Origin: Quercus robur
Taxonomy: Eukaryota > Streptophyta > Magnoliopsida > Fagales > Fagaceae
NCBI RefSeq assembly: GCF_932294415.1
Contig: NC_065535.1
Coordinates: 68,937,362-69,001,361 of the forward strand
Direction of reading: 5' to 3'
DNA length: 64,000 nt
Shown: positions 1-64,000 of the stretch, one piece after another
Position numbering within the stretch: position 1 is the stretch's first letter
How the letters are laid out: every line of letters begins with the position of its first letter
Notes under the pieces: model-generated
The model's input: only the letters and a program-made list of their open reading frames with translations
Database searches by the model: none
Told to the model about the DNA's origin: nothing
Translations under genes and position numbers: made by a program

Positions 1-40
1 GTAGCATACAACAACATATTCACAAGAAGCCCATTCTTAA

Positions 41-568
41 GGGTCTGTTTGGATAGAACTTATTTTGCTGAAACTGAAAATGCTGTAGCAAAATAATTTT
101 TAAATGTGTGAATAATGCCATGGGACCCATTTTTAATAAAAAAGTTGTTGAAAAGTGAAGTTTGTAGATCCCATAAATAATGCACGGGTGCACTATTCAC
201 GAGAAAATTGGTCAACAACTGTGGCTGAAACAAAAAGAAAAAAAAAGCTGAAAATGGGCTAGAGTTGAAAGCGTGGACGTGGACGTGTATCCAAATGGAT
301 ACTTAGTATCCGTTTGGATTTGCGTTTGCGGATTCACGTTTGTGTTTCTTTCCTTTTTCTTTTTTCTTTTTTTCCCCAGCCGTATGTTTTGACTTTTCAG
401 CAGTGAACAGTACACCTGTGCACTGTTCACGGGTCTCACAAACTTCACTTTTCAGCAACTTTTTCATTAAAAATGGGTTTCACGGTACTATTCATACATT
501 TAAAAATTATTTTACTCTAATGTTTTCAATTTTCAGTTTCAGCAAAATAAGTTCTATCCAAACGGCCT
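41..568. mobile_element. Foldback MITE with long terminal inverted repeats
   Basis: The left half (from 41) and the right half (to about 568) are inverted copies over roughly 200 bp. Both ends carry GTTTGGATAGAACTTATTTT, and the inner parts share a 'TTTTTAAATGTNTGAATA' block and a 'TGCACNGGTG' block. The middle is purine/pyrimidine-rich low-complexity sequence. The short open frames here are by-products of the repeat. A related half-element lies at 46199-46460. Superfamily is uncertain because no clear target duplication is visible. Confidence 0.75.
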
Positions 569-762
569 AGTCTAACAAAGCCTAGTGCAAGACCGGTCTT
601 TATGATGAAGCCTAGATAGAAATACAATTATGGGGAACTATGATTTCTCTATGCGAGAAATCCACGGGCAAGATTATTCGCATTTAGTGTGGGCATGGTT
701 TTGGGCTTCCATTCTTGGGCTGCCTAAATAGCTAAAGAAAAACAAAGTCCAATAACTAAACT

Positions 763-956
763 TTAACATTATATTTATGTATATGATGCCAGCTTTGATT
801 CTTTGAATTGGATTGGAAACTGAAATTATATATGGATGGATTGAAGGCTTTCAATCCAGTTAACATTATATTTATGTATATGATGCCAGCTTTGATTCTT
901 TGAATTGGATTGGAAACTGAAATTATATATGGATGGATTGAAGGCTTTCAATCCAG
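763..956. repeat. Perfect 97-bp tandem duplication
   Basis: Positions 763-859 and 860-956 read identically, starting TTAACATTATATTTATG and ending CTTTCAATCCAG. The identity points to a very recent duplication or an assembly duplication. No gene is seen from about 570 to 1290. A 30-base A run lies near 1044-1073. Confidence 0.9.
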
Positions 957-1041
957 TTAAATTTTTTTAACAAGTTTTTTTCAGTCGACCATTTGGAAGA
1001 ATGCAAACCACATGAAAATTTTGTATCTATTTGCCCATGCG

Positions 1042-1074
<33 letters not shown>

Positions 1075-1289
1075 TGAAGTGCAACAACTTAACCCCAAAA
1101 CAAAAAGATGAAGAAGCAAAGTCACCCCAATTTTGGCTAATTGGAAGCCTTGGAAATTTCCTTATTAAAGAAGCATGCACAAAACATATTACATAACTAA
1201 ATAAAAAGAAAGAAGTTATTGATTATGTTTATATGGTGCTGGTATAGGTGTGTGACATTTAATCATCGAAGAGTGATAAGAAATATATG

Positions 1290-1929
1290 AATCTTTGGGA
1301 GCTTTTTGTCTTTTAATCATTGTTCTTTGAAAATGATATATATTTGCGCTTCAAGAGTGTTAAAATAAATGGAAGGAAATACATAATAGATGTGAAAGTG
1401 AAAGCAACGAGATCAAAAAAAGAAGGAACACAAGAATTACGTAGTTTGATTTGATTATTTACATTCAGTGTAAAGTCTTAAACAACTACATCTTTGATAT
1501 ATATGATAAAAAAACATTATATAAAGAACCCAAGTAGAGTATATATAGGAGCTACAAAGTCTAATGTTAGTCCTAAACGAGCTTACACTAAATTAGCTCT
1601 CTTGGACCATTATACAACAACCATTATATTTTCTCTTTAACAAAGAGATCGATGGTGATTTGGTTTCCATAATTTAAATTGACTTGTAATTAGAAAAGAG
1701 AGGATAAAATGCAAATAAAAAAAATTGTTATATCAGCGAAACTCCAAACAAAATCTTTGAGAGCTTTTTGTCTTTTTATCAATGTTCTTTGAAAATGGTA
1801 TATTTGTGCTTGAAGAAAACGAGGGTGAAAGTTATAACTTTGGTTTCCATAATTTAACTTGACCAGTAATTGATAAATGAGAGGATAATGCAAAGAAAAA
1901 AATGTTTATATTAGCGAACTCCAAACAAA
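1290..1929. repeat. About 170-180-bp tandem duplication split by a solo LTR
   Basis: Copy 2 (about 1750-1929) matches copy 1, which is made of 1290-1357 plus 1648-1749. Shared landmarks are 'GAGCTTTTTGTCTTTT', 'GGTTTCCATAATTTAA' and 'CTCCAAACAAAAT'. Copy 1 is interrupted by the solo LTR at 1358-1642. Confidence 0.75.
1358..1642. mobile_element. Solo LTR (copia/TRIM-like) with perfect 5-bp target duplication
   Basis: A 285-bp segment begins TGTTAAA and ends TTTAACA (short inverted ends, TG...CA). It is flanked by AAGAG at 1353-1357 and AAGAG at 1643-1647, a perfect 5-bp target-site duplication. Length, ends and internal flavour resemble the LTRs at 3694-3975 and 4324-4628, so it is probably the same small family. 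No internal region remains. Confidence 0.8.
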
Positions 1930-2384
1930 ATGGGCAAGCAAAATTTGTAAATTTTAATAATTGAGTTGTGTTTAGAGTTTGCCATTCAAGTCTACATCAT
2001 CTTGTTCAACATGTTAAACTTACACATGTATGCAGGTATTTATTATTTTATATTTTGTTAGTGTGAGAGAAATTTATTACATTACGTTAATTAATTTTTT
2101 TCAATATGATATCCATTATTTAATCAAACAAAACTTGATAGATATACAATCATTAGTTCTCTTAAAAAAAGAAGCATCCAATTTATTAAAATTAAAAAAA
2201 AAAAAAATTTGTGACTTGACTCGAAATCAAAAAATTTTATTTATGAGTGAATTAATTAGTACAACTCAAGAGAATAATATACATGACAAGGGTAATAAAG
2301 CACACACAAATCACACTTTTATGGAACATAACACAACTTTATTTTCATATTAACTCTCGCTGAATTTCTTTCCTTCTCCATCCT
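1930..2384. other. Intergenic stretch, nothing recognised
   Basis: AT-rich sequence downstream of the heat-shock gene on its 3' side. The 107-residue open frame at 2030-2353 is low-complexity (Ile/Leu/Lys-rich), has no family resemblance that I recognise, and is not called as a gene. The segment close to 2384 may hold the 3' UTR of the minus-strand sHSP. Confidence 0.4.
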
Positions 2385-2798
2385 CTACTTTTCTTCAATC
2401 TCGATCACCCTCCTTTCGGGTTTCTTGGGCTCCTGTTTTGGCACAGTGACAGTAAGCACACCATTTTCCATGGAGGCCTTAACTTCATCTGTCTTGGTAT
2501 TTTCTGGTAACCTAAACCTTCGAAGAAACTTGCCACGGAAACGTTCTCCGGTATGCCATTTAACATTTTCATCAGCTTTTTCCTCTTTCCTTTCACCGCT
2601 TATTTGGAGCACCCTCCCATCATCAACTACTTCTACATTCACTTCCTCTTTGTTGAGCCCTGGAAGATCAGCTATGAACACATGAGCTTCTAGGGTCTCC
2701 TTCCAATCTGTAGGGGTATTAAGCACAGGACACTTGTTGATCATAGAAAGGAAAGGGTCAAAAATTTCATTACCAAATACTTGGGAAATGAGTGCCAT
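2385..2798 (-). CDS. Class I cytosolic small heat-shock protein (HSP20)
   Basis: This intronless gene encodes 137 residues. The product is an ATP-independent chaperone that holds unfolding proteins in the cytosol and assembles into oligomers. The alpha-crystallin domain covers about residues 30-130. It begins with the class I block [18 protein letters not shown], includes VLQISGER, and ends with the hallmark [20 protein letters not shown] followed by LTVTVP. The C-terminal VIEIE supplies the I-x-I type motif used in oligomer contacts. The N-terminal arm keeps the class I FDPF element but is short; class I members are usually about 150-160 residues. The start ATG at 2798 is the first in frame and lies about 100 bp below a TATA box and a heat-shock element, so stress induction is expected. 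Family assignment is firm; the exact subtype is not determined. Confidence 0.96.
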
Positions 2799-2898
2799 AT
2801 ATGCTAAAATAATTTTTAAAAAAAGGCTAGGTTGATTGCAATATATTGTGGTTAAGAAGTGAAGTCTTGGTTTGGTGTGAGGAGTTTAGGGAGTACGT

Positions 2899-2906
2899 CT
2901 TATATA
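2899..2906 (-). promoter_or_regulatory. TATA box of the sHSP gene
   Basis: The minus strand reads TATATAAG here, about 100 bp upstream of the ATG. It gives a plausible short 5' UTR. Confidence 0.75.
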
Positions 2907-2924
2907 AAGGAGACTTTAGGGTGG

Positions 2925-2942
2925 GTCTTGAACTTTCTTGGC
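2925..2942 (-). promoter_or_regulatory. Heat-shock element (HSF site)
   Basis: The minus strand reads GAAAGTTCAAGAC, that is GAA-nn-TTC-nn-GAc, two perfect units plus one near-perfect unit of the nGAAn array. It is about 20 bp upstream of the TATA box, the usual place in plant sHSP promoters. A further pair of TTC units lies near 3008-3020. Confidence 0.8.
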
Positions 2943-3049
2943 TCTTCTTTCCAATTATTATAATTGTGATTTACCATGATTTGGAACAATATAGATGAGA
3001 TGAGGGTTCTACAATCTTCAGTAGGTGCACAATTTGAACTTTATCCGAT

Positions 3050-3693
3050 CTTTTCAATAACCGTGTCTCTGTATCCAAACAAAAAATAATAATAATAATT
3101 CATGTCTCAAATATTATTCAATATCATTATCCTATGAAAGTTCCAGATTTTGAAATTTCTGGATCAAAGACTGGCCCGGCCTGGCCCATAGAGACAGTTG
3201 TGGGCAACGTAAGGCACTAGTATTTAATTTGCCAGTATTGATTTGGGCTTGTAAGCCCAAGACTATCAAATACGTCTCCCAAGATCCAGCAAATACTTTT
3301 TTTTTTTTTTCCATAAAAAAAAGAAAGAAAAAGATTTGAATATATGATGTTTATTCAATAATAATTGTTACTTATCATCATGTTAAAATACCAAATGATT
3401 TTAGCATAGGCGGAATTCAAAACCAACTCTCATATTAGGCAATAAGAGATTTTACATTTTAAATTAACTAGAACCCACACAACATTGCTTCTATATTGCC
3501 TCTTCTTGTTCCATGTTCCATTTTTTGTTTTGTTTTGTTTTTTATTTTTTTGTTTTTTGAGAAACCATTTATGTAGGGAGAAAATAAATAGTATTAATTT
3601 TTTTTTTCTTACAAATGAGAAAAGGGTATATAAACTCATCTTCTCTATTAGAGAATTAGATAGTACCAACCAAACCATAGGCCTCTTAACAAG
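3050..3693. other. Intergenic stretch with simple repeats
   Basis: AT-rich DNA with AAT and A/T microsatellites and a T-rich block at 3520-3610. The short overlapping frames here (for example 3430-3678) come from homopolymer tracts. Nothing gene-like was seen. Confidence 0.5.
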
Positions 3694-4628
3694 TGTTAGA
3701 ATAGGAAAATAAAAGATTGATGTAGAGATTGTAGAGAAGTGGAAGCAAGAAGGAGAAAAGAATGAGAATGCAAGGATTATGTGGTTCAGCTTAACATCCT
3801 ATGTCCATGAGAGAAAAGCCTTTAGCAATTACATATTTACTATGTTGAAATTTGTGTATTATAGTGAACCCTAAGTAGGGTGTAGATAGGGAGTAGGCTA
3901 ACCTTAGTTGGGCATACAATAAACTTTGGGTTTTTTGGGTGAACACAAATAAATATAAACTCAATATTTTTAACACTCCCTCTTAAATTTAAGGTAGAGG
4001 CTTGATGATGTCTTGAGTTTGGAATATATACCTGCAAAGATGCCTCAAAGACACCTTACAAAGGATCATTGATGACCAAATTTGATGGAAAACGGACAAC
4101 GCAAGACTCTTTTAAGCAATGATCTAATTCTAGACTTCATATCTAACCTTGACAGTGTAAAGTTAAGCTTTGATGGAGAGCAAGTGTCCCTTGACCATTG
4201 TGTAAGGTGCAGCAAGTGTTGTGGATTTTCAAAAATGCAACTAGGTTTTGATAATTGAAGATTTTGATGATTGAAGTGATAGGAGAAGAAATCAAAGCCT
4301 TGGATATTTCGGCTCTAATTCCATATTAGAAATGAAAAATAAAAAGATTGATGTAGAGATTGTAGAGATTAGAGAAGCAGGTGTAGGAAGGAAGGAAAGA
4401 AAGAATGAGAATGCAATGGTGATGTGATATGACTTAATGGCCTATATTCATGGGAGAAAGCTGTTGGTAGCTACATCTTTACCATGTTCAATTGTGTGTG
4501 TGTGTGTACTATAGTGAATCCTAAGTAAGGTATTCATAAGGATTAGGCTAAGCCTAGTTGAACCTACAACTCACTTAGAGCTTCTCTTGGACCATTTCTA
4601 AATTCATATACACCTAATATCTTTAACA
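3694..4628 (-). mobile_element. TRIM-like small LTR retrotransposon
   Basis: Two similar terminal repeats (3694-3975, 282 bp; 4324-4628, 305 bp) flank about 350 bp of non-coding DNA. Both contain GATTGATGTAGAGATTGTAG, an 'AGAATGAGAATGCAA' block and an AGTGAAyCCTAAGTA block, and end in TTTAACA or TTTTAACA. Just inside the right repeat the minus strand reads TGGAATTAGAGCC, close to the usual initiator-Met primer-binding site. Next to the left repeat the minus strand shows a purine tract AAGAGGGAG. The order gives minus orientation. The unit lacks coding capacity, the LTRs are clearly diverged (old), and the element is non-autonomous. Confidence 0.7.
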
Positions 4629-6612
4629 AGTATTATTGTATTATGATAATACTTGTTGCACAAACTTGAAATCATGTTTTTAATTCACATTTCCAGTTGT
4701 TTGTATACATGTGTGTTCGTATACAATAATATGTAACAATCACAGCTATTAATATCAACTATTAGCTCATATTTTTAGTTGTTTGTACACCTGTATGTCC
4801 ATATACAATAATATGTAACAATCACGGCTATTAATGCCGGACAAAATGGATAATGTTGTTCACAAACCGTCCACACCACACCTCCAAAAGCCATCTACCA
4901 AGAAAATGAAACCTTAAGAAGAAAGGTAGGTAGTAGTTACTTGAGTGATGGTGATATAAAAGCCATACTTATCAAATTAGTGAGCCACTTGCTTTAGGAC
5001 GACACTTCGCTCGTTCTTATCCCTACAAGATCATGTCAACCTCTCACTTTCGTGTTCTTAGAAGTTAAAGCAATTGGCTTAGATAGCCCTCTTTTTAACT
5101 TTCTTCTGTGTGTTGACAACTCGACTAATTAGAGTGTTCCAAGTTCCCAGTTCCAACCAAAGGAGTCTATTTTCTCAGTGGTACGGGACAACAATATCAC
5201 ATAGTCTTATCTACTAATTCCCAACATATTTCCAACTTGTCATTAATGGTTCTTTCTCTTATTATCATCATCTTATTTTGATTCCTTCATCCTAATCACT
5301 CTCTATGTGCATGGTTGCTGATGCAGATGGGCTTTTTTTTACTTGTTCAAGGACTTGGGTGATGGTGCTTATTCAAGATGATCGATTTGTTTGTTGACAG
5401 AAGATAGAGAGCACAGTTGAACATACCCAAGAAGGCATGTGTATGAGCAGTTTTGTGCTCTCTTTTCTTCCGTCAACACATTCTTCTACTGGTGAGTACA
5501 TCTCCTTGGATTTCTCTATCTTATTTTTTTAAGTACGACTAATTAAGGTAATATATATTTCTCACATATTCGCTTTCCCCGTTCTCCTTTTTTATGGGTG
5601 GAATTTCTTTTTCTCATTTGCAGTTGCACCACTTCTTCATATAGTAATACTTAACAAGCAATTAGTATTTTTAGACAGGATGCCCTTTTAACAAGCAATT
5701 AGTATTTTTAGACAGGATGCCCTTGGTTTTGGTTTCTTGGTAGGGTTTACTACATATTTTGTTTATTCTAGAGGAGTGCTTTTGACACCATCAAACTATA
5801 TATCAAATGGAGGAAACATAATTCGGAACATGAGGTACTTGATCTAATTGAAGACGCTGAAAATGCAAATTTAGCATTAGAGCCTTATAACTAGGTAACC
5901 AAATTAAAGAGCTCCGATAATTATCTCTTGCCACTTAATTAGTGAACAAATTAAAGATGATGAAAATCTTTGCTCTTAAGTCCTAAAAAGTTTTGTCACC
6001 AGTTTTCATAAAATCAAGGAGAATGCTTGTTAGAATGTTTAATATCTAGGTTTAAATAAATAATAGGAACTGCATGTGTTTATGGTTATTAGTTGTTGTC
6101 TTTTCATGATCAGCACGTAAAGGTGAAGTTGACCCATTATTTATTTGTTACTGAATTTAAAAATATTTTGGATATTTAGACGAAGGTAATCCATAACGTG
6201 TTTGTTTCAAACTTGATTTGAATGGTTACATATTGTCTCGATAAAAAATTAGCCATTTTGAAAAGTACCATCCATAGTGCTACTAAACTAAACTAAATAT
6301 TGTCTGGTATACCAATATACATATTTCACCATCTTACCTTTTAACTAGTCACTAGTGATGTATCAATATTTATAATACGAAATAAAAATATACATATTTT
6401 GAAAAAAAAAAAACCCATATTATATATATTTTTTAAGATGAAACAAATGTATACTATTTATATTTCTACCATGTTTAAATTTTTATGAAACATGGAACAA
6501 CAAAATACAACTTATTGACAAAATAAGAAAATAAGAAAATTTTCTAAGTTCCATCAAAACTCTTAGGGGAAAAAAAGTAATACAAAAATAACATTCTATA
6601 ACACAAAGTATT
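4629..6612. other. Intergenic stretch with two short tandem duplications
   Basis: About 4690-4835 holds two copies of an 80-odd-bp unit ending in 'ATACAATAATATGTAACAAT'. About 5653-5725 holds two near-perfect copies of a 38-bp unit containing AACAAGCAATTAGTATTTTT. A segment near 5390-5490 ends in GTGAGTAC and could pass for a small exon, but no protein family was recognised. Otherwise no gene. Confidence 0.5.
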
Positions 6613-7377
6613 TGTAGGGACACGATTCTCAAACGGCCCAACGATGACGTTGGGCTCGCACGTGAAGGATCCCTCACAATAAGATTTGTAGAGAGTGGGC
6701 TTGAAAGGCTAGCGTTTGGTCACAGGGCGTTGGTCCAAACCGGACTTCAGGGAAACTCAGATAAGAAAAGGCTTCAGCCTGGATATCCAAGCCCTACAAC
6801 TTTGTAACTTAAGGGATTGGACTCCTCGGATCATGTCCGAGGAGCACTAATGTCTTTCTCCGGTTACCCGGCGGTGGGTTTTTAGTGGTGGTGTACATAT
6901 ATTGTCCGGTCATTCTCATCCCTGGAGTTTTTCCCAGGAAGTGAGATGGGGGATCCCCACTTCGTTACCTTATGTTTCCTTTTATATTATCCTGCGTTTG
7001 CTGTCCTTCGTCCACGTGTAGGGTTAACTTTTCCAGGACTGACATTTGTCCCGTCAGTCTAATCCCAGAATTGGTGGGGATGGTAGATAAAGCCTAAGAA
7101 TCCGGTTCTGTTAGGTGTATAGTCTTATCTGGGAAGGGTAATAAGGGTAACTTTCCCAAGATATTTTAGATCTTCTTACGGATTTGTTCTTATAGCTCTC
7201 TTTTACCCCTTTTGTCAAGGGAGCTTTAGGCTTGACGAGGACTAAACTGTCCTCGGCTGCATATCTGGGCCATCCTCGGCCTTATACTTTTAAGCTTGGG
7301 CCATAACTTTTTTCAGCTTGGGCCTGCGGGCTCCCCATGAGCAAGTGGGCCTGGCCCATAAACTATTGGGCCCCACA
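6613..7377 (-). repeat. LTR (left copy; 3' LTR in element orientation)
   Basis: It begins TGTAGGGACACGATT and ends GGGCCCCACA on the plus strand, with TG...CA termini. A hairpin CTCCTCGGA-TCATG-TCCGAGGAG lies at 6822-6844. Confidence 0.92.
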
Positions 7378-8290
7378 ATAGCCCCTCAAAACCCTGCTGT
7401 CCAACATCTTGGTTGGAAAGGTGGGTTTTGGTGATACCGAGCGTTATTATGGTTCATTTATTTCAGCCCTTGAATGACGTTGGCGACCCTTCAACAACCT
7501 AGAGAATGTACCGGTCTACGAGCCGTTCCCCTGAATTTGCGCACGTTGCCCTTATGCCGTTTGGGTATCCGAGGCGCGTCTTTAATATCTTCCCTTTACG
7601 AAACCTCCCAGATCTAACGGCTATTGATGGCGTGGGAGAACGAAACGGCGTATTCTTAATTGTAGATTTCCCTGGGGATCCGAACGTGTTATGTACCCTT
7701 GTCTTCTTCCCCTATATAAAGAGAGAAGACAAAAACTGATTTTATCATACTTGAATCCTTCATATTCCTCCCAGAGTCCACTCCTTCCCTCTGGTTGTAC
7801 CTTATCCGATAAAAGGTTCACCACAGTAGTCAGCCATGAATAAACCCTTTCATTCCCAAAAACACCATGTCTTAATAAAGCTCGAGATGGCTCGGTCAGG
7901 GCAAGGATGGCGGAGACTCAAGATTTGTTTCCCCTTCCTTTTAGCCAAAATCCGAAGCAGGGACTCGTCACATCTCACTTTCGACGTGACCGAGTCAAAG
8001 ACATCCATCATCACCACCATCCGCTCTGTCATGAACATATCTAACATGGCGCCAGCGTGTTAGGAGTCAGGACTGGGGCAGAGATTGAAGAGACTTTGAA
8101 GGCGAGTTTAAAAGATATCTGACTGTTTACTTATCGGTATTGCGGATGCTATTGTTGCTTTGGCAATTCATTTTTGTATAGGCTTGTTTAAGCCCTTCTT
8201 TGTACGTTGTAGTAATTTTTCATATTAATAAAAGTTATTGTTATTCTACTTCGCATGTTCTGTTTATATGTTTTAATAAATTTGCGAGCA
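7378..8290 (+). other. Plus-sense module 1 inside the retrotransposon (TATA to AATAAA)
   Basis: Read on the plus strand, opposite to the element, this stretch has TATATAAA at 7713-7720 and AATAAA at 8227-8232, with short open frames between. It shares CTTTTAGYCAAAATCCGAAG and a terminal TGTACGYTGTA segment with the second module at 9087-9840. No protein family was recognised. It may be a captured promoter-transcript unit or part of the element's own non-coding body. Confidence 0.45.
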
Positions 8291-8610
8291 CTGCTCGGCA
8301 CAATAGTATAGCATTTGAATCAATGACAACTAAGGCCAAAATACTTGCTAATAAAAAGATGCCACCATAACTTTAATAAAATTATTCGACATGGCAATGC
8401 CGACCAGTGAGGAACGAGACTCACCCTAAAATTAGCTGAGATAAGGACTGAGTGTTTGATACGGTGTAAGAAGTAACCATCCAAGGACATGTCGCCCGCA
8501 AAATGATCAGTTTCCTTAGGCTAATGAACATTGGGTCGTTTCGCCATCTTCTTAACACATTGGCCTTAACCTTTTACAGTATTTTGAGCTGAGAACCTTC
8601 CCCATCCGAG

Positions 8611-8764
8611 TAGTTGGTTTCCCCAAAAAGGCTTGAGTCCGAGGACTTCGCAACGCCTGGGTTTTATCTAAAACTTGTGTTTTTTCTTTTGCGTACTTGG
8701 TTTCCCCATAGGCTTGAGTCCGAGGACCATGCAAGTCCTAGGTTCTGTCCAAAACTTTTTTGAG
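8611..8764. repeat. Two diverged copies of the 81-bp unit
   Basis: Units starting at about 8611 and 8694 share GGCTTGAGTCCGAGGAC and 'CCAAAACTT' with the tandem array at 10120-11173 but are clearly more diverged. They sit about 1.4 kb away on the other side of module 2. Confidence 0.8.
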
Positions 8765-9086
8765 TTCAGATTCTCCCCTTCCTCAGGTATTTCACGAGGC
8801 GCCGAGTAGGGGTTGTTCTCGGCAATGGCTATTTCTTGGCGTGGGCCATAGTTCCTGGGTCCTCATGCAGAACGGGCCTGGGCGGCGAATTCACTAGGCC
8901 CACGAATTAAGAGGTATCTCTGCAGTCTTTGACCACGCGGTACTCTCTGATGTCCCAATGATCGAGGTGCGCCTTTACGAGGCTTCTTTAATCTTGTGGT
9001 TGCAGTTGACATTGGAAGTTGAGCCAGAACTATTTTGTCTGTAGCGTCCCTTGGGATGCTGCATGAATTAACTGTCACCACCTTAT

Positions 9087-9840
9087 TCCCTTAAATAAAT
9101 GGGAGAGATAGTTGCTTTCCCTACACACAACTCCTTCAGCTTTCTCCCAAATCACAGCTCCTATACTCAGTGCTGTCCTCCCTTAGCATAACATGTTTGA
9201 GGCGAGGGTTGGGGAGAAGGAACTCTCTCCGCCACGGAATCGTCGTGTCCTCCTGAGACTAAAAATAGCGAGGTGCGGCACAGGAAGCATAAGTTCAAGA
9301 GAATACTCCATTTCGACCGAGGGGAGAGGGTGTCTCTCCCTCTTTTAGTCAAAATCCGAAGCAGGTTCTGTTCATGTCCGAGTTTTGGTGTATCAGAAGA
9401 AAGATTCTCCGCCGTCAGCGCCTCTGCCTTGTGGCGGGCAAATATTTAGAGAAAGCCCCTCAACTTCCAACTCCCTGCACCTTTCCTTCAGCGGTGTCAG
9501 GCTCAAGTTGGGTTTCTTTTGCTGCCTGAGTCATGGGTATGTAAAAGCATTGAGGAAGAACAAGGTCTTGGAGCAGTAGCCAACCTCTCCTCTGATCCAC
9601 TTCCTCGACTTTGTTTTATTTTCTTGTATCTTTCCTTTTGATTATGTGGTTAGCTTTAGTATCCATCCTCTCGTCTGTACTGCTCCTCGGCTTTATTTTA
9701 TATATTTTTTCTTGTATCTTCCTACTCAATTATGTATTGAGCTCTGACATAAGCTGATTCCAGCTTTTCATTGTACGCTGTACTATTTCTTTGTTTTAGT
9801 AAAAATAGAAATTTATTTACATGTTTTGAGTACTGATCTT
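9087..9840 (+). other. Plus-sense module 2 inside the retrotransposon
   Basis: This is a diverged, longer relative of module 1. It has a TTAAATAAAT TATA-like stretch near 9091, the shared block at 9341-9365, and the shared end at about 9771-9810. The 61- to 72-residue frames here have no recognised similarity. Confidence 0.4.
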
Positions 9841-10119
9841 TTGGCAACACTACTTTGTGAATGGGTGTGCTCTATGTGTGTGTTTCTTCAAGAATATTTA
9901 GAGCAAGATACCTTGAAACATAATCTAACTAACTCTAATTTACCAATACTACCAGGCATTATATCGATAATTCATAGTAAATCAAACTTAGGAAACTAAC
10001 CGGGGTAACAGTTGAATATTCTGTGATAAGCGCGTGAATACCGTCCAAGACTGATAATCTCTAAATAATCCATCCGAGCAGTCGACTGGGAAGCAGGGAA
10101 CTCCGATTGTGCTTCTGTG

Positions 10120-11173
10120 TACTTGGTTTCCCCATAGGCTTGAGTCCGAGGACCATGCAAGGCCTTGGTTCCGTCCAAAACTTATGGTTTTTCTTTTGTG
10201 TACTTGGTTTCCCCATAGGCTTGAGTCCGAGGACCATGCAAGGTCTTGGTTCTGTCCAAAACTTGTGGTTTTTCTTTTATGTACTTGGTTTCCCCATAGG
10301 CTTGAGTCCGAGGACCATGCAAGGCCTTGGTTCTGTCCAAAACTTGTGGTTTTTCTTTTGTGTACTTGGTTTCCCCATAGGCTTGGGTCCGAGGACCATA
10401 CAAGGCCTTGGTTCTGTCCAAAACTTGTGGTTTTTCTTTTGTGTACTTGGTTTCCCCATAGGCTTGGGTCCGAGGACCATACAAGGCCTTGGTTCTGTCC
10501 AAAACTTGTAAGATATCTTTTTTGTACTTGGTTTCCCCATAGGCTTGGGTCCGAGGACCATACAAGGCCTTGGTTCTGTCCAAAACTTGTAAGATATCTT
10601 TTTTGTACTTGGTTTCCCCATAGGCTTGGGTCCGAGGACCATACAAGGCCTTGGTTTTGTCCAAAACTTGTGGTTTTTCTTTTGTGTACTTGGTTTCCCC
10701 ATAGGCTTGGGTCCGAGGACCATACAAGGCTTTGGTTCTGTCCAAAAACTTGTAAGATATCTTTTTTGTACTTGGTTTCCCCATAGGCTTGGGTCCGAGG
10801 ACCATACAAGGCCTTGGTTCTGTCCAAAACTTGTAAGATATCTTTTTTGTACTTGGTTTCCCCATAGGCTTGGGTCCGAGGACCATACAAGGCCTTGGTT
10901 CTGTCCAAAACTTGTAAGATATCTTTTTTGTACTTGGTTTCCCCATAGGCTTGGGTCCGAGGACCATACAAGGCCTTGGTTCTGTCCAAAACTTGTGGTT
11001 TTTCTTTTGTGTACTTGGTTTCCCCATAGGCTTGGGTCCGAGGACCATACAAGGCCTTGGTTCTGTCCAAAACTTGTAAGATATCTTTTTTTTACTTGGT
11101 TTCCCTATAGGCTTGGGTCCGAGGACCATACAAGGCCTTGGTTCTGTCCAAAACTTGTAAGATATCTTTTTAA
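10120..11173. repeat. Tandem array of 13 units of 81 bp
   Basis: Units start at 10120, 10201, 10282, 10363, 10444, 10525, 10606, 10687, 10769, 10850, 10931, 11012 and 11093. Twelve spacings are 81 bp except one of 82. Each contains TACTTGGTTTCCCCATAGGC and TCCGAGGACCAT. Two subtypes differ in the tail: TGTGGTTTTTCTTTTGTG (A) or TGTAAGATATCTTTTTT (B), in the order A A A A B B A B B B A B B. Because 81 is divisible by three, long frames of 27-residue repeats stay open on both strands; these are not called as genes. Confidence 0.95.
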
Positions 11174-11432
11174 GTAATTTTTTCTCTATACTTATTTATT
11201 TTTCGAAGGTTAACCCCTAGGCCAGGGAGGGGAGAGTTGGCTTGAGGCCGGAAGCCCCTAGAGTTGCCCGCGCCGTTAGCAGTGCAAGGCGTAGCCCCTA
11301 GCAGAAGCTTATGTCAGAGTAAAAACTGCACGTCGCCGGAGATGGGAAAAACTCGCGAATCTCTGCTTGCTAGAGAGTTGACTCATGCGCCACCCGTGCC
11401 AACGCGCAAGCCTTCCCACAGACGGCGCCAAT
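11174..11432 (-). other. 5' leader of the retrotransposon with primer-binding site
   Basis: GC-richer DNA between the array and the right LTR. Reading on the minus strand, the primer-binding site starts just after the LTR (plus-strand positions about 11413-11431). Confidence 0.7.
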
Positions 11433-12197
11433 TGTAGGGACACGATTCTCAAACGGCCCAACGATGACGTTGGGCTCGCACATGAAGGATCCCTCACAAT
11501 AAGATTTGTAGAGAGTGGGCTTGAAAGGCTAGCGTTTGGTCACAGGACGTTGGTCCAAACCGGACTTCAGGGAAACTCAGATAAGAAAAGGCTTCAACCT
11601 GGATATCCAAGCCCTACAACTTTGTAACTTGAGGGATTGGACTCCTCGGATCATGTCCGAGGAGCACTAATGTCTTTCTTCGGTTACCCGGCGGTGGGTT
11701 TTTAGTGGTGGTGTACATATATTGTCCAGTCATTCTCATCCCTGGAGTTTTTCCCAGGAAGTGAGATGGGGGATCCCCACTTCGTTACCTTATGTTTCCT
11801 TTTATATTATCCTGCGTTTGCTGTCCTTCGTCCACGTGTAGGGTTAACTTTTCCAGGACTGACATTTGTCCCGTCAGTCTAATCCCAGAATTGGTGGGGA
11901 TGGTAGATAAAGCCTAAGAATCCGGTTCTGTTAGGTGTATAGTCTTATCTGGGAAGGGTAATAAGGGTAACTTTCCCAAGATATTTTAGATCTTCTTACG
12001 GATTTGTTCTTATAGCTCTCTTTTACCCCTTTTGTCAAGGGAGCTTTAGGCTTGCCGAGGACTAAACCGTCCTCGGCTGCATATCTGGGCCATCCTCGGC
12101 CTTATACTTTTAAGCTTGGGCCATAACTTTTTTCAGCTTGTGCCTGCGGGCTCCCCATGAGCAAGTGGGCCTGGCCCATAAACTATTGGGCCCCACA
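11433..12197 (-). repeat. LTR (right copy; 5' LTR in element orientation)
   Basis: Same length (765 bp) and termini as the left copy. It is flanked on the right by TTATT, the probable target duplication. Confidence 0.92.
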
Positions 12198-13682
12198 TTA
12201 TTCATCCAACAAAATTAAGATGTCAAACATGAGAAAAAAAAAATCATGATATTTTGGTGGCATCCATTACCTCTTGCTTTCTTTTAGCATTTATTCTATC
12301 TATAAAAACTCTAGAATCAAACTTGGTATCTAGAAGTTTGGTTCTTCCTATAATAGTACACAAACAATCTTTGATTAGTTCTTTCAAGAGGGACTTCTAT
12401 TTTGATTGATGGGGACATGTAACAAATAAAACTATTTTATTTTATAGTAAAATTATAATAAATCTAACTTATTATAACTAATACTAAATTAAATAAAATA
12501 ATAAATAAACATAGTACTCATATTCAAAACACCTTGTGATCGATCTTCAACCAATTCTACACACGGGCAATGGAAGCCAAAATATGAAAAAAGATAAACA
12601 AACACAAAATATGAAGAAAAAAATATGAAAAACAAAAGTGACTAAGAAAAAGAAATTCATGTAAAAATACCTTGAGGCTTGAGAACGAAGGGTTTGTATA
12701 AATAAAAGAGCAATAACAACAGAAAAATGGTAAACCACATAGTCAAACGTCTTCGGTTTGGTTTAAAATTTATGTGGTAAAATAGTAGAAGGTCAACTAA
12801 TAGTCAATCATCTTTGGTTTCGTTTAAAACTCTTCATGTTACTGAGGAGTAGTTGGTTTAAAACTTAATTTCCATGTTGTTGAATAATATATGGTTTAAA
12901 ACTCTCATTTTGACGTAATAAATAAATTAGTAAAAAAATTATGAGTAAATTGTGGTAAAATATTAGAAGGTTAACAAATGGTCAAAATTTTCAATTTTTA
13001 TATTATATATAGAGATATAGATATAGATTAAGAGGTTTGTAATTTAATAGCATTATTTCATCTCTCACATAAGGGAGCAAATTCAAATTCTCTCTTTCTT
13101 TCTTGTAAGGAAGAAAAAAAATCTTGCTTTTGTTTTTAATGGGAATCTTATTCTTTTTCTCACACTCCTAATAATGGAATATATATATATATATATATAT
13201 TCAAAAGTCTTGTAGTTCAACAGATGCATTTTTAATAAAAACGTTCAAGGTTTAAATCCTCCAACCTTATTATAATCATCAAAATATTATAAAAAAATGG
13301 TATAATGTGAGATACGTAGGGCCAATTATAGCAATTTCATAAGGAATCTATATTCTATAGTCTAGCACTAATCGTAGTTTAAGAATTGAATTTTTTGTTT
13401 GTGTTTTAATATAAAAAACATTTCATTTTTTTAACATGCAGAAAATTTATTCTGCCAATATAAAGTTGTGCACATTTGCCCTCTATACCATAGTAATATA
13501 CGGAACAGATATATATGGTACGGCAATACTCAAATATATATATAGACACACACATATATGGTACGGAATATATACCTGTTTCATTTGATTATAGATTTCA
13601 ATGGCATAAAATACGGAAATGAAAACAAAACATAAATAGTAGTTTTTCTTGTGCAACAGGTTTATATTTCGTACTTCCTAAT
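12198..13682. other. Intergenic stretch, AT-rich
   Basis: Contains short degenerate repeats of a 'CTTYGGTTTSGTTTAAAA' block (12740-12900) and an (AT)n run at about 13181-13200. A 70-bp segment near 13567-13638 recurs at about 14700-14770. No gene seen. Confidence 0.5.
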
Positions 13683-14290
13683 TGTTTTAGGAGTAGTTTT
13701 TCACGTGCTCAAAATATATTGACTAGTTTGGAATAGTAACAAAGTAGATATCATTGAGATTTAGAGTTCTACTTTAAGTACTATAATTTGTCTTTGCTTG
13801 GAGCAGTACTTTGCACGTGGACATAAAGAAGTTGCATGTAATATAAGGACTCATCTTTGCTCACTTGATATCTTATATAAGCAGTGTATTGTAGCAATTG
13901 TAAAATAGAGAGAAGAAAAAGAGAATGAAATAGAGAGATTGGCTGGTGCATATTTGTGAGAGTTCTCTAGTTTAGAATAGGGTGCAAGGTTTTGTCTATT
14001 ATTTGTATTTGTGAGAGAGCTATTGGGTGTGAGTGAAAATATTGATACACCAACTTGTATATCTCCATATTTGATTAGTGGAATTTCTTTGTCATTGCCC
14101 GTGGATGTAGGCCAAAAGCCGAACCACGTAAATCCTTGGTATTTTTTTTGTTTGTGTGTGTTTGTTTATTTTCTAATTTTGGGTTTTCTTCGTTCCTATT
14201 GTTTATTTCTTGGAGATCTTTCTATAGTCATAATATTTTCCCAATCAATATTGAGGTGGGAGTGCTATTCAGAGGCGCTTTCCTACAACA
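13683..14290 (+). mobile_element. Copia-like LTR (solo or partial)
   Basis: About 608 bp from TGTTTTAGG to CCTACAACA, with a TATATAAG box at 13874-13881. It contains a block, CCGTGGATGTAGGCC followed by CCGAACCACGTAAATC, that is common near the 3' end of plant copia LTRs. The TATA position gives plus orientation. No primer-binding site or coding region follows and no clear target duplication is seen. The 97-aa frame (14011-14304) lies within it and is not a gene. Confidence 0.65.
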
Positions 14291-15629
14291 AATTAAGCCT
14301 TTGATATATATAATTTTTTTTTTATAAAATTTTCGATTTCCTTAATTCCTAATCTCACATACACTAGACCAAAGAAAAAAGAGTCTCATCACACGTGCTT
14401 TGATGAGACTAGTTAATTAGTAAATAACCTAACATCTTTTTAGGTCAGTGGCGGCATTATGAATCTTTTTTAGTGTGGTCACTAAAAAATTTAAACTATA
14501 TAAAATTTAATAAACCTATAACTTGAATATTTGCTACAACTGCGAGTAAGGAGAGCAAAATTGTTACAACTGCAAAGCTAAAAAGAGTATAATTGTCATC
14601 ACTATCAATAAGAACTCACAACCACATTATTTTTCTTGATACCATTTTTTAAGGAAAAATAAAATTAGAGATTATTTTAATTGAATAGGTACAAATTTTA
14701 TACCTGTTTCATTTGGTCATAGATTTCAATGGCATAAATACGGAAATGAAAACAAAACATAAATAAACATATGTATGGGTACATTACTTACAAATTCGAA
14801 TAAAAAAATCAAGACTAAAAAAGCTATTATATATTTTAGGTTATTTCTTTTTTGAGTATATTCCAAATTTTGTATAATACTTATGTTATTTTTAATAAGA
14901 TGTTATTAAAATACATCTAATTAAGCCTCTGATATATCTATACTATCTATACTGGACTTTTATATGGGTCAGAAATACTCTTAGACCCTATGTTTAATAG
15001 GGACAAAATTTGAGGACAACATGGTAAAAATATATCTCAAACTTCACGTAAAATGCCTACAAAATAGGACACTCTCCTACTAATCCATGTTTTCAAAACA
15101 AACTTATCCAAAAATTAAAATTAAAAAAAAAAAAAAAAAAAAACTTCTTAGTCCACTTTGATATTTTAATTTAATTTTTTTTTTGTTTTTTGTTTTAATT
15201 TCTGATTTCCTTAATTCCTAATCTCACATACACTAGACAAAGAAAAAAAAAAGAAAAAAAAAAAGAAAAGAAAAAAAAAGAGCATCATCACACGCGCTTT
15301 GATAAGACTAGTTATTTAGTAAATAACCTAACATCTTTTTAGGTCAATGGCAACCTTAGGATTTTTTTTTTATTTTATTTATTGTAGTCACTAAGAAATT
15401 TGAACTATATAAAATCTAATAAAGTGATAACTTGAATATTTGTTACAACTGCGAGTCAAGTTGTTAAGGAGAGCGAAATTGTTGCGATTGCAAAACCAAA
15501 AAAAGTATAATTGTCGTCACTATCAAGGAGAACTCACAACCGCATTATTTTCTTGCTACCATTTTTTAAGGAAAAATGAAATTAGAGATTATTTTTATTA
15601 AATAGGTTGAACAAGTTACAAATTTTATC
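14291..15629. repeat. Tandem segmental duplication
   Basis: Copy 1 (14291 to about 14702) and copy 2 (14918 to about 15629) share AATTAAGCCTYTGATATAT, CCTTAATTCCTAATCTCACA, AACCTAACATCTTTTTAGGT and a shared end 'GAAATTAGAGATTATTTT' (one base differs in copy 1). Copy 2 carries about 240 bp of extra DNA (14945-15190) ending in A/T homopolymers. No coding content. Confidence 0.75.
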
Positions 15630-15836
15630 TTCTTCTTTTTTTCTTTTTAAATTTTTATAATAGGTTTTTTGTTGAATAATTTGTTCACTTCTTGTTGTTT
15701 GGTCTTGTCTTGTTATTATTTGGTTTATATTTGTTGTTATTTGGGCTAATAGTTATTGTTGTTATTTTTAGCTTCTTTTTTTTTTTTTTTTTTTTTAAGG
15801 GATTAATGATTATGTTTAGGGGGACAGAATTAATTT

Positions 15837-16009
15837 TGGAGTAATGCTACATTTATAAAATTTTTACAATAAATATTATGCAAAAAGCTGTTATTGGTTG
15901 GTAAAGAAATAATATTAGTATTGAGCTCAAATTAGAATGAGTAACAGCTTACCACATTGGATTTGTTGTGAAATTATTATGAAAATGTTGTAAATGTAGT
16001 ATTACTCTT
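15837..16009. mobile_element. Short MITE with inverted ends
   Basis: The left end GAGTAATGCTACATTTA and the inverted right end GAGTAATACTACATTTA match over more than 30 bp, with similar internal blocks around ACAATAAA and ACAACAAA. It belongs to the same broad family as the element at 25047-25231. T-rich tracts follow at 16087-16130. Confidence 0.75.
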
Positions 16010-16216
16010 TTTTTTTTTTAATTCTCAAGTCAGGGTGTTGAACATTTTTATTAGGGTGGATACAATAGGTTAGTTTAGCATATAATTTTTTTTTTTTTTT
16101 TGGCAAGTGTAAATATACCTTTTTTTTTTTTGGCAAGTTAGGGTGCTCCAAGGACCACTGTTTTAGGTTACTACTTTTTTGATTTTTAGTTGTTCTTTTG
16201 AGCAAAATATATAACA

Positions 16217-17412
16217 AGTTAATGAATGAGATGATGATTCATATAATATTCTTTTATTCACTCATTTGGCTCCACAAAAAAATGTCATATTATATTATTA
16301 TAATTTAAAATGATTTTTATTTTTTTGTTTATTTAAAATCTAGTATATAATATATAATACTTGACAATAAGATCTCATCAGTCAAATTATATTAAAAAAA
16401 AAAATCTTAAGAGAGAAAAAATTTAAGATTATAATAACAAATGAAAATATTAATTTTTAATATAAATAGTAAAACGTGAATAAAATATTAATTTTAATAA
16501 TGTCATTGTCGTATATAATGATACATCTTAATAAAATAAAAGATTATATTGCCAATTAAAGAATTTTTGTGTGTATATATTTTTTTAAGATATATAATTA
16601 CAAACTTACTATATTCTACTATATCTGCAGTTTGAACATTTTTCCTCATAAATTTTCAAGCACTTTATGCACAAAGGTGCCAATTAAGCTACCCAACTAT
16701 TGACTATTTTTGTGTGAGTATATTGTCAATGGTGTCGGTGTGGCAAGAATATGATTGGTAATACTTAAACAACATAATAAATGAATGTTTGAATAAATTT
16801 TTTCTAATTGATAACATGTAATCATGTAATGCTTACATTGTAAAATTTGTAGTATATCTAGCACTGTTCAGGTGAATTAGTCATATTAAAATAAGAATAA
16901 TGAGTTTTAAATTTAAAAAATAATAATAATATAGAATATTAACTAAATTGATGGTTACTAAATTAAATATTATTTAAGAATTTTTTTAAAAAAAATATAA
17001 AAGGATTCATTTAAAATTTTGGCAGACAGTATTCATGATACTGACCAAAAAGACCATTTGGTATCAATTTTGATCCATGAATATTCTTAGGAACATTTGC
17101 CTTTTTCCGTTTCTTTTTGACCCAATTTACGCAAGAAAACAAACAAACAAACAATTCAAATTTTAGAATCATGATGTGAGGCAGGTCCTGCTTTGGATGT
17201 TTTCCTATTGACATTTGTTCCCGAGTCCTGACGCCATAGAGCTTGTCTTAAGACCAAAGGGAGAACAAGTGGTCCTTTATGTATTTTATTTAATAATAAT
17301 TTTATTAACAAAAACTACTTTTTTTGAATAGTGGAATTATAAAAAGGTTTGAGCATGAAACTATCTTTATCTAGAACCTCCATAACAGAAAGAAACGGAT
17401 TGAAGATGAGAA
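16217..17412. other. Intergenic stretch, strongly AT-rich
   Basis: Long A/T-rich tracts and no convincing coding signal. The 67-residue minus-strand frame at 17011-17214 has no recognisable motif. Confidence 0.5.
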
Positions 17413-18500
17413 TTAGCCTAGACTAATAAACAAAAGCAGTCCATTGGGCAAGGAGATGAACAAGGACATTGATCTCTCTCTATTTACAAAAGAAAATGAA
17501 AAATTTGCAAAATTTTTAGCTAAATACAGAATATCATCAGATATGAGCTTTATACTAAAATGAGGGACATATTCTAAGTTCTTCAAGGGCTCAATAACAT
17601 TTAGAGCATCACCTTTCAAGATTATATTTCAGTAATCTTCCCTAGCAGCACACCTTATGGCACACCATCAAGCTACTTTGGCTTCCCCTAGCAAAGAATT
17701 CCCTTGCTCCAATTGTTCATTCCACACCAACGGAAGCTTTCTTAAGTCATCTCTACCCACTACTGCAACAGAAGTTTTCTCTTCCTTGATTGCTGCATCA
17801 AAGTTAATTGTTTGGAGGAGGCTGTCAAATATCAATTTTGGGTGGTCTCCTTGGTAATTCACTCCAAGCTTGTTTATGCCCTTCAAAGACACACCTCATT
17901 TGTCTAGCAAGCTCAATTGGATTGCTTTTAGATCCCTCCACCCTGGCTTTGTTCTTGGAAACCGTATTTGATCACAAATAATTAAGGTATACAATTGATA
18001 GCCTATGGCAGAAGCATCATCCAACCCCAAACTAGTTTTTGGGTTGAGAATAATCTTAACCCAATCTATAATAGATATATTTGGCAAATTACTCAAGTTT
18101 GTAGGCAATGGGGGCAATCAACCAAATTTGTGCAACCCAATCACATTGAAGGAACAAATGCTCTAAAGATTTTGAAGCATTATTACACAAATAACAATTT
18201 AGTGAGGGAATGGGGATCCTGTTGTTAAGGATATTCCAACTTGTTTTTCATAAAAGGTTTTTGAGTCTAACATTGCTTTAATTTTCCATTCCAATCCTTA
18301 GGCTGCAATAAAGTGTGAGCTTGAATATTTGAGCTTTTAATGGCTCTGTAGGCTAATTTCACGGAGAACTCCCTAGAGGAGGACAAACACCAAAAGACTT
18401 GGTCATGCAATAGCTGATCAGATAGGTGGATATTAAGAATCCTATTCACCATTGCTGGCTCAAACAAATTAGACAGTTTCCCTATATCCTATATCCTATA
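17413..18500 (-). mobile_element. LINE (L1-type) 3' fragment with zf-RVT and RNase H remnants
   Basis: Minus-strand fragments appear in the order expected for a plant LINE ORF2 C-terminus. A zf-RVT-like piece containing SSSREFSVKLAYRAIKSS is at about 18467-18267. A linker with ISIIDWVKIILNPK is at 18117-17896. An RNase H N-half containing INFDAAIKEEKTSVAVVGRD and GEAKVA (17892-17668) and a C-half with GDALNVIEPLKNLEYVPHFS (17619-17413) follow. The FDAA Asp, GEAK Glu and GDAL Asp match RNase H catalytic positions. The reading frame shifts several times and the 5' part (endonuclease, RT) is absent, so this is a dead 5'-truncated copy. Confidence 0.8.
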
Positions 18501-19614
18501 TCCTATTGCCTGGTGTCTTGGTCAATTAGATCTGCAACTAGATGAGCATTGTCAATAATTCCACTTCTGACTTGGGAATGAAACCTGTTTCATTGGGAAT
18601 CTATGGATCTTCCCAATTTTATGATTCATTTGATTTAATATGGGTGTATGATTCTATAAATCGCCACATAAGAGGTTGGAAAATATTCATCCAAATCAAC
18701 TTGGATGAATACTTTGTTTAAGATAAAATCTTTTTTACAAAATTTTTTCTCAAACTAGTTTTGAGGAATCTCCTCCAACTGATTATGTGGGGAGTTTATA
18801 AGACCATCAACTTGTATTAAATCATACAATTTATCAAATTATTTAAACAAGTCATATGACTATTTAAATAGATTATGTGACTAAAAGTATATGTATTTTT
18901 TTGAGTTGTCATGTAATGGATTGGAGAAACTTTCCTTTAAAAATTGTGTTCATAGTTTCTCAAGAAATTATTTCTATACTTATTTAAAATTCCATTCCAC
19001 CCTTCAAAAAATTATAGGTTAAAATTTAATTTAGTTAGTTGAATATTACCTCAATTGTCAAATTAGTACACAAGACTCATTTTTGTCAATTTGGTCTCTT
19101 ATTTTGTAAAAACTTGTCATATTATCTAAATTAATTTGTTAGCATACACGCCATCATAACATATTTTTATTAAAGATTTAACCTAAAACATTCATGAACA
19201 TATAATTATGTTTGAACTTAGCTCATTTAATAATCAAGTATAAACTTGTTTTGAACTTGACTTATTAAACAAATAGACGTAAACAAGACTTTTTAGAACC
19301 AAGTTTAAATTGTTCATAATTAGCTAAGTTCACTTACACCCCTAACCCAACCTAAATGTCAAGATGAGATTCTACACAAGACAGATTTCATAGCCACAAC
19401 GTGTTTACTATGCGCCTTTGATAAAGTTATGAAATCAACTCAACTCCTCCCAAATTTGCTTGAAACAAAGTCATGTCCTATTAAAATAAAACATTGGTCC
19501 CATTCCAATTTATTATTACCTTTGCGAATATTGTGGTAAGTGGTAACTCCACTAATATAATCATGAATTTTGCTTTTGCAAATAATAAGTGTGGGGGCAG
19601 TTAATCAGAGGTAC
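18501..19614. other. Intergenic stretch
   Basis: AT-rich DNA with a triple CCTATAT run near 18481-18505. Nothing gene-like recognised. Confidence 0.45.
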
Positions 19615-20394
19615 TGTTAGGACTGTACTAATTGGACGTATGGCCCAATCCGAGGACATTAGACCATCCGAGGAAGTCCAGATATGATTATAAGGAGAAC
19701 GGAGTAAAGAGAAAAGTAGAGATAATATGAGATAAGTCCAACGAGTGTCTGAGAATAAAAGTCATCTCGGCAACAAGTGTCCGAGGTCAGTAAGAGTGTC
19801 ATATCATCATGGATTTTCTTCAAAGTTACATCACCACTAAGAGTTAGACATTGGACAAGGGATAAGAAAGGAGAAGGACAACAAATATCTTCAAAAAGCC
19901 GCTATCTCTGTATTAAATGACTCACAATCAACTATCTGACCGCATTAATGTGGAGGTGATGCCTGAACAGTGGTCAAACAGCCTTACAACTACTAGTTGA
20001 TGGTTCTAGGAGGTGTTGGATGGGATAATAAGGAATTCCCTAAATCTAACCAACATGTGTGTGGTAGAGATGATACGAAGATTGTAGTATATAGCATGGG
20101 AAGATATACTAAAAAAGGGGAGGGGTGAAGAAAAAAGCAATTTTGATGATAAGACTGTAAACTCTTGTAAAACTCTGTGGATGTACAAGATAATATAATA
20201 TAAGCTTCTCAGGCCATTCCAAGGACAGATTTTTTTATCTTACTTGTGTTTAGTAGCCTTAAATTAGCAAATTTTATCGTTTTTCTTCTAGAGTAGATCT
20301 AGTTCTTTTATTCACGCTCTATAAATTTATTGTTTGGACTTCTTGGGTTAAAACCCAATCTTATATTAGGTCCAATCCAATTTCAGTCCTTACA
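19615..20394. mobile_element. Probable solo LTR with TCCGAGGA motifs
   Basis: A 780-bp segment has matched ends TGTTAGGACTG and CAGTCCTTACA (inverted, TG...CA). It contains 'GGCCCAATCCGAGGAC' and 'CATCCGAGGAAGTCC', the same motif seen in the large element and in the solo LTR at 58661-59336. No convincing 5-bp target duplication was found, so ends or history may be more complex. Orientation is not fixed. Confidence 0.55.
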
Positions 20395-20912
20395 ATAAGT
20401 ATAACTTTGATTTGTGGGGGAGATAGATCAAACCTGCAACATGGGAGAGAAGCCCATTTATGGGAAAATTAAGCAACCAAGACCGGATCTCATCCATTAT
20501 TTCAAAGTAGGCATTGCTTAGAACTTAAATGGTACCTAAATTCTACAGCTCTCTTATCTTTTTCTTTTAACTTTTTTTTTTTCCATTTCTTGTTTTACGC
20601 ATTGCTTATTATATTCATGCCTTTACTATGCTACAACTTACAAGCCATATGGAACAAGTAAAAAAAAAAAAACTAAACAAGAAAACCTAATTTAGACACT
20701 CAAAAGAAGGAGAAATTATACCATCCTCATAGTGGACCACATTACTTGTCATTCATTCCACTAAAAAATTCCAACCTATTTAAAATTTCTAATTCAACAA
20801 TTCTAAACAAGTGAGAGCTTTTTAGAGGAATGATAGACAAGTGACACGATTTACCATGAGAACTATATAACGATGCCCTCCAACTGATATTATGTCCAAA
20901 AGTCTACACTTC

Positions 20913-22946
20913 TCAACTTCTCTTCACGAATCTACCCTGCAAAGATACAAATTATAAGGAAAAAAAAATGATAGAAATGACTCAGGCAAATATAGACAAG
21001 ATTTAAAACATACAAGAACAGTAAATAGTCCATCTTTTCTTGACATCATTTTATAGTAACAATCTTCAAACTTTTTTTTTTTTTACCTTTTATGTTTCTT
21101 TTCAACCCAAAAAAAAAAAAAAAAAAAAGAGTGGTATTAAGAATTGTTTATATTTTTGCTTATTTTATTTTATTTTGAGTCAATTGTAGAAAATCACCCT
21201 AAACTATGGAGGCACTTGCACTCTCCAATCTCCACCCCAGTTGTAACAATTGCACCCCCAATTAACCATTAAAATTAAGGATCACATGAAAATCACATAA
21301 CATAAAATTTCAATACATTAGCTAATCCTGAAGCAACAAAAAGAAAAGAGCATTCCCACTTTCCCAATAGAAAGTTAACAAACTCCTACCGACGTAGGAA
21401 AATGACAAAAGAGACCTAGTATACTTTAAAGTTTAAAGAATCAGTCTAGCACCTAGAAAATAAAAGGCGTCAAATTCTCAATTTATTTCAGTCATTGTCA
21501 CACATTTTCACCACGCTATTATTCACGTGGCAACTCATTCATTCATATTTAATATTTTACACAAAATGATTATAAATACTTAATGTGCTTGTACCATGCT
21601 AAAACGGTAAAACCTAAAGCCCCCACCTATCTATTTTTGCCTTCCGTTCTCTTACTTTTACACCGTTGAGAAGAATAGACAAAAATAAAGGGTCGAATAT
21701 GATAGATTTTTTAAAAGCAATCAAGGTAGTGAAATTTGCGTAACTTTATGTCCTTAGATGAATCTCATACTATGATGGTTAGTAACTTTGAATTTGATTG
21801 TTTTTGTTTATTAATTTTAATAATATGAAAAATTCATTTGTAGTTAACTAAGTTTATGAAAAATTCTAGGCTTAATAATGGGTTCGGATTGAATTTTATA
21901 CGAACTCGTATTGAGGTAGATTTTACAATTACAATTGCTTACAATTGTCTTATTTATTTTATCATTAATACTGATCAATATTTTTTATTTATTTTATTTT
22001 ATTACTACTGTCTTCTAATCGCGTCCCCCTAAACCAAAATCTTGGCACCACCATCAATTACAAGGATAATATCATAATACATGAAAATCAAAATTTTATA
22101 GTCATGTGACTTGTCAAGTGATCGTTAATTTTAACATTCAATTAGGCTGTGCGATGCTATTTATAAACTATAAAGCTTGTCTGGATTATGTCAGTCCCTT
22201 CCTTACTAATATTTATTACTTGCCCCCCTGGAAATTATTTATTAAATCTGTATTCACCAGAGTAATATTTACCATTTGCATCAAATAAGAAAAGTAAATA
22301 AATCAATCCAATTACACACGATGGTTGTTTAGCTGTTTATACTTTATACCCAGAGCAAACTGTTACTACTTGTCACGAATGAAGACGATAAAACAAAATA
22401 AGATAAAATAAAATGTAGTTGTCAAAAATCAAGGGCCACGTTAATTAAGAACGTCATTGTTTAGACTAGTCATAAACAGGGGTAGTTTTGAAATCAAATT
22501 AATTTCGGTAGCCGCCGGGAATTGAATTTGAAAAATAAACACAATATTTTTCTTTTTATTGTAATTTTTTTGAAGAGATTTTTTTTTTTTTTTAGAAGGA
22601 TTTTTGGAGGGAAAATTGTCCCTACAGGAATCCTAGAAATTGCACAAACTTTGTTTTATTGAATTATGTATAAAATCTTAAAGAGACTTCGACTAAAGGA
22701 GAATGTATTTGGTATCAAATGATACTATGTTAGTGGTATCAAAATTTAATAAGTGTGGGACATATTAACAAAAAATAACTAAACCACATAATATCATTTG
22801 ATACAAAATACTTTTTTCCACTAGAGAGAGGGAGACTTTCAAGGTCCAAGTGTTGGTATCAACAATTGTGAAAATTATTATGTCTGTAACATTGCTCTTT
22901 CAATTTAACATAGAAGAATTAAGGCTCTTGTAGTATACCCAGAAAC

Positions 22947-22980
<34 letters not shown>

Positions 22981-25900
22981 GTTCAGACCTCTATTATTGA
23001 TAACCTAAATTCAAATCTTCACTCCTCACTCTTCCTAGTAGGTAAAAAAAAAAAAAAACCCACAAATATTGCTACAGAATGCACAATTATGAAAACATAA
23101 TTAACTACATTAGGAAATTTAAATCCTCAGCAATCTCTGCTTTTACTGGGATAATGATAATGTCCCAAATTTAGGGATGGAACCAAAGCTTCGAGTAAGG
23201 GGGGGCAAGATACACTTAAATCCCAATGCTTAAAAAACTCATTATAGACTAAACCCTCATAATGTGTGTGTGTGTGTGTTTTTTTGTGTTTTTTTATTTT
23301 TATTTTTATTTTTAAAATTTTTATCCCAAGTTTCTTTGAGTAACTTCATCAAACACTTAAGTTGCAATTATCTTATGATAATGCTTTGAAATAAATTAGA
23401 TAAATTTCATAACTCTTTTAGAACCCAAACAAAAACCAACAAAAAGAATCAAACTTTAATGAAAATTTAAATAAAGAAAGTGTACTTTTTGTGAAAGCAT
23501 GAAAGTATTGAACAAAAATGGATGTATGGGTGTGTGACAGAACCTTCAAAACCCCAAACTTGCAAAGAAAGAGATGAGGATGGAAAACCAAATAAATTGT
23601 AGTAGTAAATTCCTGGAAGATCTATATTTGTAAATTCCTCAACTATTGGACTCTATGGTTTGTTGTTATTGTTGTTGTTGTTGTCACCACTAAAGCAACA
23701 ATGATGCTCTGTCTCTCTTTAACTCAGGCATAGAACTTTTTTTTTTTTTTTTGGGGGGGGGGGGGGGGTGGTGGGGGGGTGTGGGTGGGTGGGTGGGTTT
23801 AATTTTCAAGGCTTTGGGCAGATTTTGTGTTGTTATTTTTGCTATTTCTTGGTTTTAAGTTAGTCAAGATAATGTGCAAGCCTAAGTTTGAATATTTATG
23901 ACCTTTCTTTTTCCTATTGGGCCAGGGGGGCCATTGCTCCCCTTAGTGTCCAAACATAGCTCCGTCACTCCCAAATTATCTAATCCTTGGTTTATTATGA
24001 ATATTGGCAACAATGGCAAGGGGCTTTATAGAGATGGAGCTTTCAAATTCCACCCAAACCTTTAACTTATGCAGAGTTTTAGAAACATTTTCAACAATTT
24101 AAAACATTGAAAAGAATAGTATAGTTGGGAAGTTTAACATAGATTGGTGAGCATGTAGCTTTCCTCAACTAAAATGTTGACGTACCACTTAGATATTGGA
24201 CACTCTAAAAATGTCATTTTGCATGCAGCAGTCATAACCTTCCCATACGCAAAGGCAAATGTCACATTTCATGACTTAAATATGGCATCATTCAGTGTCA
24301 TTGTTGACACAGGAGCCACAGTTTTGAAATATTAACTCGGGTTAATTTGTTTGAGACTAAAAAACAAGGACTTAGAAAATAATGGAGGAAATGCACCTTT
24401 CACAATTTCAAACATTTGAAGCATTGCATTAAAGTTAAAAGCAGAAAGGGAAATCTCAAAAACTCATACCAATTATATAAGCTGAGGGTTACCTTCATGC
24501 GGGGTCGCTTTTCAGCATTAAGCTTTCGAACTTCGTATCTAATACGTTTTGAGAAGAGTCTGTTTTGCCTCTTCTTCTTGTATCTCAACACACTAGCTTC
24601 TCTGTGCCTCATCTTCCAACTATCTGTGCCTTTCAATTCCAATTCCAATTCCTCCTCTTTCACTTTCATTCTACAACCAATATCATCATTACTGCCCATT
24701 TCTGGAACCCTCCATATGTTCCCAACGCTTCCCCACCCATCCACCAACACCTGCAAGCCGATCACAATTATATGTGATTCTCAACATTTGTGGTTAAGAA
24801 CCTTATAACTCAACTGATATTTCTTAATGTTTTCAACGGAGACATTCAGAATTCAAATTTCCTCTTCTTCAACTATTGAATTATCCCAAAAATGGAGAGG
24901 ATTATATATATATATAACCTCTACATCCAAGCATGTGACATGTTACAAGCCAACATCAATGCAACTCCAAGACCAAGTAAGAAAAACTTGTTAATTCATT
25001 ATTAACATATTGTTAGTGTCGAAATAAGAGACCTATATATATATATGAGAAATGTTATGTCTACAACATTTCTACAACATTTTTATAACAAATCCTAAGT
25101 GGTAAGTTGTTACTGGTTGTTTTTGTTGGGGCAAAAAAGTAATCTTAGTATTAGTTTTAAATTTGAACCAATAACAACTAACCACCCATGATTTGTTATA
25201 AAAATGTTGTAGACGTAGCATCTCTCATATATATATACCCAATAAACCAAATCCAATCCATTCGTGTACCTAAAGAAGGAAGCATCTCTTAAATAGCTAT
25301 ATCTACTCACTCATATATATACTAAGTAGACTGAGTGTTGTGTGTGGTTTAATTTTATATATTTTAACAAAATTGGTTTCATCAACTGCTCCAATGACTT
25401 TCACTCACTGAATTGTAACATGATTGATTTGATATAACAAAAAAGATACCCAAAATATCTAGAGGTAGATCGAAGGGTTGAGATATGAATCTCTATAATA
25501 TATGTCCGATGTCTAATACTATCAATAATTCCAACCAACAAAATGTTGGTGGACTGGGCCATAGGCCACAGCTGGCTAAGGTTTACTGGGCCCCAAAAAA
25601 GCGAAAAGTGCAACTATGAATGGGTCGAAGATTCCAGTTAGCAATACCTTTCAAAACTTTAATTGCCATTTGCCCCATGGTCCATAAAATACTCAATGGA
25701 CAAAGCTATGTACGTACCATTTGGCATTGGACAAACGTTGCTAAATTTATGATCCTATATTCCTACCCTTAAAAACTTTTACTACCACCATTTCAAAAAA
25801 AAAAAAAAAGAAACCCATTAATCAATTATATGACGGATTAACTGTCAACCTCTAAAATTTTGCCACGCCCTAGACGAATGAGCCATCAAAGAAATACTCA

Positions 25901-26796
25901 TAGGGGTAGATATAGGTACGTACAAACTTCAGTAGGTGTTTTATATACAGAAGACAGACATATGGTACAAAATAATTGAAAATAAAATAAGAAAAAGTAA
26001 GAGAGATGAAAGATCTTACATTGGCTTCATCATGCAACACAGGTACAGTCTGTGGGGACTCTCCTTCAATATAAAGTGGGCCCTTATCAGACCAAGCATT
26101 CATGATCCCCTGATAATCAAGCTTCAACGACAACAAACCCTGTTTCTTCATCGTCGTCGTAGTCGTCATAGTCCGCTTTGTACAGCTACTCACTTCCTCT
26201 AGCTCCACCTTCTGCTTCTTCTCCACCACTTCAGAGTAACACACCCACTTCTCTTCACTCGGGTCTCTCTCTTTGATCCTCATGGCTGTTCTTAAAAGCT
26301 TGGATCTACTGGCACTGTAGTTGCTACAGTCACCATTGTTATTAGCTTCCTCGCTTCCATAAGGGTATGTTAGCGATGGTGTTGGGGGAGAGAGTGAGTC
26401 TTCCTCTGAAGATGATCCAAGGAAGTTGAGGCTTGCACCACCGCTCTCTGTACCGTTGAAGAGGAACGCTACGTTTTCGTCGTGTATGTCTTTGTCTTCA
26501 ACTTGGTTTTCTGGGTGTAAAGGGAAAAGGTTTAGCTGGTGTTGTTGTTGTTGCTGGTGGGTACTATTGGTTTTATGGTTTTCGATCATTTGGGTGGAGC
26601 TAGTAGTGTTTGAGTTTTCTGAGGAGAGTTCTAAGCGGAGACTGAGGAACTTGGGCTTTCTGGTTTTGGTTCTTGATTTCCGAGCTGGTTTAAGTGGCTC
26701 TCTAACTCTAACTCTGCCTCTGGCTTTCTCTTTCTTGGTCATAGACCTAGTTTTCATATCAGGACTATTCTTGTTGCACATCTTTTTCCCACTCAT
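20913..26796 (-). CDS. CCT-domain nuclear factor, CIA2-like, three exons
   Basis: Exons on the minus strand are 26796-26020, 24750-24493 and 20936-20913 (259, 86 and 7 codons plus stop, all phase 0), giving about 352 residues. The introns (1,269 and 3,556 bp) have GT-AG ends. The N-terminus is basic ([19 protein letters not shown], then [10 protein letters not shown]), a likely nuclear signal. A conserved [20 protein letters not shown] precedes the first junction. The CCT domain runs from [20 protein letters not shown] through [17 protein letters not shown] in exon 2, and exon 3 supplies GRFVKRS and the stop. This layout fits the CIA2/CIL and ASML2-type group; Arabidopsis CIA2 activates plastid protein-import and ribosomal genes. 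CCT family membership is near certain; the precise orthologue is inferred. Confidence 0.9.
22691..22813. mobile_element. Small MITE in an intron
   Basis: The left arm GTATTTGGTATCAAATGATA and the right arm (inverted) GTATTTTGTATCAAATGATA match over 20 bp around about 80 bp of DNA. Confidence 0.65.
23752..23799 (+). repeat. G-rich tract, potential G-quadruplex
   Basis: An 18-base G run is followed by G-rich GGTG/GGGTG repeats and preceded by a T run. It lies within the second intron of the CCT gene. Confidence 0.75.
25047..25231. mobile_element. MITE in the first intron of the CCT gene
   Basis: The left end GAGAAATGTTATGTCTACAA and the inverted right end GAGAGATGCTACGTCTACAA match, and both arms carry ATTTTTATAACAAATC. 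It lies in TATATA-rich flanks, so the target duplication cannot be fixed. Confidence 0.75.
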
Positions 26797-26828
26797 ACGC
26801 GATCTCTCTTTGTAAAGTTTTTAATTTT

Positions 26829-29142
26829 CTATTGAGTTTCTGGGTGGGAGTGAAGTTTAGGTGAGAAAAAAAAAAGTGATAAAGAGGAACTTTTTGTGGG
26901 GGAGACAACAGACTTGACCCACTGTGAAGAGAGAGAGATATATGATAGTGATGTAATGCCCTTTTGACACGTGGAGAGAGGTGATTGGGCGAGGGGGTGG
27001 ATTGTGTTGTTATCCGGATTTCGTTTTGTAGTGATTGGATTGGGCTGCACTTTAGTTTTACGGTTTTACCACTCTGCTGTCTGCACTGCAGTGCACTAAA
27101 ACTCTGTATCTATTGCCTTTTAATTTAATGCTATGTTGCTATTCACGTGATAGTTTTACTTTGCTATACTAGTCCCAGGGAAAAACTGCAAATTTTTTCT
27201 TTCTTTTTACAAGCATTCACGTTTTTACCTTTTTTTCACTTCACATGAAATAGTTTTGAATTTGATTTCCACCATAAAGTAGCCACGAAAAGAAAAGGAA
27301 AAACCAAATGGGAGTACGTACTGGTTCGTGCTGGTGTAAATATTCTTTGAAGGGTGATTTTTCCATTAGCATGCTTAAATTAATATGAAAGGATTTAATT
27401 GTAGTCTATTAATAAGTTAAGATTTGTGATCGATCAAGTTTGTAAGAAAAGTCATGCATCACCGTCACGTTGACATCTTAGGCTACTTTGTGGAACGAGA
27501 CAACATATGGTTGTGGCTTATTATCAGCCAGGGGATTGGGGATGGTTAAGAAGCAAGACGAAATCAAATCATAGATAGATGTTTTGCTCCCTCTTCAACA
27601 AGGAAAAAAATCTGTACACTGGGCCGACGGGGTGGGATCGGATGGGGTGAAGTCATTTACCATCTTTAAAATGGTGTCGGCACTAATCACACAAGAGAGA
27701 TGAGAAAGAAGAGACTGATGATAATGAGAGTATTGCAAATTAGACACGAGTGTTCTGAGGGTGGTACTACGAATCTACGATATTTACATTAAAAAAATGT
27801 TAGATTATATAAAATTATAAATAAATAAAGTAATATATATATATATATATATATATTATCTATTCCTTTGTCGCAATAAAAAGAACACTATATTAGCTAT
27901 TTGTAAAAAAAATTGTAATTCTAGTATTTTTTTTTTTTTCATTTTAAAGGCCATAAAAAAAATTTACATATCTAAAATCTAAAATAAAATATACCAGATC
28001 TAAAATATTAGTCTAACAACAAAAATTACCAACAGCAAAGCTAAAAAAAGAGTAATAAATCAATTTCACTCAAAATAATTTTGTCATTATCCAATAGTAG
28101 ACACATGCTTTAAAAAAAAGAACCTTGGCGGCTAAGCAATAGCAGAGCCACTGCACACAACTAGAACAGCAGAAGTACTCTCAAATTCTGACTCTGTCCC
28201 TGATGGAATTGTAAAACTAAAGCCCAGTGGAAGAATTTTACCATCAAATTCTGCTCAGAATTAGATCCATTTCTTCTTCTGCATTAGTTTTCAAGATTAC
28301 AAATTTAAGTTCCACTGATCATGTGTATATATTTTGAGTCTACCATGTAAAATATGACAATGTTGGCTTTCGACATAGGTTAAAATTCAAGTATGTATGG
28401 TGATTATGGTGTAAAATGGGTACTGATTGTTGGATTTCCTTATGCCATCAAGAAGCCTTCATTTAACATCATATGTTTGTTTCAATTGCTGTTCTAGCTT
28501 TCTTGTTACTCCAAAAATCAAAACAATTATGCTAGGTAAGTATGCATTATGCTTTCTCCAAATAAGAAAGACAATCTTTGATAAGATGGAACCTTCAAAT
28601 ATGTCAATGATTTCCATAAAATTGCAATTTAACATAAGCAGTAAGTACGCACCAACTATATAGTCCAGCAAACAACATGACTTACTGGTTTGAATATCAA
28701 TAATATAAATATGAAAACAAAAATTATGAAGAGTTTTGTGTGATAGGCTTAATATAGTCTGAATGAATATTATTGCACACACCATGACAATCACAACTCG
28801 TCATCACTCATCATCTACATACGTATATCGAAGGAAATCAACTACAACAACTAGCGTATGGGTTTCCATGTGTTTGGCACAACAGGAAAAATTGCAGAGT
28901 AGATAGATACACGAGAAAGTGCAGTGTGGGACCATCGTCCCAACCGCTTTTGTCTACACTTTTCTTTGCAGTACAAAGCTCTCCAAGTTGGCAAAAGATA
29001 TCCCCATGAAAGAGCTTTCACTTTTTTCTCAATTCTCTCTCATTGGCTGCTACTCTAGTTGTTGTATATAAGCATCAATGTTACACTGAACTTTAAAATT
29101 AAATGTGTCAAAATACTTTTAAAAAAAAATACAAACGATGTG
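26829..29142. other. Upstream region of the CCT gene and intergenic DNA
   Basis: A/G-rich 5' UTR-like sequence directly above the CCT gene, then AT-rich DNA with an (AT)n run at about 27835-27855. The frames at 28427-28663 and 28459-28794 overlap on opposite strands and have no motif. No further gene was found before the tRNA. Confidence 0.45.
29120..29130 (-). terminator. Pol III terminator of the tRNA-Pro gene
   Basis: A run of nine T residues on the minus strand lies about 13 bp past the 3' end of the tRNA. Confidence 0.7.
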
Positions 29143-29214
29143 GGGGCATTCCGAGAATTGAACTCGGGACCTCTCGCACCCTAAGCGAGAATCATACCAC
29201 TAGACCAAATGCCC
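29143..29214 (-). tRNA. tRNA-Pro (anticodon AGG)
   Basis: The 72-nt minus-strand gene starts GGGCATTTGG and ends AATGCCC plus discriminator C, so the 7-bp acceptor stem pairs fully. The anticodon arm is CTCGC-TTAGGGT-GCGAG with AGG at the centre. The T arm is CCGAG-TTCAATT-CTCGG. The A-box region TGGTCTAGTGG and B-box GTTCAATTC are present. A CAA motif lies just upstream. The minus-strand T run below it (about 29121-29129) serves as a Pol III terminator. CCA is not encoded, as usual in nuclear genes. Confidence 0.95.
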
Positions 29215-29354
29215 TTCGGTTGGTGAGTTACACAAAAACTTATATTACTAAAAACAACACCTATTTGGGCCCACTAACTGCCCAAGATAATGAAGCCACC
29301 CTTGGAATTTGGAGGTGGGGACTGGGGATTGGGGAAGGTGTCGGTGTTTCTTGA

Positions 29355-31280
29355 ATGCTCTTTTTGATATTGGGTGGATTTAATTATTAATATCAGTATT
29401 CATTGTTTGAAAGTTATTTGTGACACATGACCTCTGAAACAGTGTCTGACCAATCATGTTTCTGTATAAACAAACTGTGGAATATTCTTTTGTTTTTTTT
29501 TTTTTTTTTTGGAGAAGAACTGTGGAATATACTTGGTGTCTATTAATAGATCTTAATGCAATTTCAAATTTGCTAAAACAATAAACTTGATATTTATTTA
29601 AATCGCAGTAAATGTAATTTGCTAAGAATGAGAAGAGAAAGAGAGAAACTTATGAATATAAATTCTTTTTTTTAAAAAGTTACAGTTATGAACTCAAGGT
29701 AAAACATTGATAGAGGGAGCTATGTACGATTTTCAACTTATTGTTTTGTTTTTTTCTTCTTTTTGCTGAATGATTTTTAACATATTAACCTGAAAAATAT
29801 CAGAGCAGCTGTACAGAAAAGGCCAGATCATAGAATTCTACTGGACTTGTCTTGAATTGATTATCAATTCAAAGTTGTGGAATTCCTGGCAACCAACTCG
29901 TATAAAGGGACCCTATTAGAGACAGGAGATGCAGAATAGGCCAGAGTGATGGGCCATTCTTTTTAATTTTTTTTTGACATCATTGCATAGGCCTGAGTAA
30001 ATTTTAGGTATTGTCAGAACATGAAAAATAATATTTCTTTCTCTAACATTTATAGTATGTTTTACTCATTAAATTTATAGTAAAATCTATTATAAAGGTA
30101 AGAGAAAGAAGCACAATTTTTCTAGACTTTGAAAACACCTAAGAATTTTCCGCCGAGCTACTAAGGCTTAGAGCATAATAAGATTAATCTTGCTTGACTA
30201 GTCTACTCTTGGGTTCTATACAAACTGGATAATTTAAAAAAGGAACTTTATGGGAGTGAACTCCTCAAGATGTTGGTTAAAATCCGAGAGACTTAAACCA
30301 TGACCATGACCATGACCATGACCCACTATACCAATCCCATAAGTTTAGAGTGGTGGGCTATTTCGACTAAGAAAAGATTCCCTATTTATCAACATTGAAT
30401 CATTGATGCAAGTGGCCTAGTACTGTCGCTTTCTTTTTGAAAAATACATGGAGAAAAAAAAAATCTGAACGAAATGGGCTGAATTTGAGCCACAAATGGG
30501 ACTTTCTTTTTCTTTTCTTTTTTCTCTAAAAAAAAATTGGTTGTTCATTATAAGGCTTGGGCTTATATTTGAGTCAAACGGTGATCTACAAATAAAAAAG
30601 AAAAAAAAAGAAAAAGAACACTCATGGGCCTAGAGGGGTTTCAAAGATCTTATAAGAAATTGAGGCTAAGCTGAAATTATGGTAAACGGCATAGATACTT
30701 GGGCAAGCGATCATTGTGGTAAAGTGGCACATACTTGGGCAAGCTGAAATTATGATTTCTCTCTCAAAAGCATGGCATAGATCATTTTTTTTTTTTTGGT
30801 AAACGGCATAGATCATTTAGTATTACACAAATTTTACTAGGACATGAAACTTAAATTTTCATATGATAAATATTACGAATGGCCCGGCAAAAAGTCTTCG
30901 TGTCTTATTTATAAATTTAAATTCACCCCTTTAGGAAGTCATAACCCTCTGAAATTAATCTGATTGACTTAGCAAGCTAGACCTCCATATTTCTACTTTT
31001 ATGTCTATAACGAAACTAATTAAGCACTCGGGAACACAAGGCCTGTGGTGATTATGAGAGAGTTTTTCCGACATCTCCCCACCTCCGATAAAATGAGGAT
31101 TAATGCCTTGTTGTAATAGTTGCTACCCTTTTCATTAATTAGAACACTTAACTCATACCAAGAGTTTTGTCACTCAACTCTTCTAATATTTTGAATTGAA
31201 ATGTTTAGGGTTAAAATCCCTTCACACTCTCTGTTATCGAATAGGAGTACTAAAAAAAAAAAAAACACTAAAGTCATTTG
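29355..31280. other. Intergenic stretch
   Basis: AT-rich DNA. It contains an ATGACC/CATGAC microrepeat near 30298-30323 and a local repeat of GGTAAACGGCATAGAT at about 30680 and 30799. No gene recognised. Confidence 0.45.
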
Positions 31281-32485
31281 CTAAGAGCATCCACAGTAGG
31301 TGTGGCAAATGTGTCAAATGCCAAATATTTGGCACATTTGCCATACTAAACACAAAAAACACCAAATATCAGATGTGCTAAATCTCATCATTTTTGCAAC
31401 ATGTGAACAGTACCGTTGCAAATTTGCAACGATACGGAATCGGTATGGTATAAGTTTAATCATTTTTTATTCTTTTTTTCTCTCCTCTCTCTTCACTTTT
31501 CTTCCTCAGACATCACGCCTCTCCATTCTTTTCTTCTTTCACTCTTTTTTCTTCTCAATCTCGTTGTTTTTCTCTCTTCCTCTCAGACATCACCCTCAGT
31601 TTTTTCTTCTCATTCTTTTCTTCTTTCACTCCGATCTCTGTCGCTGTGGTTTTTTTTTTTTTTTTTTTTTTTGCAGTGATTTGATACCCGGTTCGGTAGT
31701 GGGTGGGTTGAGATGGTGATTGGCGGATCACTGGTGGTGGGTTGCGATGATCAGATTCAGTGGTGGGTGGGTCGGCTGGTGATGGGCGAATCGGTGGTGG
31801 TGGGTTATGTTGTGCGAAATCGGTGAATGGGTTCCGAATCGACGAAATCGGTGGTGCGAAATCGATGAATCGATGAATGGGTTGTGGCCGTAACAATTTT
31901 TCTGGTGTTGTGGGTGGGTGGGTTGTGGGTTCTGTTGTTTTTCTGGTGGTTGTGGCAGCAACAATTTTTCTGGTTGTGGTTTTTTTTTTTTTTTTTTAAT
32001 TTATTTATAAAGTGGTGTTGGTGGATGTGGGTTTGTGCCGGTGGTGGTTGTCGGCATTGTTACAGCGGAGGTGGTTGTGCCGTTGTTGTTGATGATGATG
32101 ATCGGGTTTGGGTTTGGGTTGATCGGGTTGACTGATTTTGGTTGATCGGGTTTTGATTGTAGTGTTTGTTTGAGTTTTTTTTTTTTTTTTTTGGTAGCAG
32201 TGGCTGATATTGGTGGTCGGTGGTTGATCTGTGGGGATGGCCGGTGGTTGTGGGCTATGGCGATTGATCTGTGGTGTGGGTTGTTGATATTGCTGTTGTT
32301 GATGATAATGGGAGGGGATAATATATTATTTTAATGTATAGTAAATATTATTTTAATGTATATAATTGAATTATAAAACATCCGATAAATGAGATATTGC
32401 AAAATGATGTGATAAAATAATAAAGTAGGCATTTAATGTGATAAAATGACATAATTTATGCACCAACTACTACGGATGTTCTTAG
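31281..32485. mobile_element. Non-autonomous DNA transposon with GT-rich interior
   Basis: Ends match as inverted repeats: CTAAGAGCATCCACAGTAG on the left, and the inverse of the right end reads CTAAGAACATCCGTAGTAG. The 1.2-kb interior has pyrimidine-rich, then long GGTGGTGGGTGGGTTG-like sequence (31690-32320). The 'AGCATCCACAGTAG' end is a common plant DNA-element terminus. The Trp/Val/Gly-rich frames here are composition artefacts. No target duplication is evident. Confidence 0.7.
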
Positions 32486-34617
32486 GTATCTTTCTCGTCA
32501 CTTTGTTGTCCTGAAGTTTGGCAGAAAATAAGAATTATTTCTCACTTGAGGTCCAATGCACCAACCTAATTGACAACGATGTCTTTGACAATATAATTCT
32601 AGCTAGCTTCATATACATGCATGGGCACGTAAAGGTACGGTTAACTAGAAGGCCGGCTAAGGACTAAACGATCCTTTATACTATATAATACATCACGATG
32701 ATGTATAACTATATATATACAAATCAAATTTGTTCCGCAGTCAGTGGGGGAAAAAAATAAAAAAAAAAAGAATTTGACAGAGTATATAATTATGGATTAG
32801 GATCATGCATGGCCGTGCCTAGACCCTAGAGACACATGGTGTTTGTTGATAATCTTTGAAAAGAGAACTCCTTAGGGCATGTGAGATTTATTAATTTTTC
32901 TTTTCTCGGCGAGCTTGCACACATAAATTTACTTTTCACTTTGCAAAGAAGTCAACACTGCCATTATCAACTTCTAAAGTAGGAAAAACGTGTTCAGTTT
33001 AGAACTGACAAAGGCCATATGGGTTTGGAAGTTTAATTTGACCAAAGACATAATTTTTACCTATAAGAAGAAGACAAAAATATGTTTGTTTTGGGTACTA
33101 CTGCAAAATGATTTTTTTTTTTTGGGGCAAGTTGTATAAGTAATTTCTAAAAACACATAAGACAACTGGAAATGATGGCAAAGGAATCCCGTTTTACCTT
33201 GAATTTGTTCATGACCTTTCATCTTTTTCTGGTCAGTAAAACTGTTTTTTTTTTTTTTTTTTTTAAATCCAAATAATGCACATATTTTTTAGCAAGTGAT
33301 TTCTTCGGCCACGTTACCATTATTTTATTTTAATTCGTATATATGTATATATATATATTATAATGAAAGAAATGCAGGAGGGGTGATCAAAGTGGCTCTA
33401 TTTGGGTGTTATCATAGTAGCATCATACATAACGAGTTTGAACCTACAAGTAGGGGAATTGGTGAATCATAATTGTTATCTCAGTCTCACAAAAACTAGT
33501 AGCCATTGAGTTGGGGCCCATGGGGGTGTGGAATTTTCCCCAAGCTTTTCTCATTGTAGGATTTGATTGTGAGATCTTCACCCCACAAATCACTTTAGAG
33601 TTACAATTCAATTGAATGAAAGATAAACATAGTCTAATTATGTATCTCTTATTTTTATAAAATCTTTGATAATAACGTGGCTCAACAAGTGATGAACTCA
33701 TGATCATAGATATATTTATTAAAGAAGAAATTGATAGTTATTTTTAAGGTGCTTAATTAATTAATTTGTTTGTTAAATATATAAGATTTTTGTTCAAGCA
33801 AAAATCAAAATATTTAAATCTAAGATCTACATTAAACCACAATTTATCCAAAGTTCCAATGACAACTCATAATAGACAAAATATAGCAAAATTAATGAAC
33901 CTTTCTATTATAATTTTCTGTTCACCTAAGGTTGAACCTGTGAAAGTTCAATGGTTGAAGCATAGGAATGATAAGGCCGTATAATGGAATGCGGGCGGAT
34001 CATGGGTACTTCGTCCCCACATTGGAGAAAGGAAAACTTTGCACCACAAGAATAAGATGGGTCAAAACAAGATGATAGAAAGGTATTTTATTATCCTTAA
34101 TGAGGTTGTATGCACCTAGCATGAGATGGGATGAAACAAGACGGTTCACAAAGTAACTAAAGTCCTTTCTAACCCATCACCTCTTTGGAATGAGGACAAT
34201 TTGTACGATCAGAACGGAGCAGGACATTTTGTCATCTCTAAAAGTAATTATAACGTAATTATAACAAAACATGTACTAGTGGAGGTGTTTCATATGAATG
34301 GGAACGGGGCGCAAAGACTACAGAAAAAACATTTACGGGCCCGTTTAAGACAGAGAGTCAACCAATTTGACTTACAGGGTTTGATTTTATTGGGGCTTGA
34401 TTTACGGTTTTAAACTACCAAAAAATGTAATGTAAAAACTTAAAAACAAAAGATAAAAACAAAACCCTGAAATTACGATAATGGAGACCCTACATGCACA
34501 GATTAATTAATCACGCCTGTACTCTCGGCTTTTATTTCTTTATAACCCACCAAGTCTACACCACAGCTCTCACCTCACTCCAATTTGCCTCCACTTTCTT
34601 CCAAGTCCAAGAAAAAA
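32486..34617. other. Intergenic DNA and promoter region of the pectate lyase
   Basis: AT-rich sequence with TATA microsatellites near 33338-33358. The short frames at 33444-34413 have no motifs. The last 100 bp before the ATG carry a CTTTATAAC TATA-like site at about 34537 and a pyrimidine-rich leader. Confidence 0.45.
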
Positions 34618-36546
34618 ATGTCTCGTCTTTCTCTTTTGCTCCTTATCTTCATCTACATTCTAACCCCAAGTTTTGTTTTCTCATCACCAGTACAAGACCC
34701 AGATCTTGTTGTACATGAAGTACATAGGTACGTAAGAATAAGATCCACATTATTATGTTACATTTACATATATCTCATACTATAATTCATGCTCTACGTA
34801 AGTAAAGATTAATGTGACATTTTTTTGTTTGTTAATAGGAGCATCAATGCCTCTAGGAGGAACTTGGGATATTTATCTTGTGGAACAGGCAACCCAATTG
34901 ATGATTGTTGGCGTTGTGACCCCAATTGGGACAAGAATCGCCAGAGATTAGCTGATTGTGCCATTGGTTTTGGTAAGAATGCAATTGGAGGAAGAAATGG
35001 CCACATCTACGTGGTCACTGACTCTAGTGATGATGATGCCGTGAACCCAAAACCGGGTACTCTACGACATGCCGTAATACAAGATGAACCCTTGTGGATT
35101 ATCTTCAAAAGGGACATGGTAATTAAGCTTAAGCAAGAGCTAGTGATGAACTCTTTCAAGACCATTGATGGTAGGGGTGCTAGTGTTCACATTGCTGGAG
35201 GGCCATGCATTACCATACATCATGTCACTAATATCATCATCCATGGCATCAATATTCATGATTGTAAGCAAGGAGGCAATGCTGACATAAGAGACTCCCC
35301 TCATCACTATGGCTGGTGGACTGTATCGGATGGTGATGGGGTGTCCATCTTTGGAGGGAAGCACATATGGGTGGATCATTGCTCATTGTCTAATTGCCAT
35401 GATGGTCTCATAGATGCCATCCATGGATCTACGGCCATCACCATCTCCAACAACTACATGACTCATCATGACAAGGTCATGCTTTTAGGCCACAGTGATT
35501 CCTTCACACAAGATAAAGACATGCAAGTCACTGTAGCCTTTAATCATTTTGGAGAAGGGCTAGTGCAAAGAATGCCAAGGTAGGTAACTCATGTTCAAAA
35601 TTGAAAAAAAATAAAATAATAACGGTGGCACACTTTAAGTCATCGATCTATAGATAAATAATTATTACGAATGCTATGAATATTACAAATGCTATTACAT
35701 AAATCTCTCAAATTAACAAATCAACTTTTAAATATTTATATTCATTCATGTTAGATCGTAAAGTTTTGTAATAAGTTTATATTCTTACATAAATAAATTA
35801 AATGTGATATTTAAGATGATACAAATTTAACTATAAAGACTATATTACTAATTACATAGAAGTAATTTAAATATTTATTTATCATGTTGTCAAAGTAGCA
35901 TTAATTACATTCAATTTTATGTTGGTTTGTAAGTTTTTTATAGTTGTTAAAATATAAATCCAATAAGCTTTAAACCTATTTTTAGTTATACTATACTCAT
36001 ATTACTTGTATAACACTCATATGTCTACTTATATAAGATAATCCATTATACAATTTTCACATATATTGTCTAGCTGCTTATATTGTAAAGATTTTTTCAG
36101 TCCTTACATTAGTAAAATTGTTAATTAATAACTTTACTGTTTCCATCCTTCAAAGTTGATAAAGGTGAATTTGAAAAATGTACAGGTGTAGACATGGGTA
36201 TTTTCATGTGGTGAACAATGACTACACTCACTGGGAAATGTATGCTATTGGAGGGAGTGCTGACCCTACTATCTACAGCCAAGGCAATAGATTTCTTGCA
36301 CCTGATGACAGGTCTAAGAAAGAGGTGACCAAGCACGAGATTGCATCAGAGAGTGAATGGAAGCACTGGAACTGGAGGTCCGAAGGGGATTTGCTGTTGA
36401 ACGGAGCATACTTCCGGCAGTCGGGAGCAGGTGCATCTTCTAGCTATGCTAGGGCATATAGCCTGAGTGCAAGACCATCTACTCTGGTGGGCTCAATGAC
36501 CATGACTGCTGGTTCACTTAATTGTAGGAAGGGTTCCCGCTGCTAA
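34618..36546 (+). CDS. Pectate lyase (polysaccharide lyase family 1)
   Basis: Three exons, 34618-34727, 34839-35579 and 36186-36546, with GT-AG introns splice in frame to 403 residues. The enzyme cleaves demethylated pectin by beta-elimination (EC 4.2.2.2) in the cell wall and needs calcium. Residues 1-22 ([20 protein letters not shown]...) form a signal peptide. The N-terminal lyase block includes [20 protein letters not shown] and [20 protein letters not shown]. The core contains the Ca-binding/catalytic segment [20 protein letters not shown], then [20 protein letters not shown] and [21 protein letters not shown] at 281-288 is the RxPxxR catalytic-arginine motif, spanning the exon 2/3 junction. 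[20 protein letters not shown] follows. All family motifs are present, so it looks functional. It resembles the pollen/style LAT56/59 group, but expression cannot be read from sequence. Confidence 0.96.
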
Positions 36547-36647
36547 TTGAGCACACTGAACCCCTAGTTTATCAGCTAAAAATAACTGTGAGAGCAACTA
36601 GAAAAAAGGATGAGAACAATATTAATCCTTTGTTTGCCAACAGTTTA

Positions 36648-36693
<46 letters not shown>

Positions 36694-36742
36694 TTGTAGT
36701 GTTTTATGTTACTTAACCACTTAACAAGTATCTCATGCAAAG

Positions 36743-36787
<45 letters not shown>

Positions 36788-39450
36788 TCACATGTTGTGG
36801 AATCCACATACCTATAGAATTCATGTATGTTGAGAAATCTCAAAAATAAATAAAGCCGAAACATAAGATAATTAAAAAAAATTACCCCATAGATAGGGGC
36901 AGAATTGAAGTGCCAGTAAGTCATAAGACCAGTGGCAAATTTTGCTTTAAAACCATTTTGTGTGATATTGACTGCATTTTCCGTATCATAAGGAAGTCAA
37001 GTGTTGATTTAATTGACTTCATTGTTTTTCCCCTAGCCACCCTTTTTATGGTGAAATCTCAGTCTTTTCCTTCTGTGTTAAATAGTGGAGGTCCATATGT
37101 GAACAAGAACAACTAAAGATCATCTAGCTGTGGAGAAAAAACACTTGTTATAAAAGTGATAATGTACTCCTTTTCTTTCACTTTTGTTTTTGGGGGCCAA
37201 AGACTAGAAAAATTCCAAATGTTATAATTAAATATTTATGTTGAATCTAGAATCTTCACTCTAAAAATAGACTAGACAATTAAATTGGCTTCTTCTTGTG
37301 AATTTCAAATCTATTCTAGCTTAAGCTCATGTATATTGACTAAATCTTTTGAAGAAAATATAAAAGGCAACTAAAGAAGTGCGGATCAGCTAAGTGTTAG
37401 GTCAACTGCTAAAATTTCTTAATGAAATCTAATCTTACTAAAGTATTATTAATGAACTCTAGAGAGACAAAGATAGAATACATAAAACTAGTATAATGAA
37501 ATCTATATCAACAATATTGTTCTGAATCTAGGAGTATGACCTTATTACCAGCTACATTTCCACTCGGAAAGCAAGTAATTCAGTTTCATATAACCGAATA
37601 GATATGCTCATCTTGATCTCATATAAGAACAAGGTTTTAATGATTGATTGAATATATATATACACGCACACATATATATACACATATAGAGTGAGGATTT
37701 ACATTGGGTGTAACTTTATACCACATTAATTATATCATATGACAATTCTTTATTAATTAATATTTTGAAAATTCTATTATTAGATTTCATATTCTCTAGA
37801 TTAATTCTTAATACGCGTACTAAATTTCGTTGTAAATAGATGATCTTTACTATTTGATTTTTAAACTTATTTTGAAAATTCTATTATCAGATTACATATT
37901 CTCTAGATTAATTCGTAACATGCATGCTAAATTTCGTTGTAAACAGATGATCATTTCTATTTGATATATAAACTTATGTTTTATACATAATTTTAGAACA
38001 CAAAAATTTAAATTTTAAATATTTACTAAATAAGACAATATATTATTGATTTATGATCATTTTAAAATTTTGCAAGCATTTAGGGTATAAAAAGAAAATA
38101 TAATTCAATTGTAAATTTGTCAAATTTCACATCTGATAAAAAAAATAGTGTAATATTGTTAAAAGTTATACTAAAGTTATAACCAAATCTAGATATTTGT
38201 AAGAAGAGTAATATGAAAAGCACATATTTTCTTTTTATATTATTATTTTTAGATTGTTAGGGTTGTAACTTGTAAGTTGTGACTAATTTTCTTTAAGAAA
38301 TTAAAAAACTAAAAACAAAAACAAAACAACAAAGCGTTGATGCTTCCCTTTTTCCTGTCAATCAACAGAATCAACTGCTAGAGGAGTAACAGTACTATCT
38401 AACTTTATTTGATCCAAAAAAAAAGAGAATCTAAATTTATAGGTAACGAGTCTTACATATCTACAGTTGATCAAGAGAGGTGGGGCTAGCAGTCTTCATG
38501 TCAAAAAAACACACACTCATTTTTAGTTGCTAGTCAAGATTGACTTGTTTACGTGCACCGACTCTTTCTCTCTCTCTTGCTGCATTCCAGCAAATTTGTC
38601 CCATAGACTATATAACTAAAATAAAGTAACATTAATGGACGTTTGGTGAAATAGTGCGATTAGTTTAGGTAATTATTACTTTTGTGTGTATGGTAAAATT
38701 CTATGTTTGATTAAAGGCATGCATTGATAGACAACATTATGTGATGTATGAATTAGATGATTTGTACTATAATAATTGTTTTTTATCATCAAGTTAAGAC
38801 ATTAATCAATTTTTTATACCAATATGATATATACTAGAGACTAGACTATAGATTAGACTAAAAAAAGAGTCAAACTAATGAATTTGTAATGATTTGTTGC
38901 TTTTTCCTGCCTCATTTGCGGTGTTGAGACTTGAGATTTTTCATATATCAATTTATTTATTTATTTGAGCATTTCAGTTATATATAAAAAAAAAAAAAAA
39001 AAAAAAAAAAAGAATGCCTTCTTCTTCTTTTTTGTTCATGACTGACAAAAGGGAGCTTCCAAACTTCTAGCCACAAAAACTTTAGTGACCTCTCTTCAGA
39101 CCCAAAAAGAAAAACCCTCCAACATCTTGGATTTCTTGGTTCTTCCGTTCTTCAAATGCAAAGTAAAAGAAAGTTGCTTGACTTATTGACAATTATAATT
39201 TTTTGAGGCATATATTTCGAATGCACTTTGTTTTAATGGGTTAGGCATGGTACAAAAGAGTACAAAATAACATATTGGTTCTTCAAATTAGTGTAGTTTG
39301 AGTTTGACATACAACTTAGGACATAAGTAGAAGGAAATTTTCAAAAGCCACTGGTTTAAGGTATGAACAAGTGTGGAAATTTAAATTGTCTGTAGACGAA
39401 TAGCTATGACTTAATGACTATCTTTATATATAGTTGAGGTATTTCCATGT
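36547..39450. other. 3' flank of the pectate lyase and intergenic DNA
   Basis: Contains long (AT)n runs at about 36652-36689 and 36745-36779. A diverged tandem duplication of about 110 bp lies at 37760-37977, sharing ATATTCTCTAGATTAATTC and CTAAATTTCGTTGTAAA. An A run of over 25 bases lies near 38986-39011. No gene recognised. Confidence 0.5.
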
Positions 39451-39463
39451 CAATTGTATGCTT

Positions 39464-39639
39464 TTTTTTTTTTTTTTTTTTTTTTTTAGAGAGAGTTTCA
39501 ACCTATGGTGTCCGCTCCTGATGATAGCTCTTTATCATCAGACCAAGACACCAATCAATTTTTGGTGTAGGCAAAAATTGAACCCCATATCTCTTATATA
39601 ATCATCAGAAACTTTACCAGTTGAGCTAATTGGAACCTA
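39464..39639 (-). mobile_element. Au-like tRNA-derived SINE with perfect 13-bp target duplication
   Basis: On the minus strand the element starts GTTCCAATTAGCTCAACTGG, whose A-box-like TTAGCTCAACTGGTA is followed by a B-box-like GGTTCAATTTT. It continues with GGTGTCTTGGTCTGATGATA and CATAGGTTGAAACTCTCT, and ends in an A tail of over 20 bases. CAATTGTATGCTT occurs at 39451-39463 and again at 39640-39652, a perfect 13-bp target duplication. The body matches my memory of the Au SINE family of flowering plants. Confidence 0.9.
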
Positions 39640-39652
39640 CAATTGTATGCTT

Positions 39653-40350
39653 ATTTGTAATGTGTGTGTACTACTGGAACTGTGATTCTATCTCATTTTT
39701 TTGGACAGTGGGACTATATATACTAAAAAAAAAAAGGAATATTTGAATGACCTAAGTTGGTGTAATGAATTGGTGTCATGGCTCATGACTAAAGTGTAAA
39801 GAGTTCTTTTCATTACTTAAAATAGAATAACCACTTAAAATAACGTAAGAGTTAATTTAGCAAACAAAAACATCTCACTCTAGTTAGATGACCAAAAAAA
39901 AAAAAAAATACTCATGCATGGCTGAAAACCTAGTTGTTCAGGAAATTTCGAGGAGATTGTTGCGACATACCAAAAATATTTCTGGCTAATTTTGGACTGC
40001 ATTCGATATGAGCGGATTTGAGACTGGGTAATCAAATCAGGGCTTCCAATTTTTTATGTAAGAACTAAGAACTCCACAATTGTATTGGTTCTCTATAAGC
40101 CACTAATCCTGTGGCCGTAAACCAATTTTCATTCCTCAAATACACAACTAGAGGATAATACATGAAAGTTAAGAGTTGAAACTTATTTTCCAATTTCCAT
40201 TTTGTGGTCAATAACAATAATACAATTAAACTAGTTACTATCTGATCATATCGTTCCGGACAAATTATTACTATAAGAGGGACACAATCTTTGTCTATTT
40301 GGAACTTGATTTTTAGGTTCCATTTCAAATGACCGAACCACATTATATAA
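39653..40350. other. Intergenic stretch
   Basis: AT-rich, with A runs near 39726 and 39892. The 92-residue minus frame at 40065-40343 has no motif that I recognise. Confidence 0.4.
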
Positions 40351-43300
40351 AAATTGATAAAGATCCATTAGATATATGGTATTGAAGGCATATATAATGT
40401 TTATGATTTTTTCCTTCTCTCATATATATGACATTCAAAATGGAAACCGAAATCCTACAAATCCCCAAATTTATTTGAATATTGGATTCTTTTCAATTTT
40501 CTTCCCCCAGTTTTATTTCCTTATTATTATTATATACTATCATTAGAGTGGCCATTCCAGTATCAATTGGGAGATTGTCTTTTTTTTCTTTTTCTTTTTT
40601 TTTTTTTTTTTTTTGAGAATCGAGAGATTGTCAGATTGATAGGGCTCAGAAAGATTTTAAATTAGAAGAAATCTTGTCAAGAAGTTGAATTTCTAATGTG
40701 GTTATTAAGTATGAAAATATGTTCATAAATATGTCTAACTCTTAATACTTAGAATAAATATAATTAAATAAAATAAAAAATAAAAAAATAAGAAAGAGAA
40801 TTCTCTAAGAGTTTTATAGGTTTACATTGTACACACACAAAATGCGGTAAATGTTGTGTACATATTTGCAAAATGTATATAATATTGTATACATTTTACA
40901 AATATGTATAACATTTGCCACGTTTGTGTATCTAAACTGTAAGTTTACATTGATTATTGTTAGTATAATGTAAACTAGGAATTTTTCAATTGAATAATAA
41001 TTAGTTAATGATGGTCAGTTTCTATGCTATGCTGTCCAGCTGCTAGCCAACTGGTAAAATCTACGAAGTTATTGACATGCAAATATAAATTATATTATAT
41101 GGTAATTTGAAGCAACGTTTAATCAGATTATCCAAATTAATGCATTTGAAATCTCAAAAGTGCAAATGAATTCTTTTTCCTATCAAATTGATAAAGATCC
41201 ATTAGATATATGGTATTGAAGGCATATATAATGTTTATGAATTTTTCCTTCTCTCATATATATATGACATTCAAAGTGCCCGTTTGTTTTAACTTTTAGA
41301 AACTGAAACGCACGTTTTGAAGAAAGCTGGAGTCCAAAATGCGTTTGGTTCAACTCAAAACGCAACTTTTTGGAAAAAGTTGCGTTTTGTGCCAAGGCTG
41401 AGAACGCGCAAAGCAATATGGAGCTCGGGAGGTCCATAAAACAAAAAGTTCATGCGCATTTTGAACTATCCACTGGGCTCTTCCTTCAATTACCAAATTA
41501 CCCTTCAATAAACTTTGCCCTTTTCTCTTCTCCCTCATATTTTTGCTCCTCTGTTATAGACCTACACCGGTCAAGAAAGTATCAACCAAATACAAACACA
41601 GCACCACCTAACAATCACCGGTCTACCATCACAACCCATTTCAACATTTGATAATCCAAACACAAAATCAAACCGATTTTACACAATTTTACAAAGGAAC
41701 CCAATAATCAAATCAGAACCAAAAAAAAAAAAACCGAGCTGACCCATTTCCGCCGCATGTCGTTGGCAGTGGGGAAGAGATCAAGCAACAGTGGAGAGGA
41801 AGACAGGCAGTGGTGAAGGCAGAGATCAAGCACCGATCTAACCCATTCCTCCCTTTTGGATTTCCCCTCTATCTTCGTTTGATGAGAATCAAATGGTGTG
41901 GTGTGTGTGACCTTTAAGTTTGTGTGTTTTGATGGGATAGAGGGAAAGAATCTTGCAGACGAAGAGCTTAGAAAAAAAAAAAAAAAAAAAAAAAAGAGGA
42001 AGGAGAGCTATGTGGGACGTTCTGGAGCTTGGAGGAAGTAATATGGAAAAAGAAAGGAAAGAAGGAAAAAAAAGGAAAAGAGTGGGTACGTGTGTGGAGG
42101 GGAAAAAAAGAGGGGAAAAAAAAGAAAAAAAAGAAGGAAATGCGATAAGTGAGTGGAGGAGAAAAAAAAGGGGAAAAAAAAAAGGAAAAAGAAGGAAATG
42201 TTATCACAATATTTTCACAATAAATGTTAAGTAGTAGGTTATTATTAGCTAATACTTGTGAGAAAAAAATAATTTAGAAAGAAAAAAAAAATTGTAATAG
42301 TACGTTCAAATTAAAATCAGTATAAATTATCAAAATACTCTCACAATAAATTTTAAGTGGTAGGTTATTATTAGCTAATATTGGTAAGAAAAAAATAATT
42401 TCACACTATTGATTTAAGTATGAAATAAACTCTCTTGTATATACATTGTCCTTTTTGGTAATTTACCCCTCAAACTACCACTTTTATAAGTACTAGTCAA
42501 ACACTTAACTTTTTCAAAAATCACTTTTTAACAGTTTTTACCAAACACTCAGCTTTTTGAAAATGCACTTTTTCATTATGCACTTTTTGAAAACTCCACT
42601 TTTTTATTATGCACTTTTGCTAAAAGCTGAACCAAACTCACCCAAAATGGAAACCGAAATCCTACAAATATTGGATTCTTTTCAATTTTCTTCCCCCAGT
42701 TTTATTTCCTTATTATTATTATTTTTTTTATTTATTATATACTATCATTAGAGTTGGCCATTCTAGTATCGATTGGGAGTTTTTTTTTTTTTTTTTTTGA
42801 GAATCGAGAGATTGTCAGATTGATAGGGCTCAGAAAGATTTTAAATTAGAAGAAATCTTGTCAAGAAGTTGAATTTCTAATGTGGTTTTAAAGTATGAAA
42901 ATATGTTCATAAATATGCCTAACTCTTAATACTTAATTAGAATAAAAATAAATAAATAAAATAAAAAATAAGAAAGAGAGAACTGTCTAAGACTTTTATA
43001 GGTTTACATTGTATACACACAAAATACGGTAAATGTTGTGTACACATTTGCAAAATGTATATAATATTTTACGCTTTTTACAAATATGTATAACATTTGC
43101 CACATTTGTGTATCTAAACTGTAAGTTTACATTGATTATTGTTAGTATAACGTAAACTAAGAATTTTTCAATTGAATATTAATTAGTTAATGATGCTCAG
43201 TTTCTATGCTATGCTGTCCAGCTGCTAGCCAACCGGTAAAATCTACAAAGTTATTGACATGCAAATATAAATTATATTATATGGTAATTTGAAGCAACGT

Positions 43301-43363
43301 TTAATCACATTATCCAAAATGCATTTGAAATCTCAAAAGTGCAAATGAATTCTTTTTCCGATC
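40351..43363. repeat. 834-bp tandem duplication, second copy interrupted
   Basis: Unit A (40351-41184) and unit B (41185-43363) share AAATTGATAAAGATCCATTA at their starts, GAGATTGTCAGATTGATAGG in the middle and 'TCTCAAAAGTGCAAATGAAT' near their ends. Without its 1,368-bp insertion unit B is about 808 bp. Identity looks above 90%. Confidence 0.88.
41276..42643. mobile_element. 1.37-kb non-autonomous DNA element inserted in duplicate B
   Basis: Unit A supplies the empty site (ATTCAAAATGG near 40433-40443). In unit B the insert sits between AAA (41273-41275) and AAA (42644-42646), a 3-bp target duplication. The ends are imperfect inverted repeats (GTTTGTTTTAACTTTTAG against the inverted right end GTTTGGTTCAGCTTTTAG). 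A 3-bp duplication and such termini suggest PIF/Harbinger or CACTA-type MITE relatives. The interior has a purine-rich tract (41970-42200) and a doubled AGGTTATTATTAGCTAATA segment. Confidence 0.8.
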
Positions 43364-43613
43364 AAATTGTATATATGTAACCCAAGAAAAGCACATACAT
43401 GTATAACAAAAAAAAAACAAACATTATTTAAATGAAATACAAACTATCTCAGTTTTAAAAGCATAAACAAAGAACTTAAATGGCTTCCTCTTAATTAAAA
43501 AGCTAATACACAAACGTATAAAGCAAATGGTAACACATAACAAGTAACATACACGGTCAAAGGATAACTCCGTACAACAATATCTTCATCAAACAACATG
43601 TTAACTGTCTAGC

Positions 43614-44141
43614 TTAAAAGGCGAAGAAGCCAGCAACGATGGTAGCTCCGACAGCAACGGAGGCCTTAAGAGTAGTGGCGCCGCTGTCAGTGGTGGTGGT
43701 TGCAGGAGCTGGGGCCCCATCATCAGATGTAGGTCCTTCGGCGGGGCCACCTACTGGGGTTGCCACGCTCCCAGGGGCGGGGGGAGATGAGACATCGTCG
43801 TCAGCGGGAGAAGCAGCAGGGGTAACGTCGTCATCATCATCATCACTGGGAGGAGGGGAGACGGGTGTGGTAGTAGGTGGGGTGGGAGGGGCAGGGGCAG
43901 ACCTAGGTGCCTGCGTGGGGGGGGAGGTGGAGGTGGAGGGGGGGTTAGTGGGAGCAGGGGTGGAGGTAGGAGGAGGAGAGACGGGGACGGGGGCTGCAGG
44001 TGAAGATGATGGAGTGGTAGGCGGGGATTGCGGCGTAGGCGAGACGGTGGGGGAGGTACTAGGAGGTCCATCATCTTGAGCTGCTACAAAACCAGCAGCC
44101 ACAAGGAAAATGAGAGCAAGAACAATCACTTGACGTGCCAT
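43614..44141 (-). CDS. Classical arabinogalactan protein (GPI-anchored type)
   Basis: The single-exon frame encodes 175 residues. Residues 1-21 form a signal peptide (MARQVIVLALIFLVAAGFVA). The middle is Pro/Ala/Ser/Thr-rich with many SP, TP, AP and SPPP pairs, the substrate for prolyl hydroxylation and type II arabinogalactan addition. An acidic run of six Asp lies near residue 100. The C-terminus (DSGATTLKASVAVGATIVAG then FFAF) fits a GPI-anchor signal: small residues followed by a hydrophobic tail. Such proteins sit on the outer plasma membrane and in the wall, with roles in growth and signalling. The minus-strand TATA-like TATATAT at about 44284 and 44222 precedes the ATG at 44141. The AGP call is by composition; the subclass is not fixed. 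Confidence 0.9.
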   Translation of the reverse strand: MARQVIVLALIFLVAAGFVAAQDDGPPSTSPTVSPTPQSPPTTPSSSPAAPVPVSPPPTSTPAPTNPPSTSTSPPTQAPRSAPAPPTPPTTTPVSPPPSDDDDDDVTPAASPADDDVSSPPAPGSVATPVGGPAEGPTSDDGAPAPATTTTDSGATTLKASVAVGATIVAGFFAF

Positions 44142-44814
44142 GTTGATTGTTTTTTATTTATTTATTTGTGGACGTAATAGTAGTAGATTAGGGATTCTTG
44201 AGATTGCAGTACTTCTCTAAGATATATAGAGAAACACCGCACACCAAAGAATGAGATAAAAGGGTGGTGAGGAAGAGGAGAATATATAGGATTAAGGGTG
44301 GGAGGGAAGATAGGGAAATGTATGGAGGGGAAGAGAGAAGAAGGGTGTTTGTTCGGTTTAGACAGTTGGTTTGTTGGTTTTAGGGTGAAGGAGAGGAGAG
44401 AGAGAGGAGGGGGGTGTCAGTGTTTGGGTGACCGGGTTTGGTGGCCTTGTGACAACTAGCATGCGTCGTCTTCTTTTCTTAGAATGAGACTTTTTGTGGT
44501 TGGGGGAGTCTCAAACCAGTTGTAACTTTTATATACAGCACGTACACAAATATAATTCCAGGTTGGAGATCTTAATTAATTGGAATTAATGACACAAACT
44601 TGAAAAGGATGTTCAAGTTTTGTATATAAATTAAATTACAGACTTACATAATGAATGAGTTGGAAAATATTGATTTGTATTTCAATTGAATTCCTTTTTC
44701 TCTTTCTCTCAGTATCTGACTTTATGAAGATAATATTAAATAAATAATGACAACTGGTTATTTAAATAAAATAGAATGTAAAATAAATAATATAACTTAA
44801 TAGTTTTTGAAAAG

Positions 44815-45080
44815 TGATCGTATAAAATAGAAAAAATAGGCTCTTATATTAAAATAGATAGGAATTTATGCACAAGCTAATACAAATGCTCTAAAATGAT
44901 GAGGATGAATTTATCCACAATATGATCTCAATTATAAAAGATATAATATGATTGTATAAAATAGAAAAAGTAGGCTCTTATATATGCTAAAATAGACAAA
45001 AAATTTATGTACGAGCAAAAATGCAAATGCTCTAAAGTGATGAGAATGAATTCATCCACAATATAATCTCACTTATAATA
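44815..45080. repeat. Diverged tandem duplication of about 134 bp
   Basis: Two units share TATAAAATAGAAAAAGTAGG (with one difference), a TAGGCTCTTATAT core and TCATCCACAATAT-like ends. It lies upstream of the AGP gene with no coding content. Confidence 0.7.
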
Positions 45081-46198
45081 GACAGCTTAAGTTCACGATG
45101 TTTACAGTCATGACCACTGAATTTTTTATATAAGAGAATGCATAATGAACGTGCCTCTTACCCTAAATTGTAGAAATGGTTGAACTCAGAGCAAATGAAG
45201 CCAATCTGAGACACTCTCTCTCTTTATATATATACACAGTATACACTAATAATTTTAAGACCCAAGCTATGAGAAAAATGAAAAATCCCACAAAGATACT
45301 CTTATTAATAGAAAACATCGTAAGTACTGATTTAAGCTTTAGAAATATCAAATATTAGAAATATTAGGTTGACATCATATCGTTGCTACCTAACTCATTT
45401 GATTTCCCTTTGTGCATGTATACATGTCGTACAAATTTTAAACAAGCCGTGTAAATAATCACCAATACATCATCATAAAGCAAATTACAAAGATTTTAAA
45501 GACACTCCCGTTTAATGTTTTATTTTTGATGTTACGGTAATAAACGCGCTCTTTTAAATTTGAAAGTTAAATTCCGTAATAATCGTCTCTCATAACAATC
45601 GACTGCTCAAAAGTATGGATATAAAGATAACAAAAATTCGAAGTTTGCCAATCCATTTGCCGTCTAGAAACTAGCAATCCTATCTATCTAAAGTCAAAGG
45701 GAGTATAACATATTGTACATATCTATTATCTCATATACGATAACAATAAAGTAAAACATTATTTTTTTATACAAAATAAAAACTCTACTATAATCTAATC
45801 TAAGTATATATATGCGTGAAATTCCCTCTCGAAGACTTGAACACTGATCTTTACTCTACACCCTACAAACACTTATATTTATAGAGTAACCATCACGCCA
45901 AGAGTGCACGATGATAATAAAGCAAAACACTTATATTGAAATGCATTACTATAAAAACACTAACAAAAAAAGTTTCTAATGAATATTTTATTAATTTATT
46001 AAAATCCTAATGACCCAAAATTAAAAACTAGAGCTGCCAGATACAAATTCCAATTTGTTAATGTTGCTGTAAGTCGGTGCATTATAGTTCCTTAACAAAA
46101 AAAAAAAAAAACTAAAAATGGAGTACAAATTTTTACTACAAAAAATTTACAAGTTGATGTGCCAATGAATGAGATTGATGTGACTACAACACGATACT
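45081..46198. other. Intergenic stretch
   Basis: AT-rich DNA with no recognised gene or element. The paired frames near 45163-45358 lie on opposite strands over the same bases and have no motif. Confidence 0.4.
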
Positions 46199-46460
46199 AA
46201 GTACTTGTTTGGGTACAATTGAAATGCAGCGCGTCTGCGTTTCAACACTGCTTTTTTTTTCTTTCATTGAGAAGCACGTTTCAGTGCTTTTCAGTGAGTC
46301 CCGTGCACTGTTCACGGGACCTACAAGCCTCTTTTTTTTAACAAAACTTTCATTAAAAATGGGTCCTACGGCATTATTGACACATTTAAAAATTATTTTT
46401 GTAACAGTGTTTTCAGTTTTTAGTTTTCAGCAAAATAAGTGGTATCAAAATGGACCCTAA
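46199..46460. mobile_element. MITE related to the foldback element at 41-568
   Basis: Shares 'CATTAAAAATGGG', 'ACACATTTAAAAATTATTTT', GTGCACTGTTCACGGG and TTTTCAGCAAAATAAGT with the right half of the 41-568 element. The ends GTTTGGGTAC and (inverted) AGGGTCCATTTTG are only loosely matched. Confidence 0.65.
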
Positions 46461-46518
46461 ATGATTGTTTGAATTATTATTATTACTTTTTTATGATTAT
46501 TAACACATCAATACCTAT

Positions 46519-46889
46519 GGGTACGTGGTATGCTGTAATAGCTCGTGTAATTGAATAGTTATTCATGTGTAATAGCAATTCGGTCATTTGGTTGCATCTT
46601 TATTACATGGATTAGTTATTACATTGGAATAACTATTCTTTAAATTGAAGAATAGCTATTCCTCTTTAAAATGGATGTAATAGCTATTTCTTAATGTATA
46701 TAATAGGTTTTAAAATTAATATATTTCAAAAAATATAAAATTTTCTTATGCATCATCATTTACAAGCTTTTCATATGTAACATCCAAACTTAAGAATAGT
46801 AATAGTTATTCCATTACAATGTTTTCTATTCCTAGTAATAAAGATTACTATTCCTAATGTAATCTACATTCAGTACACCAAACGTACCC
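46519..46889. mobile_element. PIF/Harbinger-like MITE
   Basis: The ends GGGTACGTGGTATGCTGTAA and (inverted) GGGTACGTTTGGTGTACTGA match, flanked by TAT on both sides (a 3-bp duplication). The interior is rich in GGAATAGCTATT-like palindromic bits and resembles the MITE at 58331-59500. Confidence 0.7.
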
Positions 46890-48646
46890 TATGTATTAAA
46901 ATTTGTAATAGCCCTAACATACCTAAAAAAATTTTGTTAGGATGTTCTACGGATTAAATCACATTTGACAAAAGTTAAAGGTCATGATATAAAGATTAAA
47001 GTATTAATCTCAATAACATATATGGTAAATGTTTCCATATTTTTGTTTAGAAATTTTTTTTTTTTTTAAATAAACGTTACTTACTCGTATCATTCTTTAT
47101 TCATTTTCATATCTTTATGCCGAATTTTTGAAACGTACTTTTCCTGAAAGATACCAAATTATACCCGTCCTTATACTTACAGTATTATACCCATAGCATA
47201 TTTTATTAAATATGATAAACACCTACATTATAACTTCAACAAATTTAATTTAATTTTAATGAGTTCTTAAAATACAAATTCAACCCTAACTGAGAATGCA
47301 AAAAACATGGGGCTCTATCCTGAGGCTTTCCAATAAGAAAAGACTCGTCACAATAAAAAGGGCCCTATCTTGTGAGTGCATAAGATAATTTCAAAAGAAA
47401 AAAAAAAGTTCAATCCCAATATATAAAAAAAAAAGACCATCCTAATAATTGGTTTGGTAGAAATAATTATAAAAAAATTAAAATGGATAGATAGATTGAA
47501 TTAACCATGTTATCAATTGAAAAGGAAATATTTTCAAAATCAAAAAGAAAGAAAGAAAAATCGTGGCATGTTTTCCAAGAGATGTTGCCTTCTCTCTAAA
47601 GTCTAAATGCAAAAACTTATTTAATAATTTTGTATCTAAAGAAATGATAATCATTTAAATATTGTATTGAGATGAAATAATAATAATTAAATATGAAAGA
47701 TCCTATTTAAAACTATCGCCTTAAGTTTTAAATTATATTGAACTAGCCTTAATGTAGGATGCTTAATTAAACAAGAAAAAATTTTCAAACCAAAATGCCC
47801 ATAAAGTAGTTTCTCATTAAAGGATAAGATAACTTAGTTGTTTTATATATTTGATGTAAGAGATTAAATTCTATAACTATATGGCGTAAAACCTAAGTTT
47901 TACCCCCTCCAATCTCAGTATGTCACATCATCATATTACATATTAAAAAATAGTCACAACCACATTCAATCAATTCTAATACTCATTTGAAAAATCTAAT
48001 TTAAGTGTGAGTTTATTGTGAGATGTTATTATGTGTAGTAGAATGTATTGAGTTTTAAGTAAAAAACTAATGTGACAATCTCTTATTAGATAATATAAAA
48101 CATGAGTCTTACATCCCATTTTTATCAAATTCAGATTCTATAAGAGAAGGTGTGCATCCAACTCGGATTGTAATTTTATTTTAAGTCTCAAGTGGGTTGG
48201 GTTTGGGTCGATAGTTTTTCAACCCATACGACCCAACCCATCATATAATTATCATTATTTTAACTAATTTAATTTAATTTTTTTGGTTTTTTGAGAATAA
48301 AATTTGAAATTTAGTATTAAGAATATTATGTGAATTATAATAATTTATTAAAAAAATGTTTAAATAATTTATAAAAGTTCAAAAGTTATAAGACATGAAA
48401 CATATAAGTGTAACCCTTCTACTAAACTCAATTCCAACCGATCTATATGGGTTGGATTTGTTTTTATATATGCTATGAATTGGAAATTTTGTCACCTATT
48501 TTAACGAAAGAGATAGTGATAATAATAAATAATAGTAATAGGCCCAACCCATTGGTTTTTTAAACTGCCGGATCCGACCGTTGACCCGAAAAACCACTTT
48601 GTGTGGGATAGAGAGACCTCCTCTGCCAAAAAGATCAAACGGAAAA
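46890..48646. other. Intergenic DNA and ATP23 promoter region
   Basis: AT-rich stretch with no recognised gene. The last 120 bp before 48647 are GC-richer and probably form the 5' UTR. The minus-strand frames at 48496-48767 mirror the ATP23 first exon. Confidence 0.4.
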
Positions 48647-50995
48647 ATGGAGGAGGAACCCATCCCGGAACCCGGATCCGGACCCTTCTCCTCCGCCTCC
48701 AACGGCGGTAGATCCATAGAGGAATGCCAATCCATGATCCAAAGAAGTCTTCGAAGTAATTTTTCAAAAACCCTCTCTATTTTTTGTTGAATACAAACTT
48801 ATTAGGGTTTAGGGTTTTTGGAACTTTCACCATTTCATTTCCTTTTCCTACTGATTCTGAGCTTCCAAACAGGGAATAGTGATAGAAACGACTTCATTTC
48901 ATGTGGGTTTTTTGTTTTTTTGTTTTTGTTTTTGGTGATAGTTCCAATGGTGAAGTTTCTGAGGGAGCATTTGGAGAAATCTGGGTGTGTAGTTGGGGAC
49001 AAGTTCATCAGGGCCGCCCGTTGTGACAAGCAAATCAGTGGCGGTTACGTTCGCGGCGAAGGGGTATTCATAATTTATTCAATTGTATTTGGTCTTTCTT
49101 TGGTTTTTTGTTGTTATCAAAGTTGGAGCTTTTGCATTTATACATTGGAATTTAGTAATTTTGTAATTGAAATTTTTGCTTCAATTTGTAGTTGGGATTT
49201 TATGAAGTTATAGTATTGTTTTTTGAATGTTTTTTTTTATTGAGTTTAGTCCAAGAATGGCATTGTGTTATGATTATGTTATGTTAAAGTCAGTGTGTAC
49301 ATGCCTGAAGTGAATATTTGAACATTGTATGAATAAGTGTTATATATCTATCTATGATTGGTGGGAAAGTCTATGATAGACTAATTCTCTCTTTTTTTTG
49401 GTTTGTTGGGGTTCTGTGCACGTGTGTGTGTGTGTGTGTGTGTTTTAGATTATGGTTTGTAGTAATCACATGAACATTCAAGACGAGGTGGACCAAGTGG
49501 TGATACATGAGCTAATTCACGCGTATGATGACTGCCGTGCTAGAAACTTGGACTGGGCTAACTGTGCTCACCATGCTTGCAGTGAGGTGTGTGCCAGTGT
49601 GGTGGAACTTTTTTAATCCTCATGTTGTTTTTTCTTTCAATGAAAGAATGTGTTTCTATTGTCGATAAACAGATTCGGGCCGGTCATCTAAGTGGTGATT
49701 GCCACTACAAGCGGGAATTTCTGCGGGGTTATATGAAGCTACGAGGCCATGAACAAGTGAGCTTCCCCCACTTTACTTTACTCTACTCTTATCCTGTCTT
49801 TACAATCTGATAGCATTGAGTGGTCTCTTTTCAACTGATTAGCAGTCTTTTTTAATTTGGAAGTCTGCAGAAGACCAAAAAAATTCAGTTTGTAATTTGT
49901 AACTGAAAAAGAGAGAGCATAAACTTTTATGTACATGGGGACTATTCAGCAAAATTAAGTCTCTTGGATTTTGCAGTTACCAATTACAAATAACAGGGAT
50001 GCCGCTCCTTTTTGAATGAGAATGCTACTGACAGCAGTATGCTAAATCTGAACCATATGAGATGCTCACATACTCTGTGACAGCACAAAGATTCATGACA
50101 AATGGCCAAGTTCCCCTTACATTACATAAAGTCAACAGTGATATCATATCTTCTAGAGTACATGATTGTGTTCTGCTAGGAGACTAACTAAAATATTGGG
50201 TAGAGCTTAAAATCTGTATTGCATGTTTGCTTACAGGACTGAGACTTTGGTAGAATTGTAAAATGAGTTCTGGAATCTTAAATTTCAGTCCCCACCCTAG
50301 TATAAAAGTAGTTTTATTAAGGTTATCTTTTTCTTATCAGGAAACCATTCTGTGAGCTGAAGAATTCAGCAATGATAATGTAACTACTTTACTTCGGAGA
50401 ATGACATAGGCTAATTTGAAAGTAGCCTGAATTACTGCTGCATTCGATGATAAGAAGGAATTCCTCATGTTATTGTTAATATGTTAGTAAAAAATTTCAT
50501 TCCCTACCTATTTAAGGGTAATGGACCTTAATGATTACTCTGCATACAGTTGAGGATCATATTACATTCCTCATAATCTCCCCTCCCCCCCCCCCCCCCC
50601 TGCGCATGTGCGGGCGTGGGCGGGTGTGTGTGCCTGTGTGCACAGGTGCTCATGTTGTATGTTACATAGAAAATTGCAAGTCATTTATAATGGTTGGTCG
50701 ATGGTCAACTAGGTGTATGTACCATCTAGCTTAAATTATGCCCAATTCATTTCTTGCCCATTTGCATGACAAATGCAATACTCTTTATGCTATAGTGTCA
50801 TTTAGGCATTTTTTGTTATGTGATTAATTCATTTATGGGTTTTCATTTTGACATTTGAAGGAATGTGTGAGAAGAAGAGTCATGAAGTCGGTGATTGCTA
50901 ACCCTTACTGCTCAGAAGCAGCTGCAAAGGATGCCATGGAAGCTGTCTGGGATGTTTGTTACAATGATACACAGCCCTTTGACAGAGCTCCCTGA
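48647..50995 (+). CDS. ATP23: ATP23-like mitochondrial inner-membrane metalloprotease (peptidase M76)
   Basis: Five exons, 48647-48755, 48942-49063, 49449-49586, 49673-49756 and 50861-50995, join in frame to 195 residues, the usual length for plant ATP23. Yeast Atp23 processes Atp6 and helps assemble the F0 part of ATP synthase in the intermembrane space; plant members are often labelled Ku70-binding (KUB3) proteins. Exon 1 gives SIEECQSMIQRSLR, exon 2 gives PMVKFLREHLEKSG and VGDKFIRAARCDKQISGGYV, and exon 3 holds the zinc motif HELIHAYD (residues 97-104, HExxH). Exon 4 gives IRAGHLSGDCHYKREFLRGY, exon 5 ECVRRRVMKSV and PYCSEAAAKDAMEAVWDVCY. Eleven cysteines fit the cysteine-rich, Mia40-dependent fold. 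The ATG at 48647 is chosen because the frame upstream has no ATG. Confidence 0.96.
49757..50860 (+). other. Fourth intron of ATP23
   Basis: A 1.1-kb intron with a long C run (about 50584-50600) followed by a GC-rich CGCATGTGCGGGCGTGGGCG stretch and a GT-rich tract. The 67-residue frame across it is not coding. Confidence 0.8.
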
Positions 50996-51675
50996 AACAT
51001 GCTGATCACTACTTGCCAATGCCAAACCAGCTGTCCCTTCCAGTTTTCTTGTAGGAATGGTGTTGTAGCAGACTCTGGCTTTGAAGCGAGTAATATGCCC
51101 TTATTTTTGAGTTGACATGACTTAAGTCAATCAGAAAGCTCATTTTATTTAGATTCTTTCTCCATTTTCTCTGAGATATAACTGCATAAAGAGAATTTTA
51201 CATTTTTGAATGTTATACATTATTGTACACCAATGATTGATGCTTTCTCAGAGACAAATTCAAATTCAAAGAATAAGAATCCCTTTATTAGTTGTGCCTC
51301 TTTCAATCAGAAGAAGTATGTATTTTTGTTATAATGCTGATCGAATGCTTCTGTCATTAGAGGAATGCAATTTATGATGATTGGAATGTGAGTACTGAGC
51401 ATGTTTTGCTGGAATTGACTCCTTAAGAAAAATGCAAATTGTAAACCTTTCAGTTATTTGCAATTGTGCTCATGTTTGAAACCCTCGTTTGAAACCATCT
51501 TATGCTTTGCATAATTAAACTGATCTGATGAAATAGAATTGTGTGTGTGGAATGCATATTTCAAAGCCTTTTGAAATGACAACTGCCTTGCCAAGGAAGT
51601 CCAAATCTGGAAGCAAATTCAGTTGATAGGCAAGAACAAAGTTGGCCAACTTCATTGAAATGGTTCTGTTATAAC

Positions 51676-52056
51676 AGTGAGACACCAAGAAGAAAAGCTC
51701 CAGTCAGAAATGCTAAGATAGACATGATTGCTGCAGCTTTGAACAATTTGCTGACATTGGTTTCAGATGGTGTTTTCTGCAGATCTTCTTTAAACACATC
51801 TTTGTGCACACCTCTGATATGCATTGTCAGTCATTAACTCTAATTCAAAACAATTATACAGATGAGAGGTACGAAGAAAAGCTTCAGGCATAAATTCTAA
51901 GACATGATAGCTACAGCTTTGAACAATTTGCTGATATTGGTTTCAAATCATGTTATTTGCAGATCTTCTATAAACACATCTTTGTGCACACCTCTGATAT
52001 GCATTGTTAGTCATTTACTTTAATTCAAAATCATTCATATGGATGAGAGGTACGCA
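51676..52056. repeat. Tandem duplication of about 184 bp
   Basis: Two copies share AGATCTTCT, AAACACATCTTTGTGCACAC, CTCTGATATGCATTGT and GATGAGAGGTACG. Copies differ by scattered changes. It lies between ATP23 and the small peptide gene and may be part of that gene's upstream region. Confidence 0.8.
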
Positions 52057-52528
52057 TAAGCGATATGCACAGGAGATGTGTAAGTAACATTTTGTTCCTA
52101 TTTCTGAGGTTGCCAATTGAGCCACTTAGCTGACTGGCTGGTTGACCGGGTGAGCCTAGTCTTCAATCTTCTACAATGTAAACGGCTATAGTTTATTTGG
52201 AGATTGTGGACCATGTGGTCATATATCCTCATGACTTTATTCTTTTTGAGTATTATACTTGTAGAAAGAACAAAAAGAACCTGAACATGTTAGCCTATAC
52301 ACATTCTTCTTTTTAGATTTTCGTGTTAGCTAGATTTTTGTATGATGCATGTTGTCATTATTTAAATGGTTTTTTTTCCATCTTTCCTTCATTTTTATTC
52401 ATTAGTGGGTCCTTTTCCTACTCTTATCCTCTTGATAAAGGGCAGCCAGTTGCATGTTGCAGAGTTAGAAGTGTTTTGCATAGCATTTTAGATAGAGGTG
52501 GGAGGGATGAGCATGGAGAAGGTCTAAT

Positions 52529-52844
52529 ATGAAGGTGGGATTTCTTCTTAAGATGATCGTCTTTCTCTTCTTTCTCAGTAGATACCACACAGTTGCTATT
52601 AGACCACACGTCTCAGGTATAAATAGATTGCATTTACTGCATTGGCATTGGTTTTTTCAGTTGTATATGCATTTAAGCCGAGCACTAAATTGATTAGTTT
52701 GCAGGTGCGAGGGGGTTGTGGGATCAGCATCAGGAATTGGAAAGGAAACATGTAAATGTGCACGAGCCAGTCTCTCAGTGGTTGTCCGAGGACTATTCTC
52801 TACCTCACAGAAGGCGACCTGTGCACAATAAGCTGGACCCTTGA
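52529..52844 (+). CDS. Candidate RGF/GOLVEN (CLEL)-type secreted peptide precursor
   Basis: Two exons, 52529-52616 and 52705-52844, joined by an 88-bp GT-AG intron, give 75 residues. The C-terminus reads DYSLPHRRRPVHN and then KLDP. This fits the 13-residue root meristem growth factor pattern (DY at the start for tyrosine sulfation, Pro at 5, Pro at 10, HN at the end), preceded by acidic SE as tyrosyl-sulfotransferase likes. The middle (SGARGLWDQHQELERKHVNV) is polar and variable, as in such precursors. The N-terminus (MKVGFLLKMIVFLFFLS) resembles a signal peptide, but it is encoded by a pyrimidine-rich stretch ending CTCAG that could instead be an intron acceptor with the true first exon upstream. 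The downstream exon and splice phase (TCA-G/GT) are convincing; the start is not. Such peptides act on RGFR-type receptor kinases. Confidence 0.62.
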
Positions 52845-54601
52845 GTCATGCCCTTCTGTCTCTCTCTGCTGAGCGTTCTGTTCTTCCTTGTAGTGAGTCA
52901 CTTGGCTTTTAGTGTTGTTGATCTTTTATTACTGGCTTGAGGGTTGGTTTGACATGGGGTAACTTTAGCTTCATTAGCATTTAGCACAACCATGAGTAAA
53001 GTAATGGATAAATATTCCCCGTTTTTGCAGTTTCAGTTAGTTTTCATTCTAGTTTTCAATATGATGGAACTTGTACATGAAATCCTTGGTTTGTGAAACC
53101 TGAGGTGCAGTGTTGAATATAGCAATGGATCCTGCTTGTTTCCAATTCCTGTGCTAACTAATCAGAGCCAGCTATGGACTTAGGTTCATAGTGTCCTGTT
53201 TTACAACACATGTCCGCATCAAATTGTGCTCAAGTTTTTTTAATATTTCACTTTCCGAATAACAAGTTCAGCGGCAAGTTCAGCAGAAGGACGGATAGTT
53301 AAGAGAAAATGTTGGATTTTTGGGTACTGAGCTAGTTAGAATATACGTTTTCATCTTTTGTAATGCAAAAGTAAATTTCTGCAGCCTAAGATGAAATGGA
53401 TGCTACGGATCCATTTTCAATTTGCCTCTTGATTTTCATGACATAAACTATTATCTTCATCTCATTATTCAAATTTTGCATCATTCAAAATTGACCAAAC
53501 TAGAGCCTTGGTCACCAGCCTCTAACTAAAATAGTTTAGTATTATTCAGGCTTTACTAGTTTGACCGACAAGTGCCGAAAGAGGAAAAAAATGGTGTACT
53601 TTTTATACTTATTTAGGGGATCCATTATGGATTTTGGTTGAGAAATAAAGCAAGAGGAATGAAATTGATCTATTGTCCTACTCTTTCTTGGTCACAATAG
53701 TTGGCCGCGCATGCATAAACATCTCTATTTGCCCATGTTCCAAAAGTCGCACAGCAGATTCGGGTTTGCATTACTTTTGCATTATCATATGGTTTTTAAT
53801 TATCATAAACATCTACTTTGGACCATCTTTGATCATTTTTTAATACCCTATTATCTATGTTGTCGCTAATATGATGAAATGGGTCTTCCACGTTTTAGTT
53901 TGCTTTACATTTGCCTAGTGTGAAAAGATGCCACGTTTAGAAGAAAAAACACATCCTTTCATGGGTCTAAGTCATGTGCAATTGTACACAAGTGTACCTT
54001 AAAATATGCGTCTTTTGGGCTTTACAAATAGATTGAGAGACCTAATGTGATTTTCAAAAAAAGAAATGCTGATCCCCAGGCCCTTTATAAGCGAGCCATG
54101 GCCTTTTCCCCAACCCACCTGATCTGGCGACTGGTGGCGTAGACCAAATTCATTTGTTCTTGGGTTTGTTTTTGTGCACCAAAATTTGAATCCACAATGT
54201 AGATTTGCTTTTTTTAGGCTTGGTCTATTACGATTATATAGACAATTATTTTCATATAGAATTTTATTTCCATTCGATGTTTAATATACATAATAGTACC
54301 TGTGTAGTCCTCAAATCTAATAGGCTTGTGATGAAAAAACAAAAAGAAGATGGAACTTGTGAGCTCTTCTATTATTCTTAAAATTCTCTCTTTTTTCCCC
54401 CAATAAAATAATAATGATAAATTACTAAATGGAAGTAATTTAAACACTAAAATAAATCTTCTCTTCTCTTTATTTTCGAAACACAAAGCTCAATTTTTAA
54501 GATTGATGAAAAATAGCTATGAAAAATAAGTTTTGATTATACAATATAAACCCTAGAAAATTAGCAAGAACATAAATTAAAAAAAAAAAAAAAAAGGAAA
54601 A
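52845..54601. other. 3' flank of the peptide gene and intergenic DNA
   Basis: The first few hundred bases may be 3' UTR. The rest is AT-rich with no recognised gene. The 90-residue minus-strand frame at 54214-54486 has no motif. Confidence 0.4.
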
Positions 54602-55816
54602 TTACACTTTACCACCCTAAACTATACATCATATTACACTTGCCATCCTAAACTATAGGAATGCACACTTACCCCCTTAAACTATTGCTAATGTAACACT
54701 TTGCACCCCACCGTTTAATGAGCTGTTAAGATGGGATGGAAATTACAGTGGAAGCCCTAAATTCCCTAAATGCCCCTCAACAAAAACACAATTTTGAACT
54801 CTCTCAAATTTCTCTTAGGTTCAATCTCTCTCCCTCTTTTAATCTTTCTCCGCTACCAATGGTGCTGCCCAGTCCACGTTGATGACAGCTGATCACGCTG
54901 CTGGTTGTGGGTCTTAAGTGGCGCTTCTGAAGAGATGAAAGCCATGAAATGGGTGAGCCCAGATCGAGCTCGTTGAAATCGAGTCACGAAAGCCATCATT
55001 GTTGGCCTTGCAATTCAGTGACTCGGTGGTGAGAGAAAGGGTATTAACACTAGTGGAGGGGTCTAAAAGAATGGGTGGGATTAAACTCGGTGTGACGTTT
55101 CAGATCTGGCCATTGACGAAGTGGATGACCGAAGCAGAGATTATGGGGTCTGGGTTTGTTGATGACTGAAATAAGGAGCTGCTTCTGGGTTCTAGGTTGT
55201 TCATCTCAGTGGGTTTGTTGCTTGATCTCTCTTTATGTTTATTTCTGGGTTGTAAATTTGCAGGTTTGAAGTAATTTTTCTGGGTTTGTTGTTTGATATT
55301 AATTTTTGGGTTCGATGTTCATTTCATTTTTTGGATTTCATGTAAATTTCTGGGTTTGATGTTCATCTCAATTTATAAGTTTAAGTTTTTATTTTTTGCT
55401 GGTGCCAAAGGACCTTAAGGAAACGGTGAAGATGGTGGGTCCTTGCATATTTTTTGGCTGGACTCTTTAGATTCTATGCATCTCATCAAATGGTTCTGAA
55501 TTATTTACAGGTTTTGATTGTTTCAAATTTTTGTTTGTATTTTCTTATCTTCTTCCGTTGGTTTTTTTTTTAATCGATGAAACAGAGTGGGAGAGACTAG
55601 AGAGCTTCATGTTTGACTGAGAATGACAAGGGTATTTTTGGTCTTTGACATAGGGGTATTTTGGTCTTTGACTTGGTTTCTGTCAAACTTAACTGACAAA
55701 TGGATAGTGGGGTGCAAAGTGTTACATTGTTAATAGTTTAGTGGGGTAAGTGTTCATTCCCATAATTTAGGATGGTAAGTGTAAAATGAGGTATAGTTTA
55801 GGGTGGTAAAGTGTAA
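54602..55816. mobile_element. Long-TIR DNA element (MULE-like, non-autonomous)
   Basis: The first about 130 bp and the inverse of the last about 130 bp match well. Both begin TTACACTTTACCACCCTAAA and continue with CACTTACC, TAAACTATT and AATGTAACACTTTGCACCCC. The 1.2-kb length, long inverted ends and a non-coding interior fit a non-autonomous Mutator-like element. The interior has repeated TTTCTGGGTTTG-like segments. No clear 9-bp duplication was found at the homopolymer-flanked ends. Confidence 0.8.
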
Positions 55817-57346
55817 ACTAACGAAGCTATAGAATCACGCAAAGTGTTGTCCTTAAAAGTTGATTTGTGCCACCAGAGTAGTAGCTGGTGCAAATGACTC
55901 TTTTGGTCAAACAACTCCCAAGATTAGATTATAGCAACGATTTTTGAAATGAGCGCACTTTCAATCATGAAGAGTCAATAACAACCATATATTGCCTTTC
56001 CTTAAACCTAAAAGTAAGAGCTGAAAATTATGTGAGAGAAGAAGAAAAAGAATAATGAGGGGGAGAGCAGACCAAAGAACTCAAGAAAAATAAAAGATCT
56101 GTTATGGTTAAAAATAAGCCAAAGAAAAATAGACTAGTGGGTTTTCAACAGGCCGAAAGGCCAACAATTACTATGTTCTTCTCTTTTTGGTTGAACATAT
56201 TCAGATTGAAAGATTAGTGGTTTAATGAACTCATCTTGTGGAATAACTGTGTAATGCTTAGTCACAGAATTTATGTTTTCTTATATAAAAAAAAAAAAAC
56301 CATATTCTTGGTTTACAATTTAGTCGAGTTCAATATGTTATGTAATCATCATCCAGACTAAGTGTCATATAATTAGTTTGGATAATTGTCATATGATAGT
56401 GAATTGGCCAGAACATGAATTGCAATTTCAAACCCCCTAATTAGAGTTTGGTAGAAACTTGAGAGGATTTTTCCAAAATTAAAGTGTGCTGCTGAGCATG
56501 GAGAACTCTAGCTCTAGGAGACTAGGACCACTAGCAAGGTTGGCAATTTTTTGAGGTTTCACGTTTCTCACTTTCCCCTTTCGTTTGGATTTTTTGTAGC
56601 AGTACCAAACCCCCCTCCCCACCACCCACCCCCACCCCCCCCCCCCAAATTTGGTTTAAGCTTAAATTTCTCTCCTAAATTTTTAAAAGTCTAACTTGGT
56701 CCCGAAATTTTTTAAGGCTATGAATTTATTCTTTTTGACTATTTATCATTGAATTTAGACTAGGTTACCGTAGATTTTTAATGTGTTGCGGCAGTATTCT
56801 ATCCGCAATGGATTAACGGATGTGGATTTCGGTTTACTCAATTTGTAAAATCTTTTATCATTGAATAAGAAATTTGTAATTCGAACTTGTCTACACTAAA
56901 AAATAATTGATGTCTTAACTTGATTATAAGAACAATTATTATAGAGTGGAATTGTGGAAGTCGTAAATTGAAATCCTTTTAAATATATAAAATTTAAATA
57001 AAAAAGTTAGACCAACCAATAAATTTTTTTTTTTTCAGAGATGAAAAGTAAATTTTAACCATAATTTTTATTTGGCCAGTTTTATCAAACATAAATATGT
57101 TAAAATGTATAGAATTTTGATATCAAGTGTGATGAGAACATAGAAACTATTTGAAGTTTCTATTTAGTTCTTGAAATTTTAAAAATACGTAAGAACACGT
57201 TTTTGGAACACGTACACTTACATGATACGCCACCTAAACACTTGCTTCATAAAATTAGGATTTGTAGAGATACATTGATTTAATATATAGAAAATAGAAT
57301 ATATTCATGGTCTCTAAATCCTGATTTTGGGAGACCAACAAGTGTC
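55817..57346. other. Intergenic stretch
   Basis: AT-rich, with a C-rich tract at 56609-56647 (a G-quadruplex candidate on the minus strand). No recognised gene. Confidence 0.45.
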
Positions 57347-57830
57347 TTAGGGGCATTTGATTCACTTAACATTACACTACACGGTAATGTTACATTATTG
57401 TAATGTTACATTAATGTAATCTCCATACAAAAATATAATATTACATTATTTAGGAAAATGATGAGATTAAGGTAATGTGATATATTTTGTAATCTTAGAT
57501 TATAATAAGTTAGAAAAAAATAAAATGAACCAAATACCTTAATGTCACTTCACCATAATGTGCATCACATTAGGGGTGTTTGATTCGCTGTGTTGTGCTC
57601 TTGATATGATGCACATTACAAAGATGTGACATTATAATTTTTGGTTCATTTTATTTTTTCTAAACATTACCATAATCTAAAATTACAAAATATATCACAA
57701 TACCTTAATCTCATCACCTTTCTAAACAATGTAATGTTGTATTCTTATATTGAGATTACATTAATGTAATATTACAATAATGTAATATTATGATGTAATG
57801 TAACATCACGATGAACCAAACGCCCCCTAA
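57347..57830. mobile_element. Foldback MITE
   Basis: The left end TTAGGGGCATTTGATTCA and the inverted right end TTAGGGGGCGTTTGGTTCAT match, and both arms hold many ATTACATTANTGTAAT palindromes. It is AT-rich and about 480 bp long. An internal TTAGGGGTGTTTGATTCGC repeats the end sequence, so one copy may be nested in another. Only a TA duplication is consistent at the ends. Confidence 0.75.
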
Positions 57831-58330
57831 AGACACATCATAGCAAACCAAATGCACTCTAAATAAAATATGTTGCCAACTTTATAATGACAATGCGCAA
57901 ACAATGTCCAGCACATATGCAATTGTTGCAATTATACTGATGATTACAACAAATTAAATGTATGTTTGGTAGACTGAAATAAATATTGTAATATAATAGT
58001 TATTCCTATAATTTAACTATTTAGTAGTTTGATTATATTTTTAATTCATCTCTAAAAATGATGTAATAGCTATTCTTTAATAAGCATATTAATTTCTATC
58101 ATTAATATATTTCTAAATAAACAAATTTTCCATATACACATAACAATTATAAAAATAAAAAATCATAAAAAATAACTAATCTCTTTCAAATTTAAAAAAT
58201 AATATTTTTTAGGAAATATAATTATATGAGTAAGATATTTCCAAAAATATATCTTAAGTTTGATTTAAAATACTTTCATTCCATTGTCTTCAGGGTTTTA
58301 TTATTGTGTCATCACCAAACAAATGAAGAG
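57831..58330. other. Intergenic AT-rich stretch, MITE-like remnants
   Basis: Contains ATGTAATAGCTATTCTTTAA and TTCCATATACACATAACAAT-like segments that also occur, inverted, in the next element, so older copies of the same MITE family are likely. Confidence 0.45.
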
Positions 58331-59500
58331 TTAGGGTACGTTTGGTACGCTGAATAAAAATTACGACATGAATTGTAATCTTTATTACTAAAAATAAAAT
58401 GTGTTATAATGTAATAAATAAACCTATTCAAAAGTTTGGTTGTGAGGTATAACATTAGAATAAAACTTAAGATTTATTTTAGGAAATATCTTACTCGTAC
58501 AATTATATCTCCTTAAAAATTGTTATTTTTTAAATTTAAGAGAGATATATGTTATTTTTTATTTTTATAATTGTTAGATGTATATGGAAAGTTTATTTAT
58601 TTGGAAATATATTAAGTTTTGAAATTATTGCATTTACTAAGAAATAGCTAATACAACCTGTAGTTGCACGATTTCCTGGCCCAAACCCTTTTGATCAAGC
58701 CCTGGCCCAAGATGCAACACACAATAAATACTTGTAGAGGATGGGTCAAAGAACTTAGCCTCAGTGAACCTAGTCGGCCTAAGGTATGGAGAATGTTGTT
58801 GCAAGTATAAAAACACCAGAATGGATACTCCACAGAAAGTTCTATTTCCTGAGTGCTGAATACAGTTTTTTCCGTCCCCTTCTTTGAGGGACTCCCTTAC
58901 ATTATATAGCTCTCTCATTCTTATCTGAACGTTACACTTGTTGATCATCTAAGCCCCCACTTGAGCACCTGTCCTATCAGACACCTTTATCACTCCTTTG
59001 TGAGTTGCAGTGGCCAAGGTAGTACTGTTCAGGGGTCTTTTCCTCATTAATGCGGCCAAGAGAGTGGTTGTGGCACATTTAATGTGGTGGTAGCAGCTTT
59101 CCATGAGATATTTTGGGTTTTATTCTTTTTTATATACTCGGAGGATGAGCTGCAGTGGTTGGGGCGAGCTTTTTGATTTGGATTTCGTGGTGTCTGAGGA
59201 GGTGTTACTCCTCGGACAGTTTTATTTTACCGCAGTTGGGCTTGAATAATGTTTTGGCTATGACTTCTCCTCGGAAACGATGCTTCTCGGATGGGCCTGT
59301 ATTTAACTAGCCCATTATTTTGGGCCAGGCCCCACACAACCCTTTTAAAGATGAATAATTATTCCTCATTTTGAAGAATAGCTATTCATAAGGAATGACT
59401 ATTTCTTGTAATTAAAACATAACCAAACTAAAGAATAGCTAAACCATAAGAATAACTATTACATTACAGTGCTTATTACAGTTTACCAAACATGCTCTAA
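58331..59500. mobile_element. MITE interrupted by a solo LTR
   Basis: Outer ends TTAGGGTACGTTTGGTACGC and (inverted) TTAGAGCATGTTTGGTAAAC mark a MITE of the 46519-46889 family, with TTA/TAA flanks. The solo LTR at 58661-59336 splits it, giving a clear relative age: MITE first, LTR later. Confidence 0.75.
58661..59336 (-). mobile_element. Solo LTR related to the large retrotransposon, with perfect target duplication
   Basis: This 676-bp TG...CA segment starts TGTAGTTGCACGATT and ends GGGCCAGGCCCCACA. The flanks are CAACC at 58656-58660 and CAACC at 59337-59341, a perfect 5-bp duplication. The ends are recognisably shared with the LTR at 6613-7377 (TGTAGnnnCACGATT; GGCCCCACA), and it holds a hairpin built on CTCCTCGGACAG. 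A minus-strand TATATAAT near 58894-58903 agrees with minus orientation. No internal region remains. The short frames here are not genes. Confidence 0.9.
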
Positions 59501-61647
59501 GCATTACATTACAGCATTTTGTATTCTTTGTAATATATATTCCTATTTCTATGTAATTACCGTTACAATCTACTAAACATGTCCTAAGGATAATATTGAC
59601 TTGGTTTATTTATTTTATTTTTAACTAAATTAATCCATTTGAAATAATTGATAGTTCATGGGTGCTATTGAAATTTTAAGTATAATTTAGAAACAAAATT
59701 GTATCTTGCAATTTCGTTTCTTTTAAAAATAGTCAATAAGTTACTAGATGCTTAATTCTTTGTGGCTAAGAAGTATTTAATGTTTTGTAAGATGCAAGCA
59801 ATATTACACTCACATAATGTGTAAGACTCGTGAGATCCACATGTTATAACTGTGATATTACATGCATTTAGAGTAATAGATATTATCTATTAACAACATC
59901 CTAATGTAAATGTCATAAATCAAACGCAAGAAAATAATGCTCATCAAACATTTCTTCATACCACATCGAAAGGGCATGTATTATATAAACTAGCTTGTGA
60001 TTTAAATATACATTAAGATACATAATATAATTTTTATATATATATATATATAATTTAAATATTATTGATAGTCATTTTTATATTTTTTTTAACTCTTTAA
60101 AAAGTCTTATAAAAATATTATTAGGTAAAAAAATGTAAATTGTCAATTTTTTAATTTTTTTTATGTTCATTAATTTTAAACTCTTTAGTTTTTGTACACA
60201 ATAACTTACTTGGATGAATATTTATGATATGGTCCCCACATTTTATTCCAAATTAAAAAATAAAACTCTTTTTAAAAATAAGTAATTTAGGACACATGGT
60301 GCAAAATTAGATTCAATCGTAGAATCTGATTAAATTTTTTCTAAGCTTTGCCTATATACACACACATAAAAGCTCCCTGACCAATTTTGAGTCACATCAT
60401 AAGTTGTGCTTGAAACATATGACTCAAAATCAATCTTTACACAGTCCTAGTATATCTTTCATTTATTTTCTATATAAATACATTAAAAATATTATTATAG
60501 TCAGTAAATATTTCAAGATTTTTTTTTAATTATTTATTTATTTAAAGTTATTTTATATATTTAACATAAAATTAAAATTTAATAAAAACTTGATGGTTTC
60601 AATGATATATTTTAAGATAATTTTATTATTCAATTTCAAACATTACTGATTTTTTTTATTTGATTTACATGTCTTTATTTTAATTAATTTATACAACGTA
60701 TGAACAACTAATGGATATTTACTTTTCTCTCTTTTAATGTATATTTTTATACTTTGTAGAAAACATTTTTGTACATTAAGAAAAAGAAAAAAAAAGGTTT
60801 TGCTACAAATATGTTTGGAGGCTATAACCACCGATAGAAAGATAACACGTGTATTATCATATGTAATGCACATGATTCATTTGGTTGGTTGGTTTAAGTG
60901 AGCCATATGTATCATACATGATAAGGACAAATGTAATCTTCCTATTATTGATTGGACAAAATTTAGGTGCAATACTTTAAGTGTTGTTTCTTAGGTTCTC
61001 CTCTTAAAATTTTGTCATGTGGTTACTTAACTAAAAAATACACTTCCATTTCATGAAAAAATTCCACATGATAGAATTTTAAGAGCAAAACTTAAGGAAT
61101 AGCACCTAAGTACTGTACTTAAGTCTTACCCTTATTGATTGGAGCCCAAAGCTCTAAACATTTAAAGCCAAACTTTGACTTAAAAAAATGATAAAATTTG
61201 GTTACAAACTTGGTTGTAACTAATGCCTATAGGCTATAACTCCTATTAAAAAAAATTAATATGACTATATATTTTGAAAATTTAGCCATTTGAGTATATA
61301 TTTTTATGTTCTTAATATATGTGTTAAATTTTATGATAATTAGATATTATTTATTATTTAATTTATAAATTTATTTTCTTTGCTTAATTAGAGAACTATA
61401 AAAATTTAAAATTTAAACATTTGATTAAAACATTACTATTGATATTTGATAGCCTCAAAATTTTGCAAAACACATTAACTATATGTTGAACTACAAAACT
61501 GTCTTTTTATGGTTGCTAATTGATCCCCCCTTACTTGCCACATATCCACACAACCATATTTGCATAAACATTAAAAAACATAGAAAAGATCGCCAGAGAT
61601 TGTTAACAGTGATACACGAGGCATAGTTTGTGACGAAAGTTGTGTTC
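59501..61647. other. Intergenic DNA and GPDH upstream region
   Basis: Strongly AT-rich with TATA-type runs near 60030-60051. No gene or clear element was recognised. The last 150 bp are less AT-rich and include the GPDH leader. Confidence 0.45.
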
Positions 61648-61674
61648 ATGGCAATGGCATCTCCGCCCAAATGA
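61648..61674 (+). promoter_or_regulatory. Upstream ORF overlapping the GPDH start
   Basis: An ATG at 61648 opens an 8-codon frame (MAMASPPK) whose TGA (61672-61674) overlaps the main ATG (61671-61673) in the AATGA arrangement. It lies in another frame. If the transcript includes it, it could lower or regulate initiation at the long start. Confidence 0.5.
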
Positions 61675-62376
61675 GCCGCCCTCTTCCTCTTATATTCTCT
61701 CTTGCGAGCGCAAGTCTTGGTCTTCATCTCCGTTTCTCTCCCTCTCGTTTCCAACACAACCCATCATTCACATTCACATCTCTCTCTCGCTTCATGGCTC
61801 CAGCATTTGAAGCCCAAGGTGGAGCACCACCACCACAAGCGGAACCCGTACAAGAACAAGCCGCCGCCGCCTCACAAAACAATGCCCACTTCTCCAATTA
61901 TGAATCCAAAGTCACCATTGTTGGTAGTGGCAACTGGGGCAGTGTGGCTTCCAAGCTCATTGCCTCCAACACCCTTAGGCTCTCCTCTTTCCATGGTATT
62001 TACTATTTACTTTTATATGCTATATATAAGTTATACATGTGGTTGACTCTGACTATTCTTTTGAGAATTCATAGCCGACCCTAAAATTTTGAGACCAAGG
62101 CCTGGTTGTTGTTGTAATGCATACATATAAGCTAGCAAATATAGATTTGATTCATTGTTATTATTCATGTCTTGCTCATTTCTTATCGTTCCATTTGTTT
62201 TCTAATGATGAAGAATGCTTCAAAAGCCACGCCAATTACCAAAATATTTGTTATTTAACATAGTTTCGAATTGAGCTTCTATAGAATTGGACAATTTTAT
62301 ATAAAGAATTTTGATTTCTTTTGCTTTTGCTACCTTTGTCAGCAACCAAAAATATGTTTCAATGAAAACCCAATTT

Positions 62377-62416
<40 letters not shown>

Positions 62417-63962
62417 GAAATTCAGATGAAGTGAGGATGTGGGTCTTTGAGGAAATATTACCAAGTGGTGAGAAGCTCACAGATGTCATCAACTCTACCA
62501 ATGTAAACACTTTATAACCTGCATCACTTCATTATTATCTGTGTTTTTGCAATATTTCTACACGGTAATCTCTTGGTTTCTTTAACAGGAAAATGTGAAA
62601 TATCTCCCTGGTATTAAGCTTGGAAAAAATGTTGTTGCAGACCCAGACCTTGAAAATGCTGGTATGAGTTTCTTGTTTTTGCCGAGTGTCCTGTCTATCT
62701 TGTAATATTCATATGGTAGATTATACTTTTGGTCCCTGAAATTTGGGTTATGTTCAATTTTGGTCCTTCAAATTTAAAAGGTTTGGATTTGGTTCCTGAA
62801 ATTTCAAAAAGGAAATAATTTCATCCCTCCATCTATGAGCTCAGTTTGATTTTGGTTTCTAAAATAGGTGCTTGGTTTGACTTGGTCCCTAAAAAATGGG
62901 GTGCTTCAGCGTCCCATTAATCCTGTTAACTAAAAAATAGATGGAGAGGCCAAATTGTTCTCTTTTTGAAATTTCAAGCACCAAATATGAGGAACCAAAA
63001 TTGTACCTACACCAAATTTCAGGGAGGAAAAATATAATTTACCCTATGGTTCTCATGTGATCACCTGGTTTGTTGTTCTGATGGGGGTATTATCCATTAT
63101 GCAGTGAAGGATGCAAACATGTTGGTTTTTGTGACCCCACATCAATTTATGGAGGGAATATGTAGGAAGCTTGTTGGGAAAATAAATGGAGATGTGCAGG
63201 CTATTTCCCTCATCAAAGGGATGGAGGTCAAGATGGAAGGCCCATGCATGATCTCTTCTCTCATCTCTGAGCAATTAGGGATTAATTGTTGTGTCCTAAT
63301 GGGGGCCAACATTGCTAACGAGGTAATTAATAGGATTTTCCATCATTCTTCTTGGCAATTCAAGTGCTGGCTCATTTTCTAATACTAGAGGTTAATGTGC
63401 AGATTGCCACGGAGAAGTTTAGTGAAGCGACAGTTGGATACAGAGAGAACAGAGAAATTGCAGAGAAATGGGTTCAACTGTTTAGTACTCCCTATTTCTT
63501 AGTCACAGCTGTGAGTGCAATAGACACATTCAATTGATAAAAATCAATTTTGTAAATTACTTAGCAAGTAATATGAAGTACCATAATTCTAAATCATTCA
63601 CAAAAACCTTGACTTGAATAAAGGAATTGTCTTAGAGTGATTTATAGGAAGATTTAATACGGCAGAAACATAAAAAGTCAAACTGCCATTTTTTACGTGG
63701 GTTATGATTAGATGCACATCAAATCACTGTCTAAGACATGCTTTGTTCGTAATTTTTCATATGACATTATCAAATAGGTCCAAGATGTGGAAGGAGTTGA
63801 ACTATGTGGGACCCTGAAAAACGTTGTGGCCTTAGCAGCAGGTTAGTAGTACAATTTAGCTCTTTTTCTTCTCCTTTAAACAAATTTAATAAGTAATGAA
63901 GGAATTAATTCACTGATGGGACAGGTTTTGTGGATGGCTTGGAGATGGGGAATAATACAAAA
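61671..63962 (+). CDS. NAD-dependent glycerol-3-phosphate dehydrogenase, plastid-type (5' part)
   Basis: Seven exons are in the window: 61671-61995, 62426-62502, 62589-62661, 63105-63322, 63403-63510, 63778-63841 and 63925-63962. All have GT-AG junctions in frame, giving 301 residues; the rest lies beyond the right edge. The enzyme interconverts dihydroxyacetone phosphate and glycerol 3-phosphate, feeding glycerolipid synthesis. The NAD-binding fold shows VTIVGSGNWGSVASKLIAS (GSGNWG at 85-90), then DEVRMWVFEE and ENVKYLPGIKLGKNVVADPD. VTPHQFMEGI, ISLIKGMEV and VLMGANIANE follow, with VELCGTLKNVVALAAGFVDG carrying the catalytic-lysine region. It matches the Arabidopsis At5g40610 type rather than the cytosolic GPDHC type. 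Residues 1-41 are Ser/Arg-rich, fitting a transit peptide; a start at Met42 (61794) would give a cytosolic form. Confidence 0.95.
62717..63042. mobile_element. Foldback element in intron 3 of the GPDH gene
   Basis: The left end (ATTATACTTTTGGTCCCTGA) and the inverted right end (TTATATTTTTCCTCCCTGAA) match, both followed by AATTTGG and CAATTTTGG. It fills most of the 443-bp intron 62662-63104. The interior contains the 'TTGGTCCCT' phrase common in such plant elements. Confidence 0.7.
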
Positions 63963-64000
63963 GTAAGTGCAAACAATACTCAACTTAGCTAGAAGTTTCT

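Follow-up and report, generated by a model that had tools for sequence, protein, structure and literature searches.

The window analyzed here, a stretch of oak DNA of 64,000 nucleotides, looks like plant nuclear DNA and contains several genes with Pfam matches in addition to a small predicted two-exon gene that is the subject of this report (table 1). The gene encoded upstream of the latter specifies an M76 peptidase, which we take to be the family of ATP23, and its product ends in AVWDVCYNDTQPFDRAP, directly followed by the stop codon. Because the Pfam match of the last M76 exon reaches the final position of the model and the gene stops at 50995, approximately 1.5 kb upstream, we rejected the possibility that exon 2 of the small gene is part of the M76 gene. 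The interval between the two genes contains a direct repeat of 136 nt (51720–51855 and 51900–52035; 90% identical, 180 bp apart), the first copy of which partly overlaps an open frame of the minus strand (51669–51830) with a hydrophobic end and weak, sub-threshold Pfam matches. Elsewhere in the window, the region 9988–11195 is composed of a tandemly repeated frame (LDRTKALYGPRTQAYGETKY and relatives) in which several frames of both strands are open, and the open reading frames at 6592–6807 and 11382–11627 form a pair that is near-identical by eye. An open minus-strand frame at 43614–44153 is rich in Pro, Ser, Thr, and Ala and has hydrophobic ends; it matches no Pfam model at E-values up to 0.1 and presumably resembles a classical arabinogalactan protein.

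Table 1. Features of the small two-exon gene and of other genes in the window
Feature	Position	Strand	Remarks
HSP20	2385–2885	−	Pfam match
Pectate lyase	34813–35583	+	Pfam match
M76 peptidase gene	48806–50995	+	Pfam matches at 48806–49213 and in the last exon, 50870–50992
Exon 1, coding part	52529–52616	+	MKVGFLLKMIVFLFFLSRYHTVAIRPHVS plus one base of a split Gly codon; signal peptide-like start; least certain part
Intron, 88 bp, GT-AG	52617–52704	+	Phase 1; 33% GC, 40% T; predicted from sequence
Exon 2, coding part with stop codon	52705–52844	+	(G)ARGLWDQHQELERKHVNVHEPVSQWLSEDYSLPHRRRPVHNKLDP, then stop
Predicted mature RGF/GLV peptide DYSLPHRRRPVHN	52791–52829	+	Tyr2 predicted to be sulfated, Pro10 candidate hydroxyproline, both from the family pattern
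C-terminal tail KLDP, after HN	52830–52841	+	May be trimmed
Glycerol-3-phosphate dehydrogenase	63038–63382	+	Pfam match; weak N-terminal match at 61584–62084

Gene structure and family precedents

No long open reading frame marks the small gene: the stop-to-stop frames around its two exons comprise only 60 and 48 amino acids, in agreement with what the initial annotation had reported. The hidden two-exon model proposed there, with a short GT-AG intron that keeps the frame, also proved exact in its coordinates. The start codon (ATG) lies at 52529 and the stop codon (TGA) at 52842–52844; the donor reads CTCAG/GTATAA, with 52617 as the first intron base, and the acceptor reads TTTGCAG/GTGCG, with exon 2 beginning at 52705. 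The spliced coding sequence of 228 nt is in frame, contains no internal stop, and encodes a product of 75 amino acids (MKVGFLLKMIVFLFFLSRYHTVAIRPHVSGARGLWDQHQELERKHVNVHEPVSQWLSEDYSLPHRRRPVHNKLDP, followed by the stop codon) that has a hydrophobic start and a C-terminal end of the form EDYSLPHRRRPVHN-KLDP. The GC content of the coding part is 47% (41% in exon 1 and 51% in exon 2) versus 33% in the intron. A single, C-terminal peptide domain in a 75-residue precursor with one predicted intron corresponds to the architecture of the RGF family, and the predicted succession of a signal peptide exon, an intron, and an exon encoding a C-terminal peptide agrees with the structure described for CLEL/RGF genes.

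Several published descriptions bear on the less common traits of this model. The survey data cited from Fang et al. (PMC8708909) include introns in most RGF genes and proteins that range from 39 to 277 amino acids. For spruce, the CLEL passages of Strabala et al. (PMC4016512) report that none was found with a signal peptide and a CLEL domain in one continuous frame, and that the first exon of two predicted genes was located by a search for a signal peptide upstream; exon 1 of the oak gene had been located in the same way in the initial annotation. The same passages name a nonconserved tail (NCS2) for some CLEL proteins, lycophyte Group R members are described as carrying 9–18 residues beyond the peptide in a portion of PMC8329595, and the CLEL6 and CLEL9 peptides given in an excerpt of PMC7162652 have one residue after HN, with the endings HN-E and HN-R. 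The four residues that had been claimed beyond HN in the oak product are indeed present (KLDP; table 1) and, as far as these sequences indicate, residues after HN are not unusual for the family. The hidden frame, the intron, the arginine run, and the tail all have family precedents in PMC8329595, PMC8708909, PMC4016512, and PMC7162652 and in the RGF8 peptides. With the signal peptide and the hormone encoded in separate short exons, genes of this kind are readily overlooked.

The predicted peptide and its closest relatives

The 13-mer DYSLPHRRRPVHN contains all of the residues typical of the family, among them the D-Y, P5, P10, and final H-N pointed out in the initial annotation. It conforms to the rule for the C-terminal domain of 13–16 residues (D1, Y2, a proline in the second half, and usually H/N-N at the end). 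Group R is defined by central R/K residues in the relevant portion of PMC8329595 (Furumizu and Sawa), and the peptide likewise conforms to the rule for this group (consecutive R/K at positions 7–8 and, in seed plants, H12), with R7-R8-R9 and H12.

A Pfam search with the spliced protein returned a sole match, PF21529 "GLV1-2" (E = 0.011, 17.0 bits), which falls short of the curated cut-off (28.1 bits); residues 19–71 align with positions 15–69 of the 69-position model, and the last model position falls at HN. The profile search of exon 2 that the initial annotation had proposed also found GLV1-2 (E = 0.015, 16.7 bits), but again with a score under the curated cut-off, and gave one further weak and unrelated match (DUF4287, E = 0.12). 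Exon 1 alone had no Pfam match, the product deprived of the peptide and tail lost the GLV1-2 match and matched nothing, and none of five shuffled products matched GLV1-2. The profile evidence is below the curated threshold, rests mostly on exon 2, and is suggestive of the family.

Over 13 residues, the oak peptide shares 10 positions with Brassica napus RGF8 (DYSKFRRRRPVHN), 9 with Arabidopsis RGF8/GLV6/CLEL2 (At2g03830, DYRTFRRRRPVHN), 8 each with RGF6/GLV1/CLEL6 (DYPQPHRKPPIHN) and the eudicot peptide DYAQPHRKPPIHN, 7 each with RGF1/GLV11/CLEL8 (DYSNPGHHPPRHN) and RGF5, 6 each with RGF7, RGF9, RGF10, and CLE18, 5 with RGF2, and 4 with RGF3. In the peptide listings from which they are taken, both RGF8 peptides have in common with it D1-Y2, R7-R8-R9, and P10-V11-H12-N13, whereas the oak peptide has L4-P5-H6 where they have T/K-F-R. 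The oak precursor is also shorter than that of Arabidopsis RGF8 (75 vs. 123 amino acids, the latter as listed), and its KLDP tail may be a further difference. The RGF6/GLV1 and eudicot DYAQPHRKPPIHN peptides share D-Y, P5-H6-R7, P10, and H-N with the oak peptide, and the Pfam model GLV1-2 is named after GLV1 and GLV2; in contrast to the RGF6/GLV1 peptides, the oak peptide has R8-R9 in place of K-P, and the oak product lacks strict AtSBT6.1 sites such as RRLR or RRAL. Like the oak product, the CLEL6 peptide listed in PMC7162652 continues beyond HN, by one extra residue. The residues common to RGF1 and the oak peptide are D-Y-S, P5, P10, and H-N, but RGF1 is a Group H member (His at position 8) and the oak peptide has Arg there. 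Thus, the earlier assignment to an RGF1 type stands with respect to the RGF/GOLVEN family but not with respect to the nearest type, which is RGF8/RGF6 rather than RGF1. The initial annotation had also singled out the RRR run as notable; it is not, because Arabidopsis RGF8/GLV6 and B. napus RGF8 both carry it. Among the open-access papers searched, the peptide string RRRPVHN appears in three, all of which deal with RGF8/GLV6 peptides, and the string DYSLPHR in none.

Searches of prokaryote genomes and viral contigs gave 176 and 24 pattern stretches, respectively, none of which was confirmed by tblastn; the absence of prokaryotic or viral relatives is expected for a plant gene and does not count against it. 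A search of solved structures with the peptide region gave no matches, and a scan for bacterial promoters and terminators, which is inapplicable to plant DNA, gave results near chance level.

Alternative explanations of the locus

Short patterns lend some credence to a chance resemblance in noncoding DNA: the bare motif DY-x7-P-x-H-N, which occurs once in the six frames of the window, occurs twice in total over 60 dinucleotide-preserving shuffled windows, and a degenerate DNA pattern with at most one mismatch allowed, which matches the window once (0 mismatches; 0.30 expected), has at least one match in 25 of 100 shuffles. The DNA pattern is a weaker test, and its outcome less striking, than a position matrix built from nine 13-residue Arabidopsis RGF peptides in a table of PMC11534595 (RGF4, GLV8, and GLV9, which are longer than 13 residues, and CLE18 were left out; CIF/TWS1 and other rows represent other families). 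With this matrix, DYSLPHRRRPVHN scores 32.6 and the training peptides themselves score 32.0–42.2; no other site in the window exceeds 13.4, and the best site per shuffle averages 9.8, with a maximum of 20.6 (n = 60). The full matrix score therefore exceeds the best of 60 shuffles by 12 bits, the Pfam profile points to the same family, and the Arg-rich signature of RGF8 is reproduced. Given the matrix score and the shuffles we reject a chance motif, which we consider extremely unlikely. A lookalike of the peptide, NSETPRRKAPVRN (51673–51711, plus strand, 1.1 kb upstream), was rejected as a second copy, with a score of 8.2 that is lower than the mean best score of the shuffles; its frame (51580–51837) has no Pfam match, and a tblastn search of the window with the 75-residue product recovered nothing but the two exons of the gene itself at E < 0.1.

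Exon 1 is the less secure part of the model. The first exon inferred in the initial annotation is in phase and signal peptide-like but lacks homology support, and comparable exons occur in the background. The maximal 9-residue hydropathy of the product, for which the signal peptide was judged from hydropathy and by eye, is 2.87; among the 427 open ATG frames that the window contains, 19, including that of exon 1 itself, reach or surpass this value. Of 223 background acceptor positions that were sampled and are followed by an open frame, 9 have an equally hydrophobic in-phase upstream exon, and an exon at least as hydrophobic with an intron of at most 150 bp exists at 5 of the 223. A genuine RGF/GLV gene with a different first exon or donor (e.g., donor 52578 with an intron of 127 bp, or a more distant upstream exon) draws on an enumeration of in-phase models: with introns of 60–600 bp and first exons no longer than 200 bp, four models lead to acceptor 52705, and three of these have their start within one and the same hydrophobic exon. 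The Pfam signal, moreover, is for the most part independent of exon 1, and the product of the 127-bp intron model still matches GLV1-2, more weakly (E = 0.058). However, hydrophobicity is lower in the fourth model, which starts at ATG 52366 (1.51 vs. 2.87), and by eye the donor of the 52616/52705 model is the best (CAG/GTATAA), with T-V-A as a plausible signal peptide end; we regard a different first exon or donor as quite unlikely. The preferred donor agrees only partly with what we take to be the plant consensus. The short precursor of 75 amino acids and the lack of homology support for exon 1 could also be read as signs of a recently dead RGF copy in which the frame is still kept. Such a copy would be expected to have lost some of its features, whereas the frame, stop codon, splice signals, family-typical residues, and signal peptide-like exon are all intact, and we consider a pseudogene very unlikely.

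Based on these sequence comparisons, the locus is very probably a small plant gene with two exons that encodes an RGF/GLV/CLEL precursor, predicted to be secreted, which belongs to the arginine-rich Group R and is similar to RGF8/GLV6. The RGF/GOLVEN call made in the initial annotation is upheld by the complete set of residues in the 13-mer, by GLV1-2 as the sole (sub-threshold) Pfam match, and by the family-like gene structure. Within this well-known family the gene is unexceptional, and no concept is changed by it; it provides the annotation of this plant with a probable RGF8/GLV6-like hormone gene and a simple peptide that is testable on roots.

Possible maturation and action

By analogy with known members of the family, exon 1 would supply a signal peptide that directs the precursor into the ER, and exon 2 would supply a short variable prodomain followed by the C-terminal hormone. 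Tyr2 of the DY pair would be sulfated by TPST in the Golgi and Pro10 hydroxylated, an Asp-dependent subtilase (SBT3.8-like) would cut before DY, the KLDP tail would possibly be trimmed, and the 13-mer may then be perceived by RGI/RGFR receptor kinases and influence root growth. The CLEL route, as set out in parts of PMC7162652, comprises signal peptide removal, a cut in the prodomain by SBT6.1, TPST sulfation and Pro hydroxylation in the Golgi, and finally the action of SBT3.8-like subtilases, which cleave before DY in an Asp-dependent manner. In the oak product, the D59-Y60 pair retains the Asp to which the same parts of this source link cleavage and, through a citation, sulfation.

The 75-residue product contains no match to the strict AtSBT6.1 motif (R-(R/K)-X-L or R-(R/K)-L-X), a point against the proposed assignment; as far as seen, this motif does not define the family as a whole. 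Under the looser human S1P rule (R-X-(L/V/I)-X), R32-G-L-W qualifies, as does R67-P-V-H inside the hormone. We view as rather doubtful the idea that the gene encodes a minimal Group R precursor, with a very short prodomain devoid of a strict AtSBT6.1 site and the hormone followed by KLDP, that matures without an SBT6.1 step. If such a precursor were expressed and active, its route would skip SBT6.1 pre-processing, and C-terminal trimming may precede the engagement of the receptor RxR motif by the terminal Asn. According to a section of PMC6749341, the receptor uses its RxR motif to contact the terminal Asn of RGF1, and binding is stronger when the peptide is sulfated; removal of KLDP would therefore be expected. 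Applied mature CLEL6 and CLEL9 peptides are nevertheless active in the experiments cited from PMC7162652, despite their listed endings HN-E and HN-R, which speaks against a strict need for trimming, so that the trimming of KLDP is a step that we infer.

A short upstream open reading frame encoding MSMEKV is located at 52507–52527 on the plus strand, and it stops one base 5′ of the RGF start codon. This upstream frame could modulate translation if the transcript begins upstream of it.
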